DNA from: Pseudopedobacter sp.
Lineage (GTDB): Bacteria; Bacteroidota; Bacteroidia; Sphingobacteriales; Sphingobacteriaceae
Direction: 5' to 3'
Length of the DNA: 64,000 nt
Assembly (NCBI GenBank): GCA_014378105.1
Contig: JACMOI010000040.1
Coordinates: 1 to 64,000 of the forward strand
In this document: piece after piece, positions 1 through 64,000 of the stretch
Numbering within the stretch: position 1 is the stretch's first letter
Layout: each line of letters starts with the position of its first letter
Made by a program: the position numbers and the translations under genes
Notes under the pieces: generated by a model
Told to the model about the DNA's origin: nothing
What the model saw: only the letters and a program-made list of their open reading frames with translations
Database searches by the model: none

Positions 1-173
1 GATATGAGTTACTCATTTAATGTTCCTTTATTAGGAATAATATTTAGCATTCTAAATACCATTCTTTTAAATACAAATAGCTAAATATATTTTTGGCTCA
101 AAATACCTCACTTTTTTATTTGGCATACATTTTAGACAATAGTCTATAAGAAGTCATCTCTACAATTCATATT
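1..173. other. AT-rich left-edge leader with a small inverted repeat
   Basis: No reading frame of note is seen here. A perfect 5-4-5 inverted repeat, TAGAC-AATA-GTCTA at 133-146, lies 28 bases before the first start codon and could be an operator, but it is short and untested. No clear TAnnTTTG element was found. Confidence 0.3.
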
Positions 174-2435
174 ATGATAAAAATTGGATATATTTCCACT
201 CATACCCCTCGACCTTGTGGTTTAGCTACTTTCAATGCAAACCTAAAGTCTGCAATTGAAAAGAACTTAGATATAAGTTCAAAAGGCGTAGTAATAGCTA
301 TCAATGACTCTGATGATGCTGAGCAGTATGCTTATGATAAGGATGTGAAATTCATTATCAGACAACAAAATCAAAAAGATTACATTAAAGCTGCTAACTA
401 CATCAATAATAGTGATTTGATGGCATGCGTTATGGAGCATGAGTTTGGTATATATGGTGGAGATAATGGGATTTATGTCTTACCATTAATACACCGTATT
501 GAAAAACCATTGATCACCATACTTCACACTGTTTTAAAAGATCCTAATTATCTTCAAAAATTAATCATTCAAGAAATAGCCAAACAATCATCAAAAATTG
601 TGGTGATGGCTCATAAAGCAGTCGAATTTTTAATAGAGATTTATGACATTCCAAGAGATAAAATAGCTTTAATAGAGCATGGGGTGCCAGATTATAATGA
701 ATCTATAGAAAATATTCTAAAAAATTCTCTGCTTTATAAAAATAAAAGAGTGCTATTAACCTTTGGATTAATCTCCAGAAACAAAGGTTTAGAAACCATG
801 ATTAAAGCGTTACCAGCGATAGTTAAAAAACACCCAGATGTGGTTTATAATATTGTTGGTTGCACTCATCCACATGTAAAGAAAAACCAAGGAGAAGAAT
901 ATCGTGATTATTTAAAGCTTTTGGCAAAAGATTTAGGTGTGACCGAAAACGTGAGTTTCATCAACAGTTTCATTCTTGAAGATGATTTGATGGATTATTT
1001 GCGAGCCGCAGAAATATATGTCACACCGTATTTAAATGAAGCTCAAATTACCAGCGGAACATTGTCTTATGCTATTGGTGCTGGTGCAGCTGTAGTATCT
1101 ACTCCCTACTGGCATGCTCAGGAATTACTTGCAGATAACAGAGGTATACTTTTTAATTTTGGAGATTATGAACAATTAGCCATTATTGTAAATCATTTGT
1201 TGGATAACAAAAAAGCTTTAAAAGATATACGCGATAATGCTTACGAATATGGTTTAAACTTGCGATATCCAAAAATTGGAAAATTATATAAATCATTAAT
1301 TGAGGGTATCATATTAGAAAAGTCTCAACTTTCCGTTAAAACTAATTTTACGCTAGACACCGATATTCTACCCTGCTTCACACTAGACTACGTAAAAAGG
1401 TTAACTGATGATACAGGAATCGTACAGCATGCAAGATTTGGAATACCGAATTTGAAGGAAGGTTATTGCATGGATGATAACGCCAGGGCTTTAATGATGG
1501 TGTTAATGGCTTATGAGCAATTTGAAAGTAAAGAAGGTTTGGATTTATTACCAATTTATTTAAGCTTTATCCAATATATGCAATGTGAAGATGGTGATTT
1601 TAGAAACTTTTTAAGTTTTAAACGGGAATACTTGGATGAGGCTGGAACTGATGATTCATTCGGTCGAACCCTTTGGGCTTTAGGATATATGATTTGTAAT
1701 TCGCCTAATAACTCTTATAAAGAATTTGCCAGAGAGCTCTTTTTTAATTCTTTAAATCATTTAGAAAAACTAGAACATTTAAGAGGTCATGCAAATAGCA
1801 TGATGGGAATTTCACATTATCTGAATTCTTACCATGATGATAATTTAAAAGAAAAACTTGAAGCTTTAGCCAATAAATTAATTTCTGCTTATCAAAAACA
1901 TAAATCAACGGACTGGCATTGGTTTGAAGAAAAACTAACTTATGATAATGCCATTTTACCAATGGCTTTACTAAAAGCTTATGAAGCCACTGGAAATTAT
2001 ATTTATAAGGAAATAGGTTTAGAGAGTTTAACTTTTTTAGATAGTGTAACCATTGAAAAAGGTTATTACAATCCCATTGGTAATGATGGATGGTTTTATA
2101 AAAATGGAGAAAAAGCTGTTTTTGACCAACAAGCGATAGAGACTATGGCTGCAGTAATGATGTATTTTCAAGCTTATACCGTTACTGATGATGTGACTTA
2201 CATTAAGAAAATGTTCCAAGCTTACCTTTGGTTTTTAGGAGAAAATACATTAAGAATCCCGGTATATGATCACGAAACTAATGGTTGCTGTGATGGTTTG
2301 ACGGAAGTTGGATTGAATCGTAATCAAGGTGCAGAAAGTACGCTAGCCTATTTTATATCTCATTTAACTATTTTAAAAGCTCAAGAAAAAGAATATCAAT
2401 TTGATAAACTAACAGAGAAGGTTATTACTAGTTAA
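174..2435 (+). CDS. GT4-type glycosyltransferase fused to a C-terminal helical (alpha/alpha)-barrel-like domain
   Basis: A 753-residue cytoplasmic protein. Residues 1 to about 375 look like a GT-B glycosyltransferase of family 4: an N-terminal Rossmann half opening with IGYISTHTPRPCGLATF, then a nucleotide-sugar-binding half beginning near LLTFGLISRNKGLE. Residues from about 400 to 740 are a separate helical domain with repeated Trp/Tyr-rich segments (GYCMDDNARALMM, DDSFGRTLWALGYM, YDNAILPMALLKAYEATG) that recall (alpha/alpha)6-barrel sugar enzymes. The usual EX7E motif is altered: in NEAQITSGTLSYA the second Glu is not present. The stop codon overlaps the next glycosyltransferase start by one base (TAATG), so the two are translationally coupled. 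Donor and acceptor sugars cannot be read from sequence; the GH130 partner downstream hints at mannose chemistry. Confidence 0.8.
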   Translation: MIKIGYISTHTPRPCGLATFNANLKSAIEKNLDISSKGVVIAINDSDDAEQYAYDKDVKFIIRQQNQKDYIKAANYINNSDLMACVMEHEFGIYGGDNGIYVLPLIHRIEKPLITILHTVLKDPNYLQKLIIQEIAKQSSKIVVMAHKAVEFLIEIYDIPRDKIALIEHGVPDYNESIENILKNSLLYKNKRVLLTFGLISRNKGLETMIKALPAIVKKHPDVVYNIVGCTHPHVKKNQGEEYRDYLKLLAKDLGVTENVSFINSFILEDDLMDYLRAAEIYVTPYLNEAQITSGTLSYAIGAGAAVVSTPYWHAQELLADNRGILFNFGDYEQLAIIVNHLLDNKKALKDIRDNAYEYGLNLRYPKIGKLYKSLIEGIILEKSQLSVKTNFTLDTDILPCFTLDYVKRLTDDTGIVQHARFGIPNLKEGYCMDDNARALMMVLMAYEQFESKEGLDLLPIYLSFIQYMQCEDGDFRNFLSFKREYLDEAGTDDSFGRTLWALGYMICNSPNNSYKEFARELFFNSLNHLEKLEHLRGHANSMMGISHYLNSYHDDNLKEKLEALANKLISAYQKHKSTDWHWFEEKLTYDNAILPMALLKAYEATGNYIYKEIGLESLTFLDSVTIEKGYYNPIGNDGWFYKNGEKAVFDQQAIETMAAVMMYFQAYTVTDDVTYIKKMFQAYLWFLGENTLRIPVYDHETNGCCDGLTEVGLNRNQGAESTLAYFISHLTILKAQEKEYQFDKLTEKVITS

Positions 2436-3442
2436 TGAAGGTTGCGGTTTTATCGCCAGTAGCATGGCGAACTCCTCCAGAACATTATGGGCCTTGGGAA
2501 CAAATGGCATCCAATCTTACCGAAGAATTGATAAAATTAGGTTTGGATGTCACTCTTTTTGCTACGAGGGACTCAATTACGAATGGAACTTTAAATGCTG
2601 TAATTAATAAAGGGTATGAATGCGACCGAAGTCAAGATGCTAAAGTAGTTGAATGTCTGCATATTAGTAATTTGATGGAACATGCTAATGAATTTGACAT
2701 TATTCATAATCATTTTGATTTTTTGCCCCTCACCTATTCTAAGCTCATCAAAACCCCTATAATTACAACTATTCATGGTTTTTCATCTGAAAAAATTATC
2801 CCAGTTTTTAAAAAGTACAATGACAACTGCCATTTCGTATCGATTAGTGATTCAGATCGCCATCCGTCATTAAAATATTTAGCCACGGTTTATAACGGAT
2901 TGAATGTAAATGATTTCAGATTGAACGAAAGCCCAGAAGATTATTTGCTTTTTTTCGGACGAATTCATCCTGATAAAGGAACATTTGAAGCCATTGAAAT
3001 TGCAAAAAAATCAAATAGAAAGCTCAAGATTGCTGGTATTATTCAGGATTCAAATTATTTTGAGAAAAACGTTAAACCTCATTTAAATGATGATATTCAG
3101 TTTTTAGGTCATTTGGGCCCAGAATCAAGAAATAAGCTAATGGGAAATGCTTCGGCACTACTTCATCCCATTAGTTTTAATGAACCCTTTGGATTAAGTG
3201 TGGTAGAAGCCATGATGTGCGGTACACCTATAATTGCTTTCAATCGTGGGTCTATGCCCGAATTAATTCAACACCAAAAGAATGGCTTTCTTGCGAATGA
3301 TGTTTCAGAGTCTGTTGAGGCGATCTCAAAACTGCCGTCAATAAACAGAAAAAACTGTTCCATAAATGCAAAAGAGAAATTCTCGTCAACCAAAATGGCA
3401 AAAGAATACCTAAAACTTTACAAAAAAATTTTAGGAACTTAA
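2435..3442 (+). CDS. GT4-family glycosyltransferase
   Basis: A 335-residue glycosyltransferase of family 4 with no signal peptide. The N-terminal half starts MKVAVLSPVAWRTPPEHYG and contains the acceptor-side segment FDIIHNHFDFLPL. The C-terminal half has the phosphate-binding LLFFGRIHPDKG and a canonical EX7E motif in EPFGLSVVEAMMCGTP around residue 249. It is slightly shorter than a typical GT4 enzyme but complete. It shares a 1-base stop/start overlap with the upstream GT fusion, so the two probably work in sequence on one oligosaccharide. Its stop overlaps the stop of the opposing GH130 gene (TTAA shared on both strands). Confidence 0.85.
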   Translation: MKVAVLSPVAWRTPPEHYGPWEQMASNLTEELIKLGLDVTLFATRDSITNGTLNAVINKGYECDRSQDAKVVECLHISNLMEHANEFDIIHNHFDFLPLTYSKLIKTPIITTIHGFSSEKIIPVFKKYNDNCHFVSISDSDRHPSLKYLATVYNGLNVNDFRLNESPEDYLLFFGRIHPDKGTFEAIEIAKKSNRKLKIAGIIQDSNYFEKNVKPHLNDDIQFLGHLGPESRNKLMGNASALLHPISFNEPFGLSVVEAMMCGTPIIAFNRGSMPELIQHQKNGFLANDVSESVEAISKLPSINRKNCSINAKEKFSSTKMAKEYLKLYKKILGT

Positions 3443-4902
3443 CTTTCACTCTTTAGTTTATTCAACAAAGCATTAAGATTAACAGTCATAAAAGAGGAGG
3501 AATAATCTGATAACCCGTAAGGAATAATCAATTCCCCGTTATTGATGATAGAACCACAAGAATAGACCACATTTGGAACATAACCTTCTCTTTCATCTTT
3601 GTTGGCAATCAAAATAGGATCTTTTAATCTTCCAATTTCTTTGCTTGGATCTTCTAAATCGAGTAAACTTACGCCCAAACAATATCTACGCATCGCCCCT
3701 ACTCCGTGGGTCACCATTATCCAGCCTTCTTTAGTTTCTATTGGCGAACCACAATTACCAATTTGCACAAACTCCCAATGGAATTTAGGAGACTGTAATT
3801 TTATTGGATCTGTCCAGATATTCACTTTGTCAGAATACATGATATAATTATTCCATCCGTCAATTCTCGACATCATCACATATTTACCATTGATTTTACG
3901 TGGAAACAAAGCGAGATTCTTGTTTTTGGCACCTTTTCCATACACAGGTCGTACCTTAAAATAATTAAAATCGGCAGTCTCTAACAGTTTAGGCATAATC
4001 ACATTTCCGTCATAGGCAGTATAAGTGGCGTAATATTTATAAGTACCATCCTCATTAAAGAACTTCACAAACCTTGCATCTTCAATTCCTTTCTTTTCAA
4101 ATTCTGATATGGGATAAATAATACGATCTGAAAGATCGGTATCTCTAGAAAATAATATTTCATGATAAGAATCTGCCAACCAAAGTAATTTCTCTAACTC
4201 GGTATCCACACTATCAATTTCATTATCATTAATTAAACGCTCGATAGTTGATTTTAAAGTTCGATAATCAAATTTTTCATCTAGATGTTCTCTAGCTAGT
4301 TCTAAAGTCTTTTCAGAAATCTGAGAGTCTACCGCTTTTTCCAAAAAATACTTTTTCTTATATATATTATTTTTGATAACCTCGGCTTCATCCACGTATC
4401 TCCCCGATGGCATGACTTCAATGTTATTATCTCTATCAATCTTAGCTTTTCTAAAAACGATAGAAGCTATGTGCCCTTCTCCAACTGCTCTAAAACTGAT
4501 GATGATTCTTCTCTCACCTTCCTCCAAATCTGATTGATCGGGATCTTCAATGATAGATGGATTAAAAAATGCAGCAGATTCGATAGAATATTCATGAGTG
4601 AAATAAGATCCAATCAATAGTTTTCTAAATGATGAAGTTTCTAAAATATCTGTTTTGAAATCTGGAACTTCATTTATCAATTTATCAGCATTTTTATTTA
4701 AAATTCTGGTGATGTTTCGGTGTCTTTTAGAAAATTCCTGCAAAATTGGAGAGATAATTCGATATACCTCTTCTTCGCTTAAAGCAATAATATGATCTAA
4801 AACTTCTCTGGCTCTTTCTTCGCCATTATAAAAAAATCTAGCAATAACTCTTTTCGGATCTGGTAAAATGGTTATGTTTTTTCTTATAATGGGTATCCTC
4901 AT
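3439..4902 (-). CDS. Glycoside hydrolase family 130 enzyme (beta-mannoside phosphorylase or hydrolase), long form
   Basis: A 487-residue protein without signal peptide, hence cytoplasmic. GH130 enzymes phosphorolyse or hydrolyse beta-mannosides. The five-bladed-propeller core begins near residue 240 and contains KKGIEDARFVKF, in which Asp275 matches the family's conserved proton-donor Asp. Further propeller blades follow (FPRKINGKYVMMSRIDG, GWIMVTHGVGAMRRY). The first 240 residues are an extra N-terminal part, so the protein is longer than the roughly 300-350 residues of compact GH130 enzymes. It faces the two glycosyltransferases with fully overlapping stops. Whether it is a phosphorylase or a hydrolase, and which linkage it cuts, cannot be decided here. 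Confidence 0.82.
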   Translation of the reverse strand: MRIPIIRKNITILPDPKRVIARFFYNGEERAREVLDHIIALSEEEVYRIISPILQEFSKRHRNITRILNKNADKLINEVPDFKTDILETSSFRKLLIGSYFTHEYSIESAAFFNPSIIEDPDQSDLEEGERRIIISFRAVGEGHIASIVFRKAKIDRDNNIEVMPSGRYVDEAEVIKNNIYKKKYFLEKAVDSQISEKTLELAREHLDEKFDYRTLKSTIERLINDNEIDSVDTELEKLLWLADSYHEILFSRDTDLSDRIIYPISEFEKKGIEDARFVKFFNEDGTYKYYATYTAYDGNVIMPKLLETADFNYFKVRPVYGKGAKNKNLALFPRKINGKYVMMSRIDGWNNYIMYSDKVNIWTDPIKLQSPKFHWEFVQIGNCGSPIETKEGWIMVTHGVGAMRRYCLGVSLLDLEDPSKEIGRLKDPILIANKDEREGYVPNVVYSCGSIINNGELIIPYGLSDYSSSFMTVNLNALLNKLKSES

Positions 4903-4982
4903 AATGATGTCTAATTTATTTATAAACGATTTGATGAAGGTATAAGTTTAAGGTTGGTAATAATAGAAATATTAATTATTAT

Positions 4983-6194
4983 TTAGGCTAATAAAATACC
5001 AGCCAAAACACCTACCAATATAATATAAGGCGTTTTAATTTTAGTATATCTTAAAATTAAGAATGTGGTTAACATAATTCCTGTGGTTAAGAAAGTTATA
5101 CCAATAGGAATCAATAATAACCAAAATGCAGCAATCATAAACCCAACTGCTACAGCATTTATTCCACTTAAGGAGCGTCTTATACGTGTTATTTTCTTTA
5201 AATCGTTCCAAAATGGAACAATAAACAAAACTAAAATAATTCCTGGCGCATTAATCCCAACCACAGCAATTGCGCTACCTAAAATTTGCCCCCAAATACT
5301 ATAGCCTCGGTTGCCTAAAGTCATAGCACCTAAAAATGAGGTGAATGAAAAAGTAGGGCCAGGTATCATCTGCTGTAAAGCAAAACCTGATAGAAATTCT
5401 TGCCCAGTTAGGTAATGTTTTACTTCTACAAACTCAGTATACATTAAAGGAACCAAGACTTGTCCTCCACCAAAAATAATAATTCCGTTACGGTAAAAAT
5501 TTTCAAAAAGTCTAATCGGTAAACTAAAAGGAGAGGTAGTATTAATGACGGCACCTAACAAACCAAAGAATAATAAAACACCTATAAAGTAGGCAACTTT
5601 CCGGGTATTGACATTGGTAAACAAACGAACTCTTAATTCATTTTCTTCTTGCCTTGTTTCTACAGCCGAGCTGATGATCCCCCCCAATAAAATTAAAATA
5701 GGGAAAGCGTAGGCATTCTTTAAAATTAAACTCGCTGCCATAGCACTTAAAGCTAAAATAATACTCACTTCGGTTTTTAAAGCTACTTTGCCAAATGAAT
5801 AAGCTGCAAAAGCTACAATTCCTAATGCAATAGGTTGAATAAAAGATAGAGCTTTTGCAAACTCAGGATGTAAAGAAAAAGATTTAAAATTTATGGCAAT
5901 AAAACACATGGCGGCAGCCGATGGTAACGACCATATAAAAAATGTGAGTAATCCCATCCATAAACCACCGATTTTATAGGCTATTCCAACTAATGTTTGA
6001 GTAGAGGAAGGTCCGGGTAAAATTTGAGTTAACGCAAACAGCTCCATCAACTCTTCTTCTGTTAAATATTTACGCTTCCTCACAAAATCGTTTAATAAAA
6101 TAGCTAAATGAGCTTGTGGACCCCCAAAAGAAGTCAACATAAAGGCAATGACATCACCTAAAAAAACTAATTTGCTAAAACGTGTTGGTTTCAA
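4983..6194 (-). CDS. chrA: Chromate transporter, CHR family, two-domain form
   Basis: A 403-residue inner-membrane protein built of two homologous CHR halves, each with about six hydrophobic segments. The first half carries TSFGGPQAHLAILLNDFV and ILPGPSSTQTLVGIAY; the second repeats the pattern with IIFGGGQVLVPLMYTEFV and IPGPTFSFTSFLGA. These GG-Q and PGP motifs are the signature of the CHR superfamily, which includes chromate exporters but also members of unknown anion specificity. Length fits the long-chain class. Only 3 bases separate it from the upstream TPR gene, so they form an operon. Chromate as the true substrate is an inference from the family name. Confidence 0.88.
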   Translation of the reverse strand: MKPTRFSKLVFLGDVIAFMLTSFGGPQAHLAILLNDFVRKRKYLTEEELMELFALTQILPGPSSTQTLVGIAYKIGGLWMGLLTFFIWSLPSAAAMCFIAINFKSFSLHPEFAKALSFIQPIALGIVAFAAYSFGKVALKTEVSIILALSAMAASLILKNAYAFPILILLGGIISSAVETRQEENELRVRLFTNVNTRKVAYFIGVLLFFGLLGAVINTTSPFSLPIRLFENFYRNGIIIFGGGQVLVPLMYTEFVEVKHYLTGQEFLSGFALQQMIPGPTFSFTSFLGAMTLGNRGYSIWGQILGSAIAVVGINAPGIILVLFIVPFWNDLKKITRIRRSLSGINAVAVGFMIAAFWLLLIPIGITFLTTGIMLTTFLILRYTKIKTPYIILVGVLAGILLA

Positions 6195-6197
6195 TTG

Positions 6198-6527
6198 CTA
6201 ATCATATAACTCGTCTTGTAAACTATTGTAAACACCCATCAATTCATTTAATGCATGTTGATCTTTAATTTTTTTAGCAATAACAATCCCCTGCTCATAA
6301 ATTTCTAAAGCTTTTTGCTGTTCCATCAACATTTCATATAGTTTCCCAAGATGATAATAAGTACCCACATAATCGGCATGATTTTTAATCAAATCTAAAT
6401 AAAACCATAATGCTTTTTCATGGTTATTTAGACGAAGATATTCGGTCGCGAGTGCATATTTCAAAAATGGGTCATTTGGTTCATTGTTAAAAAACTCAAG
6501 TAATCGCTCTAATCTGTCTATGGCCAT
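6198..6527 (-). CDS. Small tetratricopeptide-repeat protein
   Basis: A 109-residue soluble protein consisting almost wholly of TPR helices: DPFLKYALATEYLRLNNHEKALWFYLDLI, then a second repeat beginning ADYVGTYYHLGKLYEM and a third partial one. TPRs mediate protein-protein contacts, so this is probably an adaptor with no catalytic activity. It is the first gene of a two-gene unit with the chromate-type transporter downstream. No link between the two functions is known to me. The start is the first ATG of the frame and needs no adjustment. Confidence 0.7.
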   Translation of the reverse strand: MAIDRLERLLEFFNNEPNDPFLKYALATEYLRLNNHEKALWFYLDLIKNHADYVGTYYHLGKLYEMLMEQQKALEIYEQGIVIAKKIKDQHALNELMGVYNSLQDELYD

Positions 6528-6659
6528 TTTATAATCGACTTTATTATTTAAATTTGCTAAAAATCCAATTATATGAAACTATCATGATTATACAAAACTT
6601 CACTAGGTATCATTATCTTGTCATGATTGCTTCATCACCATTAAAAAACAATAAATAAA

Positions 6660-7400
6660 ATGATGAAAATTTTAGTTTGTATTAGTAACGTTCCAGATAC
6701 TACCACAAAAGTAACTTTTACTAACGAGAACACTCAATTTAATACTGCAGGTGTTCAATTTGTGTTAAATCCCTACGATGAGATTGCATTATCAAGAGCC
6801 ATTGAACTGACAGAGAATGGAAATGGAACTGTAACCGTAATAAATGTTGGTGAAATATCAACCGAACCTACCATCCGTAAAGCGTTAGCAATTGGCGCAA
6901 CAGATGCAGTTAGAATTAATGCAGCACCACATGATGCTTATTTTGTTGCCCAACAAATTGCTACCTACGCTAAAAATCAATCTTTTGACCTCATTTTAAC
7001 TGGTCGCGAATCTATTGATTATAATGGAGCAAAAGTTGCAGCCATGTTAGGAGAATTGTTAGATATTCCTTCGGTTTCTATTATAAAAAAATTAGATGTT
7101 GAAGGAAACGCTGCAACTGTTGAGCGTGAAATAGAGGGAGGAAAAGAAGTGATCATTATCCCTTTCCCATTTGTTGCAGGAACTGCTGAAGGCGTTGCAG
7201 AGTGGAAAATCCCTAATATGCGTGGAATCATGTCTGCTCGTACTAAACCTTTAACTGTTTTAGAACCTGTTGAAGTGAAAAATTTATCAGATGTAGTGAG
7301 GTTTGAAACTCCGGCACCAAGAGGCACAGTGAAATTAGTTGACGCGGCGGATCCTGATAAATTAATTGAGTTGCTGCACAGTGAAGCAAAAGTATTTTAA
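6660..7400 (+). CDS. etfB: Electron transfer flavoprotein, beta subunit
   Basis: EtfB pairs with EtfA to form the FAD/AMP heterodimer that collects electrons from acyl-CoA dehydrogenases and passes them to ETF:quinone oxidoreductase. The 246-residue length is typical. Visible family features are MKILVCISNVPDTTTKV at the N-terminus, LNPYDEIALSRAIELTE, and the adenine-nucleotide-binding segment LILTGRESIDYNGAKVAAML. Two ATG codons in a row open the gene, so the start could be 3 bases further on. etfA follows after 143 bases that contain a repeat element. Two acyl-CoA dehydrogenases encoded at 43.7-47.6 kb are plausible electron donors. Confidence 0.95.
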   Translation: MMKILVCISNVPDTTTKVTFTNENTQFNTAGVQFVLNPYDEIALSRAIELTENGNGTVTVINVGEISTEPTIRKALAIGATDAVRINAAPHDAYFVAQQIATYAKNQSFDLILTGRESIDYNGAKVAAMLGELLDIPSVSIIKKLDVEGNAATVEREIEGGKEVIIIPFPFVAGTAEGVAEWKIPNMRGIMSARTKPLTVLEPVEVKNLSDVVRFETPAPRGTVKLVDAADPDKLIELLHSEAKVF

Positions 7401-7496
7401 TCCCGATAACTATTGGGAAGGCGTTCGGGCGGGCTATTTGTTTATACTGCACAAGGCATTGGCCACAAAGCTGGTATTCACTCCTATCCCTAACGC
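7401..7496. repeat. Putative Sphingobacteriales-type interspersed repeat between etfB and etfA
   Basis: The element starts directly after the etfB stop. It contains an imperfect inverted repeat TCCCGATA-AC-TATTGGGA (7401-7418) and then a unit bounded by GCGTTCGGG (7421-7429) and CCCTAACGC (7488-7496), which are inverted repeats matching at 8 of 9 positions. It is visibly richer in G and C than the surrounding spacers. From memory, elements ending in CCCTAACGC and starting with GCGTTCGGG are scattered through intergenic spaces of Pedobacter-like genomes; I cannot confirm copy number from one window. No second copy was seen here. Confidence 0.55.
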
Positions 7497-7543
7497 AAAA
7501 ACAAATTGATAAATAGAGATTAATATCTTTTAAATAAAAAAAT

Positions 7544-8521
7544 ATGTCCGTTTTAGTATATGTAGAAAATGCCGAAGGCAAGTTCAAAAAATCAATATTC
7601 GAAGCTGTTTCTTATGCGAAAGCAGTAGCTAATCAGTTAGGAACTAATTTAGTTGCTATTTCAATTGGTAATGTCGCTTCATCAGATTTAGAAAATTTAG
7701 GGAAATTTGGTGCCGAAAAAGTTTTAAATGTCACAAATGATAAATTAAAAACTTTTGTTAATCAGGCTTACGCATCGGTTGTGGCCGAAGCTGCCAAAAA
7801 AGAAAGCTCAACAGTTGTTGTACTTTCCAACTCATTCTCCGGAAAAGGTTTAGCTCCAAGAATTGGTGCAAAGTTAGAAGCCGCAGTAGCTGATGGAGCT
7901 GTCGATCTACCGTCTACAGATGGTGGAAAGTTTATAGTAAAGAAAACTGCATTCTCTAACAAAGCTTTCGCTTTTGTTGAAATGAATTCAGCTATTAAAG
8001 TGATCTCATTAACACCAAATTCTTACAAAATAGAAGAAGTTGTTGGTTCAGCAAATGTAGAAGAATTCACTTCAGATATCAAAGATTCAGACTTTAAAGC
8101 CATTATCAAAGAAATTTTAATAGCAACAGATAAAGTTTCTTTGCCAGATGCAGAGCTAGTTGTTAGTGCTGGTAGAGGTTTAAAAGGTCCTGAAAATTGG
8201 GGAATGATTGAAGAATTAGCTGATTTATTAGGTGCAGCAACAGCTTGTTCTAAACCAGTTTCTGACGCTGATTGGCGTCCACATAGTGAACACGTTGGAC
8301 AAACAGGAATTACAATTTCACCAAACTTATATATAGCAATTGGTATTTCTGGAGCTATCCAGCATTTAGCTGGTGTTTCTTCATCTAAAGTAATTGTGGT
8401 AATTAATAAAGATCCTGAAGCGCCTTTCTTTAAAGTTGCAGATTATGGAATTGTTGGTGACGCCTTTGAAGTTGTACCAAAAATGATCGCTGCTGTAAAA
8501 TCTTTAAAAGCGAATGCTTAA
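7544..8521 (+). CDS. etfA: Electron transfer flavoprotein, alpha subunit
   Basis: EtfA supplies most of the FAD site of the ETF heterodimer. The 325-residue protein shows the N-terminal ETF domain (MSVLVYVENAEGKFKKS) and the C-terminal FAD-binding domain from about residue 195: VVSAGRGLKGPENWGMIEEL, then WRPHSEHVGQTGITISPNLY and YIAIGISGAIQHLAG, the conserved stretch holding the flavin. Length and both domains are normal. It lies downstream of etfB on the same strand, separated by a repeat-containing spacer, and is followed by a strong hairpin terminator. Confidence 0.95.
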   Translation: MSVLVYVENAEGKFKKSIFEAVSYAKAVANQLGTNLVAISIGNVASSDLENLGKFGAEKVLNVTNDKLKTFVNQAYASVVAEAAKKESSTVVVLSNSFSGKGLAPRIGAKLEAAVADGAVDLPSTDGGKFIVKKTAFSNKAFAFVEMNSAIKVISLTPNSYKIEEVVGSANVEEFTSDIKDSDFKAIIKEILIATDKVSLPDAELVVSAGRGLKGPENWGMIEELADLLGAATACSKPVSDADWRPHSEHVGQTGITISPNLYIAIGISGAIQHLAGVSSSKVIVVINKDPEAPFFKVADYGIVGDAFEVVPKMIAAVKSLKANA

Positions 8522-8532
8522 ATTCGCATGAT

Positions 8533-8564
8533 AAATAAAGCCGAATTCAAATTCGGCTTTATTT
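8533..8564 (+). terminator. Rho-independent terminator after etfA
   Basis: A perfect 14-base-pair hairpin: left arm 8533-8546 (AAATAAAGCCGAAT), 4-base loop, right arm 8551-8564 (ATTCGGCTTTATTT). The stem has a GCCG core and A/T-rich flanks as expected for an intrinsic terminator. It sits 12 bases after the etfA stop. Confidence 0.85.
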
Positions 8565-8624
8565 TAAAATTGACTAAAACATCAAAACATTTAGTCATAT
8601 GTTCTATCGGGATTTAAATATAAA

Positions 8625-9218
8625 ATGAAGAAACTCAAACTAGATATCATAGGCTTATCTTATAGTCAAACTCAATCCGGAGCTTATGCTCTAGTTTTAG
8701 GAGAAGTAAGCGGACGAAGAAGATTACCAATTATTATAGGAGGATTCGAAGCTCAAGCTATCGCGATAGAAATAGAAAAAATGACTCCCAGTAGGCCATT
8801 GACCCATGATCTTTTCAAGTCTTTTGCCGAAGCCTATCACATTAATATTCAGGAAGTAATTATCTATAATTTAGTTGATGGTATTTTCTACAGCAAGCTA
8901 ATCTGCAATGATGGCAAAAAGAATATGGAAATTGATGCTCGAACGTCTGATGCAATTGCATTAGCAGTTAGGTTCGAATGCCCAATTTACACCTATGAAT
9001 TTATATTAGCTTCCGCAGGAATAGTGATAGAAGGGAACGATTTTGTTTTTTTAGATAATATTGAACCTGCTGATGAAAGTAAACCCAAAGTTAGTGGTAA
9101 TTACACTTCTTTCTCCATAGAAGAGCTCCAAACAAAACTCCAAGAGGCTTTAAGCGAAGAAGCTTATGAAAAAGCAGCAAGGATAAGAGATGAGATCAGT
9201 AAAAGAAAAACATCCTAA
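8625..9218 (+). CDS. Bifunctional nuclease-family (BFN/DUF151) protein with C-terminal UVR motif
   Basis: A 197-residue soluble protein in two parts. Residues 5 to about 135 match the BFN (DUF151) fold: LGEVSGRRRLPIIIGGFEAQAIAIE, then RPLTHDLFKSFAEAY and DARTSDAIALAVRFECPIY. Some plant and bacterial members have been reported to cleave DNA and RNA; most bacterial ones are uncharacterised. Residues about 157-193 form a UvrB/UvrC-like helical hairpin (SIEELQTKLQEALSEEAYEKAARIRDEI), which elsewhere mediates protein contacts in repair and in protein arginine kinase systems. It stands alone between two spacers. Nuclease activity is not demonstrable from sequence. Confidence 0.85.
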   Translation: MKKLKLDIIGLSYSQTQSGAYALVLGEVSGRRRLPIIIGGFEAQAIAIEIEKMTPSRPLTHDLFKSFAEAYHINIQEVIIYNLVDGIFYSKLICNDGKKNMEIDARTSDAIALAVRFECPIYTYEFILASAGIVIEGNDFVFLDNIEPADESKPKVSGNYTSFSIEELQTKLQEALSEEAYEKAARIRDEISKRKTS

Positions 9219-9330
9219 CTAAGGCTTTAACCCTTGTTTTAGCAATTTATTATTCATCATATTTAATCGTTTTATTTATTCGTTAGAATACATATCTTAG
9301 GCGAAGTTTGCAATATTAATTCTTGATGAT

Positions 9331-10584
9331 ATGAATATTAAATCTCGCTTAATTGCGATGAATTTCCTTGAATTTTTTATTTGGGGATCATGGTTAATCT
9401 CTTTAGGTGGGTATATGTTTAGCGTTTTACATGCAACAGGTGCACAAATAGGCTTAACCTATGGCACTATGGGATTGGCTTCGCTTTTTATGCCTGCATT
9501 AATGGGTGTAATTGCGGATAGATGGATAAATGCTGAAAAGGTATTAGGTTTTTGTCATTTAGTTGGAGCGGGCTTATTATTCTGGGCTTCAAAGGTACAA
9601 GACCCTTCAATGATGTATTGGGTTATACTTTTTAATTCCATGTTCTTTATGCCAACTATCGCTCTAAATAATACTGTTTCTTATATTACGCTCGAAAAAA
9701 ATGGTTTTGATATTGTAAAAACCTTTCCTCCAATTAGAGTTTGGGGAACCATCGGTTTTATCGTGGCCGTTTGGGTAGTTGATTTATTTGGGTGGACATT
9801 AACTTCTTCTCAATTTATTGTTAGTGCTTCAGCATCAGTATTATTGGCTATTTACAGCTTTTCGATGCCCGCTTGTATTCCCGCAAAGAGAGATAAAAAA
9901 CTTTCGTGGTCAGAATCTTTTGGTTTAGATGCCTTGGTTTTATTTAAGAGGAAAAAGATGGTGATTTTTTTCCTTTTCGCCATGTTGTTGGGTGCAGCAT
10001 TGCAGATTACAAATGCTTTTGGCAAACCCTTTTTAGATGATTTTGGTAGTATTGCTGCTTATAAAGATTCTTTCGGGGTAAAACACTCTAATATTTTAAT
10101 TTCTATCTCTCAGATTTCCGAAACGCTTTTCATATTGGCCATTCCATTCTTTTTGAAAAGATTTGGAATTAAGACTGTCATGTTAATCAGTATAATTGCT
10201 TGGGTTTTTAGATTTGGCTTATTTGGAATTGGAAATCCTGGCGATGGATTATGGCTACTTGTAATGTCTATGATTATTTACGGAATGGCGTTTGATTTTT
10301 TTAATATCTCGGGTTCATTATTTGTGGAGCGTGAGGCAGAGCCAAAAATTAGGGCTAGTGCACAAGGTTTATTTATGGTTTTAACAAATGGTGTTGGTGC
10401 CTACTTAGGTGGTTGGATAAGCGGCTTAGTCGTGGATTATTTTACTATTGACGGGGTTAGAAACTGGCAAAATATCTGGTTTACTTTTGCTGCATATGCA
10501 TTAGTTCTTGCTATTATATTCCCGCTTGTTTTCAAATACAAGCATCAAAGAGATAAAGATATTGTTCCAAACTTAGTTCATTGA
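9331..10584 (+). CDS. Nucleoside:H+ symporter of the NupG/XapB MFS family
   Basis: A 417-residue membrane protein with about twelve hydrophobic segments. It starts MNIKSRLIAMNFLEFFIWGSW, a hallmark opening of NupG-type nucleoside permeases, and carries GVIADRWINAEKVLG between helices 2 and 3, the family's MFS loop motif. The segment PPIRVWGTIGFIVAVWVVD in the middle and YGMAFDFFNISGSLFVE near helix 10 also fit the family. It probably imports nucleosides across the inner membrane by proton symport. No nucleoside-catabolic genes lie next to it. A bidirectional terminator separates it from gltA. Confidence 0.85.
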   Translation: MNIKSRLIAMNFLEFFIWGSWLISLGGYMFSVLHATGAQIGLTYGTMGLASLFMPALMGVIADRWINAEKVLGFCHLVGAGLLFWASKVQDPSMMYWVILFNSMFFMPTIALNNTVSYITLEKNGFDIVKTFPPIRVWGTIGFIVAVWVVDLFGWTLTSSQFIVSASASVLLAIYSFSMPACIPAKRDKKLSWSESFGLDALVLFKRKKMVIFFLFAMLLGAALQITNAFGKPFLDDFGSIAAYKDSFGVKHSNILISISQISETLFILAIPFFLKRFGIKTVMLISIIAWVFRFGLFGIGNPGDGLWLLVMSMIIYGMAFDFFNISGSLFVEREAEPKIRASAQGLFMVLTNGVGAYLGGWISGLVVDYFTIDGVRNWQNIWFTFAAYALVLAIIFPLVFKYKHQRDKDIVPNLVH

Positions 10585-10612
10585 TGATTCATTAGTGAAG
10601 ATATTATTCAAC

Positions 10613-10642
10613 AAAAAAGCCACTTTGAAAAGTGGCTTTTTT
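10613..10642. terminator. Bidirectional terminator between the nucleoside permease and gltA
   Basis: A perfect 13-base-pair hairpin: AAAAAAGCCACTT (10613-10625), loop TGAA, AAGTGGCTTTTTT (10630-10642). An A-tract on one side and a T-tract on the other let it terminate both converging transcripts. Confidence 0.9.
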
Positions 10643-10661
10643 GTTAGGTTAAAATCCATTA

Positions 10662-11948
10662 TTATCTTTTTTCAATACTTACATAATCTCTGGTATTTTC
10701 ACCAGTATAAATTTGACGAGGACGACCAATTGGCTCTTTATTCTCTCTCATCTCTTTCCATTGTGAAATCCATCCTGGTAAGCGACCTAAAGCGAACAGA
10801 ACTGTAAACATTTCTGTTGGGAAACCTAGAGCTCTGTATATAATGCCTGAATAGAAATCAACGTTTGGATATAGTTTTCTCTCTACAAAATAAGAATCAC
10901 TTAAAGCAACTTCCTCTAACTTCTTAGCGATATCTAAAACTGGATCGTTAATTCCTAATTTCTCTAAAATATCATCACATGCCTTTTTAATGATTTTAGC
11001 TCGTGGATCAAAGTTTTTATAAACTCTGTGACCAAAGCCCATTAAGCGGAACGAATCATTTTTGTCTTTTGCTTTTAAAACCCACTTATCAACGTCACCA
11101 CCATCATTTTTAATCTTTTCGAGCATTTCAATTACAGCTTGATTTGCTCCCCCATGCAGTGGTCCCCACAATGCAGAAATACCCGCAGAAATAGATGCAT
11201 ATAGGTTACAATCAGAAGAACCTACAATTCTAACTGTTGAAGTAGAGCAATTTTGTTCATGATCGGCATGTAAGATCAATAACTTATTCATTGCGTTCAC
11301 AACAACTGGATCAATCTCTACCTCTTCTGTACGCTGACCAAAAGTCATGTTTAAGAAGTTAGTTACATAATCGTATTTGTTTTGAGGATATATGATTGGA
11401 TGTCCTAAAGACTTTTTATAAATCCAAGAAACGATAGTAGCCATCTTTGCTAAAAGTTTAATGATGGTTAAATCAAATTCTTCTTGTGTTTGATTTGGAT
11501 CTAATGATTCTGGATAAAATGAAGATAAAGAACATACCAACGAAGAAAGCTGTCCCATTGGATGAGATTTCGATGGAAATCCATCAAAAAACTTTTTCAT
11601 ATCCTCGTGAACTAATGTGTGTCTGCTGATCTGATGTTGAAAATCTGCAATTTGATCTTTAGTAGGTAAGCTGCCAAAGATCAATAAGTAGGCAACTTCT
11701 AAAAAGGAAGATTGATCTGCCAATTGCTCAATTGGATAACCTCTATATTTTAAAATTCCTTTTTCGCCATCTAAAAAGGTGATGGCACTTTTTGTTGCAC
11801 CTGTGTTTTTAAAACCACTATCTAATGTTATAAAACCAGATTGATCTCTTAATTTCGAAATATCTATCGCTTTTTCATTTTCTGTACCTTCTATAATTGG
11901 TAAGCTGTAAACTGTACCTTCTAATTTAAGTTCTGCTGTTTCTGACAT
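10662..11948 (-). CDS. gltA: Citrate synthase (type II, hexameric class)
   Basis: Condenses acetyl-CoA with oxaloacetate to citrate, the entry step of the TCA cycle. The 428-residue length equals the Gram-negative hexameric type. All three catalytic residues are visible: His265 in WGPLHGGANQA, His307 in GFGHRVYKNFDPRA and Asp364 in NVDFYSGIIYRALGFP. LHADHEQNCSTSTVR at 226-240 is the conserved substrate-site helix. A good Bacteroidota promoter lies just upstream (11968-11999), giving a short leader of roughly 10-15 bases. Confidence 0.97.
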   Translation of the reverse strand: MSETAELKLEGTVYSLPIIEGTENEKAIDISKLRDQSGFITLDSGFKNTGATKSAITFLDGEKGILKYRGYPIEQLADQSSFLEVAYLLIFGSLPTKDQIADFQHQISRHTLVHEDMKKFFDGFPSKSHPMGQLSSLVCSLSSFYPESLDPNQTQEEFDLTIIKLLAKMATIVSWIYKKSLGHPIIYPQNKYDYVTNFLNMTFGQRTEEVEIDPVVVNAMNKLLILHADHEQNCSTSTVRIVGSSDCNLYASISAGISALWGPLHGGANQAVIEMLEKIKNDGGDVDKWVLKAKDKNDSFRLMGFGHRVYKNFDPRAKIIKKACDDILEKLGINDPVLDIAKKLEEVALSDSYFVERKLYPNVDFYSGIIYRALGFPTEMFTVLFALGRLPGWISQWKEMRENKEPIGRPRQIYTGENTRDYVSIEKR

Positions 11949-11967
11949 GTAAATATTGGCTTTTGAG

Positions 11968-11999
11968 CAAATCTAATTATTTATAATCGATAAGTTCAA
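11968..11999 (-). promoter_or_regulatory. Bacteroidota-type promoter of gltA
   Basis: Read on the minus strand: TTG (11997-11999), 21-base spacer, then TAGATTTG (11968-11975), which fits TAnnTTTG. Both the -33 and -7 elements of the Bacteroidota primary sigma factor consensus are present at normal spacing, about 20 bases from the gltA ATG. Confidence 0.65.
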
Positions 12000-12227
12000 A
12001 TTTTGATATTAAATAACAAATACTTTACTCAACTTACTATTTTAGGATGACAAAACATGGAGATTTATGATAAAATAATAAATAGGTTGTTTTATTGTAG
12101 ATCAGTTTTTTTAAATAATTCGTTCTTTTTGGTAGAGATAAATAGGTCATAGTTGATCTTATAAAAAACCATAAAGGTTAATTCAGCGTAAATTATTGAG
12201 TATGAAAAATTGAAGATTTGTTTGCTA

Positions 12228-13691
12228 ATGAAAAATTTTAAACTTAAAATCATTATTTCGGTATATATATGCTTGATATCATTAGCTTTTTATAATGCAT
12301 TTCACTCTTATAATTCTAGTATTGATCAAGCTAAAAATGCCGCTTTTTCAAAATTGACTACCATATCTCATATTCTTTCTAACCAAATAAGTGGCGATGC
12401 ACATCAAAAGTTAACATCGGTATATTCTAATAAAGATCAAATAGGAACAACAGAGCAAGATTATGAATACAACTCAATCCATCAAATTTTAGCTAAAACA
12501 GCCAAATCCTTAAAACTAAATACTCCTATTTACACCCTTTTCAGATCTCCAGACAAAAAAAATCTATATTTTGGAGTCACTTCTAGTGAAAATCCTTATT
12601 TCCGACACATTTACCAATCACCACCAAAAGAATTAATAGAAAATTTTGATAAGGGCGGATTTGTTGACGAATATAATGATGAAAATGGGATTTGGCTTTC
12701 TGCATTCTCTCCCATTAAAAATAGTGAAGGCAAAATTGTGGCAGTCGTCCAAGCAGATCAGAACTTTAATGAGTTTATGCTGAGTGTTAGATTGATGCTT
12801 ATTAAAAATATTTCATTTGCTTTATTGATTTATTCTGTGATTGGTTTCTTCCTTTATTTATTTCTTAAAGAAATTTTAAAAAAAGAGGAAGCGTATACCA
12901 ATAGTCAAGATAATTACAACCGAGAATTAGAAATTCAGGTTGATAAAAGAACAAAAGAATTGAATGTTCTTAATTCAAAACTTAAGGCCGTGAACAACGA
13001 GTTATCATCCTTTTTTTATAGTACATCACACGATATTAGAGGCCCATTATGCAGAATATTGGGTTTATCATCATTAGCAAAAGAAGAAGACAACAAGCAA
13101 GAACTGGTAGAACTGATTGAGCTAGAGTCGCAAAAAATGGATGATATGCTAAAGAAAATGATTTTAGTTAATAATTTGAGGACTAAGGATTTAGAGATTG
13201 AACCTGTAGTTGTTTCAGATAAAATAAATCAAATACTTTATTTGATAAATAAGAAATATCTAAAGACCAAGGCTGAGATTACCATAAAGACAGAAACTCA
13301 AAACCTAAATAAATTTCATTCTGATACTAAAATATTAGAATCAATAATTACAAATATTTTGGACAATGCATTCAAATTTAGCGATATAAAAAAACCAAAA
13401 ATAAATATCAATACTTTTATTGATAGTAATGGGATTTTGAGTTTGTCAATTTCTAATAATGGTATTAAATTTACTGAAAAAGAGAAAGAACATGCTTTCG
13501 AATTATTTAAAAATAAAGGTCAGGCTGATGGTATCAGATTAGGGTTATATACTATTAAAACTGCGGTTGATAAATTAAATGGTATTGTAAGTATAGAAGA
13601 TCAAGATCAATCAACAGAAATAAAAGTGTTCATCCCAGATTATTACATCATTAAAGATTTTGAATTAAATAAGGAATACATCCATTCTTAA
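12228..13691 (+). CDS. Membrane-bound sensor histidine kinase with a degenerate G1 box
   Basis: A 487-residue kinase when started at the ATG at 12228; the frame also opens six codons earlier at a TTG, which I reject. Transmembrane segments lie near residues 5-24 and 191-213, enclosing a periplasmic sensor of about 165 residues with a Cache/PAS-like feel (GIWLSAFSPIKNSEGKIVAVVQADQ). A coiled linker leads to the H-box SSFFYSTSHDIRGPLCRI with phospho-acceptor His268. The ATPase domain has a good N-box (NILDNAFKFSD), but the G1 box reads SNNGIKF where DNGxG is usual, and G2 reads GIRLGLYTI. No response regulator is adjacent, so this is an orphan kinase; catalytic strength is uncertain. Confidence 0.85.
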   Translation: MKNFKLKIIISVYICLISLAFYNAFHSYNSSIDQAKNAAFSKLTTISHILSNQISGDAHQKLTSVYSNKDQIGTTEQDYEYNSIHQILAKTAKSLKLNTPIYTLFRSPDKKNLYFGVTSSENPYFRHIYQSPPKELIENFDKGGFVDEYNDENGIWLSAFSPIKNSEGKIVAVVQADQNFNEFMLSVRLMLIKNISFALLIYSVIGFFLYLFLKEILKKEEAYTNSQDNYNRELEIQVDKRTKELNVLNSKLKAVNNELSSFFYSTSHDIRGPLCRILGLSSLAKEEDNKQELVELIELESQKMDDMLKKMILVNNLRTKDLEIEPVVVSDKINQILYLINKKYLKTKAEITIKTETQNLNKFHSDTKILESIITNILDNAFKFSDIKKPKININTFIDSNGILSLSISNNGIKFTEKEKEHAFELFKNKGQADGIRLGLYTIKTAVDKLNGIVSIEDQDQSTEIKVFIPDYYIIKDFELNKEYIHS

Positions 13692-13877
13692 TTTTATCTT
13701 CTTATTTTATTAATTGCTATACCCATTTGGAGAAATGCCAATTTTTTGAAAACAATCCCGAAAAATACCTTATTTCTTATTCCCAGTTTAAAGTGTTAAT
13801 ATTTTAAAATTGCTTTCATTCATAAGATTTTCAAAAACTAGAATATTCTTTAATTTTAAGAACTAAATTAACTGAGC

Positions 13878-15035
13878 ATGAGAGCAGCAGAACAAATAGT
13901 TCATAATATCTTTTTAAAAAAACTTAACGAAACTCCATTAATTGTTTGCTCTCCTGGACGAGTAAACCTGATTGGTGAACATACTGACTATAACATGGGT
14001 TACGTGTTGCCTGCCGCAATTGATAAGGCTGCATATGTGGCCATTTCTAAAAGAGAAGATGATACAATATTTCTGTTTGCAGCTGATTTAGAAGAATCGT
14101 TTACCACTACAGTTTCAAATTATAATCACTCTGATAAAGGATGGCCTAACTATGTAATTAGTATTGTTGATCAATTATTGAAAATCAATAAAAAAGTAGG
14201 CGGGTTTAATGCCGTTATTTCAGGAGATGTTCCTTTGGGAGCTGGAATGTCCTCTTCAGCTGCATTGGAATGTGCAACTATTTTTGCTTTAAATGAAATT
14301 TTTGATTTTGATTTAGAAAAAATGCAAATGGTGAAATTAGCTCAAAAAGCCGAGAATGAATTTGTTGGGGTGAATTGTGGCATTATGGATCAATTTGCGA
14401 GCTTATTTGGTAAAAAAAACCATGTTCTAAAATTAGATTGCAGGTCATTAGAATTTGAATATATTCCTTTTAAATTAGAAGGAATTAAAATTGTGCTTTT
14501 TGACTCAATGGTGAGGCACTCTTTGGCTTCTTCAGAATATAATGTACGAACGAGTCAATGCAGCGAAGGCGTTTCCATTATTCAACAAAAATATCCTGAA
14601 GTAAAAACTTTACGCGATGCAACTATCGATATGGTCAATGAATGTCTTTCTAATGAAAGTTTAGATATTTATCATCGTTGTAAATATGTGGTCGAAGAAA
14701 ATAATCGATTGCTAGCCGCTTGTGAAGATTTAAATAATGGTAAAATAGATCATTTCGGTCAGAAAATGTATGAAACTCATCAAGGTTTGAGCCAATTGTA
14801 TGAAGTAAGTTGCCCTGAGCTAGATTTCATTATAAGTTGTACTAAAAAAGAGATTGGCATTCTTGGTGCCCGAATGATGGGTGGAGGTTTTGGAGGGTGT
14901 GTGATTTCTTTGGTTAAAGAAGACGAATTAGAAGCAATTGTTAAACGCATAAAAGAAGCTTACTGGAATAAAACGAAAATTGAAATGAATGTTTATATCA
15001 CTCAAATTGAAGACGGAACCCATATTGTAAAATAA
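13878..15035 (+). CDS. galK: Galactokinase
   Basis: Phosphorylates alpha-D-galactose at C1 with ATP in the Leloir pathway. The 385 residues show all GHMP-kinase landmarks: the galactokinase signature GRVNLIGEHTDYNMGYVLP at 27-45, the ATP-binding loop VPLGAGMSSSAALE near residue 115, the catalytic Asp in NCGIMDQF, and the C-terminal GARMMGGGFGGCVISLV. Length is typical. galT and galE are not in the window, so the rest of the pathway must be elsewhere. The gene stands alone between AT-rich spacers. Confidence 0.95.
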   Translation: MRAAEQIVHNIFLKKLNETPLIVCSPGRVNLIGEHTDYNMGYVLPAAIDKAAYVAISKREDDTIFLFAADLEESFTTTVSNYNHSDKGWPNYVISIVDQLLKINKKVGGFNAVISGDVPLGAGMSSSAALECATIFALNEIFDFDLEKMQMVKLAQKAENEFVGVNCGIMDQFASLFGKKNHVLKLDCRSLEFEYIPFKLEGIKIVLFDSMVRHSLASSEYNVRTSQCSEGVSIIQQKYPEVKTLRDATIDMVNECLSNESLDIYHRCKYVVEENNRLLAACEDLNNGKIDHFGQKMYETHQGLSQLYEVSCPELDFIISCTKKEIGILGARMMGGGFGGCVISLVKEDELEAIVKRIKEAYWNKTKIEMNVYITQIEDGTHIVK

Positions 15036-15112
15036 TTATAGATTTTAATTTAAAAACAACTGGATGGAAGGTTAGAAAAATTTACGAAGTAAATCATTTG
15101 GGTAAATAAAAT

Positions 15113-15132
15113 TTCTGATCAGATGATCGGAA
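15113..15132 (-). terminator. Possible terminator after the acid phosphatase
   Basis: On the minus strand TTCCGATC-ATCT-GATCAGAA forms an 8-base-pair stem with one G-T wobble, followed by ATTTTATTT. The stem is short, so this is a weak candidate. Confidence 0.4.
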
Positions 15133-15139
15133 TAATTGT

Positions 15140-15931
15140 TTAATAACCTTTTAATAATTTCAATCTAATTTGTTTTTTCTCTTCAGGACTTAATTTGAAG
15201 TTGTATTCATAAAGTGCATTTTCCCATTCTCCATAGACAGGATTTGGTAAAACGATGAATTTATTACCCCACACCTTTCTAAAATTATCAGTTGATTGAA
15301 AACGCTCAACGATACTTTTCTTCTCAAACACATCAGTAAAATCATTTAGGTTATCGCCTAACAACATCACCACTTGATGGTCTTTCGTCACAAGTTGTCG
15401 ACGAATTTCTTTCGGAGAATTAGTTTCAAACAATAAAATATGTTCCTCATCTGCATTAGGTAAACCCAATTTCTCCAGATTTTTTAAAGTGGATGTAAAT
15501 TCATCTGTTTTACGATTACTAATGTAAAAAATCTCGATTCCTTTAGCGTGAACATATTTTAGAAAATCAACCGCACCTGGAACAGCAGTAGCAGTAGATA
15601 AATTTGTCCATTTTTTCCAAGAAGCTGACGAATAGCTTTTTCCTTCTCTGATCAAATTAGCTTCAGAATAACTATTATCTAAAATAGTTTCATCCAAATC
15701 AGTGATGATAGCAAGATGACCTTTTCTAATCTCTCGTTTTTTTATGCAGCTGATTCTTAGTTCGGCTAAGTTAAAGGCTTGATAACACAAAGCTCTGTAT
15801 TCTGCAGCTTCCTGCTGAAAAAGAACTGGAAGGACTTTAATCTCATCAACCGTTTGAGAATTGGTGGTATTTTGAGCGAAAGAACTTGCGCTAACAAATA
15901 AAGCAACAAGAAGTATTTGAATCTTTTTCAT
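15140..15931 (-). CDS. Exported HAD-family acid phosphatase / 5'-nucleotidase of the e(P4) class
   Basis: A 263-residue exported phosphatase. It begins with a type I signal peptide (MKKIQILLVALFVSASSFA), so it is probably periplasmic and soluble, unlike e(P4) of Haemophilus, which is a lipoprotein; no lipobox Cys is present. The HAD core is clear: nucleophile motif ITDLDETILDNSYSEA with Asp78 and Asp80, motif II in IFYISNRKTDEF, and the acidic motif LLGDNLNDFTD. Family members dephosphorylate nucleoside monophosphates and other small phosphoesters so that the nucleoside can be imported. It lies 8 bases after alaS and could be read through from it. Confidence 0.88.
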   Translation of the reverse strand: MKKIQILLVALFVSASSFAQNTTNSQTVDEIKVLPVLFQQEAAEYRALCYQAFNLAELRISCIKKREIRKGHLAIITDLDETILDNSYSEANLIREGKSYSSASWKKWTNLSTATAVPGAVDFLKYVHAKGIEIFYISNRKTDEFTSTLKNLEKLGLPNADEEHILLFETNSPKEIRRQLVTKDHQVVMLLGDNLNDFTDVFEKKSIVERFQSTDNFRKVWGNKFIVLPNPVYGEWENALYEYNFKLSPEEKKQIRLKLLKGY

Positions 15932-15939
15932 ACTTTATT

Positions 15940-18771
15940 TTATTGAATAAATCCTTTAGCTTTTTTTAAAGCGGCACCTAAACCATTCAAATTTTTACCT
16001 CCAGCGGTGGCAAAAAATGGCTGACCACCTCCACCACCTTGAATCTCTTTTGCTAATTCTCTCACCACATGGCCAGCGTTCATTCCTTTTTCTTTTACCA
16101 GATTATCTGAAATCATCACGGTTAATAAAGGTTTGCCCTCAATATCTGCAGCTAAAACTAAGAACATGTTTTCCACGATATCTTTCAGTTGATACGCTAA
16201 ATTCTTGATGGCTTCAGCATTTGGCAAAGCGACTGTTTCACCAATAAAATTAATTCCGTTAATAGATTGTGCCTTGGCTTTCAAATCATCCTTTAAACCT
16301 GATGCTTTCTCCATTATGGCTTTCTCTACTTCTTTTTTTAGTCTGTTGTTATCTTCTAATAAAGCTTCGACAGATTTAGCCATGTCCTTTGGATGCTTCA
16401 ACAACTCTTTTAAAGTTTTAATTAATTCATCCTGATCATAAATGAATTCCTCTGCTTTAATGGCTGTGATGGCTTCAATTCTGCGTACACCTGCTGCTAC
16501 CGCACTTTCAGAAATGATTTTAAAATAACCGATTTGTCCGGTTGCTGGAACATGCGTTCCTCCGCACAATTCTTTTGAGTAATGATCATCAAAAGTAATG
16601 ACACGAACAAAATCACCGTATTTCTCTCCAAATAAAGCCGTTACGCCACTATCTAAAGCTTGTTGATAGGGTACATTTCGCTCTTCCTTTAACGAAATAT
16701 TCTCTCTTATTTTCTCATTTACAATCCCTTCAACTTGTTTTAACTCTTCATCACTCACTTTAGAGAAATGGGAGAAATCGAAACGCAATACATTTTCATT
16801 CACTAAAGAACCTTTCTGATTCACATGGCTACCTAAAACCATTTTTAAAGCTGAATGTAAAAGATGGGTTGAAGAGTGGTTATTCTCGGTCAGGATTCTT
16901 TTCTGGCTATCTGCTCTCGCTAAGAATGTGGTTTCTAAATTTTCTGGTAAGGCATCAGTGAAATGGATGATTAATCCGTTTTCTTTTTTTGTATCGATGA
17001 TTTTAACTTCTTCTCCCTCTCCTATCAATAAACCAGTATCACCAACTTGTCCACCACTTTCTGCATAAAAAGGCGTTCTGTCCAATACCAATTGGAATTG
17101 CTCTTTTCCTTTTGCTTTTACCTTACGGTATTTTAAAATTTGCGCATGAACTTCCAAATCATCATAACCTACAAACTCCACTTCTTCGCCTTCATTCACG
17201 GAAATCCAATCTCCGGCATCAATGGCAGTAGCTGCCCTGGAACGGTTTTTTTGTTTTTGAAGTTCAGCTTCGAAACCATTGATATCTACTGTCCATCCAT
17301 TTTCTTTTGCCATTAATACAGTTAAATCGATTGGAAACCCAAAAGTATCATACAATTCGAAAGCTAGATTACCTTTTATCTCATAGTTTTCTAGATTTTT
17401 TAAGCCATCCTCAATAAATTTACCTTTTTTATTATGTATAAAATTTGCTGTAGCTGAATCGTAACTCGTGTCATATTGGTCACCAAAAGCTAGGCTAGCT
17501 TGATTTATTAAATCACGCCTAGGTAACTCGTTAAATCGAGTTATACCTTTTTCCATGGTTCGCAAAAAACTATTTTCCTCTTCTAAAACTACTTTCTGAA
17601 CAAAATCTCTTTGCGAATACAACTCATCAAAAACTCCTTTGAATTGATTAGCTAATAAAGGAACTAACTCATTTAAAAAAGGTTCATTTAAATCAAGGTA
17701 TTGATATGCATAACGAACAGCTCTTCTTAAAATTCGACGAATCACATAGCCAGCTTTATTGTTGGAAGGCAATTGTCCATCAGCCACAACAAATGAAATA
17801 GCCCTAATATGGTCTGCCATCACCCTCATGGCAATATCTGTCTTTTCTTCCTTTCCGTAAGTAATACCGCATTTCTTAGAGATAAACTGAATCATCGTTT
17901 GGAAAACGTCCGTATCGTAATTAGAGGTTTTCTCTTGAATGACACGTACCAAGCGTTCGAAACCCATTCCAGTATCTACATGTTGAGATGGAAGAGAAAC
18001 TAAAGAGGTATAAAATATATAATTCTCACCTTTCCATTTCTTTAAATCTTGCGTTCCGAAATTTTCACCATCTGAAATAAATTCTTTCAACCCACCCATT
18101 TTCCCTCCCCAAATTCTATTGAACTGCATAAAAACATTGTTCCAGATTTCAATCACCAAAGGATCATCAGCATTCACTAGAGTTGCACCACTTACTTTTG
18201 CCCTTTCTTCATCCAAACGGCTGTCGAAATGAATTTCAGAACAAGGTCCGCATGGGCCAGTTTCACCCATCTCCCAAAAATTATCTTTCTTATTACCTAA
18301 AAGGATTCTATCCTCAGGCACAAATTGCTTCCATAAATCAAAAGCTTCCTGATCTTTAGGTAAACCTTCTTTTTCGTCTCCTTCAAAAATGGTAACGTAT
18401 AATCTGTCTTTTGGTAAGCCATAAATTTTAGTGAGTAATTCCCAGCTCCATTCAATCGCTTCTTTTTTGAAATAATCGCCAAAGCTCCAATTGCCCAACA
18501 TCTCAAACATGGTATGGTGATAGGTATCAATTCCTACCTCTTCCAAATCGTTATGCTTTCCAGATACACGTAAACAACGTTGCGTATCAGTTACCCGTGG
18601 ATATTTTATAGCCGCTTCACCCAAAAATAAATCTTTAAACTGGTTCATCCCGGCATTGGTGAACATCAGAGTCGGGTCGTTTTTTACCACAATGGGCGCT
18701 GAAGGTACAACCTGGTGTCCTTTTGACTTAAAGAAATTTAAAAATTGCTGGCGAATCTCGTGTGCAGTCAT
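15940..18771 (-). CDS. alaS: Alanyl-tRNA synthetase
   Basis: Charges tRNA-Ala and edits Ser/Gly mischarging. The full domain set is present in 943 residues: class II aminoacylation core (VPSAPIVVKNDPTLMFTNAGMN near the N-terminus), tRNA-recognition helices, editing domain with zinc motif HSSTH and the distal ELCGGTHVP, and the C-Ala domain ending in the glycine-rich GGGGGQPFFATAGGKN. I set the start at the ATG at 18771 (MTAHEIRQQF). An ATG at 18777 and a TTG at 18786 are also in frame, but a TATATTTG promoter element at 18784-18791 places the transcript start too near them. The codon region is otherwise intact. Confidence 0.95.
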   Translation of the reverse strand: MTAHEIRQQFLNFFKSKGHQVVPSAPIVVKNDPTLMFTNAGMNQFKDLFLGEAAIKYPRVTDTQRCLRVSGKHNDLEEVGIDTYHHTMFEMLGNWSFGDYFKKEAIEWSWELLTKIYGLPKDRLYVTIFEGDEKEGLPKDQEAFDLWKQFVPEDRILLGNKKDNFWEMGETGPCGPCSEIHFDSRLDEERAKVSGATLVNADDPLVIEIWNNVFMQFNRIWGGKMGGLKEFISDGENFGTQDLKKWKGENYIFYTSLVSLPSQHVDTGMGFERLVRVIQEKTSNYDTDVFQTMIQFISKKCGITYGKEEKTDIAMRVMADHIRAISFVVADGQLPSNNKAGYVIRRILRRAVRYAYQYLDLNEPFLNELVPLLANQFKGVFDELYSQRDFVQKVVLEEENSFLRTMEKGITRFNELPRRDLINQASLAFGDQYDTSYDSATANFIHNKKGKFIEDGLKNLENYEIKGNLAFELYDTFGFPIDLTVLMAKENGWTVDINGFEAELQKQKNRSRAATAIDAGDWISVNEGEEVEFVGYDDLEVHAQILKYRKVKAKGKEQFQLVLDRTPFYAESGGQVGDTGLLIGEGEEVKIIDTKKENGLIIHFTDALPENLETTFLARADSQKRILTENNHSSTHLLHSALKMVLGSHVNQKGSLVNENVLRFDFSHFSKVSDEELKQVEGIVNEKIRENISLKEERNVPYQQALDSGVTALFGEKYGDFVRVITFDDHYSKELCGGTHVPATGQIGYFKIISESAVAAGVRRIEAITAIKAEEFIYDQDELIKTLKELLKHPKDMAKSVEALLEDNNRLKKEVEKAIMEKASGLKDDLKAKAQSINGINFIGETVALPNAEAIKNLAYQLKDIVENMFLVLAADIEGKPLLTVMISDNLVKEKGMNAGHVVRELAKEIQGGGGGQPFFATAGGKNLNGLGAALKKAKGFIQ

Positions 18772-18783
18772 ATTCATAAGTTG

Positions 18784-18791
18784 CAAATATA
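18784..18791 (-). promoter_or_regulatory. Bacteroidota -7 element in front of alaS
   Basis: TATATTTG on the minus strand matches TAnnTTTG. No clear TTG is found about 20 bases upstream. It lies so close to the gene that the leader can be only a few bases, which favours the ATG at 18771 as the alaS start. Confidence 0.45.
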
Positions 18792-18911
18792 AGGAGAATG
18801 AGGAGAGTTGAAAGATGAAAATTCATTGTTTAGCATTCTGTAAAATCATTAAAATTGAAATGATTCATGATTTAAGTCGGTTAAGTAATTTTAAATCCAT
18901 ATTTTAAAAGC

Positions 18912-19838
18912 ATGACGACACTTTCATTTCTATTCGGAGCCGATCCAATTCTATATGAACAAATATTAAATCTTAAAAAAAATGCTCCCAACCTAATTAT
19001 TTATGCCATACCTGTGATGGCGATACTCACTCTTACAGAAATCATTTATTCATGGAGAAAACAGAAAAAAAATTATCCTTTAAAAGAAACTTTAGGCTCC
19101 ACCGTCACTGGTTTAGTGAACGTTGGATTAGGTTTAATTATAAAAGTTGGACTTTTATATACTGCCATTTGGATTTACAACTTTGTTCCATGGCGAATGG
19201 AATTAAATTGGTGGACAGCGATACCTTGTTATATATTATTTGATTTATGCAGTTATTGGTCGCATAGAATATCGCACCAAAATCGTTTTTTTTGGGCTAC
19301 CCACATCATTCATCACTCAGCCGAGAATTATAACCTCTCAGTTTCATTTAGATTGAGCTGGGTACAAAATATTAAAACGATATTTTTTCTGCCCGTCTTA
19401 TTTATGGGTTTTCATCCGATAATCATTTTTGTAGTAAGCCAGATAAGCGTATTATTTCAATTTTGGGTACATACCGAGTATATTAAAAAGTTGCCTAAAG
19501 TTTTTGAATATATTCTGGCAACTCCTTCCAACCATCGGGTTCATCATGGTTGTCAAGAAAAGTACTTAGATAAAAACTATGCAGCAACTTTTATTTTTTG
19601 GGATCGGATGTTTGGCACCTATCAAAAGGAAGAAGAAAGACCGGATTATGGCTTAACTAAAAAAATTGGAGATCGCTTTAATCCTATATTTTTAAATTTT
19701 CATGAGTATAAGGATATGGCTACAGATATAAAGAATGCAAAAGGCCTTAAAAGAAAAATTTTCTTTCTGTTTGGCAGTCCAACTGATATTTATATTGAAA
19801 AGATGAAAAAACAAGAAAAAGAAAATATTGCTGCTTAA
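18912..19838 (+). CDS. Fatty acid hydroxylase / sterol desaturase superfamily membrane protein
   Basis: A 308-residue integral membrane di-iron enzyme. Four or five hydrophobic segments surround the eight-histidine cluster of the superfamily: HRISH at 118-122, HIIHH at 131-135, a lone His in FWVHTEYIKK, and NHRVHHG near residue 210. Such enzymes hydroxylate or desaturate lipids, including sterols, carotenoids and fatty acids, using O2. The substrate cannot be told from sequence; bacterial members often act on carotenoids, ornithine lipids or ether lipids. It starts at an ATG after a 140-base spacer from the divergent alaS and has no obvious operon partner. Confidence 0.85.
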   Translation: MTTLSFLFGADPILYEQILNLKKNAPNLIIYAIPVMAILTLTEIIYSWRKQKKNYPLKETLGSTVTGLVNVGLGLIIKVGLLYTAIWIYNFVPWRMELNWWTAIPCYILFDLCSYWSHRISHQNRFFWATHIIHHSAENYNLSVSFRLSWVQNIKTIFFLPVLFMGFHPIIIFVVSQISVLFQFWVHTEYIKKLPKVFEYILATPSNHRVHHGCQEKYLDKNYAATFIFWDRMFGTYQKEEERPDYGLTKKIGDRFNPIFLNFHEYKDMATDIKNAKGLKRKIFFLFGSPTDIYIEKMKKQEKENIAA

Positions 19839-19971
19839 AAGAACATTTAACAATTTATTGAATGCGAAATAGTATATCTCTAGTGCTACAAAAGACTATT
19901 TAAAACTTAAAAAAATATTTGGCACAGTTTTGACGTATATCTTAACATATATTTAAACTAAAAATAAAGTA

Positions 19972-20385
19972 ATGAAAAAGTTAATTGGAATTATTTTGAT
20001 AGCAGCTAGTCTAGCTGCTTGTAATAATAAATACAAAGCAAGTTCAGATGAAAGAGCAGATTCTATTAAGATGATGAAAGATAGTTTGAAATTAGATAGC
20101 TTTAAAAGGGCTGAAGTAGCAAAAACCGAAGCGAAGAAAGAGGCTGCTGCAAGACCTGTCATAGTAAATCATTATTCTACAACTCAAGCAGCCCCTGTAG
20201 AACGTAAAAATGGTTGGAGTTCTGCAGCTAAAGGCGCCGTTATTGGAGGTGTTGCTGGTGCTGGTGCTGGTGCTCTAATAGATAAAAATACGGGTAGAGG
20301 TGCTATTGTTGGTGCTGCTGCTGGTGCCGGTGCAGGTTACCTAATTGGTAGAGGCAACGATAAAAAAACTGGAAGAGCAAATTAA
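19972..20385 (+). CDS. Small lipoprotein with a glycine-zipper domain
   Basis: A 137-residue predicted lipoprotein: signal MKKLIGIILIAASLAAC with lipobox LAAC at residues 14-17. A charged, Lys/Glu/Ala-rich helical stretch (about 25-55) leads to a glycine zipper (GAVIGGVAGAGAGALIDKN, then GAIVGAAAGAGAGYLIG), a pattern that inserts into or lines membranes. The tandem GGTGCT codons there are explained by the Gly-Ala repeats. Similar YMGG-like proteins are common in Bacteroidota and mostly uncharacterised. It is a single-gene unit closed by a strong terminator. Confidence 0.8.
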   Translation: MKKLIGIILIAASLAACNNKYKASSDERADSIKMMKDSLKLDSFKRAEVAKTEAKKEAAARPVIVNHYSTTQAAPVERKNGWSSAAKGAVIGGVAGAGAGALIDKNTGRGAIVGAAAGAGAGYLIGRGNDKKTGRAN

Positions 20386-20407
20386 AATATATTAAATTAT
20401 TAACTTT

Positions 20408-20440
20408 AAAAGATCAGTCCGTAATGGGCTGATCTTTTTT
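20408..20440 (+). terminator. Terminator after the glycine-zipper lipoprotein
   Basis: Hairpin AAAAGATCAG-TCC / GGG-CTGATCTTTT around the loop GTAAT, with a run of six T at its right side. One internal T-G pair interrupts the stem. Confidence 0.85.
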
Positions 20441-20482
20441 GTTTGCAACATCCTTCTAAATTCGCCGTTAAAGTATTTTTTT

Positions 20483-20490
20483 TACCTTTG
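20483..20490 (+). promoter_or_regulatory. Bacteroidota -7 element before the M23 peptidase operon
   Basis: TACCTTTG matches TAnnTTTG and lies 42 bases before the ATG at 20532. A -33 TTG is not evident at the normal distance. Confidence 0.45.
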
Positions 20491-20531
20491 GTCACTTTAG
20501 TTAATCCTTGTAATTTATTAATTATCAATTC

Positions 20532-21500
20532 ATGGCAAAAACAAAATACTATTTTAATTCTCAAACACTTAAATATGAAAAGGTTAAATTAAGTTGGGGA
20601 GTTAGAATACTAAAAGGTTTAGGATTCCTATCTACAGCTTTAGTTTTTTCATTTGTTATCATTGCATTTGCATATACATTTTTAGATTCTCCAAAAGAAA
20701 AGAAACTAAAAAGAGAAATTGGTGCTCTTAATCTTCAATATAATATTTTAAAGGGTAGATTGAAACAGATAGATGTTGTAATGGGCGATTTGCAACAAAG
20801 AGATGATAATATCTACAGAGTTATTTTTGAGGCAGAACCCATTCCTTCAGATGTGAGAAAAGCTGGTTTTGGGGGAATCAACAGATACAAAAATTTAGAA
20901 AATTATAACTCGTCTAAACTTATGGTAGAGACTACCAAGAAACTAGATGTAATATCGAAAGAAATGTATATCCAATCTAAATCATACGATGAGTTAGCTA
21001 AAACTGTAGCGTCAAAAGGTAAAATGATGGCTTCTATACCAGCTGTACAGCCTATTGACAGCAGAAAACTAAGAGGCTCAATTTCTGGATTTGGTTATCG
21101 CATGCACCCCATTTATAAAATTAGAAAAATGCATGAGGGATTAGACTTCGCTGCTCCTATTGGAACTCCTATTTATGCAACTGGTGATGGTGTTGTTATT
21201 GCAGCTGGAGGAGAAAGAGGTTATGGCAATAGAATTATGATCAGCCATGGTTATGGTTATGTTACAAAATATGCTCACATGAGCAAGTTTAAGGCAAAGA
21301 AAGGTCAAAGAGTTCATCGTGGGGATGTGATTGGATATGTTGGAAATACAGGAGCTTCAACTGGTCCTCACTGCCATTACGAGGTAATTAAGAATGGAAA
21401 ACAAATTAATCCAATAAATTTCTTCTTTAATGATTTAAGTCCTTCCGAATACATGACCATGTTAGAAGTTGCATCAAGAGAGAACCAATCATTAGATTAA
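20532..21500 (+). CDS. M23-family (LytM-type) peptidoglycan endopeptidase, membrane anchored
   Basis: A 322-residue envelope protein: cytoplasmic N-terminus, one transmembrane helix at about 33-51, a coiled coil at about 56-90, and a C-terminal LytM domain. The zinc site is complete: His201 and Asp205 in HEGLDFAAP, and HCH at 280-282 with the second His as ligand; His249 in TKYAHM is the expected catalytic His. It is therefore likely an active endopeptidase cutting peptide cross-links, not a degenerate EnvC/NlpD-like activator. It heads a four-gene unit with a MerR-type regulator, an AI-2E-family permease and a lipid kinase. Confidence 0.93.
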   Translation: MAKTKYYFNSQTLKYEKVKLSWGVRILKGLGFLSTALVFSFVIIAFAYTFLDSPKEKKLKREIGALNLQYNILKGRLKQIDVVMGDLQQRDDNIYRVIFEAEPIPSDVRKAGFGGINRYKNLENYNSSKLMVETTKKLDVISKEMYIQSKSYDELAKTVASKGKMMASIPAVQPIDSRKLRGSISGFGYRMHPIYKIRKMHEGLDFAAPIGTPIYATGDGVVIAAGGERGYGNRIMISHGYGYVTKYAHMSKFKAKKGQRVHRGDVIGYVGNTGASTGPHCHYEVIKNGKQINPINFFFNDLSPSEYMTMLEVASRENQSLD

Positions 21501-21525
21501 TATCAGTCAATCTTAATCATATCAA

Positions 21526-21861
21526 ATGCCATATAAAGAAAGAGAAATTAATAAACTATACTACCCAATTGGCGAAGTAGCTGATATGTTTGAAGTGAAT
21601 GCATCATTGATAAGATTCTACGAAAAAGAATTTGAGATTTTGCAACCTAAAAAAAATGCAAAGGGTAATCGCTTATTTAGACCAGAGGATATTGATAATC
21701 TTAAGATTATTTTTCATTTGATTAAAGATAAAGGATTTACAATACAAGGTGCCAAAGAGCACTTGAAAAGTAATAAAAACGAGGTTTTAGATCAGCAAAA
21801 GGTGGTTGACTCTTTAAAGAAAATCAAATCTTTTATGCTAGAACTAAAAGATCAACTTTAA
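21526..21861 (+). CDS. MerR-family DNA-binding regulator, small
   Basis: A 111-residue protein with an N-terminal winged helix typical of MerR (YYPIGEVADMFEVNASLIRFYEKEFEILQPKK, shortened here to its HTH core) and a predicted coiled-coil dimerisation helix at the C-terminus. No Cys pair or drug-binding domain follows, so no effector can be suggested. It begins 25 bases after the M23 peptidase stop and precedes the AI-2E-family gene by 12 bases. Co-transcription suggests it acts on envelope-related genes, but that is only context. Confidence 0.85.
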   Translation: MPYKEREINKLYYPIGEVADMFEVNASLIRFYEKEFEILQPKKNAKGNRLFRPEDIDNLKIIFHLIKDKGFTIQGAKEHLKSNKNEVLDQQKVVDSLKKIKSFMLELKDQL

Positions 21862-21873
21862 TCATTCTTTTAC

Positions 21874-22947
21874 ATGGATAAAATCATTCTATCTAAACTA
21901 GATTATATCTATAAACTATTTTTCATCATTGCTTTAGTAGTTTTTATTTTAATTTGGGCTGGAGATTTGGTGATTCCAATGTTAATTGGCGGTTTTATTG
22001 CTTTTTCATTGATACTTGTTAACCAATGGTTAGAGCGAAAGAAAGTCCCTAGGATACTCGCTATTTCTCTTTCCCTACTTACTTTTATTGGTATTATTGG
22101 TTTGTTCACTTATCTAGTTAGCATCCAATTAACAGACCTCGTAAAAAACCTACCTAATCTTCAGGAAAGAGTTAATTTATTGTTGGAAAAAACTCATCAT
22201 TTTATAGAAGATAAATTTGGGTTAAATATTAAAGAGCAAGAATCTATTTTTCAAAACGGGGTTAATAATGCTTCCTCTTATATTAGTACTCTATTATTAT
22301 CTACATCAGGAGTCATTGCAACTATAGTACAAATCCCTGTTTATGTTTTCCTATTCTTGCTATATCGTAATAATTTTAAGGATGTGTTAATTAGCTATTT
22401 TCCAGTTAAAAAGAAAGATAAAAAAAGTTGGATTCAGCAAGTTAAAAACGTCATACAAGGTTATGTTTCGGGAATGTCCCTAGTTATTTTTACCATTGCT
22501 ATATTAAACTGTATCGGTTTACTTATTTTGGGAATTCCTTACGCCATTTTTTTTGGTGTATTCTCTGCTGTGTTGACCATTATTCCATACATCGGAAATT
22601 TCATTGGTTGCTCATTACCAGTTCTAATGGCTTTAATTACTAAAGATAGTTCTTGGTATGCTATTGGCGTCATTGGCGTTTATATATTTATTCAGTTTTT
22701 AGAACGAAATATCATTACCCCTAAAATAATGGGTAATAAAGTAAGTATTAACGCCTTGGGAGCGATAATTGCCTTAGTAATTGGTGGGAAAATTTTAGGA
22801 ATAGCTGGAATGATTATCGCTATACCAGCCATGGGGGTTTTAAAAGTAATACTATCTCATTCTAATCATTTAAAGCCAATTACTTTATTAATGGATGATA
22901 TGGACAGTAAATTTAATCCTGAAGAGGATGATCTATTGGAAGACTAA
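21874..22947 (+). CDS. AI-2E family transporter
   Basis: A 357-residue polytopic membrane protein with about seven or eight hydrophobic segments. Two pairs of helices at the N-terminus, an amphipathic middle (LVKNLPNLQERVNLLLEKTHHFIEDKFG), and the conserved C-terminal block YIGNFIGCSLPVLMALITK followed by FIQFLERNIITPKIMG are diagnostic of this family (YdiK/PerM/TqsA). Despite the name, few members move autoinducer-2; several are ion antiporters. Its stop codon overlaps the start of the next gene (lipid kinase) by one base. Confidence 0.88.
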   Translation: MDKIILSKLDYIYKLFFIIALVVFILIWAGDLVIPMLIGGFIAFSLILVNQWLERKKVPRILAISLSLLTFIGIIGLFTYLVSIQLTDLVKNLPNLQERVNLLLEKTHHFIEDKFGLNIKEQESIFQNGVNNASSYISTLLLSTSGVIATIVQIPVYVFLFLLYRNNFKDVLISYFPVKKKDKKSWIQQVKNVIQGYVSGMSLVIFTIAILNCIGLLILGIPYAIFFGVFSAVLTIIPYIGNFIGCSLPVLMALITKDSSWYAIGVIGVYIFIQFLERNIITPKIMGNKVSINALGAIIALVIGGKILGIAGMIIAIPAMGVLKVILSHSNHLKPITLLMDDMDSKFNPEEDDLLED

Positions 22948-23855
22948 TGTCAGCTAAAAAAGTATTATTTGTTATTAACAAAAAAGCAGGATTACAAAGT
23001 AAGGTTGATATTGAAAAAATAATCAGCAATGCTGCCAAAAAGCTACATTTTCAATTTTTTATTTATAAAATGAATAATGGTGATGTAATTGCTGAAATTA
23101 AAAATGAAATAAAGATTTATCAACCTGATATTGTAGCCGCTGTAGGTGGCGATGGGACAGTAAATTTAATTTCCCAAATTATCCAACAGACTGATATTTC
23201 TTTATTGATTATCCCAATGGGATCCGCCAATGGGATGGCTAAAGAACTTCAAATTCCTATTCAAATTAAAGATTGCTTAGCATTAATTGTTTCTGGAAAA
23301 GAAAAGAAAATTGATTTACTAAAAGTAAATGATGAAATATCTATTCATTTAGCTGATGTAGGGCTAAATGCTCGAATTGTAAAACGCTTTCAATTAGATA
23401 GTAAAAGAGGATTATTAACCTATGCTAAACACCTATTTTTCGAAGTATTTGTACTAAAGAGAACTAATTTTAGCATCATGATTAAGGGAAAGAAAAGACG
23501 AGTTAAAGCTGTCTCTCTAACTTTTGCAAATGCAACTCAATATGGTACTGGAGCAGTTATTAATCCTGATGGAAAGTTAAATGATGGTCTTTTCGAAATA
23601 TGTATTGTAAAACCTTTTCCAAAATATGAGTTAATCAAGATTACTTTTCAAATGTTTAGGAGGACGCTTAAATATTCTAATTTTTTTGAAGTCATACAAT
23701 GTAAGGAGGCTCGAGTTAAATCGCAAAGAGCTACTTTATTACAGATTGATGGTGAAGTAATTGGGAAAGTTAAAGAGATTAATTTGACTTGTTTACCTGT
23801 CGCTTTAAAAGTACTTATTCCAAATCATCTACAGCATCCAACCCTCATAAACTAA
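22947..23855 (+). CDS. Diacylglycerol/lipid kinase of the YegS/BmrU type
   Basis: A 302-residue soluble lipid kinase. The nucleotide-binding glycine motif is visible as VAAVGGDGTVNLISQ near residue 68, and GSANGMAKELQIP corresponds to the GTxNDFA-like loop of the family. The C-terminal beta-rich part ends LLQIDGEVIGKVKEINLTCLP, the usual DGE motif. Members phosphorylate diacylglycerol or related lipids. It is the last gene of the M23/MerR/AI-2E unit and overlaps the converging phosphatase gene by 27 bases. Confidence 0.9.
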   Translation: MSAKKVLFVINKKAGLQSKVDIEKIISNAAKKLHFQFFIYKMNNGDVIAEIKNEIKIYQPDIVAAVGGDGTVNLISQIIQQTDISLLIIPMGSANGMAKELQIPIQIKDCLALIVSGKEKKIDLLKVNDEISIHLADVGLNARIVKRFQLDSKRGLLTYAKHLFFEVFVLKRTNFSIMIKGKKRRVKAVSLTFANATQYGTGAVINPDGKLNDGLFEICIVKPFPKYELIKITFQMFRRTLKYSNFFEVIQCKEARVKSQRATLLQIDGEVIGKVKEINLTCLPVALKVLIPNHLQHPTLIN

Positions 23856-24881
23856 CTCACCTTTTTTGTTGCCCTCTTCAACTATCCAAGCTTCTGCTTT
23901 CGCCTTATTCTCTTTATAAAATTTAATCTTAAAAAAACCTTTTGCCGAAATTCCAAAACGCGAATGCTTACTATCTAAAACATAAGTAGCTTTTGAAGCT
24001 GCTCCGCTAATGATATAATTATTTTGATATTTCTCTATAAATTGCAAGTTGTGCTCGTGTCCGGCTGCGTAAATTAATCCAGGGTATTTTCTAAAAATCT
24101 CTTTTAATCGTTTTCTTAAAATTTTAAATCTTGGATGCGATAAATCTTCTCTGGCGCCAAAGTATTTGCGGTATAGTGGTAATAATGATCCTAAAAATGG
24201 TATAGGTAAATAAGCTCTTTTTTTATAAAGTGTAAGCGGAAATAAATGATGCTTGAATTTATATCTCCCTCCATGTAAAGAGTAGCTATAAATAGGATAA
24301 TGACCTATAATCAGGATTCTTTTATGCTTATTCCGCTCTAAAATTTCTTCTAGCTGCGTGAAAAAATCTTCTTCATGCTCAATTCCACATCCTTCATGAG
24401 CACCAATGGGTCTAAATCCTTTCTGAATCCACCATTGAGTGTTTATGGCAATCATTACTAAATCCTCGTCTAAATTGATTTCTTTTGGCCCAGGACAACC
24501 ATTTTCCGGAATAAAAACATCTGGTTGATGAAAAAGCTTTTGAATGTATTTCTCTTGTCTTAATACATATTCGATTCCATCTTCCTTCCCTTTATTCCAA
24601 TCATGATTTCCAGAAATAAAATATACTTGACCAGGGAAATTTTCAACTGATTGATGATAAATTTGTACTACTTTTTCAGCATCTGCTCTAAGTGGATCAT
24701 TTTCTGGAGGTAATCCTTTTGGATAGATATTGTCTCCCAAAAAAACAACGGCTGAATTAGTTTTAGTTGGCAAGTGAGCTTTTATCATTTCTATCAATTC
24801 ATCAGGCTGATTTCTTTTTATATTTCCAGAATCTCCAATTAAAATAACTTCGAAAACTTCTTCTTGCTGTTGCATACTCAT
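23829..24881 (-). CDS. Calcineurin-like metallophosphoesterase
   Basis: A 350-residue protein with the five metallophosphoesterase motifs: GDSGN near residue 17, FLGDNIYPKG, SGNHDWNKG, IIGHYPIYS and AAGHEHNLQ. Two metal ions would be bound by their Asp, Asn and His residues. The fold resembles purple-acid-phosphatase-like enzymes of Bacteroidota, which are usually exported, but this one has no N-terminal signal peptide (MSMQQQEEVFEVILIGDSG). It could be cytoplasmic. Its 3' end lies within the converging lipid kinase gene. Confidence 0.85.
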   Translation of the reverse strand: MSMQQQEEVFEVILIGDSGNIKRNQPDELIEMIKAHLPTKTNSAVVFLGDNIYPKGLPPENDPLRADAEKVVQIYHQSVENFPGQVYFISGNHDWNKGKEDGIEYVLRQEKYIQKLFHQPDVFIPENGCPGPKEINLDEDLVMIAINTQWWIQKGFRPIGAHEGCGIEHEEDFFTQLEEILERNKHKRILIIGHYPIYSYSLHGGRYKFKHHLFPLTLYKKRAYLPIPFLGSLLPLYRKYFGAREDLSHPRFKILRKRLKEIFRKYPGLIYAAGHEHNLQFIEKYQNNYIISGAASKATYVLDSKHSRFGISAKGFFKIKFYKENKAKAEAWIVEEGNKKGELVYEGWML

Positions 24882-24968
24882 TTAACCTACAAAAATTTAA
24901 CCGAAACTCTAAAATACTTGCGATAATTTAAAAATGATTACCTATTTTCATATTATAAAATATGATCT

Positions 24969-25769
24969 ATGAATAAAATCTACCCTTTTATTCTTTTGTT
25001 AGTTTTATCATATCCTGCTTTTTGTCAGGTTAATTATGGACCCAGAATAGCTTCATTAGCAAATGCTGGCGTTGCTTTGCAAGATGTTTGGTGTGCACAA
25101 AATAATCAGGCTGGCTTAGCCAAAATAGAAAGACCACAAATTTCTATGGCTTATGAAAGTAGATTTGGTGTAAAAGAATTAAGCACAAAATCTGCCGTTT
25201 TTGCCTTACCATTCAAAAGTTATGTCATTTCGGCTTCTTTCACTTCTTATGGTGTAGAAAGTTATGCAGAAACAAAAACTGGGTTAAGTTTAGCCAAAAA
25301 ATTTGGTGATAACCTTCATTTAGCAGTCAACGCCAATTACCATCAAATTAACATCACCAATTATGGAAACAGAAGCACTTTTTCTGTTGAAGCAGGCATT
25401 CAGTACGAAGTAACACCTAATTTATGGTTAGCATCGCATATTGCAAATCCAAATCAAAGTAAATACGGCAAAAACACAGATCAAATTATTCCGCCTCATA
25501 TACGTTTTGGAGCAAATTACATATTCTCTAAACAGTTGATGATTTGTACGGAAATTGAGAAAATATTAGATGGGAATACCGATTTTAAAACCGGCATAGA
25601 ATACAAAATAGTCGACTTCTTATCTTTAAGAGGTGGAATAAGTGTAAACACATTTAAGCAATATGCTGGTTTCGGCTTAAATTATCAAAAAATAGCATTT
25701 GATTTTGCAGTTTCTTCCCATCCAGTATTAGGTTATTCTCCACAAATTTCATTAAGTTATGAATTCTAG
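24969..25769 (+). CDS. Predicted outer-membrane beta-barrel protein
   Basis: A 266-residue exported protein. The signal peptide (MNKIYPFILLLVLSYPAFC) ends in FCQ, and the remainder alternates polar and aromatic residues as in small outer-membrane barrels; it ends ISLSYEF, a C-terminal Phe typical of barrels inserted by the BAM machinery. NAGVALQDVWCAQNNQAGLA near the N-terminus resembles the start of PorV/FadL-like Bacteroidota barrels. It overlaps the next barrel gene by 11 bases, so the two and ComEC form one unit. Function unknown. Confidence 0.7.
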   Translation: MNKIYPFILLLVLSYPAFCQVNYGPRIASLANAGVALQDVWCAQNNQAGLAKIERPQISMAYESRFGVKELSTKSAVFALPFKSYVISASFTSYGVESYAETKTGLSLAKKFGDNLHLAVNANYHQINITNYGNRSTFSVEAGIQYEVTPNLWLASHIANPNQSKYGKNTDQIIPPHIRFGANYIFSKQLMICTEIEKILDGNTDFKTGIEYKIVDFLSLRGGISVNTFKQYAGFGLNYQKIAFDFAVSSHPVLGYSPQISLSYEF

Positions 25770-27819
25770 GTGGAAAACCATACTGTTTCTATGTATCAAT
25801 TTGATTTTCTTTAAATCTTATGCCCAGCAAACTAATGATCTGGTGATAGAATATATCATAGAGTCAATTGCTGCAAATCAAACTGAAGATTTCGATTATA
25901 CCGAGTTGGTTGATCGCTTAAATTATTATCGAAAGAATAAAATCAATCTAAATAAGACAAACCGTGAGCAATTGCAAGAACTCTATTTCTTAAATCCTTT
26001 ACAAATTAACAACCTTTTAGATCATATTGCAGTCAACGATAAACTGATTCATACATTAGAGTTGCAAAGTATTGATGGATTTGATTTAGAAACGATTAAG
26101 AATCTATTATACTTTGCAGATATCAATACGCCTACAGGTTTTGAGAATTTTTCTTTCAAAAGACTATTTAGAGATGGTAGAAATGATATTTTAATTAGAT
26201 ATAATCGATATTTGGAGCCTCAAATTAGTTATGCTATTCCCAATAACTCTAACAAATCGCGTTATTTAGGTTCTCCTGAAAGAGTCTACACTCGATATCG
26301 ATTCTCATTTAGTAATAACATCCAATTCTCTTTAAATTTAGAAAAAGATGCAGGCGAAAAGTTTTGGAATAATACCAATAACTTAAAAGGACCTGATTTT
26401 GTCTCTGCGAGTTTATATATCAAAGACTTAAGTAAAATTAAGAAATTAGTAATTGGTGACTACGCTTTACAATTTGGACAAGGTTTAACACTTTGGAGCG
26501 GTTTAAGTTTTGGAAAAGGTGCCGATATTTTTACAGTTGCAAAGCAAGATTTAGGTTTAAGACCTTATACATCTGTAAATGAATATTCCTTTTTTAGGGG
26601 GATTTCCACTCAAATTAATTTCGGAAGATTTGATTTTACTCCTTTTATTTCTTTCAATAAACTAGACGCTGGCATTAGCTTAAATCCAATTACCAATGCT
26701 CAGGATATATCTTCTTTACAACAAAGTGGTTTACATCGTACAGAGAATGAGTTAAAGAATAAAAACAGAATTAATCAACAAGTTTTTGGTGGAAATTTAC
26801 AATATAGCGTTCGCAAATTATCCATTGGCTTAACCGGATATCATTCTAAGTATAGTGAGAATTTTGCTCCAGGAACTTCCCTTTATAATCAGTTTAATTT
26901 TTCTGGTAATCAGTTAGATAATGTAGGTATTAATTATAGTTACACCTATCAGAACATCTATTTCTTTGGTGAATTTGCACATAGTTTAGGTAGTGGAATT
27001 GCCTATATCAATGGTCTAATTAGCAGTTTATCACCAGCTGTTTCTATGGTTTTATTTCATCGGAATTACCAAAAAAATTATTACTCTTTCTATAACCAAG
27101 GAATTGGAGAAAGTAGCACAGCGGTAAATGAAAAAGGTTTTTATGGCGGCTTGCAAATTAAACCTGATAGTAAGTTAGAGCTTAATTTCTATGCCGATTT
27201 ATTCAAGTTCCCATGGTTAAAATTTAGGGTTGATGCGCCTTCTACTGGCTTCGATTTATTCAGTCAGCTAAATTTCACACCCAATAAAACCACTCGTTTT
27301 AGTTTAAGATATCAATTCCAAAATAAACAGCAAAATTCTCCCAATTCATCATTTGTTAATAGTTTGGGTTTTGTTAAAAAATCAAATTACAGAGTTGAAT
27401 ATCAATATCAGATTAACAAAACCTTCAGTTTAAGAAACAGAATTGAAATGGTTCAATATCATGAAGAAAATTCACCTTTTCGATATGGTTATTTAGCTTA
27501 TCAGGATATAAATTACAATCCTTTAAGTTCTAAAATATCAGGAAATATGCGTTTTGCATTATTTGATACCGATGGTTTTGATACCAGAATTTACGCTTAT
27601 GAGAACGACGTTTTATATGGTTTTTCAATCCCTGCTTTTCAAAATCAAGGAATTAGATATTATGCCAATGCCCGTTATAATTTAAAAAGAGGAATAGATT
27701 TTTGGGTTCGGTATAGCTATACTCAATATAATAATCAAACAACAGTTGGTTCTGGTTTAGATTTGATTGAAGGAAATCACCGGTCGGAAATAAAAATTCA
27801 ATTGAGATTTCAATTTTAA
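25759..27819 (+). CDS. Helix-hairpin-helix domain protein with C-terminal outer-membrane barrel
   Basis: A 686-residue exported protein. After a signal peptide (FLCINLIFFKSYAQQ) comes a helical region at about 45-135 with two HHH-like units: KINLNKTNREQLQELYFLN recalls the INLNTA-EEL start of ComEA, and LQSIDGFDLETIKNLLYF is a second. The glycine-rich hairpin turn is not conserved. From about residue 145 to the end, repeated amphipathic strands ending in FQF suggest a large outer-membrane barrel. The gene overlaps the barrel gene before it and comEC after it, which hints at DNA or polymer passage over the outer membrane, but this is unproven. Confidence 0.75.
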   Translation: MNSRWKTILFLCINLIFFKSYAQQTNDLVIEYIIESIAANQTEDFDYTELVDRLNYYRKNKINLNKTNREQLQELYFLNPLQINNLLDHIAVNDKLIHTLELQSIDGFDLETIKNLLYFADINTPTGFENFSFKRLFRDGRNDILIRYNRYLEPQISYAIPNNSNKSRYLGSPERVYTRYRFSFSNNIQFSLNLEKDAGEKFWNNTNNLKGPDFVSASLYIKDLSKIKKLVIGDYALQFGQGLTLWSGLSFGKGADIFTVAKQDLGLRPYTSVNEYSFFRGISTQINFGRFDFTPFISFNKLDAGISLNPITNAQDISSLQQSGLHRTENELKNKNRINQQVFGGNLQYSVRKLSIGLTGYHSKYSENFAPGTSLYNQFNFSGNQLDNVGINYSYTYQNIYFFGEFAHSLGSGIAYINGLISSLSPAVSMVLFHRNYQKNYYSFYNQGIGESSTAVNEKGFYGGLQIKPDSKLELNFYADLFKFPWLKFRVDAPSTGFDLFSQLNFTPNKTTRFSLRYQFQNKQQNSPNSSFVNSLGFVKKSNYRVEYQYQINKTFSLRNRIEMVQYHEENSPFRYGYLAYQDINYNPLSSKISGNMRFALFDTDGFDTRIYAYENDVLYGFSIPAFQNQGIRYYANARYNLKRGIDFWVRYSYTQYNNQTTVGSGLDLIEGNHRSEIKIQLRFQF

Positions 27820-29894
27820 TGATTGCTTATTACAAAACAGAAGTTCCGTTTTTACGTCTGCTCTTATTTTTTATAGGTGGGATTTCTATTTCTATACTTT
27901 TTAATTTGGCTCCACAAATTTTTTGGTTGTTCATTTGGGTTATTCTATTTATAGCTTTATTAGGGTTTGCCATTAGCTATAAAAGTCAAAAAGTTTATCT
28001 CCACTCCCATTTCATAGGAATTCTGATTTATTTACAAATGATAATTTCAGGAATTATTTTATGCAATCAGCATAAACAGATTTATTGGAAATCTCACTTC
28101 TCAAATCAGCCAGCAGATGAGTTGATTATAACAATTGATGAAGAACCCAGGATAAAAGGAGACATCGCCAGATTCGATGCTAATGTGAAAGGCAGTATTT
28201 TTAATGGAGTGTATAATCAAACCGAAGGAAAGCTTTTGTTGGCTATGCGCTTTGACACTACGAAAGCGCTGAATTTAAATTATGGTGATGATTTGCTCAT
28301 TAAAGCTAAATATGAAGCCACCGAACAGCCTTATAATTCAGCCGAGTTCAATTATAAAAGATATTTGTCCTTTCAACAGATTTATCATCAAACGTTTATC
28401 AAACAAAAACAGGCTGCGAAAATCGATTCAAATAAAGGAAATTTCATAAAAGCTTTCGCGTTAAAATTTAGAACACAACAAGTCAAAAAGTTTAAGAATT
28501 TCCTTCCTGATAAAGAGGCTCAAGCAGTTGCATCAACATTGATTTTAGGATACCGAACTGATTTAAGTAAAGATATTTTAGACGCTTACTCTAAAACAGG
28601 GACCATGCATGTGCTTTCCGTTTCTGGGATGCATGTCGCTATTGTAGTTTTATTATTAGATTTTCTTCTCTCTTTCATGAATAAAAAAACAAAGTGGCGA
28701 ATCATAAAATCTATCTTAATGATTAGCCTGATTTGGTTTTATGCCTTATTAGCTGGTCTTGCTCCGTCTGTAGAACGAGCAGCAATTATGCTGACGTTTA
28801 TTTTAGTGGCTAAAGCTTTCAACAAGCGGATTAACATTTTCAATATCATTGCAATTGCGGCCTTTATCATTCTGATTAACAATCCATTTAGTTTAACCAA
28901 TGTAGGTTTTCAACTTTCTTTTATTGCAGTTTGCGGGTTGATTTATCTACAGCCAAAAATCAGTCAACTTTATCAGCCAAAAAACAGAGTTTTACAATTT
29001 TGTTGGACCTGCATTTCTGTATCTATTGCAGCGCAATTGTCGACTGCACCTATCAGTTTATATTACTTTCATCAGTTTCCGGTTTATTTTGTAATTAGCA
29101 ATCTATTCATCACGCTCCCTGCTATTTTAATTATGTATGCAGGTATCTCTTTTCTTCTACTAAGCTTCGTAACTCCATTGGCAAAAGTTTTAGGAATTAT
29201 TTTAAATGAGCTTATTAGCTTTACTAATAAAGGTTTGATTTTGATAGAGCAGTTACACTATGCCAACATTACCCAAATATGGATGAGTTTTAGTGAGATT
29301 ATTCTTTTCTATTTAATTCTGATTTTAACACTCAAATCTATCAAAGAAAAGCGCTATTTAAAGTTTGCAATAATTGCTTTTAGCTTTTTAATCCTTGGTA
29401 AAACGTATAGTCATTTTAAAAGCCTAAGACAAAAGCAGGTTACCTTCTTTAGTCTTAGAAAAAACACGGCTGTGGCATTTATAAATGGTAGAAACGCGTT
29501 CTTAATCACAGATTTAAATCCTGATGAATACACTTATTTATTTTCTGTTAAACCTTATTTGGATAGTTGTCAAATTAATCAAATTCAATATTATGATCCT
29601 CATCAAAACAAAAGCGAAAAATTATTTACTTTTGAAAATTATCGGTTAAAAATTGTCCATCAAGAAGAAAAAATAAAAGGTTTAAATAAAATCGATTGGT
29701 TAATACTTAGTGGTGATCACCTGTATGATTTAACAAATATTTTAGATCAAAATAAATACGAGAAACTTTTTATTGACGGAAAAAACAGAGACTTTGTTAT
29801 AAAAAGTATGCAAACACAACTCTTAAAACATAATTTAAATGTTCATGTTTTAAAGAGACGTTTCTGCATTGAATTAAAAATTAATAAAAAGTAG
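27819..29894 (+). CDS. comEC: ComEC/Rec2-family competence-like membrane protein
   Basis: ComEC forms the inner-membrane channel for single-stranded DNA in natural transformation. This 691-residue version has N-terminal membrane segments and a DUF4131-like domain (residues about 1-200), then the competence domain with the family hallmark TGTMHVLSVSGMHVA at 260-274 and LAPSVERAAIMLTF further on. The C-terminal 180 residues sit where a metallo-beta-lactamase domain is found in many ComEC proteins, but no HxHxDH motif is present, so it is probably not a nuclease. It overlaps the HHH-barrel gene by one base and precedes an enoyl-CoA hydratase gene by 5 bases. Confidence 0.9.
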   Translation: MIAYYKTEVPFLRLLLFFIGGISISILFNLAPQIFWLFIWVILFIALLGFAISYKSQKVYLHSHFIGILIYLQMIISGIILCNQHKQIYWKSHFSNQPADELIITIDEEPRIKGDIARFDANVKGSIFNGVYNQTEGKLLLAMRFDTTKALNLNYGDDLLIKAKYEATEQPYNSAEFNYKRYLSFQQIYHQTFIKQKQAAKIDSNKGNFIKAFALKFRTQQVKKFKNFLPDKEAQAVASTLILGYRTDLSKDILDAYSKTGTMHVLSVSGMHVAIVVLLLDFLLSFMNKKTKWRIIKSILMISLIWFYALLAGLAPSVERAAIMLTFILVAKAFNKRINIFNIIAIAAFIILINNPFSLTNVGFQLSFIAVCGLIYLQPKISQLYQPKNRVLQFCWTCISVSIAAQLSTAPISLYYFHQFPVYFVISNLFITLPAILIMYAGISFLLLSFVTPLAKVLGIILNELISFTNKGLILIEQLHYANITQIWMSFSEIILFYLILILTLKSIKEKRYLKFAIIAFSFLILGKTYSHFKSLRQKQVTFFSLRKNTAVAFINGRNAFLITDLNPDEYTYLFSVKPYLDSCQINQIQYYDPHQNKSEKLFTFENYRLKIVHQEEKIKGLNKIDWLILSGDHLYDLTNILDQNKYEKLFIDGKNRDFVIKSMQTQLLKHNLNVHVLKRRFCIELKINKK

Positions 29895-29899
29895 TAAAT

Positions 29900-30670
29900 A
29901 TGTTAGTAGATTATCAGGTATCAGAAAGAATAGCTTCTATTACCTTAAATAGGGCCGAAAAGAGGAATGCTTTAAATTCTGAAGTGGTAAAAGAACTTAT
30001 AAAAGCTTTTATAACCGCAGAGCATGATGAACAAGTAAAAGTAATTATCTTAAAAGCTAATGGAGATGTTTTTAGTGCTGGTGCTGACTTAGATTACCTC
30101 AAAAAGCTTCAATCCAACTCGTTTGAAGAAAATCTTTCAGACTCAAATCTACTTAAAAAGTTATTTCAACAAATTTATCAGCAACCAAAAATAGTAATTG
30201 CCCAAGTAGAAGGTCATGCCATCGCGGGAGGTTGTGGTTTAGCATCAATTTGCGACTATATATTTAGTGTACCTGAAGCTAGGTTTGGCTATACAGAAGT
30301 AAAAATAGGGTTTATACCAGCCATCGTAGCTGTGTTTTTAGTCAGAAAAATTGGGGAAGGAAAAGCGAAAGAACTTTTGTTTAGTGGTGATTTAATTGAT
30401 GCTGAAAAAGCACAAAAATTAGGGTTAATCAATTACATTATCGATCCTAATAAAATTGCTGATGAAGTAAAAATTTTCGCTTTAAAACTTTGTAAAAGTA
30501 CTTCAGCTCAATCAATTGCGTTAACAAAACAATTATTAAATAATGTGCAAGATTTACCCTTGACAGAAGCGCTTGAATTTGCATCAGAAATGAATGCTCA
30601 TGCCCGCTCAACCCATGATTGTAAGAAGGGAATTTCTGCTTTTTTGAATAAAATTAAAATTGAGTGGTAA
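29900..30670 (+). CDS. Enoyl-CoA hydratase/isomerase family (crotonase) protein
   Basis: A 256-residue crotonase-fold enzyme. The oxyanion-hole segment ANGDVFSAGADLDYLKKL and the second one, EGHAIAGGCGLASICDYIF, are intact; ARFGYTEVKIGFIPA follows in the active-site region. Crotonases hydrate enoyl-CoA or catalyse related CoA-ester reactions. The Glu of FGYTEVKIG is at a usual catalytic position. It follows comEC by only 5 bases, probably because of a shared transcript and not a shared function. The exact substrate cannot be told. Confidence 0.88.
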   Translation: MLVDYQVSERIASITLNRAEKRNALNSEVVKELIKAFITAEHDEQVKVIILKANGDVFSAGADLDYLKKLQSNSFEENLSDSNLLKKLFQQIYQQPKIVIAQVEGHAIAGGCGLASICDYIFSVPEARFGYTEVKIGFIPAIVAVFLVRKIGEGKAKELLFSGDLIDAEKAQKLGLINYIIDPNKIADEVKIFALKLCKSTSAQSIALTKQLLNNVQDLPLTEALEFASEMNAHARSTHDCKKGISAFLNKIKIEW

Positions 30671-30733
30671 ACATTTAATAATGTAACTTTTTAATCAACA
30701 TAGTATCTAACATATCAAAAAAACAACAAAAAC

Positions 30734-31414
30734 ATGCTTAAAAATTTAAAATTAGGTCTTATTGCATTCATTTGTATGGGGTCATCTTTTGCGGCAAATG
30801 CGCAAAAAGCAATTAAAGAAGGAACAATAACTTATGCAGTTGAATACAACTTACCTCCTGATCAGCAATCAATGGCAGCAATGCTTCCAACTGAGTATAA
30901 AATCGAGTTTAAGGGAGATTTGAGCAGATTCAAAATGGATATGGGTATGTTCGCTACATCTGTTATTTATAATGATGCAACAAAGGAAATGATGAGTTTA
31001 ACTGAAATTCCGATGCAAAACAAAAAGATTGGTGTTAAGATGAACAAAGACCAAGCTAAGAAAATGCAGGATTTACAGTCTGGAGAAAAAGAATTTGAAA
31101 TACAAACCACCACAGATACCAAACAAATTGCTGGTTACAATTGTAAAAAATTCATCTTTAAGGATAAAATTTCTGGAGAAAGTATGGATGTTTGGGCTAC
31201 AAATGATGTTAAAATCCCTGAAAATACATTCTCGGCAGCTTTAATAGGATTAAATGGTTTTCCTGTTCAATTCGAGAACAATGCAAGAGGCATGAAATCA
31301 AAATTAACTTTGAAAAACATCAAAGAAGAACCGATAACTGCTATTGACATGACCATTCCTTCTGGCTTTGAAATTATGACTTTTGAAGATATTATGGCTC
31401 AAATGGGCGGATAA
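30734..31414 (+). CDS. Exported DUF4412-like protein
   Basis: A 226-residue exported protein with a signal peptide (LIAFICMGSSFAANAQ). The mature part is beta-rich and resembles Bacteroidota DUF4412 proteins: KEGTITYAVEYNLP at the start, then IAGYNCKKFIFKD and MDVWATNDVKIP, and a C-terminal PSGFEIMTFEDI. No catalytic motif is apparent. Its function is unknown; proteins of this sort are thought to be periplasmic or surface-associated. It stands alone between an enoyl-CoA hydratase and a perfect hairpin. Confidence 0.65.
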   Translation: MLKNLKLGLIAFICMGSSFAANAQKAIKEGTITYAVEYNLPPDQQSMAAMLPTEYKIEFKGDLSRFKMDMGMFATSVIYNDATKEMMSLTEIPMQNKKIGVKMNKDQAKKMQDLQSGEKEFEIQTTTDTKQIAGYNCKKFIFKDKISGESMDVWATNDVKIPENTFSAALIGLNGFPVQFENNARGMKSKLTLKNIKEEPITAIDMTIPSGFEIMTFEDIMAQMGG

Positions 31415-31423
31415 TCTTTTTTT

Positions 31424-31462
31424 AAGCGTTTAAAGTCTTAATACATCAGACTTTAAACGCTT
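31424..31462 (+). terminator. Hairpin after the DUF4412-like gene
   Basis: A perfect 15-base-pair stem: AAGCGTTTAAAGTCT (31424-31438) and AGACTTTAAACGCTT (31448-31462) around a 9-base loop. The T-run after it is poor, but the position 10 bases after the stop suits a terminator. Confidence 0.65.
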
Positions 31463-31546
31463 CATTAATTTAAAATCATCATCTATTAATCTAATTCCTC
31501 AGATTAAGTTTAACTTTATTTAAATATTATAAATTATGATATGTAA

Positions 31547-32134
31547 ATGAAAAAAATCATTTTAGTTTTTGTTCTTTTCTTTTCTTTCTCAAATCTCTCA
31601 AAAGCAAACCTACTTTTTCTACATAAAGATTCTTTAAATACGCCAAACAATCTTCATGTTATTTTTGAATATCAGATTTTAAGAAGTACTCATTCTACAA
31701 AGTTCAATGGGGTTAATCTAATATTTGCAAAAAAATTATCAGTTAACAAATCATTAGGACTAGGCATAGAATATTCCTATGCCCCGTTTCATGGCGATAA
31801 TGGCTATCATCTTCATAAATTAAATTTTATACCTATATATCTGGATTTTAGATATCAATTCAATCAAAAAAGACTTTCCCCATTTGTAATATTAGATGCT
31901 GGTTACAGCTTTGTTAATTATAGAAGAGAGCTGATAGGTTTTCCATCCTCCAGAAAAAGAATAAAAGAAGGAGGAATTTACTTACAAGGTAATTTTGGTT
32001 TTAGTTACAAAATGAATAAAGATATCCGACCCATTCTAAGTTTGGGTTTTAAAGGGTTTCATAATTCTTTCAACAATTTAGATATTAATCCACATGGTTT
32101 AATTTTAAGAGCTGGAGTTCAGTTTAATCTATGA
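31547..32134 (+). CDS. Small outer-membrane beta-barrel protein
   Basis: A 195-residue exported protein: signal peptide MKKIILVFVLFFSFSNLSKA, then alternating strands (SLGLGIEYSYAPFHG, FIPIYLDFRYQFNQKRLSPF, GFSYKMNKDIRPILSLGFKG) and a C-terminal AGVQFNL that fits a barrel end. It resembles the small OmpW/OprF-type barrels of Bacteroidota. There is no functional motif. Its 3' end overlaps the converging ferritin-like gene by 11 bases. Confidence 0.7.
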   Translation: MKKIILVFVLFFSFSNLSKANLLFLHKDSLNTPNNLHVIFEYQILRSTHSTKFNGVNLIFAKKLSVNKSLGLGIEYSYAPFHGDNGYHLHKLNFIPIYLDFRYQFNQKRLSPFVILDAGYSFVNYRRELIGFPSSRKRIKEGGIYLQGNFGFSYKMNKDIRPILSLGFKGFHNSFNNLDINPHGLILRAGVQFNL

Positions 32135-32747
32135 CCTCTAGATTTAACTCTAGTTCTAATTGAGTCATCCAATACTCAAATAATTGATTTTCTATATCAA
32201 CAGCTATTTGAGCATGTTTTTCCCAAACCGGAGAGAACGTTTTGAGTTGATTAATCATCTCTTCTAAATGACCTTCTTCTTCCAATATGATAGATTTTAC
32301 CATCACTTTTGATGCTGTCTTGGTTAATATATCTTGGTAAATTGGGTACAAGTCATCAGCTCTTACTTCAATAGCATAAGTCACTAAAAGATAAGCTGCA
32401 AAGCGAAGCTCTGCCCCTCCTAAATTTAGCTCCCTCTTCAAATACTTACAAGCTTGAACATCTAAATTATTTAAATAATATTTACTGGCTTTAGGGGCAA
32501 GTAAGTATTGATTCTCATAGTTTTGACAAATCCCCTCTTCTATTTTTCCTATTTGTTTTTTTAAATAATACGCATGTCGATGTTCTTCAGCAGCGTGTTT
32601 TAAAATAATCAGATTTACTTTTTCTTTATCTTCGGATGCGGAGATCTTTCTTGCTCCAGCATTTTCCATAAAGGATAAAGTGTTTAACCATTTAGCATGT
32701 TGTTGGGGATTGGCTACTATTTGTTCTAAAATTTCTTTTAAATCCAT
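32124..32747 (-). CDS. Ferritin-like di-iron protein
   Basis: A 207-residue soluble helical protein. Its metal ligands fall in the classical four-helix order of a di-iron site: Glu28 (MENAGARK), Glu55-x-x-His58 (AAEEHRHAYY), Glu127 (YAIEVRAD) and Glu157-x-x-His160 (LEEEGHLEE). This pattern is shared by ferritins and by O2-activating di-iron oxygenases such as MiaE, so an oxidase or hydroxylase role is possible. It follows bioA by 2 bases and ends the four-gene unit that begins with a CDF transporter. I do not recognise the specific family; a role in biotin synthesis would be inference from position. Confidence 0.75.
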   Translation of the reverse strand: MDLKEILEQIVANPQQHAKWLNTLSFMENAGARKISASEDKEKVNLIILKHAAEEHRHAYYLKKQIGKIEEGICQNYENQYLLAPKASKYYLNNLDVQACKYLKRELNLGGAELRFAAYLLVTYAIEVRADDLYPIYQDILTKTASKVMVKSIILEEEGHLEEMINQLKTFSPVWEKHAQIAVDIENQLFEYWMTQLELELNLEVID

Positions 32748-32749
32748 TT

Positions 32750-34012
32750 TTAAAATCGGTCTAAAGCTTCTTGAATTTGTTGATAAATATAATCTAAATC
32801 ATCATTGCTGATGCAATAAGGAGGCATAATGTAAACAATATTTCCTAGCGGACGTAAGATAATATTCCTATCTAAAAAGAAATTATACAATGTATCTCGG
32901 ATAGAATTAAAGTATGAGGTTCCTTCTGTTGCCCATTCCAAAGTAATGATAGTACCGGTTTGACGAACATTTTTTAACTTAGGATGATCTTGAATTTCAG
33001 ATTTAAATTCTTGATGCTTCTGCTCAATTCTTTTGATATTTTCCAACGTTTCGGGTTTCATTAGTAAATCAAAACTGGCATTTGCCACTGCACAAGCAAT
33101 TGGGTTTGCTGTAAAGGAATGACCATGAAACAAGGTTTTCATTTTATCATCAGATAAGAATTCATCGTAAATTTCTTGTTTACAAGAAGTGATACCTAAA
33201 GCCATCGTTCCACCAGTTAAACCTTTAGAAAAACACATGATATCGGCTTTAGCCGAAGTATGATCAGTGGCAAATAATTTGCCTGTTCTTCCAAAACCCG
33301 TCATCACTTCATCCGCAATGGTTAATACATCCTCTTTTTGACAATGTTGCATTAATACATCTAAATCTTCAGCTTCATACATCAGCATCCCACCAGAGCC
33401 TTGAATCAATGGCTCAAAAATGAAGCAAGCAAACTCGGATTTGAGGTTTGTAATTTTAGACTTTAGCCGTTCAAGATTCTCTTTGTTTGGTAAATCAATA
33501 AACTCCACATCAAACAATAAGCCATCAAAAGGCGCTGTCCAAGCGCTTCTTCCGCTCACCGCCATAGCTCCAAAAGTATCTCCGTGGTAAGCATTTTTGA
33601 AAGCTAAAATTTTCTTACGTTGCTGCCCTTTATTATACCAGTATTGAAGACACATTTTTAATGCAACTTCAACTGCTGTTGAGCCATTATCTGAATAGAA
33701 AATCTTCTTTTGATTTTTAGGAAGAATACTCAATAAATTCTCTGCCAAATTCACCGCTTGTGGATGCGTGAAACCCGCGAAAATTACATGCTCTAACTGA
33801 TTTAACTGTTCAAAAGCTTTTTGGGCAATGTAAGGATGGCTGTGTCCATGAATGTTTACCCACCAAGAAGATATGGCATCAATCAGTTTTCTACCGTCTT
33901 CAGTATATAAATAAACACCTTCTCCTTTTACAATTGGGATAGGCTTAGCTGCCGTTTTCATTTGTGTATAAGGATGCCATATGGCTTCCAAATCTCTGTT
34001 CACTAAATCCAT
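32750..34012 (-). CDS. bioA: Adenosylmethionine-8-amino-7-oxononanoate aminotransferase
   Basis: Transfers the amino group of S-adenosylmethionine to 7-keto-8-aminopelargonate to give diaminopelargonate, the third-last biotin step. The 420 residues show the class III aminotransferase order: IWHPYTQMK at 11-19 and SSWWVNIHGHSHP at 48-60 (both specific to BioA), the PLP-binding Asp234 in ADEVMTGFG and Lys263 in CFSKGLTGGTM. Other bio genes are not in the window. It overlaps the Nudix gene by one base and is followed by the ferritin-like gene after 2 bases. Confidence 0.94.
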   Translation of the reverse strand: MDLVNRDLEAIWHPYTQMKTAAKPIPIVKGEGVYLYTEDGRKLIDAISSWWVNIHGHSHPYIAQKAFEQLNQLEHVIFAGFTHPQAVNLAENLLSILPKNQKKIFYSDNGSTAVEVALKMCLQYWYNKGQQRKKILAFKNAYHGDTFGAMAVSGRSAWTAPFDGLLFDVEFIDLPNKENLERLKSKITNLKSEFACFIFEPLIQGSGGMLMYEAEDLDVLMQHCQKEDVLTIADEVMTGFGRTGKLFATDHTSAKADIMCFSKGLTGGTMALGITSCKQEIYDEFLSDDKMKTLFHGHSFTANPIACAVANASFDLLMKPETLENIKRIEQKHQEFKSEIQDHPKLKNVRQTGTIITLEWATEGTSYFNSIRDTLYNFFLDRNIILRPLGNIVYIMPPYCISNDDLDYIYQQIQEALDRF

Positions 34013-34464
34013 TATAAATAATTTGATTTCAATAATTTAACAACATGTTGATCAACAGGAAAAGTCACTGATTCATTTTGTAACACTTCTAAAGGAACAA
34101 ACCTAAAGCACTGTTTTGATGAACTTGTTTGACCTTCAAAATCATATTCGTTTTTACTAATTTTAAAATTAATTTCTTGTAAAGGCTTTACCAAGTAATA
34201 GATAGAAATTAGTTGTCCGCCTCCAAAAGCTGACTCTATAAAAAAATCAGTTGTGTAAAAGTGCTTCAAAATCTCTATTGATAAATCACATTCTTCTATA
34301 AATTCTCTTTTTAAACCATTAATTAAACCTTCACCAAATTCTAAACCTCCGCCTGGGAATTTAATAAACTGTTTTCCATGCTCTTCTTCATCACTCAACA
34401 AGACCTCTTGATGGTTATTGATTAATATGCCGTAAACGCGTACATTAAATTTAGGTCTTTCCAT
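34012..34464 (-). CDS. Nudix hydrolase
   Basis: A 150-residue Nudix-fold protein that would cleave a nucleoside diphosphate linked to another group. The Nudix box spans residues 39-61 as GGLEFGEGLINGLKREFIEE followed by CDL: the GX5EX7REUXEE core is intact, while the usual Gly two residues after EE is Asp60. The substrate is not predictable. It overlaps the CDF gene before it and bioA after it by one base each, which suggests coordinated translation. Why a Nudix enzyme and a metal transporter travel with bioA is not obvious. Confidence 0.88.
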   Translation of the reverse strand: MERPKFNVRVYGILINNHQEVLLSDEEEHGKQFIKFPGGGLEFGEGLINGLKREFIEECDLSIEILKHFYTTDFFIESAFGGGQLISIYYLVKPLQEINFKISKNEYDFEGQTSSSKQCFRFVPLEVLQNESVTFPVDQHVVKLLKSNYL

Positions 34465-35462
34465 TATTCATCAAAATGCTTTTGGTTTTTAGTCACATTC
34501 TGTAAACTCCATTCTATCTTTTTAGTTTGAGTTTCTGACCGTACTTTACAATTTTCTAATGAACAATAATGGCAACATTGTGGAATACAAGGATCGGCAT
34601 GAATAAAAAACTCAGTTTCTGAATTTACATTTTCAGTAATCACCCGATCAATTTCTGATACTTGAAAATGAACTTGATTTAAATCAAAATAATACGGCAA
34701 AGTGACGTGACAATCGATATGCGTTTCAGCGCCATAGCGTTGTGTTCTCAAATTATGAACATCAATCCATTCTGACTTGCGGTTAACATTCAGATAATCA
34801 ATAATTTCTTTTACTACACTCTCATCAGACTCATCCATTAAACCGCCTACAGATTTTCTCGTTAAGCGATACCCATTATAAATGATAAATAAACCTATAG
34901 CAATAGAAATGGCAGAATCGAGCCAGATGATTTGAGTAAAAAAGATCAAGAATAAGCCCAACATTAACCCGAAACTACTGATAGCATCGGTAATCAAATG
35001 TTTACCATCGGCTTGTAACGTTAATGAATTGAGCACTTTACTTTTCTTCATTAAATAAAGACCCAATAATCCGTTAATAGCCCCTGTGAAACCAATAATA
35101 TAAGACCCGCTTAGAATATCACTCAGCTGCTGAGGATAGTATAAATTATAAATAGACTTAAAAATAATGATGATACCTGCCAACATAATCAACGTACCTT
35201 CTACAAAAGCAGAAAAGAATTCGACTTTCCCATGTCCGTATGGATGATTTTGATCCCTTGGAAGGGAAGACAAATATATACTGTAGAATGCAAAAGAACT
35301 TGCTACCACATTTACGATACTTTCAGCTGCATCAGTTAATATAGCGTTAGATTGCGTAATGAAATAGGCACCAAACTTCATCAACATTAAAATGATGCTG
35401 ATAATTAAAGAAATAAGTATGATTTTAATTTTTGGTGACAAAGGCTTCTTATTTTTAAGCAA
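34464..35462 (-). CDS. Cation diffusion facilitator (CDF) metal transporter with Cys/His-rich tail
   Basis: A 332-residue inner-membrane antiporter that exports divalent metals such as Zn, Fe or Mn. Six hydrophobic segments span about 10-205; the metal-site sequence LTDAAESIVNVVASSFAFY is in helix 2 and DAISSFGLMLGLFL in helix 5. A YIIYNG-like turn leads to the cytoplasmic C-terminal domain (about 210-290). After it comes HADPCIPQCCHYCSLENCK, five Cys and two His in a short tail that could bind metal and regulate the pump; this is not a usual part of the domain. First gene of the bioA unit. Confidence 0.9.
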   Translation of the reverse strand: MLKNKKPLSPKIKIILISLIISIILMLMKFGAYFITQSNAILTDAAESIVNVVASSFAFYSIYLSSLPRDQNHPYGHGKVEFFSAFVEGTLIMLAGIIIIFKSIYNLYYPQQLSDILSGSYIIGFTGAINGLLGLYLMKKSKVLNSLTLQADGKHLITDAISSFGLMLGLFLIFFTQIIWLDSAISIAIGLFIIYNGYRLTRKSVGGLMDESDESVVKEIIDYLNVNRKSEWIDVHNLRTQRYGAETHIDCHVTLPYYFDLNQVHFQVSEIDRVITENVNSETEFFIHADPCIPQCCHYCSLENCKVRSETQTKKIEWSLQNVTKNQKHFDE

Positions 35463-35797
35463 AGTAATGAATTATAATAGCGTGGAGCAAAAATCAATCT
35501 TTATTTGTGCTTTATCTCTCGGCAGAGTTTCATGAGAATGAACTCAATTTTTGTTTATTTCTACTATATTATTCGTGTTTATTTTTGGGCATTTTAAAAA
35601 TGGGCTAAGAAAACCAAAAAAGATACATCATCTATTTATACTGTCGTTAGAATAGTATTCAAGATGATTTTTTTTTCTTCAAAATCCAATAAATACTTAT
35701 ATTTAAATATTGTGTATACCACTTCATAGAAAAGGCACAGTATTTGTTTCGCTCAAATCGGCGAGAAGCCAAAAATTTAAAACTAAATATTTATAAC
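35463..35797. other. AT-rich intergenic region (335 bases)
   Basis: This gap separates the divergent CDF gene from the small membrane-protein gene. It has no convincing reading frame, and no consensus TAnnTTTG promoter element was found for the right-hand gene. A short palindrome GAATA-G-TATTC lies near 35650. Nothing else stands out; a small RNA cannot be excluded or supported by eye. Confidence 0.4.
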
Positions 35798-35947
35798 ATG
35801 GGAACAATTTTATATATCATCGCAGTTGTCTTAATTATTGGCTGGGTATTGGGATTCTTTGTGTACTCTGTTGGTGCTTTGATTCATATTTTATTAGTGA
35901 TAGCTGTTATTGCTGTTTTATTAGCCATAATTAGAGGATCGGCCTAA
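35798..35947 (+). CDS. Very small membrane protein of the lmo0937 type
   Basis: A 49-residue protein, MGTILYIIAVVLIIGWVLGFF..., with two hydrophobic helices and a short basic end (IIRGSA). The frame is open further upstream to an ATG at 35744, but that extension is basic and unrelated, while the shortened form matches the length and GWVLGFF motif of lmo0937-type membrane proteins. The family has no known function and is often linked to stress conditions. It is followed by a perfect terminator hairpin. Confidence 0.75.
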   Translation: MGTILYIIAVVLIIGWVLGFFVYSVGALIHILLVIAVIAVLLAIIRGSA

Positions 35948-35960
35948 AAACAAAATCATA

Positions 35961-35994
35961 AAAAAAGTCTCGAACCTTTGATCGAGACTTTTTT
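35961..35994. terminator. Bidirectional terminator between the lmo0937-type gene and efp
   Basis: Perfect 13-base-pair stem: AAAAAAGTCTCGA (35961-35973), 8-base loop, TCGAGACTTTTTT (35982-35994). Six A on one side and six T on the other allow termination of both converging genes. Confidence 0.9.
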
Positions 35995-36012
35995 GTTACT
36001 ATCAATCTTTGA

Positions 36013-36573
36013 TTATTTCACTCGCTCAATGTAAGCTCCTGTCGCTGTGTCAACACGCACTTTATCCCCTTGATTTACAAATAAGGGAACCTTAATCTCA
36101 ATTCCAGTTTCAACAGTTGCATTTTTGAAGGCATTTGTAGAAGTATCTCCTTTAACAGCTGGCTCAGTATAAACAATCTCTAATTCCACATTATTTGGTG
36201 CTTTTGCAATAATGGGCTCATCACTTTCCATAGAGATCATCACATTCATTCCCTCTTTTAAGAAACGGGCCGAGTCGCCAAATAATTCTTTAGGCACATT
36301 AAACTGTTCGAAACTTGTATTATCCATCACCACAAAAAAGTCACCATCATCATATAGATACTGGTAATCATTGGTTTCTACCCTCGCCAAATCAACATCT
36401 TCATCCGTACGCATGCGGAGTTCAATAATTTTGCCTGTCTTAATACTACGCATTTTACCTGTGTAAAAAGCACCACCTTTACCGGGCGTTCTATGGTTTA
36501 GTTCATCAATGGTTACTAATTCTCCATTAAATCTGATTACGTTTCCCGTTTTTAAATCTCCAGCTTTAGCCAT
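36013..36573 (-). CDS. efp: Translation elongation factor P
   Basis: EF-P enters ribosomes stalled at polyproline stretches and helps form the peptide bond. The 186-residue length and three beta-barrel domains are standard. The tip loop of domain I reads HRTPGKGGAFYTGK with Lys32, the residue that in many bacteria carries a beta-lysyl or other modification. The C-terminal signature (VRVDTATGAYIERVK) is intact. No EpmA/EpmB or EarP genes are in the window, so any modification system must be encoded elsewhere. Confidence 0.95.
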   Translation of the reverse strand: MAKAGDLKTGNVIRFNGELVTIDELNHRTPGKGGAFYTGKMRSIKTGKIIELRMRTDEDVDLARVETNDYQYLYDDGDFFVVMDNTSFEQFNVPKELFGDSARFLKEGMNVMISMESDEPIIAKAPNNVELEIVYTEPAVKGDTSTNAFKNATVETGIEIKVPLFVNQGDKVRVDTATGAYIERVK

Positions 36574-36686
36574 TGTTTTTAATTTAGTTGGACGAAAATA
36601 GGGATAAATGTTTACACAGTCAAAGGCATTTTATATAATTCGAAAGCTGTATGAATTTGGAAAAGTTGTTCTGATTGTTACAATTG

Positions 36687-38516
36687 TTAATTTAGCACCT
36701 TCCCATAAATAGCGGCAATTTCTTGACTGTATTTTTCCATGATTATCCTTCTTTTAAGTTTTAAGGTCGGTGTAAGTTCTGCCAAAGAACCATCCTCATG
36801 AATAGGAAGCCATGGTGTTGCAATTAATTTAAATTTCTTTATTTGTTCAATATGACCGAATTCTGGGTTATAGCTGTCAATTACTTTCTGATATTTACGG
36901 ATTATGATTTCGTTCTTTATCATATCAGCTAAGTTGGTCCACTCCATTTTTTTGTGGAGGCACCAATTTTTAAGTGCAACTTCTGAAGGCAAAATCAAAG
37001 CAGAAACAAACTTTTGATTATCCCCAAGTACCATTAATTGTTCAACTAAAAAATCTTCCTTAATCCGGTTTTCAATTGGTGCAGGCGCTACGTACTTACC
37101 ACCAGAAGTTTTCAATAGCTCCTTCTTCCTATCGGTAATCTTAAGAAACTCCCTTCCATCAGGTCCTTTAATTAATTTTCCTATATCACCTGTACAAAAC
37201 CATTTTTTACCATCAATAATCTGGAATACTTGGTCATTTATTTCTGGTTTTAAATAGTATCCAATCATTACGTTAGGGCCGTGAGCTAAAATTTCACCCT
37301 CGTCTTCTTTATATTCTCCAGAAGCCTTATCAATATATAATTCAACACCATTGATAGCATACCCAACTGTCCCTATCATTGTTCCATTTGGCTCCAAGCT
37401 ATTTCCAGTTAAAGTAGGCGAGGTTTCTGTTAGTCCGTAGGCTTCACGAATAGGAATACCCGCAGCACAAAAAACGCGTAATATTTTAATGGGGCATGGA
37501 GCGGCACCAGTAATGATTTGCTTTATATTACCCCCTAAAGCCGCCCTCCACTTGCTAAAAATCAATTTATTGGCCAATTTCCATTTTAGATTTTTGATAA
37601 ATGATAGTTGCTGGTCTAACTCGTAGTCATCTGTTAAGTCTAAAGCCCAAAAGAATAGTTTCCGCTTAGTACCCTCTAAAGCCAAACCCTTGTTGTAAAT
37701 AGCTTCATAAATTTTTTCGAGTAATCTGGGTACTGTGGTAAAAGAAATTGGACGAACAGTTGCCAAATCACCATCTGGCCCAATTAAATTATCTGTTCCA
37801 CATAAAAATACCGAAACGCCCTTATAGTAATAACAAAAAGAAATGGCCCGTTCATAAATATGGCAAAGTGGAAGAAAACTCAATACTTTTTCATAGGGTT
37901 TAGCAACAATCAATTTTCCGGTTGCAGTAACCACATGCATAATATTATCATGGCTCAACATCACGCCTTTTGGCTTTCCTGTAGTGCCAGAGGTATAGAT
38001 AATGGTTACTAAATCTTCTCCTTTGATTGTAGATTTGATTCTTTCTAAAGCTGGAATACCGTCTTTATCAAAAATAGTTTCCCAATATGGGTTTCCACTC
38101 GATTTATCAAAGGTGTAAATATGTTGTAGGGTAGGTACTCCTTTTTGAGTTTGGGATAGTTTATCATACAAATCCAGACCACCACAAAAAGCGGCTTTTA
38201 CCTCAGCCTCATTTAAAATGTACTCATATTCTGAAACACTGATAGTAGGATATAAAGGAACGCTAATCATTCCTGCAATTTGTACCGCATAATCCATCAC
38301 AATCCATTCAGGTATATTTTTATAGGTAACAATACCAACCTTATCACCCGGTAAAAGCCCTAATTTTAATAAACCCGCTGCCGCCTTTTCTGCAGTATCC
38401 TTTAATTCCTGGCTACTGTAAGATTCCCATTTCCCATCCTTATTCCTTCCGCTAATAGCAGCTTCTAATGGATTATTTTGTAATTGATAGTCTAGTAAGT
38501 CGAAAAGTCTGGTCAT
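36687..38516 (-). CDS. Long-chain acyl-CoA synthetase (AMP-forming)
   Basis: Activates fatty or other carboxylic acids to CoA esters with ATP. The 609-residue protein has the ANL-superfamily motifs: AMP-binding loop TIIYTSGTTGKPKGVMLSHD near residue 175, YGLTETSPTLTGN, the hinge WFCTGDIGKLIKGPDGREF and DRKKELLKTSGGKYVAPAPIE. The long-chain (FadD15/LACS-like) subtype is suggested by size and the last motif. It is the final gene of the acyl-CoA operon, after an 80-base gap, so it may also have its own promoter. The chain length preferred is not visible. Confidence 0.92.
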   Translation of the reverse strand: MTRLFDLLDYQLQNNPLEAAISGRNKDGKWESYSSQELKDTAEKAAAGLLKLGLLPGDKVGIVTYKNIPEWIVMDYAVQIAGMISVPLYPTISVSEYEYILNEAEVKAAFCGGLDLYDKLSQTQKGVPTLQHIYTFDKSSGNPYWETIFDKDGIPALERIKSTIKGEDLVTIIYTSGTTGKPKGVMLSHDNIMHVVTATGKLIVAKPYEKVLSFLPLCHIYERAISFCYYYKGVSVFLCGTDNLIGPDGDLATVRPISFTTVPRLLEKIYEAIYNKGLALEGTKRKLFFWALDLTDDYELDQQLSFIKNLKWKLANKLIFSKWRAALGGNIKQIITGAAPCPIKILRVFCAAGIPIREAYGLTETSPTLTGNSLEPNGTMIGTVGYAINGVELYIDKASGEYKEDEGEILAHGPNVMIGYYLKPEINDQVFQIIDGKKWFCTGDIGKLIKGPDGREFLKITDRKKELLKTSGGKYVAPAPIENRIKEDFLVEQLMVLGDNQKFVSALILPSEVALKNWCLHKKMEWTNLADMIKNEIIIRKYQKVIDSYNPEFGHIEQIKKFKLIATPWLPIHEDGSLAELTPTLKLKRRIIMEKYSQEIAAIYGKVLN

Positions 38517-38596
38517 CGGTTTGGTTCATTTGGTCAACCATGAATATAGAAAATAAAACTTAATTTCCGTAAAATCTGTGAAGGTATTGATGCGTA

Positions 38597-39061
38597 TTAT
38601 TCAAACATAATACTCATAAATTCTGCTACGCAAGCCGGCTTATCTGCCCCTTCAATTTCTACTGAGCATTGCCATGTCACTTTAACACCGTTTTCGAGAT
38701 ACGCTTCTATAACTGCAATTTTACAATTTAGTCGTAATTTATTATCAACTAATACGGCATTTGGAAAACGGACTTTATTTAAACCATAATTTACACCCAT
38801 TTTTACTGATTTTACCTGCAAAAGGTCGCCCAACATTTTAGATATCAGGGAAACCGACATAAAACCATGTGCAACTGGTTTTTTAAATGGAGAATATTTA
38901 ATCGCTTTTTCAACGTCTACGTGTATCCATTGAAAATCTAAAGTAGCTTTAGCAAAATCATTTATCATTTCTTGTGTGATGATCATCCACGCTCCAGGTG
39001 GAAGTATCTTACCTTCGTTTGCACTAAATTCTTTTAAGCATTCAAAAACTAGTTTAGCCAT
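38597..39061 (-). CDS. MaoC-like (R)-specific enoyl-CoA hydratase
   Basis: A 154-residue hot-dog-fold protein. The hydratase-2 motif is visible as DFAKATLDFQWIHVDVEKA followed by KPVAHGFMSVSLISKML, with the catalytic Asp and His of MaoC/PhaJ enzymes. It would add water to trans-2-enoyl-CoA to make the (R)-3-hydroxyacyl-CoA. It is a member of the ten-gene acyl-CoA operon; a 10-base gap separates it from the SDR gene upstream, a likely partner acting on the same hydroxyacyl-CoA. Confidence 0.88.
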   Translation of the reverse strand: MAKLVFECLKEFSANEGKILPPGAWMIITQEMINDFAKATLDFQWIHVDVEKAIKYSPFKKPVAHGFMSVSLISKMLGDLLQVKSVKMGVNYGLNKVRFPNAVLVDNKLRLNCKIAVIEAYLENGVKVTWQCSVEIEGADKPACVAEFMSIMFE

Positions 39062-39071
39062 TTTTTATTGT

Positions 39072-39809
39072 TTATCGTGAAGTGCCACCATCAATTGTTA
39101 AGCAAATTCCAGATACAAAACGCGACTCGTCTGACGCTAGATATAAATAACCATAGGCAATATCTATGGGTTGAGCCACCGTTTTTAAGGGAATACTTGC
39201 TTTAATTACCTCAAAGTGTTCTGCTGGAATTTTATCGACCATATCTGTCATGGTAAAGCCGGGAGCTATGGCATTAGCTGTTATTCCGTATTTACCCAGT
39301 TCTACAGTCCAAGTTTTAGACATGGCAATAACACCTGCTTTAGTAGCCGCATAATTCGTTTGACCAAAATTACCTCGTAAACCTACGTTGGATGCAGCAC
39401 TAACTATTCTTCCATAATTATTTGCCTTCATGTAAGGTGCAACGGCTTGTGCACAAATAAAAACCCCTTTTAGGTTCACTTCAATAACAGCGTCAAACTC
39501 ATCTTCACTCATTTTTTCCAAGGTGCGGTCTCTAGTGATTCCAGCATTATTAATGAGGATATCAATTTTACCGTATTTATAATTTACTTGATTGAAAAGT
39601 TTTTCTACTGCCGATTTGTTGGTTACCGAAACGGCATGAAACTCTGCCTGACCACCAGATGCGATAATTCCACTGGCAACCTCTTGTCCTTTGGGCAATA
39701 AATCCATGATGATTACTGTAGCTCCCTCCTTTGCGAAAAGTTCTGAAATGGCCTTTCCTATTCCTTGCGATCCGCCAGTTACAACCGCTATTTTATCTTT
39801 TAATCTCAT
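39072..39809 (-). CDS. Short-chain dehydrogenase/reductase, FabG-like
   Basis: A 245-residue classical SDR. Cofactor motif VTGGSQGIGKAI is at the N-terminus, NNAG near residue 88, then the catalytic Ser (AASNVG) and YAATK. It ends VSGICLTIDGGTSR, the standard FabG C-terminus. Family members interconvert 3-oxoacyl and 3-hydroxyacyl thioesters. In this operon it likely oxidises the (R)-3-hydroxyacyl-CoA made by the adjacent MaoC hydratase. A role in fatty acid synthesis is less likely because no fab genes are nearby. Confidence 0.87.
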   Translation of the reverse strand: MRLKDKIAVVTGGSQGIGKAISELFAKEGATVIIMDLLPKGQEVASGIIASGGQAEFHAVSVTNKSAVEKLFNQVNYKYGKIDILINNAGITRDRTLEKMSEDEFDAVIEVNLKGVFICAQAVAPYMKANNYGRIVSAASNVGLRGNFGQTNYAATKAGVIAMSKTWTVELGKYGITANAIAPGFTMTDMVDKIPAEHFEVIKASIPLKTVAQPIDIAYGYLYLASDESRFVSGICLTIDGGTSR

Positions 39810-39840
39810 ATTGTTTAATTTATTTATTGATTTTGTCTGA

Positions 39841-40815
39841 TCAAATTTGCACCACTAATTTCCCTTTTACCTTACGATTCATCATTTCCTCTAAGGCTTG
39901 TTTTGTATCTTCTAAAGGAAATATTTTATGGATATGTGGTTTTAACTTGCCTTCTGCATGCCATTGCATGAGGGTATTGGTGTTGGCACTATTCTCTTTT
40001 GGATATTGCATGGCGAAACCGCCCCAAAAAACGCCAACTATAGCAGCTCCTTTTAACAATGGAAGATTTAGGGGAATTGTTGGAATATTACCCGCCGCAA
40101 ATCCTACAACCAAAAATCGACCGTTCCAAGCGATACCTCTTAAGGCTTGTTCAGAAAAATCACCTCCTATGGGGTCATAAATTACATCCACTCCTTTTCC
40201 TTGTGTTAATTCTTTTAGGGTAGATTTTAAATCTTGTTTGCTGTAGTTGATGAGCTCATCGGCACCATACGCTTTACAAAGCGCTAACTTTTCTTCTGTT
40301 GATGCTGCGGCAATTACTTTGGCGCCCATTAACTTTCCTAATTCAACAGCGGCCAAGCCAACGCCTCCAGATGCACCCATAACCAAGAGGGTTTCCCCTT
40401 TCATTAATTGGGCTCTATCTTTTAAAGCATGATAAGAAGTACCATAAGCCATCATAAAAGATGCTGCTACTTGAAAATCCATTTGAGGTGGTTTAGGAAA
40501 ACAAGCGTTAATTGGTACGATCACTTCTTCTGCCAAACCGCCATGAGCCACAAAACCAAAAACAGCATCGCCCACTTTTAAATGAGTAACGCCTTCACCC
40601 ACTTCCTTTACAATACCCGCAACATCACTTCCCGGTGTAAATGGTAATTCTGGTTTAAATTGATACAAGCCTTGAATGATTAATGTATCTGGAAAATTTA
40701 AACCACAAGCCTTTACCTGTACCACTACTTGTTTTGGACCTGCATGTAAGGAATCTATTTCTTCTAAATGCAAATTGGAAGGCGGACCGTATATTTTACA
40801 TCGTATTGCTCTCAT
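39841..40815 (-). CDS. NADPH:quinone oxidoreductase-like medium-chain reductase
   Basis: A 324-residue zinc-independent MDR of the quinone reductase (QOR) type. GroES-like N-terminal half (LNFPDTLIIQGLYQFKPELPFTPGSDVAG), then the Rossmann motif GASGGVGLAAVELGKLMGA around residue 147. No zinc-binding Cys cluster is present. QOR-type enzymes reduce quinones or the double bond of alpha,beta-unsaturated carbonyls with NADPH. Its place in the acyl-CoA operon beside a second enal-reductase-like gene suggests an unsaturated acyl or aldehyde substrate. Confidence 0.85.
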   Translation of the reverse strand: MRAIRCKIYGPPSNLHLEEIDSLHAGPKQVVVQVKACGLNFPDTLIIQGLYQFKPELPFTPGSDVAGIVKEVGEGVTHLKVGDAVFGFVAHGGLAEEVIVPINACFPKPPQMDFQVAASFMMAYGTSYHALKDRAQLMKGETLLVMGASGGVGLAAVELGKLMGAKVIAAASTEEKLALCKAYGADELINYSKQDLKSTLKELTQGKGVDVIYDPIGGDFSEQALRGIAWNGRFLVVGFAAGNIPTIPLNLPLLKGAAIVGVFWGGFAMQYPKENSANTNTLMQWHAEGKLKPHIHKIFPLEDTKQALEEMMNRKVKGKLVVQI

Positions 40816-40859
40816 TATTTATAGTTTAGTAATATATATTTAACTCCATACTATAAGTA

Positions 40860-41864
40860 TTAATCTTCAATAACTTTCAGTACCAATTTACCTAGCTTGT
40901 CGCCAGAGAATAATCTATTATAGGTTTCTGGGAAGTTCTCTATACCTTCGTAAACATCCTCACGGCTTTTCAATTTTCCTTCTGCCATCCATTTGCCCAT
41001 TTGTTGGCCAGCTTCTCCGTACCTTTCTATCCAATCAAAAACGACCATTCCTTGCATAGTTGCTCTATTTACTAATAAAGAAAGGTAATTGGACGGGCCT
41101 TTAATATTTTCTTTGTTATTATATTGAGAAATAGCCCCGCAAATAACTACTCTTGCATGCATTCGTAACCTTGCCAATGCTGCGTCTAAAATCTCCCCAC
41201 CAACATTATCAAAATAAACATCTAATCCTTTCGGACATTCTTGTTTTAATCGCTCCTTAACATCTTCATTTCTATAATCTATGCAAGCATCAAAGCCTAA
41301 ATCCTCCACCACGTATTTACATTTATCAGCACCACCAGCAATACCAATTACATTACATCCTTTTATTTTAGCTATTTGTCCAACAATACTGCCTACGGCT
41401 CCAGCTGCACCAGAAACCACAACTATATCCCCGTCTTTAATTTTACCTACATCTAAAATTCCAAAATAAGCGGTCATTCCAGGCATTCCCAAGGTGCCAA
41501 TATAGGTAGGCAGCGGAGCTAGTTTTGGATCAACTTTATAATATCCTTTTCCGTCCGTGGCAACATATTGTTGAACGCCACCGTGACCTGAAATAAAATC
41601 CCCGACTTTAAATTTTGGATGATTTTTAGCTTCTATAACCTCTCCAACAGATCCTGCTCGCATGACAGCACCAATTTCTACAGGCGCTATGTAAGATTTT
41701 CCCTCGTTCATCCATCCACGCATGGCAGGATCTAAAGAGATATAATGATTTTTTATCAATACCTGACCTTCTCCTATTTCAGGAATTGGATTCGTTTCTA
41801 AAGACCAAGTGGAAGCATCTGCTGCACCTATAGGTCTTTTTATAAATATCTGTTGTTTGTTCAT
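40860..41864 (-). CDS. NADP-dependent alkenal/prostaglandin-reductase-like enzyme
   Basis: A 334-residue MDR of the leukotriene B4 12-hydroxydehydrogenase/PTGR1 family (also called CurA- or YncB-like in bacteria). The N-terminal FIKRPIGAADASTWSLE and NHYISLDPAMRGWM are diagnostic, followed by GTLGMPGMTAYFGILDVG and the cofactor loop VSGAAGAVGSIVGQIAK. Characterised relatives reduce the C=C bond of 2-alkenals, enones and 15-oxo-prostaglandins with NADPH; mammalian PTGR1 reduces 4-hydroxynonenal. Within this operon that chemistry would fit upstream of a 4-hydroxyacyl-CoA branch. Confidence 0.87.
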   Translation of the reverse strand: MNKQQIFIKRPIGAADASTWSLETNPIPEIGEGQVLIKNHYISLDPAMRGWMNEGKSYIAPVEIGAVMRAGSVGEVIEAKNHPKFKVGDFISGHGGVQQYVATDGKGYYKVDPKLAPLPTYIGTLGMPGMTAYFGILDVGKIKDGDIVVVSGAAGAVGSIVGQIAKIKGCNVIGIAGGADKCKYVVEDLGFDACIDYRNEDVKERLKQECPKGLDVYFDNVGGEILDAALARLRMHARVVICGAISQYNNKENIKGPSNYLSLLVNRATMQGMVVFDWIERYGEAGQQMGKWMAEGKLKSREDVYEGIENFPETYNRLFSGDKLGKLVLKVIED

Positions 41865-41884
41865 CGTGTTTAGTTTTTTAATTT

Positions 41885-42640
41885 TTATAAGGATGTTCCT
41901 CCATCCAAGGTGATGGTTTGCCCCGTGATGAATTTAGAATTTTCTGATGCTAGCCAGCAAATAGCTTCTGCAATTTCTTCTGCCTCTCCAAACCTGCCCA
42001 TAGGAATAAAACGTTTTAACTTATCGCCCATATCTGGGCTTACAGAAAGTAATTGTTCTAGTAATGCTGAATGCGTAAAACCAGGACATACTGCATTGAT
42101 TCGAATGTTCTTTCTTCCATACTCCAAGGCTGCCGACTTCGTCATTCCCACCACTGCAAATTTACTTGCAGAATAAGAAAGGTTATTTGCTGATGCTTTT
42201 AATCCTGCTAAAGAAGCCACATTCACCATATTACCATGACCTTGTTTTAGCATCTGTTCTAGTGCTAGTTTCATGCAATAGAAAACTCCAGTTTGATTTA
42301 CTGCAATCACGTTGTGCCAGTCATCAAGGGAATGATCCGCTGTTTTTGCTTGGTTTTTTCCTCCGATTCCAGCATTATTCACCATCACATCCAAACGACT
42401 ATGTTTTGTTATTACGGATTGAATTAATTCTTTCACCTGCTCAAATTGTGTCACATCTGTTTCAATTGCTGAGGCCTTCCCTCCATTATTTCTGATTTCA
42501 TTTGCTACTTTTTCTGCACTTTTCAGATTGATATCCGAAACCACTACAATGGATTTATGAGTGCCAAAAAGTTTCGCTGTGGCTTCACCTATGCCACTAC
42601 CTGCGCCGGTAATTAGTACTACTTTATCCTTTAAATTCAT
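41885..42640 (-). CDS. Short-chain dehydrogenase/reductase (operon member 2)
   Basis: A 251-residue classical SDR with ITGAGSGIGEATAKLF, NNAG (VMVNNAGIGGKN), catalytic Ser in VASLAG and YSASK. It ends FITGQTITLDGGTSL. Residue length and motifs are normal; substrate is not defined. One of three SDRs in the same ten-gene run; at 20-37 bases from its neighbours it is clearly part of the transcript. Confidence 0.85.
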   Translation of the reverse strand: MNLKDKVVLITGAGSGIGEATAKLFGTHKSIVVVSDINLKSAEKVANEIRNNGGKASAIETDVTQFEQVKELIQSVITKHSRLDVMVNNAGIGGKNQAKTADHSLDDWHNVIAVNQTGVFYCMKLALEQMLKQGHGNMVNVASLAGLKASANNLSYSASKFAVVGMTKSAALEYGRKNIRINAVCPGFTHSALLEQLLSVSPDMGDKLKRFIPMGRFGEAEEIAEAICWLASENSKFITGQTITLDGGTSL

Positions 42641-42677
42641 TTTTTGATCGATTTTTTAAAAAATTACAATTCTCTAA

Positions 42678-43757
42678 TTAATACAGATTATCTATTTGGT
42701 TTTTCTGAATGGCTTGCCATGCGGTATTACAACACAATGCGGAAGCTTTGTTCAAATTTGCAAATTTTGGGTCGTTGGTGTGGCCATGTTTATATCGATA
42801 ATAAATTTGCTGAGCAATTACGGCAATCTTAAAAAGTCCGTAAGCATAATAAAAGGTGAGGTTATCTATGTTTCTTCCACTTTTTAAGGCATATTGTTGT
42901 ACAATCTCTGTTCGTGAGAGATTACCTTTCATCACTGTTGGAGAAAGAAGACCTTGTTTCATAATTTCTGGGTCATTGGCGGTTGTCCAATAGCCTAAGG
43001 AAGTTCCTAAATCCATCAGAGGGTCACCAAGCGTACACATTTCCCAGTCTAAAATGGCTGAAATTTTCTTCCAATTATCATTTTCAAAAACCACGTTATC
43101 ATATTTGAAATCGTTATGAATTAGGGTGTGGTCATATTTTTTTGGTTGATTTTCACTCATCCAAATCATCACCTTTTGTGCTGCAGGAACTTCATCAGTT
43201 GCCGCCGCTAGATATTGTTTACCCCAATTATCAACCTGACGTTCTACATATCCTTCGGGCCGTCCTAGTTCAGAAAGTCCTGCTGCTTTATAATCAATAG
43301 CATGAAATTCTACAAAGGCATCAACCCAAGTATTAGAAATAATTTTAAACTCTTCAGGGGAAATTTGTTTTTCAAGTGCCGATTTAGCGGTAAGAATTTC
43401 TCCTTTTACTTTCTCCATAATATAAAAGGGAGAGCCTATCACTTGAGGATCATCATTAAAAACATATACTTTAGGACTCTTACTATATACTGAATTTAAT
43501 TGCTGTAACACCTTAAATTCACGTCCAATATCGTGTCCACGCTTTGGCGCAGCAAAAGGAGGTCTTCTTAAAACGTATTCCTTATCATCAATTGTCAATA
43601 GATAGGTTAGGTTAGAGTATCCATTGGTAAATTGTTTTACAGTTAATTCCGCATTCTCACTTGTTATTAGGGAATGTTTCAACAAAAAATCCTTGAGTTT
43701 TACTTCATTAATTTCTTCCCCGTCTCTTACAGATTTTAAGTTTTTTTCATTAGTCAT
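42678..43757 (-). CDS. Phosphotransferase-family kinase of the LvaA/ACAD11 N-terminal type
   Basis: A 359-residue aminoglycoside-phosphotransferase-fold protein. The catalytic loop is HNDFKYDN with His214, Asp216 and Asn221; the metal-binding DWE motif is at Asp237 ([18 protein letters not shown]). N-terminal sequence [25 protein letters not shown] is characteristic of the family that forms the N-terminal half of ACAD10 and ACAD11 and of LvaA of Pseudomonas putida, which phosphorylates the 4-hydroxyl of 4-hydroxyacyl-CoA. The start overlaps the end of the ACAD11-like gene by 8 bases, so both are translated together. No LvaB-like small subunit is seen. Confidence 0.87.
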
Positions 43758-44976
43758 GGGCAGCTTTCACATATTTGTTAATTGTACTTTTCCCTAACTG
43801 GCTCATATGAACTTCATCCGGGCCATCAGCTAAACGAAGTGTTCTTGCGGCAGCATAGAAATGTGCCAAGGGAGTATCGCTACCAACTCCTTTTCCGCCT
43901 AAAATCTGAATAGCTCTGTCTATCACCCTTAATGCCATTTGAGGCGTAACTATTTTAATCATGGCAATTAAATCTTTCGCCTCTTTATTACCTACTTTAT
44001 CCATTTTATCTGCTGCAGATAATACCAATAAACGGGTTTGCTCAATCTCACATGCCGATAAGGCGATATCTTGTCGAATACTACTGTAAGTATCTAGGGT
44101 CCTTCCAAAAGGTTTTCTTTGAATGGTGCGTTCAGACATAATCTCTAATGAACGTTGTGCCATACCAATTAACCGCATACAGTGATGGATGCGCCCTGGA
44201 CCTAATCTGCCTTGTGCGATTTCAAATCCTCGGCCCTCACCTAAAAGTAAATTAGTTTTGGGTACACGAACATTATTTAGTGTGATTTCAGCATGCCCTT
44301 CTGGTGAATCGGAATAGCCAAAAACACTCAGTTCCCTTTCAATTTTTAACCCTGGAGTATCCATGGGCACCAAAATCATACTCTGTTGTAAATGTCGTGG
44401 TGCATCAAAATTGGTCTTACCCATAACAATGGTAATTTTACAATTAGGGTCCATGGCACCAGAAGACCACCATTTCCGACCATTAATTACATAGTCATCA
44501 CCGTCTGCAACAATAGCGGTTTCAATATTGGTAGCATCTGATGAAGCTACATCAGGCTCTGTCATTAAAAAAGCCGAACGGATTTCTCCATTCATTAAAG
44601 GTATCAACCATTTTTCTTGTTGCTCTTGAGTACCATATCTGGCAAGCACTTCCATGTTTCCCGTATCGGGAGCGTTACAATTAAATATTTCTGACGACCA
44701 TAACACACGTCCCATAATTTCTGCTAAAGGAGCATATTCTAAATTCGAAAGCCCCGGACTCAATTCTCCGTAGGCAGAAGGTAGAAAAACATTCCAAAGT
44801 CCAGCATCTTTAGCCTTTTGTTTAAGTGCTTCCAAACCTGGCCAACGTGTCCATTCATTATCTGGATTTTTATGGAATAACTCCACTTCCTTTTCAACAG
44901 GCAGTACATGTGTGTCCATAAAATTTTTTAATTTTTGCTGAAGTGCTATCGATTTATCGCTATAATCAAAATTCAT
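43750..44976 (-). CDS. Acyl-CoA dehydrogenase of the ACAD10/ACAD11 (LvaC) type
   Basis: A 408-residue flavoenzyme of the acyl-CoA dehydrogenase fold. Unlike generic ACADs it shares long stretches with the human ACAD11 dehydrogenase domain as I remember it: [17 protein letters not shown] at 136-152, [37 protein letters not shown] and [14 protein letters not shown] near the end. ACAD11-type enzymes act on the 4-phosphorylated acyl-CoA made by the linked kinase, moving the oxygen so that normal beta-oxidation can proceed. The kinase is fused to the dehydrogenase in ACAD11 but is a separate, 8-base-overlapping gene here. ETF is its likely electron partner. Confidence 0.92.
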
Positions 44977-44987
44977 TTTCTTTCTTA

Positions 44988-45764
44988 TTAACCAGATATT
45001 AAATAACCTCCATCTGCCGCGTAAACTCCACCAGTCATGTAAGAGCCAGCATTTGAAGCTAATAACACTACTATTCCAGCCATTTCATCTGGTTCGGCAA
45101 CTCTTTTTAAAGGTATCACATTGGTATATTGTGCTACCAACTTATCATCCGACCATAAACTTTCGCTGAATTTTGTTTTAATTAATCCGGGACATACTAC
45201 ATTAGAACGGATGCCATATCTGCCCCACTCTTTTGCTTGGTTCTTCGTGAGCATAATAACAGCAGATTTTGTCATGCTATAAAGGCCCAACCGAAATCCT
45301 GGGTGAATACCTTCTACTGACGCAATATTGATAATACTTCCACCACCATTAGCTTTCATATATGGTTGTGCTAAATTGGAAAGAACCCAAGGTGCTTTAA
45401 CATTTACGTTCATGATTTTATCGAACACCTCTTCCCCAGCAGTTTCCAACGGTCCGTAAAACGGATTTATAGCCGCATTGTTAACTAGGATGTCTATTTT
45501 TCCATAAGCTGCAACTGTTTTAGCGATCAGTTGTTCCCTTTGTGTAGCGTCACCAATATGACATTCGATGCCTATAGCCTCTAAACCAACTTCTTTAAAC
45601 TCCTGCACCACCGCATCAACAGCCTCTTGTTTTCTACTGCTTATCACAACTTTTGCTCCGCTTTCTGCAAGCCCTTTGGCTATGGAAAGTCCAATGCCTT
45701 TACTTGAACCTGTTATGATTGCAACTTTCCCTGTTAAGTCAAATTTTGATTTTATATTCGTCAT
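44988..45764 (-). CDS. Short-chain dehydrogenase/reductase, DHRS4/LvaD-like (operon member 3)
   Basis: A 258-residue [36 protein letters not shown], catalytic Ser in IASVEG, and YSMTK. The VNNAAINP-type segment and length resemble the DHRS4 group of SDRs. It lies 11 bases upstream of the ACAD10/11-like gene, in the order in which an SDR is found with LvaA/LvaC in levulinic-acid operons. I infer a hydroxyacyl-CoA or keto substrate; it might oxidise a 3-hydroxy- or reduce a 4-oxo-acyl-CoA. Confidence 0.85.
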
Positions 45765-45802
45765 ATGTTCTAATAGCTAATACTTGGGTTTTTATTTGAT
45801 GA

Positions 45803-47614
45803 TTAAGCAAACACCTGCTGCTCGGTATTCAATGTTAATGCTTGTTTATCCATTAATATTTCTGAAATTCCTGTTGTTTTAGGAAGTTCGTATTTAAAAT
45901 AAAATTGCATGGCATGCATCTTATTTTCATAGAATTCAGCACTAAAAGTAGTACTACCCGAGATGATAGCCTTTTGAGCCTCACGACCAATATCTAACCA
46001 TTGCCATGCCATAACAATGGTACTAAAAAACTCCATAAATGGTGTAGCATCAGCCAAGAAGCGTTGATAATCGCCTTTCATTGCATAACCCATAAGGGAT
46101 TGCAGTACTTTTTGAGTGAGTTCCAGTTTACTGGCTAACTTCTCTGCCAAGGGTTTCAATGATTCGTAGGTCATACTATCTTTTATAGAATTGGTAATTT
46201 CTTCAGAAAGTAATTGTAGCGCTTTACCATTTTCCATAGTGATTTTTCTTCCCAAAAGATCCTGAGATTGTATCCCCGTAGTGCCTTCGTAAATGGCCGA
46301 AATTCGAATATCTCGCAAATATTGTTGTAAAATATAATCGGAACAGAAACCATATCCTCCTAGTACTTGAACGCCATTATTAACTGAAGTAATCCCCATT
46401 TCCGAAGGATAAGTCTTCACTACAGGAGTCAATATTTCCAATAACAACTTATATTTAGTCCTACTTTCTGCATCTGGAAGTGATTGAGAAAGGTCTTGGT
46501 AACGAGAGGTCAAAAATACCAGACTTAATGATCCTTCGGTTATTACTTTTTGTAAAAGCAACATTCTTCGCACATCCGGATGATTGATAATAAGTGTTTG
46601 TTCTTGTGCGGCATCTTTTTTACCTGTTTGTAGTAACTCCCTACCTTGTGGTCTTTCTTTAGCATAATTAAGAGAAGCATGATAGGCTCCTGTAGCAATT
46701 GCGGCAGCTCCACGACCAACTGCTATTCTTGCGCCGTTCATCATCAAGAACATATATTTTAAGCCTTGATTAGGCGCTCCTACCAACCAACCGGTACAAT
46801 TTTCTTTGTCCCCAAAAAACAAATGTGTGGTACAATACCCTTTTTGACCCATTTTCTGAAAATCACCAACTGTAGTGACGTCATTATATACCAAATTACC
46901 ATTTTCATCTGGTCGGTTTTTAGGTACTACAAAAAGAGAAATTCCTTTTGTTCCTGCAGGAGCTCCTTTAATACGAGCCAAAACCAGATGTACAATATTT
47001 TCGGCTCCTTTATAATCTCCACCAGAGATGAATATTTTTTGTCCGTTTATTTTATAAGTTTCTCCGTTAGGCTCAGCAGTTGTCACAATGTCTGAAAGCG
47101 AGCTTCCTGCTTGTGGCTCGGTAAGACACATCGTACCACCCCATTTTCCAGCCATCATTTTAGGAACATAAGTATCCTTGAGAAATTGATTTCCAAAATG
47201 TACAATCAATTCTGCAGCACCAATAGTAAGTCCAATGTAACCTGGCAAGTGGTTATTCGCCGCTTCCTGAATAAAACCCGCTGCGTTTACTGCCATAGAT
47301 GGCATTTGCATTCCTCCAGCTTCATAAGAAAATGATCCAGATAGTAGTCCCATTTCCCCAGCGGTTTTCATGTACTTATTAACCTGTGGATGCACTATGA
47401 TTTCGCCATCTTTAAGATGAGCAGGATTTTCGTCCATCTCCTTAAAATAAGGATAAAGCTCTTTATCTGAAAAATCTTTAACCGAGTCGAGCATCATGTT
47501 GATAGATTCCTCATCGTAATCCGAAAATCTTTCTTGTTCTAGTACACTTTTAAGATTGTTTACATTAAAAAGTAGAAACTTAAGGGTCTCCATTTCAATA
47601 TAGGTATTGGCCAT
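45803..47614 (-). CDS. Large acyl-CoA dehydrogenase with C-terminal extension (DmdC/AidB-related size class)
   Basis: A 603-residue acyl-CoA dehydrogenase. The N-terminal and middle domains carry MCLTEPQAGSSLSDIVTT and INGQKIFISGGD; the catalytic Glu is expected in IYEGTTGIQSQDLLGRK near residue 435. A C-terminal region of about 150 residues, mostly helical, goes beyond the normal 380-residue ACAD, as in 3-methylmercaptopropionyl-CoA dehydrogenase and related 600-residue enzymes. First structural gene of the operon. ETF would be the electron acceptor. The substrate chain is unknown. Confidence 0.92.
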   Translation of the reverse strand: MANTYIEMETLKFLLFNVNNLKSVLEQERFSDYDEESINMMLDSVKDFSDKELYPYFKEMDENPAHLKDGEIIVHPQVNKYMKTAGEMGLLSGSFSYEAGGMQMPSMAVNAAGFIQEAANNHLPGYIGLTIGAAELIVHFGNQFLKDTYVPKMMAGKWGGTMCLTEPQAGSSLSDIVTTAEPNGETYKINGQKIFISGGDYKGAENIVHLVLARIKGAPAGTKGISLFVVPKNRPDENGNLVYNDVTTVGDFQKMGQKGYCTTHLFFGDKENCTGWLVGAPNQGLKYMFLMMNGARIAVGRGAAAIATGAYHASLNYAKERPQGRELLQTGKKDAAQEQTLIINHPDVRRMLLLQKVITEGSLSLVFLTSRYQDLSQSLPDAESRTKYKLLLEILTPVVKTYPSEMGITSVNNGVQVLGGYGFCSDYILQQYLRDIRISAIYEGTTGIQSQDLLGRKITMENGKALQLLSEEITNSIKDSMTYESLKPLAEKLASKLELTQKVLQSLMGYAMKGDYQRFLADATPFMEFFSTIVMAWQWLDIGREAQKAIISGSTTFSAEFYENKMHAMQFYFKYELPKTTGISEILMDKQALTLNTEQQVFA

Positions 47615-47632
47615 AATAACAAATTTTAATAA

Positions 47633-47646
47633 TTGGTATGTACCAA
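47633..47646. promoter_or_regulatory. Palindrome in front of the acyl-CoA operon
   Basis: A perfect 6-2-6 inverted repeat TTGGTA-TG-TACCAA lies 19 bases upstream of the large dehydrogenase start, between it and the Crp/Fnr-type regulator gene. Its position suits an operator. Which protein binds is unknown; the adjacent regulator is the obvious candidate. Confidence 0.4.
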
Positions 47647-47764
47647 ATTAGGTTTTATCAAAAAGAATCTCGTTAAACTGGTTTAATAAATTGAAATGAT
47701 ATAATTTCTGAAGAGATTACAAGTTTTAAGCAGAAAGATAATATTTGCTGTGCTGTACGTAAAA

Positions 47765-48355
47765 TTATGCCTTCCCTAAACGTTTGCGAAGTTTAGAAAG
47801 ACCCACTGGAGTGAGGCCTAAATAAGAAGCAATCAAATATTGAGGCACACGCTGGAAAAGGTCTGGACGTTTTTCTAACAATCGTATATATCGCTCTTCA
47901 TTGGTCCGACTGTTTCGACGCTCTACTCTTGTGAAAATTTTTATGAATGCTTCCTGCATGGAAAGTCGCCCAAAACGCTCCAGCTGATGAGACTTTTTAA
48001 AAGAATTTTCTGCGTCAGTTTTTTTTATAGCGTATACTATCGTATTCTCAGAAGCCTTTAGGTAATAGTTAGAAGAAATTCCTTTTACATAAGCTGGCAA
48101 ATCAGTAAAAAAAACATCTTCAGTATAAAATTCTAATACTTTTTGTTCACCTTCATCAAACTTAAAATAGTAAATACAACCTGTCGCTACGTAATAAAAG
48201 TAATGAACCAACTGTCCTGGAACTACCAATGTATCACCCTTTTTTAAATACATTATTTGGTAGTATTTCATCTGTTCTTCCAATACTTCTCCGTCTACGT
48301 GAGTATAAGATAAAATCTTTTGCTTTAAACTCTCAAGATGTGTGGTTTGGAACAT
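47765..48355 (-). CDS. Crp/Fnr-family transcriptional regulator
   Basis: A 196-residue regulator with an N-terminal cyclic-nucleotide-binding-like barrel (LKKGDTLVVPGQLVHYFYYVATGCIYYFKFDEGEQKVLEF) and a C-terminal winged helix (RVPQYLIASYLGLTPVGLSKLRKRLGK). The basic LIASYLGLTPVGLSKLRKRL helix-turn-helix is the form common in Bacteroidota Crp-like proteins. The canonical cAMP-contacting Arg-Ser-phosphate motif is not obvious, so the ligand is unknown. It lies 150 bases upstream of, and on the same strand as, the acyl-CoA operon and is its likely regulator. Confidence 0.88.
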   Translation of the reverse strand: MFQTTHLESLKQKILSYTHVDGEVLEEQMKYYQIMYLKKGDTLVVPGQLVHYFYYVATGCIYYFKFDEGEQKVLEFYTEDVFFTDLPAYVKGISSNYYLKASENTIVYAIKKTDAENSFKKSHQLERFGRLSMQEAFIKIFTRVERRNSRTNEERYIRLLEKRPDLFQRVPQYLIASYLGLTPVGLSKLRKRLGKA

Positions 48356-48725
48356 TGTTGTAAAGATTATTTTAAATAGAATTTACATCAAAAAATTAAT
48401 GAAATTTATTTATTAATGATATTTTATTGATTGCTAAATTAAACAAATACATGTACGAGATTAAAATTCAAAAACTTAATATACTCATTTGGCTTAAAGA
48501 ATTTTAATGCCAACAGCTTCTAATTCAATTGTTTATTTAATATCTCTTTTTCTTTATCATATTTTTGGTTTAAATAAATATGTTAAATAAACATTAGCTT
48601 GTTGAAAAAATATATGTAGCATATTAATTATTGAGAATTAATTAAAGCTTTTAGGGGCAATATTATCAGAAAATAGAATCAAAAAATCTAATCATTATTT
48701 TTATTTTTGGTGCAAAACCGAACTT
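48356..48725. other. AT-rich divergent intergenic region (370 bases)
   Basis: Separates the Crp/Fnr-type gene from the divergent DedA-family gene. No reading frame or RNA gene is recognisable. TATTTTTG at 48702-48709 (+) matches TAnnTTTG 17 bases before the DedA start, without a matching -33 TTG. An imperfect A/T palindrome (TTAATTATT-GAG-AATTAATTAA) lies near 48625-48647. Confidence 0.4.
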
Positions 48726-49379
48726 ATGGAAATTATTAAAAGCATCATCGATTTTATCCTTCATATTGATATTCATTTAAGTGAAATCATTAAAGAATAT
48801 CAAGTTTGGACATATCTGATTCTTTTCATTATCATATTTGCAGAAACTGGATTTGTGGTCACTCCATTTTTACCTGGCGATTCTTTATTGCTTGCTGCTG
48901 GTGCTTTAATTGCTGTAGGTAACACTGGTTTGAGTATTTATATATTGGCAATACTCCTCATTATTGCAGCCGTTGCTGGCAATATCGTAAACTATGAGAT
49001 GGGTAGAGTTTTAGGGGCAAAAGTCTTTAAGCCTGAAAATAGAATTTTGAAATTGGAGTATTACATCCAAACACAAGAGTTTTTTGATAAGCATGGCGCA
49101 AGAGCAATTATTATTGGACGTTTCTTACCTATTTTAAGAACTATTGTTCCCTTTGTAGCTGGTATTGGAAAATTAGAGCGTACACGTTACAATTCCTATA
49201 ATTTTATTGGTGGTACAGTTTGGATTTTGAGTTTTCTTTTTGCCGGCTACTTTCTTGGTAACTTCCCTTTCTTTAAAAAGAATTTTTCTTTAATTATTTT
49301 AGGAATTATTGCTTTTACTATTATCCCTGCTATTTATGCTGTTGTTCAAAACAGAATGAATAAAAGAAAGACTAAATAG
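48726..49379 (+). CDS. DedA-family (VTT-domain) membrane protein
   Basis: A 217-residue inner-membrane protein with re-entrant and transmembrane helices. Conserved DedA features are FAETGFVVTPFLPGDSLLLAAGALIA near residue 40, NYEMGRVLGAKVF, FFDKHGARAIIIGRFLPILRTIVPFVAGIG (the family's central motif with essential Arg residues) and GGTVWILSF. DedA proteins are thought to flip or scramble lipids such as undecaprenyl phosphate and to affect membrane potential. Length is standard. Confidence 0.93.
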   Translation: MEIIKSIIDFILHIDIHLSEIIKEYQVWTYLILFIIIFAETGFVVTPFLPGDSLLLAAGALIAVGNTGLSIYILAILLIIAAVAGNIVNYEMGRVLGAKVFKPENRILKLEYYIQTQEFFDKHGARAIIIGRFLPILRTIVPFVAGIGKLERTRYNSYNFIGGTVWILSFLFAGYFLGNFPFFKKNFSLIILGIIAFTIIPAIYAVVQNRMNKRKTK

Positions 49380-49606
49380 TTAAATTTTAAAAAGGATTTC
49401 CACCTAAAAGTAAAGGATAAATTTCTATCGCTTAATAAATAGCTAGATAAAATAGATATGCTAGCTTAACTTCCGAAATTATAGAACTTTGTTTTCCGAA
49501 ATTTTTTAAAACATCACGAACATTAACGTTTGGTTCAAAAAAATTACATAATGTCTTAATTTTATTTTTTTAAAATCAATACCTTGAATAAAATTCAAAA
49601 TGAGAC

Positions 49607-51076
49607 ATGAAAAAACTATCCTTAATCTTTCTAACATTTCTATTGGTCAATCAGTTATTTGCTCAGTTAAATAACCCTCCAGCATTGAGCGCCATTAAAA
49701 TTGAAGATCTAAAAAAAGATTTATATGCCATGGCTGATGCACATTTTAGAGGTAGATCTGCTGGTGCTTTAGACGAATTAAAAGCGGCAATGTGGACGGC
49801 TGAACAATATCGACGAATAGGTATTAAACCTGCAGGTGACGATGGGACTTATTTTCAATATTTCACATTATGGCGTAACCACATCACTAGTGAGTCTACC
49901 ATTGAAATTAATAATAAACCCCTTACACTTTGGAAAGATGCCGCAGTTGCTCAGATGGCAAATGTCTCTATTGATGCTCCAATCGTATATTTGGGAAACG
50001 CTTTATCCATTGATAGTAATGTAAATGTACAAGACAAAGTAGTTGCCATTGAAGCTAATCCAAAAGGAATCAACATGAATGTTTCTTTACCAACATGGCG
50101 TTATAGCAGATCTATTTATGTTAAATATGGTTTACCCTTGCTGAAGAAAGGTGCAAAAGCTATTATTTTTATTGCGGATGAAACTGCTGAAAAAGCTTGG
50201 GATGATGCTGCCGAAAATTTCATTAGAGGGACTTATGATATTGATGGCGGGCCGAATGTTGATGTGAGTACTACTGTCCCTGTAATTTGGGTTCATGCAA
50301 CTGTCAAAAAAGAACTAGCGGCTAATAATGCTACCTTAAAAGCAAAGTTAAGCATTGCTAAATATCCTTATCCATCGGTAAATATTATTGGTAAAATTGA
50401 TGGAACTGACCCGAAATTAAAATCAGAATATTTGATGTACAGCGGGCATATTGATGCTCATGGAGTTAGGAATGAGATTAAGGGGGATTCTATTTATTAT
50501 GGTGCGGATGACAATGCAAGTGTAAACGTTGCAGTTCTTTCCAACGCGAGGGCTTTTATAAAAAATCCAGCTAAAAGATCCGTATTGGTGGTTATCCATG
50601 GTGCAGAGGAAAGAGGGTTGTTAGGGTCAAGATATTATTCTGCTCACCCAACTGTGCCTATTAATAATATTGTTGCCGTTTTAAACGGGGATATGATTGG
50701 TAGAAATAACATAGATAGCGCCACAGTTTTAGGTGCTTTACCTCCCCATAGAAATTCTTTAGACTTGGTCACCATGGCAATGGATGCCAATAAAGAAGGC
50801 CCAAATTTTAAGTTAGATGAAAGTTGGGATGCCACGACACATGTAGAAGGTTGGTATTTTAGAAGTGACCATTTACCTTATGCTAGATTAGGCATTCCTT
50901 CTTTAATGTACACTTCACTTTTACATCCTGATTATCACACACCACAAGATAATGCTGAAAATATCAATTATCCTAAGCTAAAGAAAATGGCAGATTGGAT
51001 GTACAGAACTGGTTGGAAGGTTGCAAATACACCTCAAAGACCTAGAAAAGACAAAGATTTTAAATTAGAAAGATAA
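49607..51076 (+). CDS. Exported M28-family metallopeptidase
   Basis: A 489-residue exported peptidase with a signal peptide (MKKLSLIFLTFLLVNQLFAQ). A PA-like insert lies around 125-250, and the M28 zinc core follows: GHIDAHG, then the bridging Asp in YYGADDNASVNVAVL, the catalytic Glu and ligand Glu in HGAEERGLLGSRYY, an Asp in LNGDMIGRNN and the last His in FRSDHLPYARLGIPSLM. All ligands are present, so it is probably active. M28 enzymes are aminopeptidases or carboxypeptidases; specificity is not predictable. Single gene closed by a terminator. Confidence 0.92.
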   Translation: MKKLSLIFLTFLLVNQLFAQLNNPPALSAIKIEDLKKDLYAMADAHFRGRSAGALDELKAAMWTAEQYRRIGIKPAGDDGTYFQYFTLWRNHITSESTIEINNKPLTLWKDAAVAQMANVSIDAPIVYLGNALSIDSNVNVQDKVVAIEANPKGINMNVSLPTWRYSRSIYVKYGLPLLKKGAKAIIFIADETAEKAWDDAAENFIRGTYDIDGGPNVDVSTTVPVIWVHATVKKELAANNATLKAKLSIAKYPYPSVNIIGKIDGTDPKLKSEYLMYSGHIDAHGVRNEIKGDSIYYGADDNASVNVAVLSNARAFIKNPAKRSVLVVIHGAEERGLLGSRYYSAHPTVPINNIVAVLNGDMIGRNNIDSATVLGALPPHRNSLDLVTMAMDANKEGPNFKLDESWDATTHVEGWYFRSDHLPYARLGIPSLMYTSLLHPDYHTPQDNAENINYPKLKKMADWMYRTGWKVANTPQRPRKDKDFKLER

Positions 51077-51085
51077 AGTAAATGT

Positions 51086-51131
51086 AAAAAACCATTCCCG
51101 TAATTTTAACAATTTAAGGGAATGGTTTTTT
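51086..51131 (+). terminator. Terminator after the M28 peptidase
   Basis: A perfect 14-base-pair stem AAAAAACCATTCCC (51086-51099) and GGGAATGGTTTTTT (51118-51131), with an 18-base loop and a T-run. The stem also presents an A-run on the other strand, so it may stop the converging rluA transcript too. Confidence 0.85.
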
Positions 51132-51165
51132 ATTTAATAGTATGATGATTTCTTTAATATTATTT

Positions 51166-51885
51166 CTAACTATCGTTTTTCTCCAATAACTTTAATAAAA
51201 CCCCAAAGTCTTTTGGATATTCAGCAGTAAATGTTTTTGATTCGTTTTCTGAGATTTTAAAAGTCACTTCTCTTGAATGTAAAGCAAATCGTTTCATAAT
51301 AGGTTGCTCTTCCTCGTTTTTACTGACACGATAATTGCGCTTGATTTTTGATAGGAAAACAGGTTTTCCACCATACATATCATCGCCTGCGATGGACGCC
51401 CTTTGAGTGGCCAAATGGATTCTAATCTGATGCATACGGCCTGTAACTGGACGAGCCTCTATTAAGGTATAATGTTTGAAATACTTGATAGATTGGAAAT
51501 AAGTATCTGCTCTTTTCCCTTCGCCCCTACTGATCATCACGTTTCCTTTACCAGCATTTAAAATAGGTAGATCAATTAATAACTCATTAAAAACATGCGT
51601 TCCGTCAACAATAGCATGATATACTTTTTTGACTTCGCGATGCTCAAATTGCATAGAAACAAAACGATAGGTCTCTGGATCTTTGGCAATAATCATAGCA
51701 CCAGAAGTTTCTTTATCTAAGCGATGACAAATTTGCGCATCGTCGTGATATTGCTTCGCTAATCTGAGAATGTTAATTTCACCACCTTCACGTTCATCTA
51801 ATGAGCTGATGAACGGTGGCTTATTTACCACAATAATATGAGGGTCTTCGTATATGATTAAATCTTGAAGTTTCGGGATTTTCAT
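51166..51885 (-). CDS. RluA-family RNA pseudouridine synthase
   Basis: Converts uridine to pseudouridine in rRNA or tRNA. The 239-residue protein has the RluA motif ICHRLDKETSGAMIIAKD with catalytic Asp57, and GRMHQIRIHLA further on. There is no S4 domain. A TTG nine bases upstream is in frame, but it lies inside the TATCTTTG promoter element, so translation must start at the ATG at 51885. The target nucleotide is not predictable. Confidence 0.92.
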   Translation of the reverse strand: MKIPKLQDLIIYEDPHIIVVNKPPFISSLDEREGGEINILRLAKQYHDDAQICHRLDKETSGAMIIAKDPETYRFVSMQFEHREVKKVYHAIVDGTHVFNELLIDLPILNAGKGNVMISRGEGKRADTYFQSIKYFKHYTLIEARPVTGRMHQIRIHLATQRASIAGDDMYGGKPVFLSKIKRNYRVSKNEEEQPIMKRFALHSREVTFKISENESKTFTAEYPKDFGVLLKLLEKNDS

Positions 51886-51891
51886 GAAGCG

Positions 51892-51899
51892 CAAAGATA
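51892..51899 (-). promoter_or_regulatory. Bacteroidota -7 element of the pseudouridine synthase gene
   Basis: TATCTTTG on the minus strand matches TAnnTTTG. The start codon lies 6 bases further, so the leader is very short or absent. A -33 TTG was not seen at the right distance. Confidence 0.5.
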
Positions 51900-51950
51900 G
51901 CTTTAATCTTGAAAAAGATATAGCGAATTATATATGCACTGGTGATGAAA

Positions 51951-51987
51951 AATTATTTAAACATCTTTATGGGGTGTTTAAATAATT
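51951..51987 (-). terminator. AT-rich hairpin after the OmpR-type regulator
   Basis: AATTATTTAAACA (51951-51963) and TGTTTAAATAATT (51975-51987) pair perfectly over 13 bases. On the minus strand four T follow the stem. The low G+C content makes it weaker than the other terminators in this window. Confidence 0.55.
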
Positions 51988-52008
51988 AATAAGATTTTTT
52001 AAAAAAAT

Positions 52009-52695
52009 TTAACTATCAAATTTATAACCAACTCCTTTTACAGTAGTTACATAAGTGTCGCCTAATTTTTCTCTTAGCTTTCTGATGTGAACATCAATGG
52101 TACGGTTGGTAACCACCACAGAGTCTTCCCAAATATTTTTTAAGATGACTTCTCTAGTGTAAACTTTTGCTGGTTTTGATGCTAATAGGTATAATAATTC
52201 GAATTCTTTTTTCGCTAAAACCACTTTTTTTCCGTTTTGATAAACTAAGAAAGCTTCACGATCAATTACCAAATCACCAATTTCCACCTTATTTTCAATC
52301 ACTTCTTCATTTTGAGCGTTGCGTCTCAAAATTGCGTTGATACGACTGATTAAAGCTCTGGGTTTAATAGGTTTGGCGATATAGTCATCAGCACCTACAT
52401 TAAAACCTGCAATTTCAGAGTATTCCTCACTTCTGGCTGTTAAAAACACCATGAACGTATTTTTAAACTCCGGCATAGCTCTCATGATTCTGCAAGCCTC
52501 AATTCCATCCATCTTAGGCATCATGATGTCTAAAATGATTAAATCAGGTAATGATTTTCGAGCTTCCTGAACAGCTTCTTGACCATTACTAGCTGTAAAA
52601 ACTTGATAACCTTCCTTCTTTAAATTATATTCTATTAACTCAAGAATATCAGGCTCATCGTCAACTATTAAAATCTTTGGCTTATTAGTACTCAT
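52009..52695 (-). CDS. OmpR/PhoB-family response regulator
   Basis: A 228-residue two-component regulator. The receiver domain has acidic pocket residues in IVDDEPDI, phospho-acceptor Asp56 in DLIILDIMMPKMDG, and the conserved Lys in GADDYIAKPIKP. The C-terminal winged helix has VLAKKEFELLYLLASKP and SVVVTNRTIDVHIRKLREKLG, the DNA-recognition part. It closely resembles PhoB-like regulators of Bacteroidota. No histidine kinase lies next to it; the kinase at 12.2 kb is too distant to assign. The spacer upstream has no consensus promoter. Confidence 0.93.
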   Translation of the reverse strand: MSTNKPKILIVDDEPDILELIEYNLKKEGYQVFTASNGQEAVQEARKSLPDLIILDIMMPKMDGIEACRIMRAMPEFKNTFMVFLTARSEEYSEIAGFNVGADDYIAKPIKPRALISRINAILRRNAQNEEVIENKVEIGDLVIDREAFLVYQNGKKVVLAKKEFELLYLLASKPAKVYTREVILKNIWEDSVVVTNRTIDVHIRKLREKLGDTYVTTVKGVGYKFDS

Positions 52696-52860
52696 ATTTT
52701 TAGTTTGTACGAATTTAGAGCGTTTTGTGGTTGTAATGGTTAATATAATATTAATAAATTGTTAAAGTTTACAAAACCTTAATCATTTGTTCTTTTTTAT
52801 ACAAGATAAATTTAATTATTTATTATTCTAGAAACTAAATTATTAACAATTTCTAAACTC

Positions 52861-53988
52861 TTATTTCAAAGCTTGCGATAAAAAGTCATGCAGTTTAACG
52901 CCTCTTAAATTTTTAGCAATGATTCTTCCTTCTGGGTTAATGATAAAAGAAGCTGGAATGGCATTAATATTATATGCCTGTGCGGTTGGAGCATCCCATT
53001 GTTTTAATTCAGAAACGTGATTCCACTCTAATTTATCTTTTTTAATGGCTTCTATCCATTGGTCTTTGTTATCATCCAAAGAAAAACTAAAGATGGTAAA
53101 GTTTTTATCTTTAAACAGCGCATATTGTTTTACAATATTTGGATTTTCTGAACGACAAGGTCCACACCAAGAAGCCCAAAAATCTAACAATACATATTTT
53201 CCTTTAAATTCAGATAGACTTATGGTCTTACCATCTGGTGTTAAAGCGGTTATATTAGGAGCCATTTGCCCGATAGCCACTTTTTCTGCTCTTTCCATTT
53301 GCGAAACAAATGCATTTACAGCTTTATTATTCGGAAAAGTTTTTTGAGCTTTCTTACTATAAGCAATCAATTTATTCTCATAACTGGCGTTATTATCCAT
53401 TCCCAGCATCACATTGGAGGCATAAAATGCGCTTAAAGTACTTTCATTATCTTCTATAAATTGATAAGATTTTTCTAAAAAAGGTTTTGATAATTCTTGT
53501 GATTTGGCATTAAAAACACCAATGATAGAATCTTTTAAACTAGTATCTTCTGTAATCATTTTACTGTATTTCTCGGCTAGTTCTCCAGTACTTTTACTAA
53601 ATACAGAAGTAATTTTATTGTATTCAGAAATCTTCTTTGCTTCTTCAGATCCTTCTAATTGATAATTTGATCCGGCATCAGTTAAATCTGCTTTAAATTT
53701 AATTTCATCTCCGTTTTCAGCAATCACTAAATACGAACGCTGTCCTATTAATAATTGATAAAATTCTGGCTCAGCCGATTTACCTTTCAAAACAAACTCG
53801 TGGTTTTCATTCAGAAAAGTAGAATCAATAGGCACCATTTGTCCTAAAGTATCTGACATAAAAAGTACAACTTTTTTAGCATCACCAATATTGCTTAACT
53901 CTCCCTTGATAGAGAATTCATTTTTATTTTTACACGCATTTAAACTAAAAATAGCCACTACAGCTGTTAGAACATACCATTTTCTCAT
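52861..53988 (-). CDS. TlpA-like thiol-disulfide oxidoreductase lipoprotein with a DUF4369-like N-terminus
   Basis: A 375-residue lipoprotein (lipobox LNAC, Cys19) facing the periplasm or outer membrane. Residues about 23-115 form the beta-rich DUF4369-like domain common in Bacteroidota; a helical linker follows; the C-terminal 135 residues are a thioredoxin fold with catalytic WCGPC (Cys275 and Cys278). It should reduce or isomerise disulfides in exported proteins. Its start overlaps the gatB stop by 4 bases (ATGA), an arrangement of convenience as the two functions are unrelated. Confidence 0.92.
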   Translation of the reverse strand: MRKWYVLTAVVAIFSLNACKNKNEFSIKGELSNIGDAKKVVLFMSDTLGQMVPIDSTFLNENHEFVLKGKSAEPEFYQLLIGQRSYLVIAENGDEIKFKADLTDAGSNYQLEGSEEAKKISEYNKITSVFSKSTGELAEKYSKMITEDTSLKDSIIGVFNAKSQELSKPFLEKSYQFIEDNESTLSAFYASNVMLGMDNNASYENKLIAYSKKAQKTFPNNKAVNAFVSQMERAEKVAIGQMAPNITALTPDGKTISLSEFKGKYVLLDFWASWCGPCRSENPNIVKQYALFKDKNFTIFSFSLDDNKDQWIEAIKKDKLEWNHVSELKQWDAPTAQAYNINAIPASFIINPEGRIIAKNLRGVKLHDFLSQALK

Positions 53989-55457
53989 CTTAAACTTTCT
54001 ATTTTTTCTAATAACAATTGATTTGTTTTTTTGGCGTCGATTTTTCCATGAGATAACTTCATTACCTCTCCCATAAACAAGCCTATAACTCCTTTTTTTC
54101 CGTTGTGGTATTCTGTCACCTTATCAGGAAATTTACCTAAAGCCTTTTCTATATAACTTTCTAACTCATCAGCGTTCTCATTAATTTTTAAGTGAAGTTC
54201 CTCAACTAATTTGCCAACTGTTTTTCCCGGTTGTTGCAGCAAAGCAATAAATAATTGGTCCTTCGCTTGTGTATAATTAATTATTTTAGCGTCAATAAAT
54301 TCAATAATCTGGGCAATTTCTCTTGCAGGAACTTTAAAATCATCAAAACTTAATTGTTGTTCGTTAAGGTAAGACTTTATTGGTCCCATTACCCAGTTGG
54401 ATGCCATTTTATAATTATTGGTAAATTGAGCGATAGCCATAAAATAATCTGCCATACTTTTTTCTGAAGTAATCACTAAGGCGTCATAAATTGGTAAAGC
54501 CATTTCTTTAATTAATTTTTGAAGCACCTCCTCTGGCAAGGCAGGCATTTCACGCTTTACTTCAGCCAAAAAATCATCTGATAAGACTAAAGGCAATAAG
54601 TCTGGCTCGGGAAAATACCGGTAATCATTTGCCATTTCTTTTAATCTTAAAGGTGATGTTCTACCAGTTAATGCATCAAAATTCAAAGTGTTTTGTTCAA
54701 TTCGCTCTCCCCTTTCAGTCAACTTAATCTGACGCTCTATCTCATGCTCAATTGCTTTCTGAACATTTTTAATCGAATTTAAGTTCTTTACTTCACAACG
54801 ATTGCCCAATTCTTTACTTCCTTTAAGACGAATAGAAATGTTAGCATCGCATCTCATAGAGCCTTCTTCCATATTACCATCACAAACATCAAGATATCTT
54901 ACCAGTTTTCGAAGCTCTGTAAGATAAGCAGCCGCTTCCTCACCAGATTCAATCATTGGCTCAGTAACAACCTCTAATAGAGGGACTCCTGCCCTATTTA
55001 AATCGATATAAGAATACTCGTCATCCACATCATGGATACTTTTACCTGCATCCTCTTCCATGTGAATACGATTTAAAATAATAATTTTTTCTTTCCCACT
55101 CTCTAATCTGATTTTTAAGCTTCCACCGATGCATATAGGCTGGTTATCTTGTGTGATTTGATATCCTTTAGGTAAATCTGCGTAGAAATAGTTCTTCCTA
55201 TCAAAAAAATTAAACTGATTGATTTTACAGTTTAGTGCTAAGCCTAATCGAGTAGCGTATCTAATTGTTTTTTCATTACAAAGTGGCAAAGCACCAGGTA
55301 AGCCTAATGAAACGGAACTGATATTTTGATTTGGTTCGTTACCAAAACTAGCAGAATCTGTACAAAAAGCTTTTGATTGAGTAGATAATTGAACATGAAC
55401 TTCGAGACCTATGACAGCTTCGTATTGTTCATTTATATGGTCTAAAATAAGCTTCAT
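53985..55457 (-). CDS. gatB: Aspartyl/glutamyl-tRNA amidotransferase subunit B
   Basis: Subunit B of the GatCAB complex, which amidates Glu-tRNA-Gln (and Asp-tRNA-Asn) to Gln-tRNA (Asn-tRNA). The protein shows YEAVIGLEVHVQL near its N-terminus, FDRKNYFYADLPKGYQITQ, EGSMRCDANISIR, and the YqeY-like C-terminal tail ending with NQLLLEKIESLR. I choose the ATG at 55457, not the one at 55490: the promoter element at 55501-55508 would leave almost no leader for 55490, and the shorter N-terminus fits the family. gatA and gatC are not in the window. Confidence 0.93.
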   Translation of the reverse strand: MKLILDHINEQYEAVIGLEVHVQLSTQSKAFCTDSASFGNEPNQNISSVSLGLPGALPLCNEKTIRYATRLGLALNCKINQFNFFDRKNYFYADLPKGYQITQDNQPICIGGSLKIRLESGKEKIIILNRIHMEEDAGKSIHDVDDEYSYIDLNRAGVPLLEVVTEPMIESGEEAAAYLTELRKLVRYLDVCDGNMEEGSMRCDANISIRLKGSKELGNRCEVKNLNSIKNVQKAIEHEIERQIKLTERGERIEQNTLNFDALTGRTSPLRLKEMANDYRYFPEPDLLPLVLSDDFLAEVKREMPALPEEVLQKLIKEMALPIYDALVITSEKSMADYFMAIAQFTNNYKMASNWVMGPIKSYLNEQQLSFDDFKVPAREIAQIIEFIDAKIINYTQAKDQLFIALLQQPGKTVGKLVEELHLKINENADELESYIEKALGKFPDKVTEYHNGKKGVIGLFMGEVMKLSHGKIDAKKTNQLLLEKIESLR

Positions 55458-55500
55458 TTTTGATAAAAAACCACTTTTCAGTAGTTTCATTGTGATTTTT

Positions 55501-55532
55501 CAAATATAATTTAATTAGCATGAATTCATCAA
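55501..55532 (-). promoter_or_regulatory. Bacteroidota-type promoter of gatB-tlpA
   Basis: On the minus strand TTG (55530-55532), 21-base spacer, TATATTTG (55501-55508). Both elements fit the primary sigma factor consensus. It gives a leader of about 35-40 bases to the ATG at 55457. Confidence 0.6.
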
Positions 55533-55571
55533 TTTTATGCAATTATTATCAAACTCATAAAATATTGGCAC

Positions 55572-55588
55572 CTAAATAGCGTATTTAG
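55572..55588. promoter_or_regulatory. Palindrome before the His/Asp-rich exported protein
   Basis: Perfect 7-3-7 inverted repeat CTAAATA-GCG-TATTTAG, centred 33 bases before the start at 55613. It is a plausible operator; no regulator is suggested by context. Confidence 0.35.
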
Positions 55589-55612
55589 AGGTACAAATTA
55601 ATTTTAAAGACC

Positions 55613-56101
55613 ATGAAAAAGTTAGTCATTTTAGCAGCATTAGCGATAGGCTCTATATCAATGATGTCCTCTCCTGCAGAAGCTCAGGTTAATATCAGTG
55701 TAAATATTGGATCACAACCTGATTGGGGTCCACGTGGTTATAATTATGTCGAGTACTATTATTTACCAGAAATAGAATCATACTATAATGTGAGAGAAAG
55801 ACAATTCATTTACCTAAATAATGAAAGATGGGTATTTTCCGAAAGCCTTCCCTCTCGCTACAGGAATTACGATTTATATAGAGGGTATAAAGTAGTGGTA
55901 AACCAACCTCGTCCTTATTTACATTATAAAGAGCATAAGTTTAAATACAAGAAGTATGAAGGTTATCATGATGAGCATTATAATAACAGAGAAGATCACG
56001 ATGATGATAGGTATGAAAATAATTCAGACAAGAGATATAGAAATGCTGATTATGAAAAAGGAAAACATCATGGCAAAAGCAAACATGATGATGATAAATA
56101 A
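55613..56101 (+). CDS. Small exported protein with a His/Asp-rich tail
   Basis: A 162-residue exported protein of unknown function. The signal peptide is MKKLVILAALAIGSISMMSSPAEA followed by AQVN. The mature N-terminal part is aromatic-rich (YNYVEYYYLPEIESYY, RQFIYLNNERWVF). The tail from about residue 108 is strongly charged and rich in His, Asp, Tyr and Lys (YHDEHYNNREDHDDDRYE, GKHHGKSKHDDDK), a composition that could bind metal ions. No domain is recognised. It is closed by a perfect hairpin terminator. Confidence 0.7.
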   Translation: MKKLVILAALAIGSISMMSSPAEAQVNISVNIGSQPDWGPRGYNYVEYYYLPEIESYYNVRERQFIYLNNERWVFSESLPSRYRNYDLYRGYKVVVNQPRPYLHYKEHKFKYKKYEGYHDEHYNNREDHDDDRYENNSDKRYRNADYEKGKHHGKSKHDDDK

Positions 56102-56113
56102 ATAGATTTAAAA

Positions 56114-56145
56114 CAAAAATGCCACTGATGAAGGTGGCATTTTTG
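56114..56145. terminator. Bidirectional terminator between the exported protein and fba
   Basis: Perfect 12-base-pair stem CAAAAATGCCAC (56114-56125) / GTGGCATTTTTG (56134-56145), 8-base loop. A- and T-runs on opposite sides suit both converging genes. Confidence 0.88.
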
Positions 56146-56160
56146 TAGCTAATTAGTAAA

Positions 56161-57240
56161 CTATAATTTAGAATTAACACCTATACAATTTAGATCTTCA
56201 AAAGCACTTTTTAATCTTTTCACAAATTGATCCTCTCCTTTTCTTAACCAAACTCTTGGATCATAATATTTTTTATTTGGTGAATCTTCTCCATCAGGAC
56301 TACCAATTTGTGATTGTAAGTATCCTTCTTTTGATTTGTAGTAATTTAAAACACCTTCCCAAAAAGCCCACTGCATATCTGTATCGATATTCATTTTGAT
56401 AGCTCCATAAGAAATTGCTTCTCTGATTTCTTCTTGAGAAGAGCCAGAACCACCATGGAAAACGAAGTTAATTGGCTTTTTGACACTTAATTTAAATTTA
56501 TCTTTTACAAAAACTTGTGAATTGTGCAGAATCACTGGTTGCAATTTTACGTTACCAGGCTTATAAACACCATGAACATTACCAAAAGCTGCTGCAATTG
56601 TAAATCTTGGACTTATTTTACTCAATTCTTCGTAAGCATAAGAAACTTCTTCAGGCTGAGTATATAATTTAGAAGAATCCACATCAGAATTATCAACACC
56701 GTCTTCTTCTCCCCCAGTAACACCCAGTTCGATTTCCAATGTCATTCCGATTTTACTCATTCTAGCTAAATATTTTTTACATATCTCAATATTTTCTTCA
56801 ATAGATTCTTCCGAAAGGTCAATCATGTGCGAAGAGAACAAAGGCTTTCCATGAGTTGCATAAAATTTCTCGCCGGCATCCAATAAACCGTCTATCCATG
56901 GCAATAATTTTTTCGCACAATGATCAGTGTGTAAAATCACTGCGACACCATAATGTTCAGCAACTAGGTGAACATGTTGTGCTGCAGATATACCTCCTAA
57001 GATGCAAGCCTGAAGTTGATCATTGTTTAATGATTTACCAGCATAGAATTGCGCTCCTCCATTAGATAATTGTACTATCACTGGCGAATTCACAGCTTTA
57101 GCTGTTTCCATTACCGCATTTATTGAATCTGTTCCAATTATATTTACCGCAGGTAAAGCAAATTGATGTTCTTTTGCTTTTTCAAATAACTCTTGAACCT
57201 GATCACCGGTAATAACTCCTTTAAAATCTTTTAAACTCAT
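56161..57240 (-). CDS. fbaA: Fructose-bisphosphate aldolase, class II
   Basis: Zinc-dependent aldolase of glycolysis and gluconeogenesis that splits fructose-1,6-bisphosphate. The 359-residue length is the FbaA (IIa) type. Seen are HTDHCAKKLLPW near residue 105 (zinc His and catalytic Asp), LEIELGVTGGEEDGVDNSD, GNVHGVYKPGNVKL, and FHGGSGSSQEEIREAI with the phosphate-binding residues, then NIDTDMQWAFW. The frame opens at a TTG nine bases earlier; the ATG at 57240 (MSLKDFKGV) is preferred. Confidence 0.95.
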   Translation of the reverse strand: MSLKDFKGVITGDQVQELFEKAKEHQFALPAVNIIGTDSINAVMETAKAVNSPVIVQLSNGGAQFYAGKSLNNDQLQACILGGISAAQHVHLVAEHYGVAVILHTDHCAKKLLPWIDGLLDAGEKFYATHGKPLFSSHMIDLSEESIEENIEICKKYLARMSKIGMTLEIELGVTGGEEDGVDNSDVDSSKLYTQPEEVSYAYEELSKISPRFTIAAAFGNVHGVYKPGNVKLQPVILHNSQVFVKDKFKLSVKKPINFVFHGGSGSSQEEIREAISYGAIKMNIDTDMQWAFWEGVLNYYKSKEGYLQSQIGSPDGEDSPNKKYYDPRVWLRKGEDQFVKRLKSAFEDLNCIGVNSKL

Positions 57241-57396
57241 TTTATTCAATTTTTCTTGGTGTCGAAGTTAAAAAAATTTATCAATCTATATCTGCGATAA
57301 CTTGAATAATATTATAATTTAGAGGCATAACCCAATTTTAAAGCCTCAAACAATTCATTAAAATTTCGTTTATTTGCAAACACACTATATTAAAAT

Positions 57397-58242
57397 ATGG
57401 CTTGGTTTAAAAGAAGTACGAAAGGGATATCTACATCCACGGAAGAAAAGAAGGAAGCGCCAGATGGAGTTTGGAATAAATGCCCTAATTGTAAAAAAGC
57501 GTTACACTATTCGGAACAAGTAGAAAATAAATACGTTTGTCAATATTGTAATTACCATTTAAGAATAGGTTCTAAAGAATATTTTGAGGTTTTATTTGAT
57601 AAAAACTCATTTGTTGAATTGTTTGGCAATTTAACATCTGGAGATCCATTAAACTTTATCGACTCTAAAACTTATACAGATAGGTTAGCAGAAAGCTATA
57701 AGAAAACAGGTTTGAAAGACGCTATCAGAGCTGCCCATGGTAAAATTGGAGGCGAAGAATTGGTCATTGCTTGTATGGATTTCAACTTTATTGGAGGTTC
57801 AATGGGTTCTGTAGTTGGAGAGAAAATTGCTCGTTCTATTGATTATAGCATCAAAAATAAAATTCCTTTTTTGATGATCTCTAAATCTGGAGGAGCAAGA
57901 ATGATGGAGGCTGCGTTTTCATTAATGCAAATGGCTAAAACAGCAGCTAAATTAGCCTTATTGGCGCAAGCTAAGATTCCATATATTTCTTTATTAACTG
58001 ACCCTACCACTGGTGGTGTAACTGCTTCCTATGCCATGTTGGGTGATATTAATATTGCTGAACCTGGCGCATTAATTGGTTTTGCAGGCCCTAGAGTAAT
58101 TAAAGAAACCATCAAAAAGGATTTACCCAAAGGGTTTCAAACTTCAGAATTTGTATTGGAGCATGGTTTCTTGGATTTTATTGTGGATAGAAGAGAGATG
58201 AAAACAAAATTGACTAGTTTTATTAAGATGATGAATAATTAA
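57397..58242 (+). CDS. accD: Acetyl-CoA carboxylase, carboxyltransferase subunit beta
   Basis: The beta subunit pairs with AccA to transfer carboxyl groups from biotin to acetyl-CoA, giving malonyl-CoA. The 281-residue protein has the N-terminal four-Cys zinc ribbon (Cys29, Cys32, Cys48, Cys51) and the crotonase-like core: [55 protein letters not shown] and [18 protein letters not shown]. Length and motifs are normal. It is divergent from fba over a 156-base spacer and followed by a 21-base-pair terminator. Confidence 0.96.
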
Positions 58243-58262
58243 GCTTACAAACGTTATTAAAA

Positions 58263-58307
58263 AAAACAAAACGGGTTGTTTCTAAAAGAAACAACCCGTT
58301 TTGTTTT
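58263..58307. terminator. Very strong bidirectional terminator between accD and the first receptor
   Basis: A perfect 21-base-pair stem (58263-58283 with 58287-58307) around a 3-base loop. The core is ACGGGTTGTTTCT and its complement; A-runs and T-runs flank it. It lies between two converging genes. Confidence 0.92.
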
Positions 58308-58327
58308 ATAAATTATCTATGCTATAA

Positions 58328-61300
58328 TTATCTAAAAAAATACTTTAATCCAATTTGTGCAGTCCATCTTGATGAATTATATAATGAATTATCAGATATG
58401 CTGTAGGTATCTTTCGTACTCTTAGTATTAGGATTAAATTGATATTGAGGCGTATTATCAGCAGTAAAACTATCAAAAGTTAACAATGAATAGTTATCAT
58501 TTCCTTGAAAATATACTCTGCCCCAATCTTTATTAAGTAGATTTCCTAAGTTTTGAATGTCAAAAGAAAATGCAAGATTTTGTTTTTTGTTGCCTGTTTT
58601 AACAAAGAAGTTTTGTTGAAAATGGAAATCAAATAAATTGATAAACGGTAATCTTGAACCATTACGTTCGGCAAATTTTCCTCTGTTTTTACTTAAATAA
58701 TCATCCTGATTAATGTAGGCATCAAAAGCAGCCGCTTGTTCTGCAGGAGTAAATGTAACAGCACCTACTTTAAGCGGAACAAATACTAAATCAGTTGCTT
58801 TATTAGGAATAAAAACCAAATCATTTGTACCGAACTTACTATCATCATTAACTATACTGTTTCTCATTACATAAGAATATCTGTTTCCAGATTGTCCAGT
58901 ATAAACTAAACCGAAACTTGTTCCTCCAAATTTAAACCAGCTTTTGTTATAACCTAAATATCCTGTTATTCTATGTCCAGCGTCATAATCAGAGAAACTT
59001 AATGGCAAATTGTTTCTACCAAAAGGCGTTTCGTTATATCTCCACTGAGAAGAATTTTGTGAGCTACTATTGTCATTTGTTGCTCTGGATCTATTAAACA
59101 CATAACCTAAATTAGTAGTAATACCATTATCAAATTTCTTATCCAACAATAAAGATAAGGTATAAGCATAACCAATATTGTTATTAGTATTGGTTAAAAG
59201 ATACATGTTTCCGTTATAAGGATTTTGTGTTCCAGCGGTATTAGGATCTAAATCAATTCTTGAAGGATTATTTCCTTTTGAATAAATTGGTCTACTACCC
59301 ACTCCATTACTCATTAAAGTTGGAGGCACAATATTCACGTTTTTATATTCAACCTGATTTACATTTCTTGTATAATCACCTTCAATGGTCAGGTTGATGC
59401 CATATGGTAATTTCTGATCTAAAGCTAAATTAAACTTTGCCACTTTAGGTAAACGGAATTTTTTAGCAACTAAATCTAACTCTCCAGAAGGAACACCAGC
59501 AGGTGAACCAAAATCTTCAGCTCTGTACTGATTATAAATATCTCCTCTGAATTTAACATTAGATACATTACCAGTTCCGCCAATAATCACACCACTGTTT
59601 GTGTAAATACCACCTGGCCAAACTGCTGGTAAACGTCCTTGAAATAAACCAAGTCCACCTCTTATTTGGGTAGTTCTTTCATCGTTAACCGCATAATTAA
59701 AAGATAATCTTGGAGATAATGAAACATAAGAATCAGATAAAGCTCCAGATCTGGCACCTTCCAAGTCATAAGTTTTCTGAATAATTGCGGCTGCAGTATT
59801 ATTAAAGAAATCATCTTTAAAACTTTTTGTTGGATAGCCAATATAATCAGCTCTTAATGCTCCAATTACTGTTAAGCGATTTGAAATTTCAAATTTATCC
59901 TGAATGGCAGCGCCTATTCTATAGGTCTTAAAATCAGCAGCTGCAGCAGATCCGTCTCCTGTAATATTATCAATTAAAGAATATGAACGAGTATAAGTTT
60001 GTGCGTTACCTGTAGTTAAGAAATCATTTAAATTGGCAAAAGTATATTGACCAAAATTTTGACGAATAAATAGGTTATAATATTTCGCAAACTCTAAATC
60101 TTCAATGAATGAAATCGTATGCTTACCCTGATACAACTTTGTTTCATTAATTAGATTAAAAGTATTTTGAGTTAACTTATTGCCGGTAGAAAATGCTTCC
60201 GTTCCGAAATTCACACTCTGAGAGCCATCTCTTATTTGAACTCTTGGAAAATTCGAACCCAAGCCATTTCTATCATCTATTACATCCGAATAAATCAGTA
60301 ATAAGTTGTTTGACAATTTGTTAGAAATAGTGCTTTTTAATTCGCCTGTAATCTGATTTGCAGTATTAGGAAAAACTAAACCACTGTTTGCAAAATTAAT
60401 ACTATTAGAATTACTACTTCCTGCTCTAGTATTGTCTGCTTTATTGTAATTGTATGATAAAGAAAATCTGTTCTTATCGTTAATATTCCAATCTAATTTT
60501 CCTAAAATAGCAGTTCTTTTGAAAGTAGAATTGGTTGTCAGGTAACTGCCGGGTGCATAGCCATATTGCGATTTTAAAAAATCGGATAAGGTATTGATAT
60601 CATTAGCAGTTAGTGATCCTTTGTAAGAAGCATAATCAAAAGGATTGGGTGTTGAATTATCCTGTATTTCCCCAGAAACAAAAAGAAACAACTTATTTTT
60701 TACAATAGGCCCACCTAAATTTAAAGAATAGGTCTTATTTGAAAAATTTTCTAATTTGGTTCTATTGATGGCTAGATTATCAGTAGGAGTTTTTCCTGCA
60801 AGTGATTGATTCTTTATAAAATAAGAAAAACCACCTTCATAATTATTAGTACCAGATTTTGTAATTGCGTTAATTGCTCCTCCTGTGAAACCTGAATATC
60901 TAACATCAAACGGGGAAACATTTACTTGAATTTGATCAATGGCATCAATCGGAATTGGAGAGGAAGCAGCCTGACCTCCATTGGTACCCGATGCTGCTAA
61001 ACCAAATGCATCATTAATGGGCGCACCGTTTACACTGATTGAATTGAATCGATTATTTTGTCCAGCAATTGAAATCGCTCCATTTCCATCAACCTTAGCT
61101 TGAGGAATGTTTCTAAAATAATCAGATAAGTTACGATTTGTAGTAATGGTATTTGAAAGTTTGACCGAATCAATAAGTGTTGTAGTGTTTACCTTATCGC
61201 CTCTAAATACCTCATTAGCTCCAGAGGTAACTACTACTTCTCTAAGATTAACGACTGCCTCTGAAAAATTAAAGTTGATCACTTTATTTTCTCCCAAGGT

Positions 61301-61594
61301 GGTGTAAACATCCGTCTTTTCTTGTGTTTCAAAACCAACAAAAGAGGCTATTACTTTAAAAGGTCCTCCAACAATAACGTTTGGAATGTTGAAACGTCCA
61401 TCAGACCTAGTGATGGTATTAAACTTAGTTCCTGTAGGAATGTGAACTACATTAATGGAAGCACCTGGAATGGGTCCTCCTGAATCCTTAACTGTTCCAC
61501 TTAAGGATGAAGTCGTAATTTGCGCCATTACAATTGAAGCAAAAAACATCAACAAACCTGTGGCATACAGTTTAATTTGTAAACCTTTTTTCAT
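58328..61594 (-). CDS. Oar-like TonB-dependent receptor with N-terminal carboxypeptidase-regulatory domain
   Basis: A 1088-residue outer-membrane receptor. Signal peptide (LLMFFASIVMAQ), a CarbopepD-regulatory-like beta-sandwich at about 27-112 (SGTVKDSGGPIPGASINV, GRFNIPNVIVGGPFKV), the TonB-box-to-plug region at 115-250 with QIQVNVSPFDVRYSGFTGGAINAITKSG, and a large beta-barrel ending GLKYFFR. The FTGGAINAITKSGTNNYEG segment is typical of Oar-like receptors, whose known member in Myxococcus takes part in secreted-protease processing. No SusD-like partner or glycan enzymes are near. The ligand is unknown. Confidence 0.9.
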   Translation of the reverse strand: MKKGLQIKLYATGLLMFFASIVMAQITTSSLSGTVKDSGGPIPGASINVVHIPTGTKFNTITRSDGRFNIPNVIVGGPFKVIASFVGFETQEKTDVYTTLGENKVINFNFSEAVVNLREVVVTSGANEVFRGDKVNTTTLIDSVKLSNTITTNRNLSDYFRNIPQAKVDGNGAISIAGQNNRFNSISVNGAPINDAFGLAASGTNGGQAASSPIPIDAIDQIQVNVSPFDVRYSGFTGGAINAITKSGTNNYEGGFSYFIKNQSLAGKTPTDNLAINRTKLENFSNKTYSLNLGGPIVKNKLFLFVSGEIQDNSTPNPFDYASYKGSLTANDINTLSDFLKSQYGYAPGSYLTTNSTFKRTAILGKLDWNINDKNRFSLSYNYNKADNTRAGSSNSNSINFANSGLVFPNTANQITGELKSTISNKLSNNLLLIYSDVIDDRNGLGSNFPRVQIRDGSQSVNFGTEAFSTGNKLTQNTFNLINETKLYQGKHTISFIEDLEFAKYYNLFIRQNFGQYTFANLNDFLTTGNAQTYTRSYSLIDNITGDGSAAAADFKTYRIGAAIQDKFEISNRLTVIGALRADYIGYPTKSFKDDFFNNTAAAIIQKTYDLEGARSGALSDSYVSLSPRLSFNYAVNDERTTQIRGGLGLFQGRLPAVWPGGIYTNSGVIIGGTGNVSNVKFRGDIYNQYRAEDFGSPAGVPSGELDLVAKKFRLPKVAKFNLALDQKLPYGINLTIEGDYTRNVNQVEYKNVNIVPPTLMSNGVGSRPIYSKGNNPSRIDLDPNTAGTQNPYNGNMYLLTNTNNNIGYAYTLSLLLDKKFDNGITTNLGYVFNRSRATNDNSSSQNSSQWRYNETPFGRNNLPLSFSDYDAGHRITGYLGYNKSWFKFGGTSFGLVYTGQSGNRYSYVMRNSIVNDDSKFGTNDLVFIPNKATDLVFVPLKVGAVTFTPAEQAAAFDAYINQDDYLSKNRGKFAERNGSRLPFINLFDFHFQQNFFVKTGNKKQNLAFSFDIQNLGNLLNKDWGRVYFQGNDNYSLLTFDSFTADNTPQYQFNPNTKSTKDTYSISDNSLYNSSRWTAQIGLKYFFR

Positions 61595-61627
61595 TTTAAA
61601 ATTTAATTAATTAATAAAAAACCGTCG

Positions 61628-61635
61628 CAAAGATA
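61628..61635 (-). promoter_or_regulatory. Bacteroidota -7 element of the first receptor gene
   Basis: TATCTTTG on the minus strand matches TAnnTTTG, 33 bases upstream of the ATG at 61594. The T-rich -33 region lacks a clear TTG at the usual distance. Confidence 0.5.
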
Positions 61636-61798
61636 CAGAGGTTTACAAAAAATGGGCAGGATTCAATGTTAAGTTATTATTAATTATGTCAAAACAGTCG
61701 TTTTGTTAATATTAGAGCAGGAAAATCAAGGATTTAATATCAATGATTAGTGACTATAATTTTGTTAAAACAGGATTAACTCAAAAAATGAATTCATA

Positions 61799-61835
61799 AA
61801 AAAACCTCCGACTAAACGTTAGCCGAAGGTTTTTT
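61799..61835 (-). terminator. Terminator after the second receptor gene
   Basis: AAAAAACCT (61799-61807) pairs with AGGTTTTTT (61827-61835), and the stem continues inwards over CCGACTAA/TTAGCCG with two mismatches. Lies 16 bases past the receptor stop. Confidence 0.7.
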
Positions 61836-61851
61836 AATAGCTTCAGAAATC

Positions 61852-64000
61852 TTAGTTGAAAATATATCTAACTCCCAACTGAGCTTGCCATAAACCTCCA
61901 GTGCTAGTTCTGAAAGTTGAAGTATATGGAACCTGATTGGTATTATCCTGATAAGGGAAAGAGAAAGTTGGCTTTCCAGTTACCGTATCAACACCTTTAA
62001 ATGCTAAAGGCTGAGTAGTATTGGTTAACTGAAATAATCCCCAATTTCTATTCAATAAATTACCTACGTTAATAATATCAGCAGTTAAACGGATGGTATT
62101 TTTTTTACCACTTACATTCACCATAAAATCTTGTGTAAAGTTAAAGTTGAATAAATTCAAATATGGTGCTAATGCAGCGCCTCTTTCAACAACTTGTCCT
62201 CTATGCTTTGATAAATACGCATCTTGATTGATGAAAGCATCTAATTGAGCATACGTTTGAGCAGTTGTTCTCTTATCAGCGGTATTGTCTGCTACTAAAA
62301 GAATATCAGCGGCATTCTTTGGCACATACATTAAATCGTTTCCTGATAATCCGTCATTATTCAAATCATTTCTATATGAATAAGAAAAATTAAAATTAGG
62401 CGCAGATTCAAAAGTTAAACCAATTGAAGTAGCATAATTCTTAGCATATTCTTTACGGTATGATAAGTAACTTATTACTCTATTTGGCTGATAAAAGCTT
62501 GAGTAACCTAACTCATCAGCATTTGGATCACCTGTTACTTGTCTATCTCTCCAGATTGATTGTGCAATCGAACCACCATCATTAACAGACTGGGTTTTGC
62601 TGTGTGTATAAGCTATACTTGCAAAGAATCCGTTACTAAAAGATTTTTGCAGCTGAGCAGTTACAAAATAAGAATATCCTTTATTGGTGTTCTTAAATAA
62701 GATTGCATCAGAAATATTAGGGTTTGCTGCCGATGCACCACCAGTTCCACTGTAAATTCTTGATGAAGTATATCTTAGTCTATTATCAGATCCTGATAGT
62801 GCGGTACCTGTAGAAGGTAAGTTTAAATTTTGAAACAATACCGCATTGATATCTTTAGTATATACACCTTCTAAAGTACCTGTAAGATCCCAAGGTAATT
62901 TTTGGTCAACCGCTGCATTTAATCTAAAAATTTGTGGGAATTTAAAATCCTTATCTGTTACGGCAACATTATATGAAGTATTTGCAACAGCACCTGTTGG
63001 TCTATTAGCATTTACATCTGGATTGAATACCAATCTTGGATCATTCTTATTAGACGTTGGATTTAAATCATAAGATCCAAATTGTACGCCGTTGTTAGAT
63101 GCTTGGTTAGATAACCAAACAAAAGGCACCTGACCTGTAAATATACCAGCACCACCTCTAATTTGCGTCTTTCCTTCACCTTTAACATTATAATTAAAAC
63201 CAACACGAGGAGAAACTAATATTTTGCTACTTGGTAATTGACTAGTATTAATTTTAGCTCCATTTCTAAACGTTAAAGCTGCAAGCGGAACGTTTTGTTG
63301 TAAAGAACCTGGGAAAGTACTGTAATCCGCTCTAATGCCATAAGTTAATTTAAACTGAGGACTTACTGTGAATTTATCTTGTACATATAAACTGAACTGA
63401 GAAATTTTGATGTTTGCAAAAGGAAAAGAACCATCTGGCAAAGCTGAATATCTTAATTGATATCTAGATGCATAAGGATTAACTGTTCCAGATTGAGGTA
63501 AACCATTTGCTGAATTATAAAAATCTGTTAAATTGGCAAAGTTATAATTACCATAATATGTTGGTGCGAAACCATTTTTAAACTTATTAATTTGGTTACT
63601 TGTTCCAACTGTAATTTCATGTTTACCTGCGTATAAAGTTAAATCATCATTTAACTGATAGGTATCAGTATTCAATTTATTAAATGCAGTAAAAGGTTCA
63701 TATCCAAATGAGGTCAAAGTTTGACCAGCGCCATTACCAATATCAACTAAAGGAAATAATGATCCAGCTTTAGATTCTCTAAAATCTCTTAAAGCAGTAT
63801 ATCCAACTGATAGTTTATTTGATAGTTTATTTGATATTCTACTGTTTAATTCTACAATTCCAATGTTAAAATTATTATGAATAACATATTGAGAACCACT
63901 AAAAGGCAAAGTATTTATGCCTGGTGCTCTAGAACCGTTATTGATGGCGCCAGAATTACTTGGTGCAATATCACTTTGTGATTTTAAATAGAAATATTTA
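61852..64000 (-). CDS. Oar-like TonB-dependent receptor, 5'-truncated by the window edge
   Basis: The C-terminal 715 residues or so of a second large TonB-dependent receptor. The frame stays open through the right edge: before the TTG at 63909, codons continue without a stop (KYFYLKSQSDIAPSNSG and on), so the apparent start at 63909 is false. The visible part is beta-barrel, ending LWQAQLGVRYIFN, with repeated strands such as SYFVTAQLQKSFSNGFFASI and DAFINQDAYLSKHRGQVVERGAALAPYLN. The last motif parallels DAYINQDDYLSKNRGKFAERNG of the first receptor, so the two are paralogues in tandem. The plug and N-terminal domain lie outside the window. Confidence 0.9.
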   Translation of the reverse strand, partial: KYFYLKSQSDIAPSNSGAINNGSRAPGINTLPFSGSQYVIHNNFNIGIVELNSRISNKLSNKLSVGYTALRDFRESKAGSLFPLVDIGNGAGQTLTSFGYEPFTAFNKLNTDTYQLNDDLTLYAGKHEITVGTSNQINKFKNGFAPTYYGNYNFANLTDFYNSANGLPQSGTVNPYASRYQLRYSALPDGSFPFANIKISQFSLYVQDKFTVSPQFKLTYGIRADYSTFPGSLQQNVPLAALTFRNGAKINTSQLPSSKILVSPRVGFNYNVKGEGKTQIRGGAGIFTGQVPFVWLSNQASNNGVQFGSYDLNPTSNKNDPRLVFNPDVNANRPTGAVANTSYNVAVTDKDFKFPQIFRLNAAVDQKLPWDLTGTLEGVYTKDINAVLFQNLNLPSTGTALSGSDNRLRYTSSRIYSGTGGASAANPNISDAILFKNTNKGYSYFVTAQLQKSFSNGFFASIAYTHSKTQSVNDGGSIAQSIWRDRQVTGDPNADELGYSSFYQPNRVISYLSYRKEYAKNYATSIGLTFESAPNFNFSYSYRNDLNNDGLSGNDLMYVPKNAADILLVADNTADKRTTAQTYAQLDAFINQDAYLSKHRGQVVERGAALAPYLNLFNFNFTQDFMVNVSGKKNTIRLTADIINVGNLLNRNWGLFQLTNTTQPLAFKGVDTVTGKPTFSFPYQDNTNQVPYTSTFRTSTGGLWQAQLGVRYIFN

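Follow-up and report, generated by a model that had tools for sequence, protein, structure and literature searches.

Within the window, by which we mean the whole stretch of 64,000 nucleotides that was analyzed, a gene encoding a ComEA-type HHH region joined to a strand-rich outer-membrane domain (hereafter the HHH-barrel) lies between the gene for a small outer-membrane barrel and comEC. The HHH-barrel is best read as an outer-membrane component of DNA uptake acting with ComEC and with a separate ComEA, and a barrel of this kind, found throughout the phylum and tied to comEC in the operon of the window's family, constitutes a candidate outer-membrane door for DNA. The more specific proposal, that the two barrel proteins assemble in the outer membrane of Bacteroidota and admit the DNA used in ComEC-dependent natural transformation, seems to us evenly poised between right and wrong. 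According to this proposal, DNA would enter via or beside the large barrel, the side of which would be guarded by the PorV-like small barrel by analogy with PorV on SprA, an arrangement established for type IX secretion. The HHH region would sit at the periplasmic mouth, where it would more likely dock a partner or gate the pore than grip DNA; within the periplasm the DNA would pass to the separate ComEA, a membrane-anchored protein with three HHH units, which would provide the grip, and ComEC would move one strand inward. We infer the pore, DNA as its cargo, the formation of a complex and the handover from the data presented below. The parts are each of known kinds, and it is their combination, together with the proposed non-secretin route, that is new. 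If the proposal is correct, the DNA-uptake pore would be neither a secretin nor part of a pilus, and since there is a single gene to delete, the question of how DNA crosses the outer membrane becomes directly testable.

Table 1. Features of the barrel-comEC locus (positions in the window).
Feature	Position	Strand	Basis
Small outer-membrane barrel, predicted PorV/FadL-type fold, 266 aa	24969..25769	+	NF033709, AF2, Foldseek
HHH-barrel, 686 aa	25759..27819	+	ORF; homologues detected across Bacteroidota (290 or more of 395 genomes)
HHH region of ComEA type in the HHH-barrel (residues 61-122); hairpins FLNP and GFDL, both degenerate	25939..26124	+	HHH_3, profile, AF2 helices, hairpin and charge counts
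Residues 140-686 of the HHH-barrel, predicted strand-rich outer-membrane domain with Phe as last residue	26176..27816	+	Low-confidence AF2 model; conserved motifs, alignment of 39
ComEC, DUF4131 and Competence domains, 691 aa	27819..29894	+	PF03772, PF13567
Enoyl-CoA hydratase family gene	29900..30670	+	PF00378 (9e-57)

The three overlapping genes described in the sequence-only reading, for a small barrel, an HHH-barrel and ComEC, are all present between positions 24969 and 29894 of the plus strand (Table 1). The two barrel genes overlap by 11 nt, the HHH-barrel and comEC genes by 1 nt at a TAATG joint, and a gap of 5 nt separates comEC from the enoyl-CoA hydratase gene, all of which are signs of an operon. 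The hydratase gene, which comes after comEC at some but not all loci of the family, is probably co-transcribed with the operon and is not thought to belong to its function. The nearest upstream neighbor of position 24969 is a divergent metallophosphoesterase gene; a simple pattern search upstream of this position found no Bacteroidota-type -7 box, and an Rfam search of the 64-kb window yielded no match. In a locus of family f8 (L166:8608-11365), comEC likewise adjoins an enoyl-CoA hydratase gene and the HHH-barrel is absent, indicating that this neighborhood is not confined to the window's family.

The identity of ComEC is certain, given its matches to PF03772 (8.7e-60; 202.8 bits against a cut-off of 23) and to DUF4131 (PF13567; 8.5e-21). 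Its score of 121.6 bits against TIGR00361, the ComEC_Rec2 equivalog model, is under the cut-off of 190.05, and no Lactamase_B domain was found in it, in agreement with the main ComEC profile reported for Bacteroidetes, which consists of DUF4131 and Competence (PMC6299819).

Identification of the HHH region depends upon the family as a whole. Taken alone, the HHH-barrel of the window gives only a marginal HHH_3 match (E of 0.11, under the cut-off, and 0.019 in the genome search), and a phmmer search with this single protein returned no match in the PDB. HHH_3 is nevertheless matched by 38 of 39 homologues at E <= 0.01 (best 1.2e-18), and the family profile, at its positions 64-129, matches the ComEA structures 8dss (7e-14) and 8dfk (2.4e-12). 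These family-level matches rule out a chance resemblance in the window protein and bear out the original assignment of an N-terminal ComEA-type HHH region; in the profile search, ComEA is its closest solved relative from the bacterial envelope, and this homology argues for a role in DNA uptake. The predicted fold is in keeping with the assignment, as AF2 places helices at residues 48-59, 69-73, 80-93, 99-102 and 110-119, a five-helix pattern that fits an (HhH)2 unit and has a pLDDT of mostly 66-81, with one block at 55, in a model built from a shallow input alignment of six rows. The protein carries a signal peptide, and its C-terminal part appears barrel-like in pattern, with approximately 26 strand segments and a C-terminal Phe, in a low-confidence model with a whole-chain mean pLDDT of 46, owing to which the size of the barrel is a guess only; the poor quality of this model counts against the uptake proposal. 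No Pfam or NCBIfam model covers the barrel part of most family members, and a literature search covering papers available without subscription returned no named HHH-barrel. In comparison with ComEA, the competence DNA receptor (PF12836/COG1555), the HHH-barrel contains an HHH domain of the same type, for which a periplasmic location is likewise expected. However, ComEA is a small stand-alone protein, anchored or periplasmic, whereas the HHH of the 686-aa HHH-barrel is fused to a large, strand-rich outer-membrane domain at the C-terminus.

The small barrel described in the sequence-only reading is similarly upheld. Its AF2 model (pLDDT 76) consists of short N-terminal helices followed by 14 strands, and in Foldseek the best E-value belongs to FadL, with the type IX protein PorV (8gl6_F) matched at a TM of 0.74. 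Sequence similarity is weak: the score against NF033709, the PorV/PorQ model (4.5e-13; 49.5 bits), is under the family cut-off of 90, such that the protein has a predicted fold of the FadL/PorV type yet is not a certified PorV. Like PorV with SprA, it is paired with a large barrel; unlike that pair, the large partner here is not SprA and is distributed independently of it.

Within the window's family, comEC lies directly 3' of the HHH-barrel gene at 42 of 43 loci from more than 20 genera (11 of 11 in one locus set and 31 of 32 in another, the loci having been picked to spread over families and genera and not drawn at random). Pairwise identity among 31 compared HHH-barrels of the family is 26-69%, the distance between the HHH-barrel gene and comEC falls between -19 and +5 nt in 26 of the 30 cases measured, and the exact 11-nt overlap of the two barrel genes recurs at 17 of 25 loci. 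At two loci (L047 and L050), gyrB lies upstream, the small barrel is absent and the HHH-barrel gene is still linked to comEC; the link thus outlives both the small barrel and the upstream neighbors. A family-wide operon with this degree of persistence argues for a role in DNA uptake and makes a role beside ComEC, as envisaged originally, the best reading. Outside the family, comEC was found near the HHH-barrel gene at 0 of 48 loci, and the small barrel gene lies directly upstream at 41 of 59 loci when those of the family and those outside it are counted together, from which it follows that the phylum-wide unit is the barrel pair and that linkage to comEC is confined to the family. The expectation that gene order would be kept in relatives therefore holds within the window's family and fails, as regards comEC, beyond it.

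This lack of a comEC link outside the family counts against the uptake proposal and favors its most serious competitor, namely that the barrel pair performs an unrelated outer-membrane job, such as nutrient or lipid transport or envelope upkeep, that comEC joined it by chance or for shared expression, and that the HHH serves in protein docking. Also in favor of such a job are the FadL-like fold of the small barrel, the degenerate and acidic HHH described below, and the enoyl-CoA hydratase gene found after comEC in some family members. Against it stand the constancy of the comEC linkage among so many genera, the relationship of the HHH to ComEA, and the absences shared with ComEC in family f38 and genomes G317 and G391 that are detailed in the next paragraph. 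On balance, we consider an unrelated job possible but less likely than not.

A first profile detected HHH-barrel homologues in no fewer than 290 of the 395 Bacteroidota genomes, including green sulfur bacteria (family f18, identified as Chlorobiaceae by the presence of the FMO protein), and in 118 of 151 genomes of the window's family; the phylum-wide count is a lower bound because a broader profile, applied to 48 chosen genomes, recovered more HHH-barrels in families first scored as lacking them (e.g., G109, G160, G006). The protein is absent, or too remote for the profiles to recover, in families f3 and f4 (by inference, probably Weeksellaceae and Flavobacteriaceae, respectively), in genus g4 of the window's family, in part of f2, in f38 and in some others. 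ComEC is absent from 15 of the 395 genomes, 10 of which also lack the HHH-barrel (eight genomes of f38, G317 and G391); the remaining five are draft genomes of f18, and completeness is 77-84% in four of these. In family f24, the HHH-barrel occurs in 44 of 45 genomes, the exception, G317, being the sole f24 genome without ComEC. The joint absence in ten genomes argues for a role in DNA uptake, and co-occurrence of the two proteins gives a Fisher p of 0.001, or of 2e-5 at >=90% completeness, in a test that ignores kinship and uses counts made by hand. That this signal amounts to two or three independent losses weighs against the uptake proposal. Presence of the HHH-barrel is associated with ComEC and not with SprA.

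Also weighing against the proposal is the presence of ComEC without the HHH-barrel in genus g4 and in families f3 and f4. Inspection by eye of the g4 locus (L163; comEC at 8842-10701) shows flanks matching those of the window on both sides, with a MerR-type gene upstream and DUF4412-like, ferritin-like, BioA-like, NUDIX and cation-efflux genes downstream, and with both barrels and the hydratase absent. This looks like a clean loss of the barrels with ComEC kept, and shows that ComEC can persist without them. In genus g2 (L196 in G475, as well as G491 and G466), the HHH-barrel frame contains an in-frame stop or is split in two ORFs, and the small barrel, too, is missing from most g2 loci examined, which looks like decay of the barrel system in this genus or may reflect sequencing error.

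The sequence-only reading went further in proposing that the fused protein serves both as DNA receptor and as outer-membrane channel, with an HHH that itself binds DNA and with no separate ComEA. While the ComEA-type HHH at the N-terminus and comEC in the same operon speak for a combined protein, we now regard it as unlikely. Firstly, the claim that no separate ComEA exists is refuted by a 306-aa protein encoded on another contig of the window genome (G000:C160:7557-8474, minus strand), which has a membrane segment at its N-terminus and three HHH units; the second of these units carries GIGP and a net charge of +4. A homologue of this separate ComEA was identified in 31 of 31 genomes (the window genome and 30 relatives), in a few by partial match only, and a ComEA profile matches 347 of the 395 genomes of the phylum sample, mostly as generic HHH matches outside the window's class. 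In genomes of family f3 (G012:C1:765140-766348, G210 and G281), the separate ComEA-like frames are longer, at roughly 425-475 aa with four profile matches, which suggests that the protein has gained HHH units in this family, itself devoid of the HHH-barrel.

Secondly, the hairpins of DNA-binding HHH domains carry a G-h-G motif, and in neither hairpin of the window HHH-barrel is this canonical pattern found. Among 51 members, hairpin 1 shows the first G in 11 cases and the G at the third position in 4, the corresponding counts for hairpin 2 being 34 and 6. Residues 45-122 carry a net charge of -4 in the window protein, and most members are likewise negative over this region; mean identity to the window protein across the phylum is 28% for the HHH part versus 35% for the barrel part. 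Unlike ComEA, then, the HHH-barrel is acidic and has not kept the G-h-G hairpins, and DNA binding by its own HHH is on these grounds doubtful; in the window's lineage, a docking or gating role appears at least as likely. Degeneration of the domain also counts against DNA uptake as a whole. A canonical second hairpin is kept in some lineages (e.g., L062, L067, L069), which favors a combined receptor to that extent and makes an ancestral DNA-binding role possible.

As an outer-membrane component of DNA uptake, the HHH-barrel would serve the same step as a PilQ-type secretin pore, the passage of DNA across the outer membrane, but the operon proteins contain no secretin domain (PF00263). Similarly, a search of the window genome and its 17 congeners revealed no secretin despite the presence of ComEC and a ComEA, a combination that argues for the uptake role, nor was one found in any of the 13 HHH-barrel-bearing genomes of the window's class in one comparison set (0/13). 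Genome G412 of the window's family has both a secretin and the HHH-barrel, as do many HHH-barrel-bearing genomes of other classes, so that the HHH-barrel does not strictly take the place of a secretin; their occurrence side by side counts against the uptake role. A wider proposal would make the HHH-barrel, together with the PorV-like barrel in those genomes that have one, the translocon by which DNA crosses the outer membrane independently of a secretin in much of Bacteroidota, counting the green sulfur bacteria; in f3 and f4 it would have been lost, presumably with replacement by another barrel. We offer this tentatively, as we would sooner expect it to fail than to hold.

Studies of competent Bacteroidota provide points of comparison. 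In the naturally competent Porphyromonas gingivalis, transformation needs a ComEA and ComEC, and the route by which DNA reaches the periplasm is stated to be unclear; its PGN_0421, called ComEA, has an HHH at 94-165 and may be either a short ComEA or an HHH-barrel (PMC11532111). The transformation machinery of Riemerella anatipestifer, reported as unique, resembles the set considered here in that it needs ComEC, a periplasmic protein with three HHH domains and a barrel predicted to lie in the outer membrane, and has no known pilus part (PMC8459023). The RA0C_RS02645 product, which has three HHH domains and is essential for transformation, is similar in layout, as compared by description only, to the separate ComEA of the window genome, whereas the Riemerella barrel, again by description, is set apart as being of the carboxypeptidase-regulatory-domain type without an HHH (PMC8459023).

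Lastly, a function of the barrel pair as an accessory of type IX secretion, to which the PorV/FadL-type fold of the small barrel, its resemblance to NF033709 and the presence of SprA in the window genome would point, is highly improbable and was rejected on the distribution of SprA, which is absent from seven HHH-barrel-bearing genomes (four Chlorobiaceae and three of family f11) and present in all nine of the HHH-barrel-lacking genomes tested. At two f11 loci where the small barrel is missing, the position directly upstream of the HHH-barrel gene is taken by divergent, mutually similar secreted-type genes of 200-218 aa (L060:8495-9097 and L085:8388-9044), the products of which share the ending DPxGxDxLTERV.
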